Assembly (NCBI GenBank): GCA_013331575.1
Contig: DUGD01000042.1
Span: forward strand, 345 to 13,039
Source of the DNA: Candidatus Woesearchaeota archaeon
GTDB taxonomy: Archaea; Nanobdellota; Nanobdellia; Woesearchaeales; UBA525
Direction: 5' to 3'
Length of the DNA stretch: 12,695 nucleotides
Part shown: piece by piece, positions 1-12,695 of the stretch
Numbering within the stretch: position 1 is the first letter of the stretch
Layout of the letters: each line of letters begins with the position of its first letter
Notes under the pieces: generated by a model
Told to the model about the DNA's origin: nothing
The model's database searches: none
What the model saw: the letters and a program-made list of their open reading frames with translations, nothing else
Program-made: the position numbers and the translations under genes

Positions 1-1038
1 ATCGGGGACTGTGCTGGCGATGGCAGCCGCTACCCTTCTCGAGAGAAAGGAGAGCGCCCGCAAGCACGAACGGTCATGCGCGATGGCACCATCCATGACC
101 TCGCGGTACGACTGTTTCCCTCCGGCCATCGCTCCGATGCCGCTGCGCAATGCAAGATATCGTCCGATGACGCGGGGATCGCGATGGAGACGCTCAACGA
201 ACGCGAGCGGCACACCTGGATGGAGAGCTCCGGCGGCATGCAACCCGGGAAGACCGCCGAACAGCTCTTCGCTCGTCGAGACGATGACGCCATCCATCAT
301 GCCGGCGACGCTCGTATGCGCTCCTATGTGGACAGAGACCGCGCGTAGGTGATTGGAGGATGGACGATGGGAAGACGGACGATGAGAGGACAGATGAGAA
401 GATGGACGCTTGAAGAGTCTGGCCTGCGGCGGCCGAGGGTGCGTTCCGTGCGAGAGCTGTTCTTTCGCCAAACGCAAAGCCGCATCATGGATGATACCAA
501 CGTTCTCCGCTGACGATCCGCGCGCGAGGAGCGATGCGTTAGGCGCCATAGCCACGGCTCCCGCCGCGATCGCGGAATCCCCGACGACATTGTCGTCGAA
601 CACAGCGATATGGGACGCGCTCGGCAGGAGACGCAGCGCGGCATCGAGCGATGCGACGGCCGCATGCATGGCAGAAGCCGCGCCGGATGATGACGCTATG
701 GCGTGCAACCTCGATACATCATCGACGACGAGCGTCGCCGCCCGCGGATAGATGCCGCCGCCGTTCGGGAAGCGATGCACGACCGCGTGGATATCGAGGA
801 GGGCGCGCACGTGCCTGTTCCGGTGCAGGAACTCGATGATGGCGAGGAGCGCCTGCCGGTGATCATCGTGCGATACCGACTCAGTGTACGGTTCATCATC
901 GGTTGTGACCTCGAAGAAAGCCCCCTTTTTCCCGATACGCGAGACATGCCCGTGCCCGATGATGCGAGTGCCATTGCGCGCTTGGAACCGTAGCGTACAG
1001 TCACTTGCATGAAGCAGGAGCGTTGCGATCTCAGTCAC
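1..1038 (-). CDS. Divergent acetate/butyrate kinase family protein, 3' end beyond window
   Basis: 346 codons are open from GTG 1038 to the window edge; acetate kinases are about 400 residues, so roughly the last 50 are missing. The frame follows the Methanosarcina AckA pattern as I remember it: beta-strand TLLLHASDCTLRF (7-18) for VLVINAGSSSLKY, IHAVVHRFPNGGG (83-95) for INAVGHRVVHGGE, IAVFDD (144-149) for VIVFDT, and SVHIGAHTSVAG (235-246) for the HLGNGSS loop. Of the known catalytic residues, the Arg of GHR (R89) and the Asp of FDT (D148) are kept. The Asn of NAGSSS is His10, HNP is absent, HGTSH became RGSSA, DTSMG became STSEE, and the Arg of MGTRSG became Ala. Residues about 210-231 are a Ser/His/Arg/Pro-rich insertion encoded by a repeat. 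GTG was chosen because a TATA-like GTATTTTT lies about 26 nt upstream; an earlier non-ATG start is possible. The fold assignment is fairly sure. Whether it is an active kinase is doubtful. Confidence 0.72.
   Translation of the reverse strand, partial: MTEIATLLLHASDCTLRFQARNGTRIIGHGHVSRIGKKGAFFEVTTDDEPYTESVSHDDHRQALLAIIEFLHRNRHVRALLDIHAVVHRFPNGGGIYPRAATLVVDDVSRLHAIASSSGAASAMHAAVASLDAALRLLPSASHIAVFDDNVVGDSAIAAGAVAMAPNASLLARGSSAENVGIIHDAALRLAKEQLSHGTHPRPPQARLFKRPSSHLSSHRPSSHRPSSNHLRAVSVHIGAHTSVAGMMDGVIVSTSEELFGGLPGLHAAGALHPGVPLAFVERLHRDPRVIGRYLALRSGIGAMAGGKQSYREVMDGAIAHDRSCLRALSFLSRRVAAAIASTVPD
357..411. repeat. GATGGAC-type purine-rich repeat inside the kinase-like gene
   Basis: On the plus strand this stretch is a run of degenerate 12-13 bp units built on GATGGAC/GACGGAC/GAGGACA, separated by GATGAGA-like spacers. 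On the coding (minus) strand it encodes repeated Ser-Ser-His-Arg-Pro residues (about 210-231), at a place where acetate kinases have a short link before the second HxG motif. The same GATGGACA core is tandemly repeated just upstream of the gene. Confidence 0.6.
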
Positions 1039-1096
1039 CTCTCTGATGGAAAACAGTGATGGAAAAATACGAATGGATATTGGGGACGGATAATGA

Positions 1097-1162
1097 TTGA
1101 TGGATGGACAAACTGATGGATGGACAATAATTGATGGTGGACAAATTGATGGGCGGACAACA
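1097..1162. repeat. Four tandem 15-18 bp units, core TTGATGGATGGACAA
   Basis: Units begin near 1097, 1113, 1131 and 1146: TTGATGGATGGACAAA, CTGATGGATGGACAATA, TTGATGGTGGACAAA and TTGATGGGCGGACAACA. A half unit (GGGGACGGATAATGA) precedes them. The array fills most of the 153-base gap between the kinase-like gene and the end of the Cys-rich membrane protein gene, so it sits in the upstream region of the kinase-like gene. Confidence 0.8.
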
Positions 1163-1191
1163 ATTGCGGCCCACACATCTCTCGTACAGCG

Positions 1192-1677
1192 TCACTCTTG
1201 CACCGGCCTCCGATACATATACACCACGACGACTATGAGCATGATTATCGCTCCCAACGGCAGGAAGAACCGCCGGAAATCGGGCAGTATGGACGCGGGA
1301 CGCTCCCGTACACTGTCCTGGTACGTCTCGACGGTCTGATAGAGGGAATACTGGCGTATCGCTTCGCAGTTAGAGGCGATATCGCATACACCGCTCGACC
1401 AATGCGTAGGGCAACAGACGGTGCCGCGTTCACACGAAGAGCCCTGCACCGGACGGATGGTATCGCCGAGAGTGCCATCATTGGCGGGTTGAGCATCACG
1501 CACTTCGTCCTGCGCAGCCAGACCGTCGGGAATATCTTGATCGCACAGCTGCAAGCACCCTATGTCCCCGCACACATCGTCTTGCACGACGTTTCCTGTG
1601 AGCGAGTTCGTGGGAAAAAGCGCACCGAGTCCTATGAGCATGACGATGAATGCGATGAGCAGATACACCGGATTCAT
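1192..1677 (-). CDS. Small Cys-rich membrane protein with N- and C-terminal helices
   Basis: 161 residues, family not recognised. Residues 3-21 form a hydrophobic helix (signal anchor or signal peptide) followed by SLTGNVV, a helix-then-TGNVV pattern I associate with surface proteins of small-genome archaea. The middle carries eight Cys (36, 41, 45, 82, 88, 89, 98, 104), including a CC pair, which suggests disulfides in an extracytoplasmic domain. Residues 137-155 form a second helix, followed by a basic RRPVQE tail, the usual cytoplasmic stop-transfer pattern. The ATG overlaps the TGA of the upstream ATPase gene in an ATGA, so translation is probably coupled and the two products probably work together. 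Orientation and the disulfides are inference. Confidence 0.85.
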   Translation of the reverse strand: MNPVYLLIAFIVMLIGLGALFPTNSLTGNVVQDDVCGDIGCLQLCDQDIPDGLAAQDEVRDAQPANDGTLGDTIRPVQGSSCERGTVCCPTHWSSGVCDIASNCEAIRQYSLYQTVETYQDSVRERPASILPDFRRFFLPLGAIIMLIVVVVYMYRRPVQE

Positions 1678-3065
1678 GCGCCACCGGATCCTTGCCCGTC
1701 AGCGGACGCGGATGGAGCATCGGAGTGATCATGGGGAGATCGCTTCCGATCATCATTGTCGAGATCGCGTGTCGGACCTTTTATCGGCCGCCTGACCGGT
1801 GCCCGCTTCGCACCGTCTTCTTGACGAGGAGCGTCGCCTTGCCGAGATGGTTGTTCGGACGATTCCGGTTTCCGCACGTAGAGCGATTCACGCAGGATGC
1901 CGCAACCGACGTCCAAGTGGTTCTTGTCCACGGACTGCGCGAGTTCCGCACGGGCTATCGCCTTCACGAGGCGTATGAGTCCGACGACCGTGCGCGGACC
2001 TACCTCGGTGATGAACTTCCGCTCGTCTGCCTTGAGCCCTTTGATGAACGCGACGATACGCCCCTCGAGCGAAGGATCGAGCGTCACATCGATGCCATCG
2101 GCGTACCCGATGTACTCCTTGAGGAACGCGATATCGGCGGCACTCGGATACTTGACCGCCTCTTTCGTGGAGTCATGCTTGACGATATGCCTCGTTATCT
2201 GCTCGAACTCCTCATCGTTCGGCTTCCTGATGATGAATAGGAGATGGAACCGCGAAAGGAGCGCGTCGTCGAACGGTACCTGCTTGCGCAGTATCTCGGC
2301 GGATTGCCCGATGAATGTATCGCCGACGGGATTGGCGGTGGCGGACACGCGGACACGCGCGGGAACCTGCTCGTGCTTGCCGCCCTTGTCGTAGGTGACG
2401 AACCCTTTCTCCATCGCATTGTAGAGCGCGGCGGAATCTTTCGGCTTCATGAGATTGAGCTCGTCGATGCAGGCTATCCCCTCATCGGCGAGAGGAAGGA
2501 GACCGAGTATGAGCGTGTCGCCTTTGGCGAGCGCCGACAATCCGGCGCCGCTCGTGCCGCTACCGAGGCCGAAACTCCCCTTTGGTGCGAGACGGTGTTG
2601 GCTACGCAGGATATCGGTCTTCCCGGTACCCGGATCGCCGAGGAGCAGGAGATGGAGCGGTTCCTTCGCGAAGAGCTGCACGGCCGCCGCGGTCTTGACA
2701 GGGTCCATGCCTATGATGTTGCGCGCAAGGAGCGGCGGTATGCGCTCGAGCGCGTGCGGCGCGAACGCGATGAAAGCCTCCTCTTTCGCTTTCGCGGCGA
2801 TCTCTGCATCGATGCGCTCGAGGAATCCTTTCAGTTCCTCGTCCTTGATGTGCGATTTGAAGAGCGGCCATTCCTTGTCCTCGAAGAGCTCCGGTGTCGT
2901 GTTGAAGCGCTGCATCTGGACGAACGTGCGGTCGAGCTTGAGGTAGTAACGCAAGAGCTTGGCATCGTCCGCTGCGAGGTATTTCTGCGCCGAGCCTAGC
3001 GCTATGCGCTTCTCGTGTCCGAGCGGAAAAAGGAGCCGTATTGTGTCCCAGAGCGTCTTTGCCAT
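1674..3065 (-). CDS. Short MCM-like AAA+ ATPase
   Basis: 463 residues, against about 650-700 for archaeal MCM helicase. The ATPase core matches MCM closely: RNIIGMDPVK lead-in (115-124), Walker A GDPGTGKT (143-150), GSGTSGAGLSA (168-178, MCM GKGSSAAGLTA), Walker B GIACIDE (196-202), pre-sensor hairpin region YDKGGK, sensor 1 TANP (243-246), Arg finger DALLSRF (267-273) and a sensor 2 helix GPRTVVGLIRLVKAIARAEL (356-375). The N-terminal 110 residues are helical and charged, with no zinc motif or OB-fold pattern, so the DNA-binding N-domain of MCM is missing. The last 60 residues are hydrophilic and probably disordered. It is therefore an MCM/MoxR-type remodeller rather than a complete replicative helicase. 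It is coupled to the Cys-rich membrane protein downstream (4-base overlap) and lies 75 bases after the transporter gene. The start ATG has a GAGG about 10 nt upstream. Confidence 0.88.
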   Translation of the reverse strand: MAKTLWDTIRLLFPLGHEKRIALGSAQKYLAADDAKLLRYYLKLDRTFVQMQRFNTTPELFEDKEWPLFKSHIKDEELKGFLERIDAEIAAKAKEEAFIAFAPHALERIPPLLARNIIGMDPVKTAAAVQLFAKEPLHLLLLGDPGTGKTDILRSQHRLAPKGSFGLGSGTSGAGLSALAKGDTLILGLLPLADEGIACIDELNLMKPKDSAALYNAMEKGFVTYDKGGKHEQVPARVRVSATANPVGDTFIGQSAEILRKQVPFDDALLSRFHLLFIIRKPNDEEFEQITRHIVKHDSTKEAVKYPSAADIAFLKEYIGYADGIDVTLDPSLEGRIVAFIKGLKADERKFITEVGPRTVVGLIRLVKAIARAELAQSVDKNHLDVGCGILRESLYVRKPESSEQPSRQGDAPRQEDGAKRAPVRRPIKGPTRDLDNDDRKRSPHDHSDAPSASADGQGSGGA

Positions 3066-3095
3066 GCAATCATGCCTCGACTAACGTCAAGCGAT

Positions 3096-3128
3096 GTAAT
3101 CAATTGTGTAATGAATCGCGTAATCAAT
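3096..3128. repeat. Three GTAATSAAT iterons at exact 12 bp spacing
   Basis: GTAATCAAT (3096-3104), GTAATGAAT (3108-3116) and GTAATCAAT (3120-3128) are each separated by three bases. They lie 31-63 nt upstream of the start of the MCM-like ATPase gene. Two further direct copies of ATAATCTCGA (3130-3139 and 3143-3152) follow and overlap the stop codon of the transporter gene. Regular spacing close to one helical turn suggests a protein-binding operator, but this is inference. Confidence 0.6.
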
Positions 3129-3140
3129 CATAATCTCGAA

Positions 3141-4526
3141 TTATAATCTCGATTTCTCGCTCACGATGACGAGGAGGAAGTAGATGGGCGTCACCACGCA
3201 GATGAGTCCTATCGCGGTCGCGATGAAGAGCATCCTGAGCGGGAACGCGTTCGCGCACCACGCGAGGATGGGGATGAGGATGATATAGGGTACGGCGACG
3301 AGGAGTGATTGCGCCTGGAAGTACGCATGGCGCGCATCCTCATCCATGAGATTCTTCGCGAGGAGCCCTTGGCCGAAACCGATGATCGCCGATCCTATCA
3401 CATACAGGCAGAGCGCGACGGTTATCGCGGCGATGTGCGCATTATAGACCAGCACGAGCGGTAGGATGGCGAGAAGGAGCGTACCGAACACGAGCGTCGG
3501 AGTGAGACCGGTACTGCGATGGATACGCTCGGTGAAGAAAGGTCCTGCGAACGACGCGATGATCGCCACAGTGTAGATGGCAGCAAGCGGGAGGAACGGC
3601 CGCGAGTACGTCTGTTCGAGTATGCGATAGATGGCGATGCCTGAGTACGCGGTGATGGCGAGCTGCAGGATGCCGCTGATAATCGCCGCGACGAGGAGGA
3701 ATTTCACATAACGTTGTCGCCATACGCTGCGCACACGCGCAACGAGCAATCCCGTGTATTCCCTGAAGAAAGAGGTGAACTTGTACGTGCGTTGCTCACG
3801 GCGGTCGGTCACCAGGCTCGTCACATACCCGGAAAGGATGAACGCGAACGCCGTGATCTCGAACGCGAGTAGGTAACCGTACACCTGCAGCGAGAACTCC
3901 TTGCCGAAAAGCTCGAATGTCCACAATACCCCGCCGGCAGGGAATGTATCGAGGAGGAAACCGGAGAAGAGGAGCGTGAGACCGGTGATGATGATACCCC
4001 AGTGCGCGATACTGCGCGCGAAAGGTCCCGCGCGCTCTTTACGCACAGTATCCCTTGCGAAGCGCTGGTAGAGATCGCCATAAGCGACGATGCCTATCGT
4101 GCCGATGAGAAACGAGACGGCGAAGAGCGTGATGCTGCGCAGTTGCAATCCGAACGCCATGAAGAGGAAGCTGAAGCCGAACACGATCCCCGCTTGCGAG
4201 ATAGTGCGCTTTTGCACGCGGTGCATCTTGCTATACTCCTGCAGGAGTTCGCTGAAGAAGACGCTGAGCACCGTCTTGATGCCGTTGAGGATGCCGATGA
4301 TGAAGAGGATGAACGGGTTCGCCTGGTGCGCGAGCCAGAAGAGGATGTTCACGAACTGCGGGGTGGCACCGCCATAACCGATGCGATCGAAGAACTCCCT
4401 GAACGCCAGGAGCTTGGTGTTGCGCCGCTCCTCAGCCACACGCTCCTCCATAGAGCCCATCATGCCCTCGGCACGGTCGCCGAGCGCCCCGCTGGCTCTC
4501 GCTGCATCGCTTTGCTCCACCACCAT
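3141..4526 (-). CDS. MFS-like multi-pass membrane transporter
   Basis: 461 residues from ATG 4526. About 11-12 hydrophobic helices follow a 45-residue charged N-terminus: two around residues 60-95, then near 115, 135, 170, 220, 290, 325, 350, 370, 405 and 435. A long basic cytoplasmic loop (TDRREQRTYKF to VWRQRYVKF) sits between the sixth and seventh helices, the usual division of the two six-helix halves of the major facilitator superfamily. No substrate can be named. A GTG two codons earlier (4532) is also in frame. I prefer the ATG because GGGAGGGGG ends a few bases before it and the TATA-like ATTTATAATT is centred about 26 nt upstream. The gene is the first of a minus-strand run with the ATPase and the Cys-rich protein. 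Confidence 0.8.
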   Translation of the reverse strand: MVVEQSDAARASGALGDRAEGMMGSMEERVAEERRNTKLLAFREFFDRIGYGGATPQFVNILFWLAHQANPFILFIIGILNGIKTVLSVFFSELLQEYSKMHRVQKRTISQAGIVFGFSFLFMAFGLQLRSITLFAVSFLIGTIGIVAYGDLYQRFARDTVRKERAGPFARSIAHWGIIITGLTLLFSGFLLDTFPAGGVLWTFELFGKEFSLQVYGYLLAFEITAFAFILSGYVTSLVTDRREQRTYKFTSFFREYTGLLVARVRSVWRQRYVKFLLVAAIISGILQLAITAYSGIAIYRILEQTYSRPFLPLAAIYTVAIIASFAGPFFTERIHRSTGLTPTLVFGTLLLAILPLVLVYNAHIAAITVALCLYVIGSAIIGFGQGLLAKNLMDEDARHAYFQAQSLLVAVPYIILIPILAWCANAFPLRMLFIATAIGLICVVTPIYFLLVIVSEKSRL

Positions 4527-4531
4527 ACCCA

Positions 4532-4557
4532 CCCCCTCCCACGGGAAAATTATAAAT
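4532..4557 (-). promoter_or_regulatory. TATA box and GGGAGGGGG upstream of the transporter gene
   Basis: On the minus strand, ATTTATAATT (4557-4548) is followed by GGGAGGGGG (4540-4532) and ATG 4526. The box is near-palindromic, so it could also drive the plus strand; a plus-strand transcript would then start around 4580, just before the structured element at 4594. Confidence 0.55.
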
Positions 4558-4593
4558 CTATCGAGGAGAGGGTATGTGTAGAACGAGGATGTA

Positions 4594-4734
4594 CGGCCGC
4601 CTTGGAGTAAATCACGAGACCGAGGTGCGAAGGATTCGACTGACTACTCGAATCCTTGCACAGGGAGCCAGCTCCCTCGTGCCGGAGGCCTCGGTCGAGT
4701 CAAAGTCTGCGGAAGCACAGATGCTCCGCGGCCG
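4594..4734 (+). ncRNA. Structured element A (terminal stem + CTT bulge family)
   Basis: The terminal stem CGGCCGC (4594-4600) pairs with GCGGCCG (4728-4734). CTT (4601-4603) is bulged, then GGAGTA (4604-4609) pairs with TGCTCC (4722-4727). Inside is a branched arm closed by GACCGAGG (4618-4625) and CCTCGGTC (4688-4695). It holds an interrupted stem GTGC(G)AAGGATTCGA with TCGAATCCTTGCAC, and a hairpin AGGGAG/CTCCCT. An alternative hairpin CTGCGG(A)AGCA (4707-4717) with TGCTCCGCGG (4722-4731) competes with the terminal stem. The lack of protein-like sequence in any frame and the matched copies elsewhere support a structured RNA or folding DNA element. RNA status and strand are inference. Confidence 0.5.
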
Positions 4735-4885
4735 CGTGAAACGAGAATTGCTGTGCAATCAAGAAGAGATTACTGAGACAATAGATGCTTTTGTTGTGGC
4801 CTTGGCGTGTTGTCAGACGCTCGAGATGGTAACTGCCCTCAAGCGTTGCTATTGGACTGCGTCACATATGCGCCGCCACAACAAG
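4735..4885 (+). ncRNA. 3' extension of element A, shared with element B
   Basis: This part matches the stretch after element B in order and structure: CGAGAA; ACAAT (4778-4782) paired with GTTGT (4793-4797), then GGCCTTG; a variable arm GACGCT (4816-4821) with AGCGTT; and finally a 32-base segment (4854-4885) starting GGACTGCGT and ending GCGCCGCCACAACAAG. That segment is 30/32 identical to 10176-10207. CAATAG (4779-4784) can also pair with CTATTG (4848-4853). Together with element A it makes a 292-base composite. Confidence 0.5.
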
Positions 4886-4913
4886 AACATAGGAGTAGTC
4901 TTTCTCAAAGCCG

Positions 4914-4950
4914 CTTCCGTCATAATATTTATAAACAACGCCGTCGGAAG
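4914..4950. promoter_or_regulatory. TTTATAAA palindrome flanked by a 6 bp inverted repeat
   Basis: The palindromic TATA-like TTTATAAA (4928-4935) lies between CTTCCG (4914-4919) and CGGAAG (4945-4950). It could drive transcription of the structured elements on either side. No direct evidence of use; a hairpin with a weak 25-base loop is the alternative reading. Confidence 0.3.
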
Positions 4951-4987
4951 GCGCACTATACCATCGCGGAGGTCCGCGAGCAGAAAT

Positions 4988-5013
4988 GAACCTCCCGGGC
5001 TAAAGCCTGCGGT
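4988..5013 (-). other. Hairpin resembling an IS200/IS605-type right end
   Basis: On the minus strand the sequence reads CCGCAGGCTTTAGCCCGGGA then GGTTCA. GGC-TTTA-GCC forms a short hairpin extended by CCG/CGG and is followed by GGAGGTTCA. As I remember them, ends of IS605/TnpB elements and the 3' ends of their omega RNAs often have a TTTAG-loop hairpin followed by GGAGGTTCA or similar. No TnpA or TnpB gene or remnant is recognisable nearby. The match is short, so this is a lead, not an identification. Confidence 0.25.
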
Positions 5014-5030
5014 GTCCTTTGCTTCAACGC

Positions 5031-5129
5031 GAGGAACGCGGAGCACCTAACTCACGCCGTTCCGTGCACATGCGAAATCGTGCCTGCATAAATCGGCACG
5101 ATTTCTGGATATGCTCCAAGGCGTTCCTC
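5031..5129 (-). ncRNA. Structured element C (terminal stem + CTT bulge family)
   Basis: The best-paired copy. GAGGAACGC (5031-5039) pairs with GCGTTCCTC (5121-5129), 9 bp. GGAGCA (5040-5045) pairs with TGCTCC (5112-5117), 6 bp. AAG (5118-5120), read as CTT on the minus strand, is the only bulge between the two helices. Inside is an 11 bp hairpin, GAAATCGTGCC (5074-5084) with GGCACGATTTC (5095-5105), with a 10-base loop. 99 nt long. The minus orientation is set by analogy with copies A, B and D, where CTT lies on the 5' strand. It lies upstream of the beta-propeller gene, about 54 bases before its start. Confidence 0.5.
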
Positions 5130-5183
5130 CTCGAGTTAAAGCACAATACATCAATATACTAACAGCAAAAAAGAAGTGAGACC

Positions 5184-6452
5184 ATGGCGTTCGGCTTGAC
5201 CAAGCTCTTCTCGAAACATGCAGGGAGCATGATTGAACGCTGGGTGTTCGATGCGAAATCACCAGTGGTCTGCGCAGCGGCAGTGGCGGATCTCCACGGG
5301 AACGGCACGCACCAAGTAGTGTTCGGTACCAAAAGCGGCCAAGTGACCTGTGTGGACGAAGCAGGGAAGGAACTATGGACGTTCGGCGCGAAAGCGGAAC
5401 TCAACGCGGTCGAATCGTTCTTCGTCGATGAGGAGCGCGTGCACAGCATCAACGCGCCGCCGACCATCGCCGATATCGACGGGGACGGCAAACAGGAGAT
5501 CCTGGTCGGCAACGAGAACGGGACGCTCTACTGCATCGAACCGAACGGCAAAGCGCGATGGAAGTACGATTGCGGCGGCAGCATCAAGGCAAGCTGCCTC
5601 ATCTCCGACATCAACGCCGACGGCAAGAAAGAGATACTCGTCGGATCGACGAGCGGCCGTCTCATCGTGCTCAACAACAAGGGCGAGAAGCTCTTCGAGT
5701 ACGATACCACGGCCCCCATCGAAAGCGTACCGGGCGTGCTCTTTGGCGCCGCGGGCGGCAAATCCATGATCATCTTCGGCAATAACAACGGCACGCTCCA
5801 CGCTATCACGCCATCGCAAGAACTTTTGTGGCGCGTCGAGCTCGGCAGCAAGGTGACGGCAGCACCCGCGTTCTTCGACGACCCGGAAGAACGGCGCATG
5901 ATCATCGGCACGCTCGGAGGCGATGTCGTATGCGTGAGCGAGCACGGCGAGGTCGTATGGACGTTCAAGACCCGCGGCAGCATATACAGCGCTGCGGCGA
6001 TAGCAGATCTCAACAACGACAAGCGGCCCGAGATCGTCGTCGGCAGCTGCGACAACAACGTGTACGCCATCAACGCCCAAGGGCATAAGATATGGAGTTT
6101 CGAGACCGATTTCTGGATAACGGCGGCGCCGATAATCGCCGATATCGACGGTGACGGCAAGCCTGAAGTGATAGTGGGGAGCTTCGACCACAACGTGTAC
6201 GTGCTCGATAGCCAAGGATCGTACGTCCTCGATTACATGCCGGGGATAAGCGACATCGTCAACCAATCGGGCCATTACTCGAACATCATGACAAGCGACC
6301 CCGGCGACCAGACGGGGAAGAAGCTCTACCAATTCACGACGCCAGGCATCATCGTCGGGTGCGCGCTTCTCGAGCGACGGCATATGAAACCGGCGCTCAT
6401 CGTGAACGTGAAAAGCGGCCGCATCGGCGACCTCGAGCACAGCGAAGGATGA
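5184..6452 (+). CDS. Beta-propeller protein with PQQ/FG-GAP-type repeats
   Basis: 422 residues with seven clear repeats of about 45-50 residues, each with Trp/Phe at the start of a strand (W20, W65, W126 and so on), a central IADIDGDGKxE-type loop, ILVG or IVVG, and NGTLYCI or NNVYAI. The acidic loops DIDGDGKQE (97-105), DINADGKKE (142-150), DLNNDKRPE and DIDGDGKPE resemble Ca-binding FG-GAP loops. A degenerate eighth unit may lie in the last 70 residues. The family is usually secreted, but the N-terminus MAFGLTKLFSKHAGSMIERW has no hydrophobic signal segment, so this copy looks cytoplasmic. It probably acts as a binding scaffold; no enzyme motif is visible. A TATA-like AATATACT about 28 nt upstream fits a leaderless start; AAGAAGTGAG is a weak ribosome site. 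The gene stands alone. Confidence 0.85.
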   Translation: MAFGLTKLFSKHAGSMIERWVFDAKSPVVCAAAVADLHGNGTHQVVFGTKSGQVTCVDEAGKELWTFGAKAELNAVESFFVDEERVHSINAPPTIADIDGDGKQEILVGNENGTLYCIEPNGKARWKYDCGGSIKASCLISDINADGKKEILVGSTSGRLIVLNNKGEKLFEYDTTAPIESVPGVLFGAAGGKSMIIFGNNNGTLHAITPSQELLWRVELGSKVTAAPAFFDDPEERRMIIGTLGGDVVCVSEHGEVVWTFKTRGSIYSAAAIADLNNDKRPEIVVGSCDNNVYAINAQGHKIWSFETDFWITAAPIIADIDGDGKPEVIVGSFDHNVYVLDSQGSYVLDYMPGISDIVNQSGHYSNIMTSDPGDQTGKKLYQFTTPGIIVGCALLERRHMKPALIVNVKSGRIGDLEHSEG

Positions 6453-6546
6453 ATACAAAGGTAGAATAGTAGACTTCTGCTCCATATCCGGTATCGTTCT
6501 CAAGTGTAGCGCTCTCATCTAGTGTGAATTGACAATGAGTGGAAGA

Positions 6547-6739
6547 CATGACTACAGCAGACGACATTACTGGACGATTAGGCGTGACTATGCGACTGGA
6601 CGCAACATCACTTGAATGAGTAGACCGACTAGCCAATCAGGCGTGACTACAACACAAGATTATAGCTAGACACACAGACGTCACCAGACGAACGAGCGTG
6701 GCTACGACAAAAAGGAGTAACTAGACCGCCAATCACACC
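6547..6739. repeat. Degenerate GCGTGACTAC repeats, spacing about 55-60 bases
   Basis: GCGTGACTA occurs at 6582, GCGTGACTAC at 6641 and GCGTGGCTAC at 6696, with a weaker ATGACTACAG at 6549. Between them, pieces such as AGTAGACCG..CTAGCCAATCA and AACTAGACCGCCAATCA recur. No open frame with protein character crosses this stretch. It looks like an eroded tandem array or low-complexity spacer after the beta-propeller gene. Confidence 0.35.
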
Positions 6740-6834
6740 TCTGCCGCCTTGGTCGGAGCTTTCGCATCGACGTTCGCGTCTCCATAACTCGGTAATCACA
6801 TGACGTGCGACCGGAGTACTCTCGCCGCGGCAGA
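6740..6834 (+). ncRNA. Structured element D (terminal stem + CTT bulge family)
   Basis: TCTGCCGC (6740-6747) pairs perfectly with GCGGCAGA (6827-6834). CTT (6748-6750) is bulged. GGTCGGAG (6751-6758) pairs with CTCTCGCC with one mismatch and two wobbles. Inside is GACG-TTCG-CGTC (6769-6780), a four-base-loop hairpin. It shares with element E the CTTGGTCGG start, GCTTT, AACTCGGTA and CTCT-G-CC before the closing stem, although the closing stems differ in sequence. Length 95 nt. It lies between the beta-propeller and Nudix genes, both on plus. Confidence 0.5.
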
Positions 6835-6890
6835 AAACAACAGGATAGTTTCATGAATAGGTTCCACCACGCCCGCACTCTGGGAAACGC

Positions 6891-6898
6891 TCTTAAAC
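6891..6898 (+). promoter_or_regulatory. TATA-like box of the Nudix gene
   Basis: TCTTAAAC is centred about 25 nt before ATG 6920, and no Shine-Dalgarno-like sequence is present, which fits a leaderless archaeal transcript. Confidence 0.5.
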
Positions 6899-6919
6899 CC
6901 CCGCACCTTGCTCTGACAC

Positions 6920-7411
6920 ATGCCGACACGCGAGAAGTCATGCGGCGCCATAGTCTATCATGAGCGGGACGGCGCCAGGAAGTACCTGCTCGTGCAGCAG
7001 AAGTACTCGCGCAACTGGGGATTCGCCAAAGGACACGTGGAGAAAGGCGAGGATGAACGCGCCACCGCGATGCGCGAAGTCGCGGAAGAGACCGGTCTCG
7101 CGGTGGACCTCGACCCTGAATTCCGCACGCAAGCGGTATTCTATGATCGCGCGCGCAACAGCAAGCTCGTCGTCCTTTTCCTCGCGAAGGCGTTGACGCT
7201 CGACGCCACACCCGGCGACGATGTGGAAGAGGTCTCATGGCTCTCGTTCGAAGATGCGCGCAAACGATTCCGCTTCAAGAACACACGATCGATCCTCGAG
7301 CGCGTAGAGCGACAGCTCTCCAAGACTGCGACCGCCGATACGGGCACGGTCGTGGACGGTCCACATACAGGAACGCCTCGATCGATAGAGATCTCTTCTC
7401 AGAAATCGTAA
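6920..7411 (+). CDS. Nudix hydrolase, diadenosine-polyphosphatase-like
   Basis: 163 residues. A complete Nudix box spans residues 38-60: G38, five residues, E44, seven residues, R52-E53-V54, E56-E57, G59-L60, with the metal-binding Glu in place. The lead-in SCGAIVY..KYLLVQQK..NWGFAKGHVE is typical of MutT and of archaeal and bacterial bis(5'-nucleosyl)-tetraphosphatases (Ap4A hydrolases), which cleave nucleoside diphosphates linked to another group. Exact substrate not readable. The domain ends near residue 133. The last 30 residues are a polar tail whose coding sequence overlaps the 3' end of the convergent zinc-ribbon gene by 13 bases. The start is supported by the TATA box spacing. Confidence 0.92.
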   Translation: MPTREKSCGAIVYHERDGARKYLLVQQKYSRNWGFAKGHVEKGEDERATAMREVAEETGLAVDLDPEFRTQAVFYDRARNSKLVVLFLAKALTLDATPGDDVEEVSWLSFEDARKRFRFKNTRSILERVERQLSKTATADTGTVVDGPHTGTPRSIEISSQKS

Positions 7412-7851
7412 TCTCGCCTGCCCGAATCGCGCAAGATGGCATCCGCGCTCGATTCTTCCGGAGTGCTGATGCGCTTGCTGCCGCAGTAGGGACACATGAT
7501 CTGGTCGAGCGCCTTGTTGCTCGTGAAACGATACTTGCAATTCGTGCATGAATACTTGCCGCTACTCGAACGAGGGTTCTTCGGGCGAGCGAATTGGTCG
7601 CGGATGGTGGATGATGGCGCAGGAGTGCTCGACGCGGGTTTCTGACCTCGCGGGGGCAGGCCAGCACAGGGACGGCAGACCATGCCTCGACCCGACACAT
7701 CCATGACCATCTCGAGGAGGAGATGCTGCTTGCCGCAGCGGAAACATTTGATCATCATCGTCTTCTGGTCCATAAGTTCACCTTTGTCGCTCTTCGCCGC
7801 TTGGGCTTTCGTCATTGCTGTCGACGACGACGAACGGAACATACCCCGCAT
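7399..7851 (-). CDS. Double zinc-ribbon protein
   Basis: 150 residues from ATG 7851. Two CxxC-CxxC zinc ribbons: C36-FR-C39 with C59-RP-C62, and C102-TN-C105 with C120-PY-C123 followed by GSKRI. They are separated by a Pro/Ser-rich linker (66-98). Such ribbons bind nucleic acid or mediate protein contacts; no specific family is recognised. The start is uncertain. ATG 7851 lies 13 nt after the expected transcription start of the TATA box at 7886-7895. The internal ATG 7773 (residue 27, MDQKTMM) has a good AAAGGTGA 4 nt upstream and removes a Ser/Ala/Lys-rich stretch, giving a 124-residue protein. Both ribbons are in either form. The 3' end overlaps the Nudix gene tail to tail. Confidence 0.85.
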   Translation of the reverse strand: MRGMFRSSSSTAMTKAQAAKSDKGELMDQKTMMIKCFRCGKQHLLLEMVMDVSGRGMVCRPCAGLPPRGQKPASSTPAPSSTIRDQFARPKNPRSSSGKYSCTNCKYRFTSNKALDQIMCPYCGSKRISTPEESSADAILRDSGRRDYDF

Positions 7852-7885
7852 ATCGCCGTGTAACTACTGGACATGAGTTCTTTCG

Positions 7886-7895
7886 TTTTTATACT
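7886..7895 (-). promoter_or_regulatory. TATA box of the zinc-ribbon gene
   Basis: On the minus strand AGTATAAAAA is the best TATA match in the 205-base divergent gap. It predicts a transcript start near 7864, shortly before ATG 7851. Apart from this box and a weaker GGTATTTATG at about 8033-8042 facing the plus gene, I see nothing else in the gap. Confidence 0.55.
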
Positions 7896-8071
7896 TTGTG
7901 CAAGAAACGACGTAGTTACGGGTGCGGTCGCCGGTCCGGAGCGAGCCGCTAATACGAACGTGCGCAGGATACGACCAGGAAGATGATGCGACGAGCGGGA
8001 CACGAATGGCCGCTGGCAACCGCGAGAAACAAAGGTATTTATGCAAGTAGACGGCAGTGACAGCTTCTAGG

Positions 8072-8377
8072 ATGGAAACACACGAACCTCTTGAATACCG
8101 AGTCGCAAAGCACAACGGCAAGTTCGTCCTGCTCGAGGAGAGCGGACGGGACATGGAGCGGTACAGGATAGCGAGATCGTTCGACGCCGCCGAAGCGCTC
8201 CACCAATACATGGAGCGTTCACGGGAGAAAGGATGGCCGGAGCACTTCCGCTACGAGGCGCCGCGTGGGTGGACACCATTGTCAATCGACGATATTGCGG
8301 CAATCGACCCGGAGAGCAGGAAGCACCTGCGCAAGGTCAAAGATGGCGCAGTATCTCACGCAAGTCGTTATTCATGA
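8072..8377 (+). CDS. Small conserved-looking hypothetical protein
   Basis: 101 residues from ATG 8072 (a GTG at 8057 adds five). Family not recognised. The sequence is charged and soluble, with no Cys or membrane segment: strand-rich start EYRVAKHNGKFVLLEE, then a helix with SFDAAEALHQYMERSREKGW, and SIDDIAAIDPESRKHLRKV. The pattern looks like a small alpha/beta domain. GGTATTTATG at 8033-8042 is the likely TATA box. The last 41 bases overlap the 3' end of the convergent HAD phosphatase gene. Good amino-acid composition and a start without competing frames support a real gene. Confidence 0.7.
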   Translation: METHEPLEYRVAKHNGKFVLLEESGRDMERYRIARSFDAAEALHQYMERSREKGWPEHFRYEAPRGWTPLSIDDIAAIDPESRKHLRKVKDGAVSHASRYS

Positions 8378-9014
8378 CGACGATATCCGCCGCGGCGCTG
8401 ACCTTCTCGCTCTTCGGGCAGAACGCTATACCTAATCCCGCCGCGTGCAGAATGTCGATGTCATTCTCACCGTCACCCACGAAAACCGTCTCGGAGAGTG
8501 GTATGTCTTCGCGCGCGCAGATGGCGTGCAGCGCCTTGTGCTTCGACCCTTCATCATAGATGGTGTCTTCCCACCGCAAGATACTGCCTCCCTCATCGAA
8601 ATAGACATTATTCACATACACATCCTCGAACGGGTGGTCAGGAAAGAGCGTGTCGATGAGGGTATTCAGACTACCGGAGATGACTGCGAGTTTGTATCCA
8701 CGCCGATGCAGCTCCAGCACCGTCTCGCGCGCGCCAGGCATGATATCATGCAGCCGCGCCGCACGTTCGAAATCCGCCCTAGTAGCCCCTCCGTCACGGA
8801 ACGTGCAAAGATCAAGGTCAACCCATTCCTTGTAACTGAGTTTCCCTGATCGGAACAGCGCATAGCGCTCGTCATTGCGTCGCTTACCGAGCTCCGGACC
8901 CTCTACTGTGGTGTGCAACGTAAACCAGTAGTTCTTGCGCCCGATATCTTGTACTAGTGTCCCGTCAACATCAAAGCAGACGAGGCGGTATTTCTTGCAT
9001 GGGGTGCTCTCCAT
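8337..9014 (-). CDS. HAD-family phosphatase, SerB-like (paralogue 1)
   Basis: 225 residues from ATG 9014. HAD motif I is CFDVDGTLV (nucleophile D15, acid D17), motif II ISGS (about 112-115), the motif III Lys is in GSKHK (158-160), and motif IV is GDGENDID (180-187). The helical cap lies between motifs I and II, as in phosphoserine phosphatase and related enzymes; the substrate cannot be read. The FPDHPFEDVYVNN block is shared with the second HAD protein in this window. An upstream in-frame ATG (9056) adds 14 residues, but TTCTTAAAC about 26 nt before 9014 supports the shorter form as a leaderless transcript. It is divergent from the gene at 9089, and its 3' end overlaps the small gene on plus. 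Confidence 0.9.
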   Translation of the reverse strand: MESTPCKKYRLVCFDVDGTLVQDIGRKNYWFTLHTTVEGPELGKRRNDERYALFRSGKLSYKEWVDLDLCTFRDGGATRADFERAARLHDIMPGARETVLELHRRGYKLAVISGSLNTLIDTLFPDHPFEDVYVNNVYFDEGGSILRWEDTIYDEGSKHKALHAICAREDIPLSETVFVGDGENDIDILHAAGLGIAFCPKSEKVSAAADIVVMNNDLREILRHL

Positions 9015-9035
9015 CACGGGCCGAGGCCATCGTGT

Positions 9036-9067
9036 GTTTAAGAACGTTCCGCGCAAGGTTTATTACG
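9036..9067. promoter_or_regulatory. Back-to-back TATA boxes of a divergent promoter
   Basis: On minus, TTCTTAAAC (9044-9036) points to ATG 9014. On plus, GGTTTATTAC (9058-9067) points to ATG 9089. Each box centre lies about 26 nt from its start codon, and neither gene has a clear Shine-Dalgarno site, so both look leaderless. The two boxes are about 20 bases apart, so the genes may share control. Confidence 0.55.
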
Positions 9068-9088
9068 CTAGCATCCCAGGACCGAACC

Positions 9089-9886
9089 ATGGTGACGCTG
9101 CCAGGATACCATTGCATCATGGATGCGCAAGTCTACGCGAGAGATCACGACGGTAAAGAGCATGATATACTGCTTTTCGGACGATGGCGCGAACCGACAG
9201 TGCAAGAGGTGGTGCATGAGCTGCACACGCAGGTAAAACGCATCGAACAAGAGCACGGTCTTGACGAGAAAAACGCAGTATTGTACGCGCACGAAGGGAA
9301 CAGGCTCGCAGCCGAACTCCTCACGCTCAGCCCTCTTCTCTTGCACGACCTGCGCGATCTCCACCCGCGCGGCATCCTCTTCGTGAGCGATATCATAAGC
9401 TCACTGCCGGACGCGAAAGATACCGCGCCGATGCACCTGGATTGCTGCAATGGACGGCTTCCCGCCGGCAGCCTGAGGGATGCAGACGCTTACTCGTATC
9501 TTCGGATGTTGCGCACGAACGATGCGGTCCGCTACACGGTATCGCTGCACCTCGAGGATTGGGTTCTCAGGCCGAAAGACGCGGTACTCAAGGAGTTCCT
9601 CACACAGCACACCGCGATGCGGCCACGGCACGTATCGGAGCTCGAGGTGACGACGATGCTCGACGCTATATACGCCGGATTCTCGACACGCGATGACGTA
9701 TTGTGCATCCCTGATCGAACGAGCGATGCGCTCGAGAACGGCGCGTATCTCGCGGTCAAAGGCATGCAGGAGAGCATCCGCACGACGGCCATCTTCATGG
9801 AAGGGATGCGCGCAGGGTTGCAACGCAAGCAAGATGATGATTCGGAAGGAGATGCGGTTACGCAACCGGATGATATCGTGAATTAG
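9089..9886 (+). CDS. Unknown soluble protein
   Basis: 265 residues from ATG 9089 (a second ATG at 9119 gives MDAQVYARDHDG). Family not recognised. The first 40 residues look like strands (DAQVYARDHDGKEHDILLFGRW), followed by a long amphipathic helix (EVVHELHTQVKRIEQEHG). A central part carries two adjacent Cys (LDCCNGRLPAG) and mixed helix and strand. The C-terminal part is helical (MQESIRTTAIFMEGMRAGLQ) and ends in an acidic tail (DDDSEGD). No signal peptide, membrane helix or known catalytic motif was seen. An upstream frame extension to 8957 exists but runs antisense into the HAD gene and past the TATA box, so I reject it. Divergent from HAD paralogue 1. Confidence 0.8.
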   Translation: MVTLPGYHCIMDAQVYARDHDGKEHDILLFGRWREPTVQEVVHELHTQVKRIEQEHGLDEKNAVLYAHEGNRLAAELLTLSPLLLHDLRDLHPRGILFVSDIISSLPDAKDTAPMHLDCCNGRLPAGSLRDADAYSYLRMLRTNDAVRYTVSLHLEDWVLRPKDAVLKEFLTQHTAMRPRHVSELEVTTMLDAIYAGFSTRDDVLCIPDRTSDALENGAYLAVKGMQESIRTTAIFMEGMRAGLQRKQDDDSEGDAVTQPDDIVN

Positions 9887-9961
9887 GGATTCTGAGAGAG
9901 CATCTTCACAACAGGGATTGGGGAAGACAGAGCGTAGTTAACGCTTCATCACAGGTGGCTT

Positions 9962-10056
9962 TTTTCGCTGCCTTGGAGTTTAAGCCGACGCACGAGACGA
10001 CCGCAGTCCTCGTGCGAGGTACAATCTGCGGGAGCATAACTGCTCCGCAGCGAAAA
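9962..10056 (+). ncRNA. Structured element B (terminal stem + CTT bulge family)
   Basis: TTTTCGCTGC (9962-9971) pairs with GCAGCGAAAA (10047-10056), 10 bp perfect. CTT (9972-9974) is bulged. GGAGT (9975-9979) pairs with GCTCC (10042-10046) with one wobble. Inside is the hairpin CGCACGAG/CTCGTGCG with a 12-base loop. A second hairpin, CTGCGG(G)AGCA (10026-10036) with TGCTCCGCAG (10041-10050), uses bases 10047-10050 of the terminal stem, so the two folds exclude each other, as in element A. 95 nt. A T6 run (9960-9965) overlaps its 5' edge and could end the transcript of the upstream gene. Confidence 0.5.
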
Positions 10057-10207
10057 GTACGAGAACAAGATTGACTATTAGAGAATACAGGGCACTAAGA
10101 CAATAGCGGTCATTATTGTGACCTTGACATCATCCAGACTGCCGTCATTGGCCGCAGCCGACGGCAGTCGCAAAAGGACTGCGTGATATATGCGCCGCCA
10201 CAACAAG
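10057..10207 (+). ncRNA. 3' extension of element B, shared with element A
   Basis: CGAGAA, then ACAATA (10100-10105) paired with TATTGT (10114-10119), then ACCTTG. A 10 bp arm GACTGCCGTC (10137-10146) with GACGGCAGTC (10160-10169) has GGC/GCC inside it. The 32-base segment 10176-10207 (GGACTGCGT to CCACAACAAG) differs from the copy after element A at two bases. The extension ends 18 bases before the HAD paralogue 2 stop codon, so little else fits in this 339-base gap. Confidence 0.5.
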
Positions 10208-10225
10208 CACAGAATGGTAGAGACA

Positions 10226-10900
10226 TCACTCCTCTTTGAGTATCAACGGCAAGAGGTCGCGGTAGTCTTTGCTGTCGATGATGACCGTCGCGGTCTTGCG
10301 CACTTCCGGGTCGTGGCTGTTGAACGCGACGGCAAGTCCTGCCTCCCGCATCGCGACGATATCGTTGCGGCTATCGCCGACGAAGACCGTTCTCGCGAGC
10401 GGTACTCCGACGCGATCCGCCACTTGCTGCATCGCAAGGAGCTTGCCTTCGTCCTCCCCGAAAGGGTTGTGCGTCCACCCGGAGATGAACCCGTCGTGGT
10501 CGAACTCGATATTGCCGATGAAGACCTCGTCGAACGGGTGGTCGGGGAAGATCGTCTCGAAGGCGATGCGCAATCCTCCGCTGATGAGCACGAGCGTGCA
10601 ACCGGCCCTCTTGAGCGCGTGGAGCGTCTCGGCGGCGTGCTCGTGGAGTCGCAGATGCTTGATTATCTCGGATTCTATCTCGTGCTTCCGCGCGCCGCGT
10701 TTACGCCACTCGCCGACGTCGCGACCCAGCCATTCGCTGATGCTGATGATGCCGGTGCGATAATGCTCGCGGTTCATCATCTCGACTTCGTCGGGAACCT
10801 CGTACCGTCTATGGAGCTGTGTCCATATGACTTGATTGTCGCTGGTCACCGCGAGTGTGCCGTCGAAATCGAAACAGATGAGATCGTATTTCCGCTTCAT
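10226..10900 (-). CDS. HAD-family phosphatase, SerB-like (paralogue 2)
   Basis: 224 residues from ATG 10900. Motif I is CFDFDGTLA (nucleophile D11, acid D13), motif II ISGG (about 106-109), the motif III Lys is in DEGKLLA (153), and motif IV is GDSRNDI (176-182). The helical cap sits between motifs I and II. It shares long blocks with paralogue 1 (FPDHPFDEVFIGNIEFD against FPDHPFEDVYVNNVYFD) but has SGG and GDSRND where that has SGS and GDGEND, so the substrates may differ. ATG was preferred over GTG 10909 because AGTGA lies five bases before it. The TATA-like CCATAAATAC near 10936-10945 would start the transcript about 14 nt before the ATG. Stands alone. Confidence 0.9.
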   Translation of the reverse strand: MKRKYDLICFDFDGTLAVTSDNQVIWTQLHRRYEVPDEVEMMNREHYRTGIISISEWLGRDVGEWRKRGARKHEIESEIIKHLRLHEHAAETLHALKRAGCTLVLISGGLRIAFETIFPDHPFDEVFIGNIEFDHDGFISGWTHNPFGEDEGKLLAMQQVADRVGVPLARTVFVGDSRNDIVAMREAGLAVAFNSHDPEVRKTATVIIDSKDYRDLLPLILKEE

Positions 10901-10935
10901 GCAATTCACTGTGTACCAGATAGGCTATCGCGCGT

Positions 10936-10945
10936 GGTATTTATG
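10936..10945 (-). promoter_or_regulatory. TATA-like box of HAD paralogue 2
   Basis: On the minus strand CCATAAATAC is centred about 26 nt upstream of a predicted transcript start near 10914, leaving a short leader before ATG 10900. Confidence 0.45.
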
Positions 10946-11072
10946 GGTTATGATAGGAAATAACGCTATGACGACAGAAGATACAATAATGATGATAATC
11001 GTCAACCCGATCAAGATAGTGCCGCGGATTCCCTCGGATAGTCAACTACTTCTAATAATCAGTCGATTACTG

Positions 11073-11088
11073 CTCGCGCCGCGGCGAG
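11073..11088. repeat. CTCGC/GCGAG hairpin, possible partial family element
   Basis: CTCGC (11073-11077) and GCGAG (11084-11088) flank GCCGCG. The right half, GCCGCGGCGAGAGT, is identical to the minus-strand start of element D, but no matching 3' half is found nearby. Between 10946 and 11072 I see only AT-richer sequence without a gene. Confidence 0.3.
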
Positions 11089-11119
11089 AGTGCGTTGTTA
11101 TCAACCACCCTATAACTCA

Positions 11120-11237
11120 AGCGCTGCGGCAGATATACGATGACTGCGCTGCGACAAGAGAGCGCACATGGTTAGGCACTGCATCGCCTATTGAGCATTA
11201 GCACCCACCAACCTCAAAGCCCTGTCAAGGCAGCGCT
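11120..11237 (-). ncRNA. Structured element F (terminal stem + CTT bulge family)
   Basis: AGCGCTGC (11120-11127) pairs with GCAGCGCT (11230-11237). On the minus strand the order is AGCGCTGC, CTT bulge, then GACAGG pairing with TCTGCC (one mismatch, one wobble), and GGGCTTTGAGG. 118 nt, the weakest inner helix of the six. Its 3' half on plus (AAAGCCC, three bases, CAAGGCAGCGCT) is repeated almost exactly in element E. Confidence 0.4.
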
Positions 11238-11263
11238 CGACGCAGACTGAATGTTTTGATTCG

Positions 11264-11357
11264 AGCGCTGCGGTCAGAGTGCGAAGCCGCAAGCGTCCGA
11301 GTACCGAGTTTCCTATTCGTCAATGCACGAAGGCCAAAGCCCGACCAAGGCAGCGCT
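11264..11357 (-). ncRNA. Structured element E (terminal stem + CTT bulge family)
   Basis: AGCGCTGC (11264-11271) pairs with GCAGCGCT (11350-11357). On the minus strand the CTT bulge is followed by GGTCGGG, pairing with CTCTGACC (GGTC/GACC perfect, then wobbles). It shares with element D the blocks GCTTT, AACTCGGTA and CTCT-G-CC. 94 nt. The 26 bases between F and E lie in a separate 11 bp inverted repeat, GCAGCGCTCGA (11230-11240) with TCGAGCGCTGC (11261-11271), so the pair can also fold across the copies. Confidence 0.5.
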
Positions 11358-11392
11358 AAACGTAGAGATGTCGATGAACGAAAAAATCCTGC

Positions 11393-12205
11393 TCACAACA
11401 ATGGGTTCTGGCCGCCGTAGAGCGCGTAGAACTGGCCGTTCTTGAACTCGAGCGAGAAGATGTCGTTGTTACACGCTGTTGTTCTCATCTTCACGACGCT
11501 GATCTCGCGCACGACCTGTCGGCGGAAGGGCGTCAGTTTCAGGACGATGATAGCATCGGCCAGGAAGTCCTCTATCTCGTACTCGGAGAACTTGCTGCCG
11601 TCGAGCGGCATCTCGCTGATGAGGAAGCTCGTGATGTTCATGTCGCGCAGGAACTCGAAGATCATGAAGAGCTCGATGCGCGGGTTCTCGAAGCGCGAGA
11701 GGACGTAGAGCGCGGAGAGGCTGTCGAGGACGAAGACTCGCGTGTTCGATTCGACACTGACCTTCTTGATGACGTTCTTGATGACGTTGAGCCAGCTCTT
11801 GTTGTTGTCGGTCTGGATGTCGCGTATCTCCTTGCGTACGCAACCGACATCGACGATGAAGATCGAGCCCTTGCTGCGGTTGATGACCTGCATCTTTGCC
11901 GATAGCTCGGCGAGGTCCTTGACGACCACCAGGTTGATCTTGGAGAAATCATAGTCCATGTTGGTCATGTGGTTGAGGAGCGATTCAGCGGATTGCTCCA
12001 GACTGATATAGAGGCCGTTGCTGCCGTTGACCGCTTCATGATAGAGCACGTTGAAGGTGATAGAAGACTTCATGGTACCGGCGGCGCCGGAGATGAGCGT
12101 GATGTGCCCCTCGGGGATGCCACCCTGCACATTCTCATCGAGACCGTTTATGTACGTGCGGATACGCTTTATCTCGTGCTTGTCCGCGACCAGCCTTGGC
12201 GGCAT
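11393..12205 (-). CDS. KaiC/RAD55-like RecA-fold ATPase, single domain
   Basis: 270 residues. The KaiC-type lead-in INGLDENVQGGIPEGHITLISG (19-40) runs into Walker A GAAGTMKS (40-47). YISLEQ (66-71) carries the catalytic-type Glu at E70 with Gln at 71 where KaiC has a second Glu. The Walker B strand RVFVLDS ends at D161. SFLISEMP and the C-terminal VVREISVVKMRTTACNNDIFSLEFKNGQFY match the beta-strand and KMR region of archaeal single-domain KaiC homologues. These ATPases often act in signalling, motility or repair; the role here cannot be fixed. GAGGTGA (12219-12213) is a strong ribosome site 7 nt before the ATG. No partner gene is evident: the next gene upstream is 88 bases away on the same strand. 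Confidence 0.92.
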   Translation of the reverse strand: MPPRLVADKHEIKRIRTYINGLDENVQGGIPEGHITLISGAAGTMKSSITFNVLYHEAVNGSNGLYISLEQSAESLLNHMTNMDYDFSKINLVVVKDLAELSAKMQVINRSKGSIFIVDVGCVRKEIRDIQTDNNKSWLNVIKNVIKKVSVESNTRVFVLDSLSALYVLSRFENPRIELFMIFEFLRDMNITSFLISEMPLDGSKFSEYEIEDFLADAIIVLKLTPFRRQVVREISVVKMRTTACNNDIFSLEFKNGQFYALYGGQNPLL

Positions 12206-12212
12206 ATGACTC

Positions 12213-12256
12213 TCACCTCATACTATAGAGTGCCCTTCGCACTAGGTATATTTAAA
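12213..12256 (-). promoter_or_regulatory. TATA box and Shine-Dalgarno site of the KaiC-like gene
   Basis: TTTAAATATA (12256-12247) predicts a transcript start near 12226. GAGGTGA (12219-12213) complements the archaeal 16S rRNA tail and is the clearest ribosome site in the window. The gene therefore has its own promoter within the 87-base gap. Confidence 0.7.
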
Positions 12257-12292
12257 GGTTATGACGGGAACTCAGAACGGGCACCATCGACA

Positions 12293-12695
12293 TCATGAAG
12301 TAGTATAGAACAACGCTTTTGCGTCTGGTACGATAATAATCCCTTTTGATGCTGGAACAGGGGTTTCTTGCATCTTACCCACATTTTCGCGGAGCAAAAC
12401 CGCGGCAGATGATGCCACATCCAGATAATCCTCTAGGCGCTCGTGCAACTGAGAATATGCAGATAATGAGCCGGTGCGATGCTGATGCACCGCGTGTGCC
12501 GCACCATATATCGCTTCGATAAGCGGTTTGAAGACTGCCATGCGAGGCCGCTGCATCGGGTCCCACGCCTGTTCGAACATGACTGTGTCGGCGAAACCAA
12601 GCGGGCGAATAAGTAGCCCCTGACGCAACGAATCGAATATGTCTGTGAGCACGTCATCAAGATAGAGCCAAGGAACGAATTGTTGCTTATCGGCC
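12293..12695 (-). CDS. Unknown protein, 5' end beyond window
   Basis: 134 codons are open from the right edge to TGA at 12293-12295; the frame is still open at 12695 (ADKQQFVPWLYLDDVLTDIF), so the N-terminus is missing. A GTG at 12652 is possible as a start but would cut a frame that reads well upstream. Family not recognised. The visible part is mostly helical: IFDSLRQGLLIRPLGF, VFKPLIEAIYGAAHAVHQH, LHERLEDYLDVASSAAVLLRENV, then a strand GIIIVPDAKALFY. No Cys, membrane segment or known motif. It is on the same strand as the KaiC-like gene, which has its own promoter. Confidence 0.7.
   Translation of the reverse strand, partial: ADKQQFVPWLYLDDVLTDIFDSLRQGLLIRPLGFADTVMFEQAWDPMQRPRMAVFKPLIEAIYGAAHAVHQHRTGSLSAYSQLHERLEDYLDVASSAAVLLRENVGKMQETPVPASKGIIIVPDAKALFYTTS

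Follow-up and report, generated by a model that had tools for sequence, protein, structure and literature searches.

Comparison with described mobile and structured elements

MITEs of bacteria and archaea, among them Correia/NEMIS, RUP and ERIC, are short, non-coding, mostly intergenic and foldable multi-copy sequences with terminal inverted repeats and target duplications of fixed length, and the elements described here resemble them in each of these respects. Three other systems show partial likeness: REP/BIME sequences with their RAYT (Y1 HUH) transposases are dispersed intergenic hairpins bearing a bulge, integron attC sites keep their fold while the sequence varies and have extra-helical bases and a variable end structure, and the bulge-helix-bulge of archaeal RNA splicing places a 3-nt bulge beside a 4-bp helix. 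We analysed a 12,695-nucleotide stretch of a Candidatus Woesearchaeota genome (hereafter, the window), in which eight copies share a bulged-hairpin plan: a variable terminal stem (P1), a CTT bulge, a GG-rich inner helix (P2) and a variable interior. We consider it likely that these elements are MITE-like, non-autonomous DNA transposons that form one family in Woesearchaeota and carry a structured hairpin internally. Among the marks of MITEs, we found terminal inverted repeats, 9-bp target duplications and many short, non-coding copies. An archaeal order that is known almost entirely through metagenomes thereby gains a family of transposons whose ends and target duplications are defined.

Unlike MITEs, the elements contain a bulged hairpin in which the arms are replaced without loss of pairing, and their interior classes interchange at one site; further differences are that the searched libraries contain no matching sequence and that an autonomous relative was not found. 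The family is absent from these libraries, namely Rfam 15 and, for the patterns or the single copy tried, viral contigs, phages and plasmids, which is a statement about the libraries and not about the printed literature. Unlike REP/BIME, they consist of a ~95-nt hairpin inside ~145-bp ends with 9-bp target duplications, and Y1_Tnp is missing from six of the eight genomes with at least 18 matches, including the genome of the window (G000). Membership in REP/RAYT was rejected on the absence of a Y1 transposase from G000: PF01797 (Y1, HUH transposase) had no match in G000, G001-G005, G007, G038 or G169, and was present in G006, G008 and G188. In contrast to attC sites, the elements lack a conserved arm motif, were not seen in arrays and carry border duplications in young copies; they lack the R/L box, and P1 varies on both sides at seven of eight pairs among 59 copies, so they were not assigned to attC. 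A bulge-helix-bulge was discarded because the 3' side past the CTT bulge and P2 is single-stranded and branched; the elements have no second 3-nt bulge in a continuous helix, and P2 opens to a branched interior.

Bulged hairpins in the window

The first-pass annotation had listed six copies (A-F). All six are present, although the count is eight, because A2 (4789-4886, plus strand) and B2 (10112-10208, plus strand) had been overlooked. Bit scores below are from a covariance model, R1, built from 17 copies, all from the window's genome. Element A (4594-4734, plus strand; 59.0 bits) has the 7-bp stem CGGCCGC, the CTT bulge, the inner helix GGAG/CTCC and an interior enlarged by additional hairpins. 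A2 (65.4 bits) belongs to the TTGTTGTGGC-stem subfamily and has a 12-bp stem with one G.T; as a blastn query it gave 28 matches in its own genome, itself included. Element C (5031-5129, minus strand; 58.1 bits) is of class 3, with loop GATTTATGCA and stem GAGGAACGC, and element D (6740-6834, plus strand; 53.5 bits) has the stem TCTGCCGC. Element B (9961-10057, plus strand; 68.1 bits) is closed by TTTTCGCTGC, with ten Watson-Crick pairs and one outer G.T. B2 (47.9 bits) is a decayed copy of the TTGTTGTGGC subfamily in which the CTTG core is retained and the 5' arm mutated; to its left, 15 bases (10091-10105, plus strand) differ at no more than three positions from the terminal repeat of young copies, GGCTCTTAGGCAATA. 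Element E (11264-11357, minus strand; 59.5 bits) and element F (11145-11237, minus strand; 50.2 bits) share the stem AGCGCTGC, and the inner helix of F is GACA/TGTC.

The plan that had been proposed for all six holds. For A, C, D and E, the fold of lowest energy contains the terminal stem, the CTT bulge and the inner helix. In that of B, the terminal stem is closed but the 3' strand of P2 is drawn into a local hairpin, the planned P2 (GGAG/CTCC) being possible as well, and F adopts the plan only with corrected borders: its closure at 11120, from the extent 11120-11237 given previously, was a mis-pairing, and with the new borders F is ~93 nt long, as are most others. The terminal stems, as claimed, vary in sequence yet pair. 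That the elements are real is supported by a mechanical scan for stem, CTTG and inner stem, which returned eight hits in the window (seven elements and one in-gene hit at 10286), compared with a mean of 0.33 in 30 dinucleotide shuffles. R1 recovered all eight window copies, seven of which belonged to its training set.

With the ORF choice made here, the gaps of more than 300 bases are 4533-5183, 6453-6919, 9887-10225 and 10910-11392; in agreement with the earlier description, all four contain copies and no copy lies inside any chosen gene. The window genes, based on the ORF list and Pfam, encode an MCM-like ATPase, a beta-propeller with two Woesearchaeota relatives (66% and 40% identity), a NUDIX protein, two HAD phosphatases and an MFS-like protein whose Pfam score is below the cut-off. 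The two HAD-family genes (8337-9056 and 10226-10909) are on the same strand, 1.2 kb apart, separated by a single further gene and by elements B and B2. Rows of additional hairpins occur in enlarged copies (window 4594-4734; L029 1060-1269; L010 356-513; L193 473-629), some of which have GCGC-like linkers parting the extra hairpins.

Terminal inverted repeats and target-site duplications

Young copies of the TTGTTGTGGC subfamily end in the inverted repeats GGCTCTTAGGC/GCCTAAGAGCC, and outward of P1 they run into the terminal repeat GGCTCTTAGGCAATAAG...TTGCCTAAGAGCC; both ends of one young copy were read directly. One copy in G038 also has terminal inverted repeats (GGCTCTGTAG...CTACTAAGCC). Complete young copies are ~142-150 bp without inserts; those of the TTGTTGTGGC subfamily measure 142-147 bp, or up to 248 bp where inserts are present, and no gene was seen within the copies having both ends found (142-248 bp).

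Exact GGCT and AGCC ends in range were found in 9 of 254 collected copies. Outside four of these nine, the flanking 9-mers are identical (TGATTCTGG, ACACAGACG and GTTCGTTGC; GAGCTGTTA in G038), and the best of 72 swapped controls reached 5/9. When one mismatch was allowed per end, 133 of the 254 copies, from eight genomes, were scored, and six reached a duplication of at least 8/9, compared with 0.18 expected. Five of the six were among 70 scored copies in G000 and one among eight in G038; none was detected among the 55 scored copies of the six other genomes. When all flanks were scanned, less strictly, for repeats of at least 8, the result was clear only in the TTGTTGTGGC subfamily (6/25; control 0.0435 per pair), with no excess among other G000 copies (1/71; control 0.059). 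Three further candidate duplications, L038 and L043 (G000) and L189 (G169), were read by eye and not counted. Based on their terminal inverted repeats and 9-bp target-site duplications, the young copies are insertions into DNA. No target duplication was recognised at the eight copies of the window; we take them to be older than the young ones.

No autonomous transposon sharing the element ends was noticed in 399,641 bases of overlapping G000 loci. A virus or plasmid origin found no support: six pattern hits in viral contigs proved not to be elements, and one young copy compared by blastn with phages and plasmids gave no match.

Copy number and taxonomic distribution

The first-pass annotation had proposed a covariance-model search and a covariation analysis. 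None of the outcomes that would have counted against it (copies no more frequent than by chance, a lack of covariation, an existing Rfam family) was obtained, and matches were found in relatives as well: R1 gave at least 132 matches at E<=1 and at least 120 at E<=1e-3 in G000 (1,625,642 bases, 99 contigs), both lower bounds given that 150 of 775 first-look candidates were scored. Across the order, 10 of 287 genomes (its own included) had a match at E<=0.01 under strict filters with ~13 candidates scored per genome, and the 277 genomes having none double as a negative control. In a deeper search of 11 chosen genomes, nine had matches at E<=0.01, with up to 44 per genome. A second model, R2, was built from 59 class-3 copies on the loop CGATTCATGCAG and at E<=1e-3 had matches in 10 of 371 genomes sampled from the phylum. 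The positives listed in the two surveys fall into six GTDB families (f1, f20, f31, f36, f70 and f80), all of one order. Both the CTTG bulge and the loop CGATTCATGCAG come back in all six; in f20, f36, f70 and f80, no more than one or two copies were detected per genome. Copies are dispersed and mostly intergenic, and 28 of 192 examined (8 of 87 in G000) overlap ORFs of a crude gene caller, some of which are probably spurious.

The annotation had named no archaeal RNA family with this plan, and Rfam 15 has no match in the window at E<=1; its only hits in 15 related loci were one to a tRNA nearby and another below threshold, neither of them on an element, on which grounds a tRNA-like or other Rfam RNA was rejected. 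In UBA525, a tRNA-Phe (L130 8075-8162) is located ~100 nt downstream of a degenerate copy.

Anatomy and covariation of the hairpin

Class 3, the most widespread class, has the layout P1 - CTT - GGAG - YAAAAYCAG - P3 around loop GATTYATGCA - GCAAAAN - P4 - CTCC - P1'. In 19 of 23 pairs, both sides vary among 59 class-3 copies, which come from eight genomes. Covariation was strong: double-sided cells numbered 369, whereas shuffles gave 98.5 (sd 12.6) and sliding the partner no more than 91; pairing of P1 and P2 served to collect these 59 copies and that of P3 did not. The P1 columns are free outside the innermost pairs, with 40 distinct 10-mers among 53 copies, and one-sided changes are few. CTTG is invariant and the GATT..TGCA loop nearly so, and in P3 a tandem G.A/G.A replaces two A-T pairs in 26 of the 59 copies, the A-T pairs being kept in 27. 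Other classes have P1, CTT and P2 alone in common, such as the TTGTTGTGGC subfamily in G000 and minimal copies of 47-55 nt in G004.

The interpretation offered in the first-pass annotation is supported as far as it concerns a genome-wide, fold-conserved family that has strong covariation, is absent from Rfam and has all its listed positives in one archaeal order. A reading as selected RNA is unsupported, with target duplications and inverted repeats, G.T pairs little commoner than A.C mismatches, random orientation in f1 (the window's GTDB family) and site turnover speaking against it. Under that explanation, the elements would be a family of structured RNAs, either dispersed small RNAs or elements of 3'-UTRs, which owe their spread to transposition and their retention to the fold of the transcript. 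The double-sided changes, the invariant bulge, the nearly invariant loop and the tandem G.A pairs favour it; we nevertheless regard it as improbable on the evidence of stem mismatches, gene orientation and one inverted interior presented below.

Stem mismatches and orientation to genes

Selection for RNA pairing would be expected to lead to a much greater tolerance of G.U than of A.C. In P3 (63 loop-anchored copies, eight pairs each), we counted 485 Watson-Crick pairs, 6 G.T, 6 A.C and 7 others, and in P1 (53 copies with an unambiguous 3' junction, 10 having been dropped) 404 Watson-Crick pairs, 7 G.T, 3 A.C and 10 others, which sums to 13 G.T and 9 A.C in 928 stem cells. The acceptor stems of 37 tRNAs from four of the same genomes, a control biased toward pairs accepted by tRNA finders, had 240 Watson-Crick pairs, 19 G.T and no A.C among 259. 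The G.T:A.C ratio differs between elements and tRNA acceptor stems (p 0.0017), so that G.T in the elements is little above A.C, unlike in tRNA of the same genomes. This comparison is support for maintenance at the DNA level, not proof of it. The elements provide a natural case in which covariation, the standard sign of RNA structure, occurs alongside signs of DNA-level maintenance, and a count of G.T against A.C can be used at little cost to screen other multi-copy candidates for 'structured RNA'.

Orientation relative to genes is random in f1 (++41, --31; p 0.29), and f1 copies occupy 24 convergent and 26 divergent gaps, which counts against an RNA family and led us to reject a terminator or 5'-leader role. 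On the other side, copies in f31 (G038 and G169) follow gene direction (++14, --2; p 0.004), at a median of 33-38 nt from the nearest gene on the 5' side on either strand (11 and 17 copies placed; L092-L202), a pattern that favours an RNA family.

Turnover at orthologous sites

A UBA525 contig keeps the window's five-gene order and has no R1 match in the gap between the MFS and propeller genes, where the window has three copies; elsewhere, this contig has one weak R1 match (E 0.017) and one stem-scan hit. G006 and G008, which are 84-93% identical in long aligned stretches of DNA, offer six readable orthologous sites. At site 1, interiors are of different classes and P1 changed at five pairs, all compensated. 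Site 2 has the same interior, with one P1 pair compensated and two one-sided changes. At site 3, P1 is the same except for one base and the interior is different and inverted, an inversion that argues against an RNA family. At site 4 the 5' arm is shared, the 3' arm has two changes and both sides of a 4-bp block in P3 have been replaced, and at site 5 P3 and P4 were replaced and P1 has two compensated and one uncompensated change. Site 6, read by eye, has a decaying G008 copy (L248) with uncompensated changes. In a more distant pair, G004/G007, P1 is the same and P3 covaries, while the flanks no longer align well; this element pair is more alike than its flanks. A clean empty site was not found among the compared relatives.

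Because orthologous sites show changed interiors and retained P1, sites can persist while their contents are exchanged. Two findings weaken the notion that P1 arises afresh with each insertion: it is recognisably inherited with the site in G006/G008, and the P1 arms of nine minimal G004 copies agree more than we would expect for unrelated arms (see below). Persistence at orthologous sites, together with the G004/G007 pair being more alike than its flanks, suggests a use to the host. The mechanism can be tested on pairs of related genomes in which one site carries a different or inverted interior.

Over sites 1-5, the 60 P1 pairs show eight double and six single changes, compared with 0.3-0.7 compensated doubles expected. 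Such an excess, together with the few one-sided changes among the 59 class-3 copies, would also arise in passive palindromes, hairpins of no function or mobility in which template switching or hairpin repair makes the two arms equal; we think this very improbable, since it leaves the conservation of bulge and loop across families unaccounted for and the decayed L248 carries uncompensated changes. Least probable of the explanations weighed are structure-specific recombinase sites of an attC-like kind, in which the P1/CTT/P2 junction of a folded strand is read and the interior swapped: nine minimal G004 copies do have similar interiors on differing P1 arms (mean identity 0.86 vs 0.49 at P1 positions 4-9, the latter above our expectation for unrelated arms), one G006/G008 site has the same P1 with a different, inverted interior and two others have a different interior with a homologous, compensated P1, but no cassette arrays were seen, copies are dispersed and gene-adjacent in all orientations, and conversion between copies accounts for the swaps as well.

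Model of a proposed MITE-like family

In the MITE-like reading, a complete young copy has terminal inverted repeats GGCTCTTAGG...CCTAAGAGCC, which enclose a long bulged hairpin of P1, the CTT bulge, P2 and one or more further hairpins. A DDE-type transposase probably acts in trans, as the 9-bp duplication fits one. The hairpin may be kept as a DNA structure, either a single-strand hairpin or a cruciform, given that its two arms change jointly and that G.T is barely in excess of A.C. Conversion or recombination with other copies would exchange the interior while the site stays fixed, and in one instance the interior appears to have ended inverted between symmetrical P1 arms. Older classes that lack duplications presumably have the same origin, because they share the core and one class-3 copy in G038 has a duplication.

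Several observations stand against this reading. Among the eight genomes scored, duplications reached the threshold only in G000 and G038, and none was recognised at the window copies; the autonomous partner was not identified, and Y1, the one transposase family tested, is absent from G000. The f31 orientation tracks transcription, and some copies, as counted above, overlap called ORFs. Conservation of the CTTG bulge and the loop CGATTCATGCAG in six families exceeds what a passive MITE needs, and the persistence at orthologous sites described above also counts on this side. A more specific proposal, which we offer tentatively and consider rather unlikely, is a mobile DNA element recognised by shape: host or transposition machinery would read the folded strand (P1, CTT bulge, P2 and the conserved loop), leaving stem sequence free, and arms would be rewritten from each other at the DNA level while interiors are swapped or flipped on a standing P1.

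Two further features of the cores were observed. In G004, one minimal copy is nested in the loop of another (L115 1495-1620) and is flanked on both sides by CATAC, a possible target duplication. Some cores have, within or next to them, an inserted module with TCACTTCGTT and a small hairpin. This module is common to different genera, being carried by L018, L020, L023, L024, L025 and L037 in G000, L115 in G004 and L130 (~7785-7830) in UBA525.
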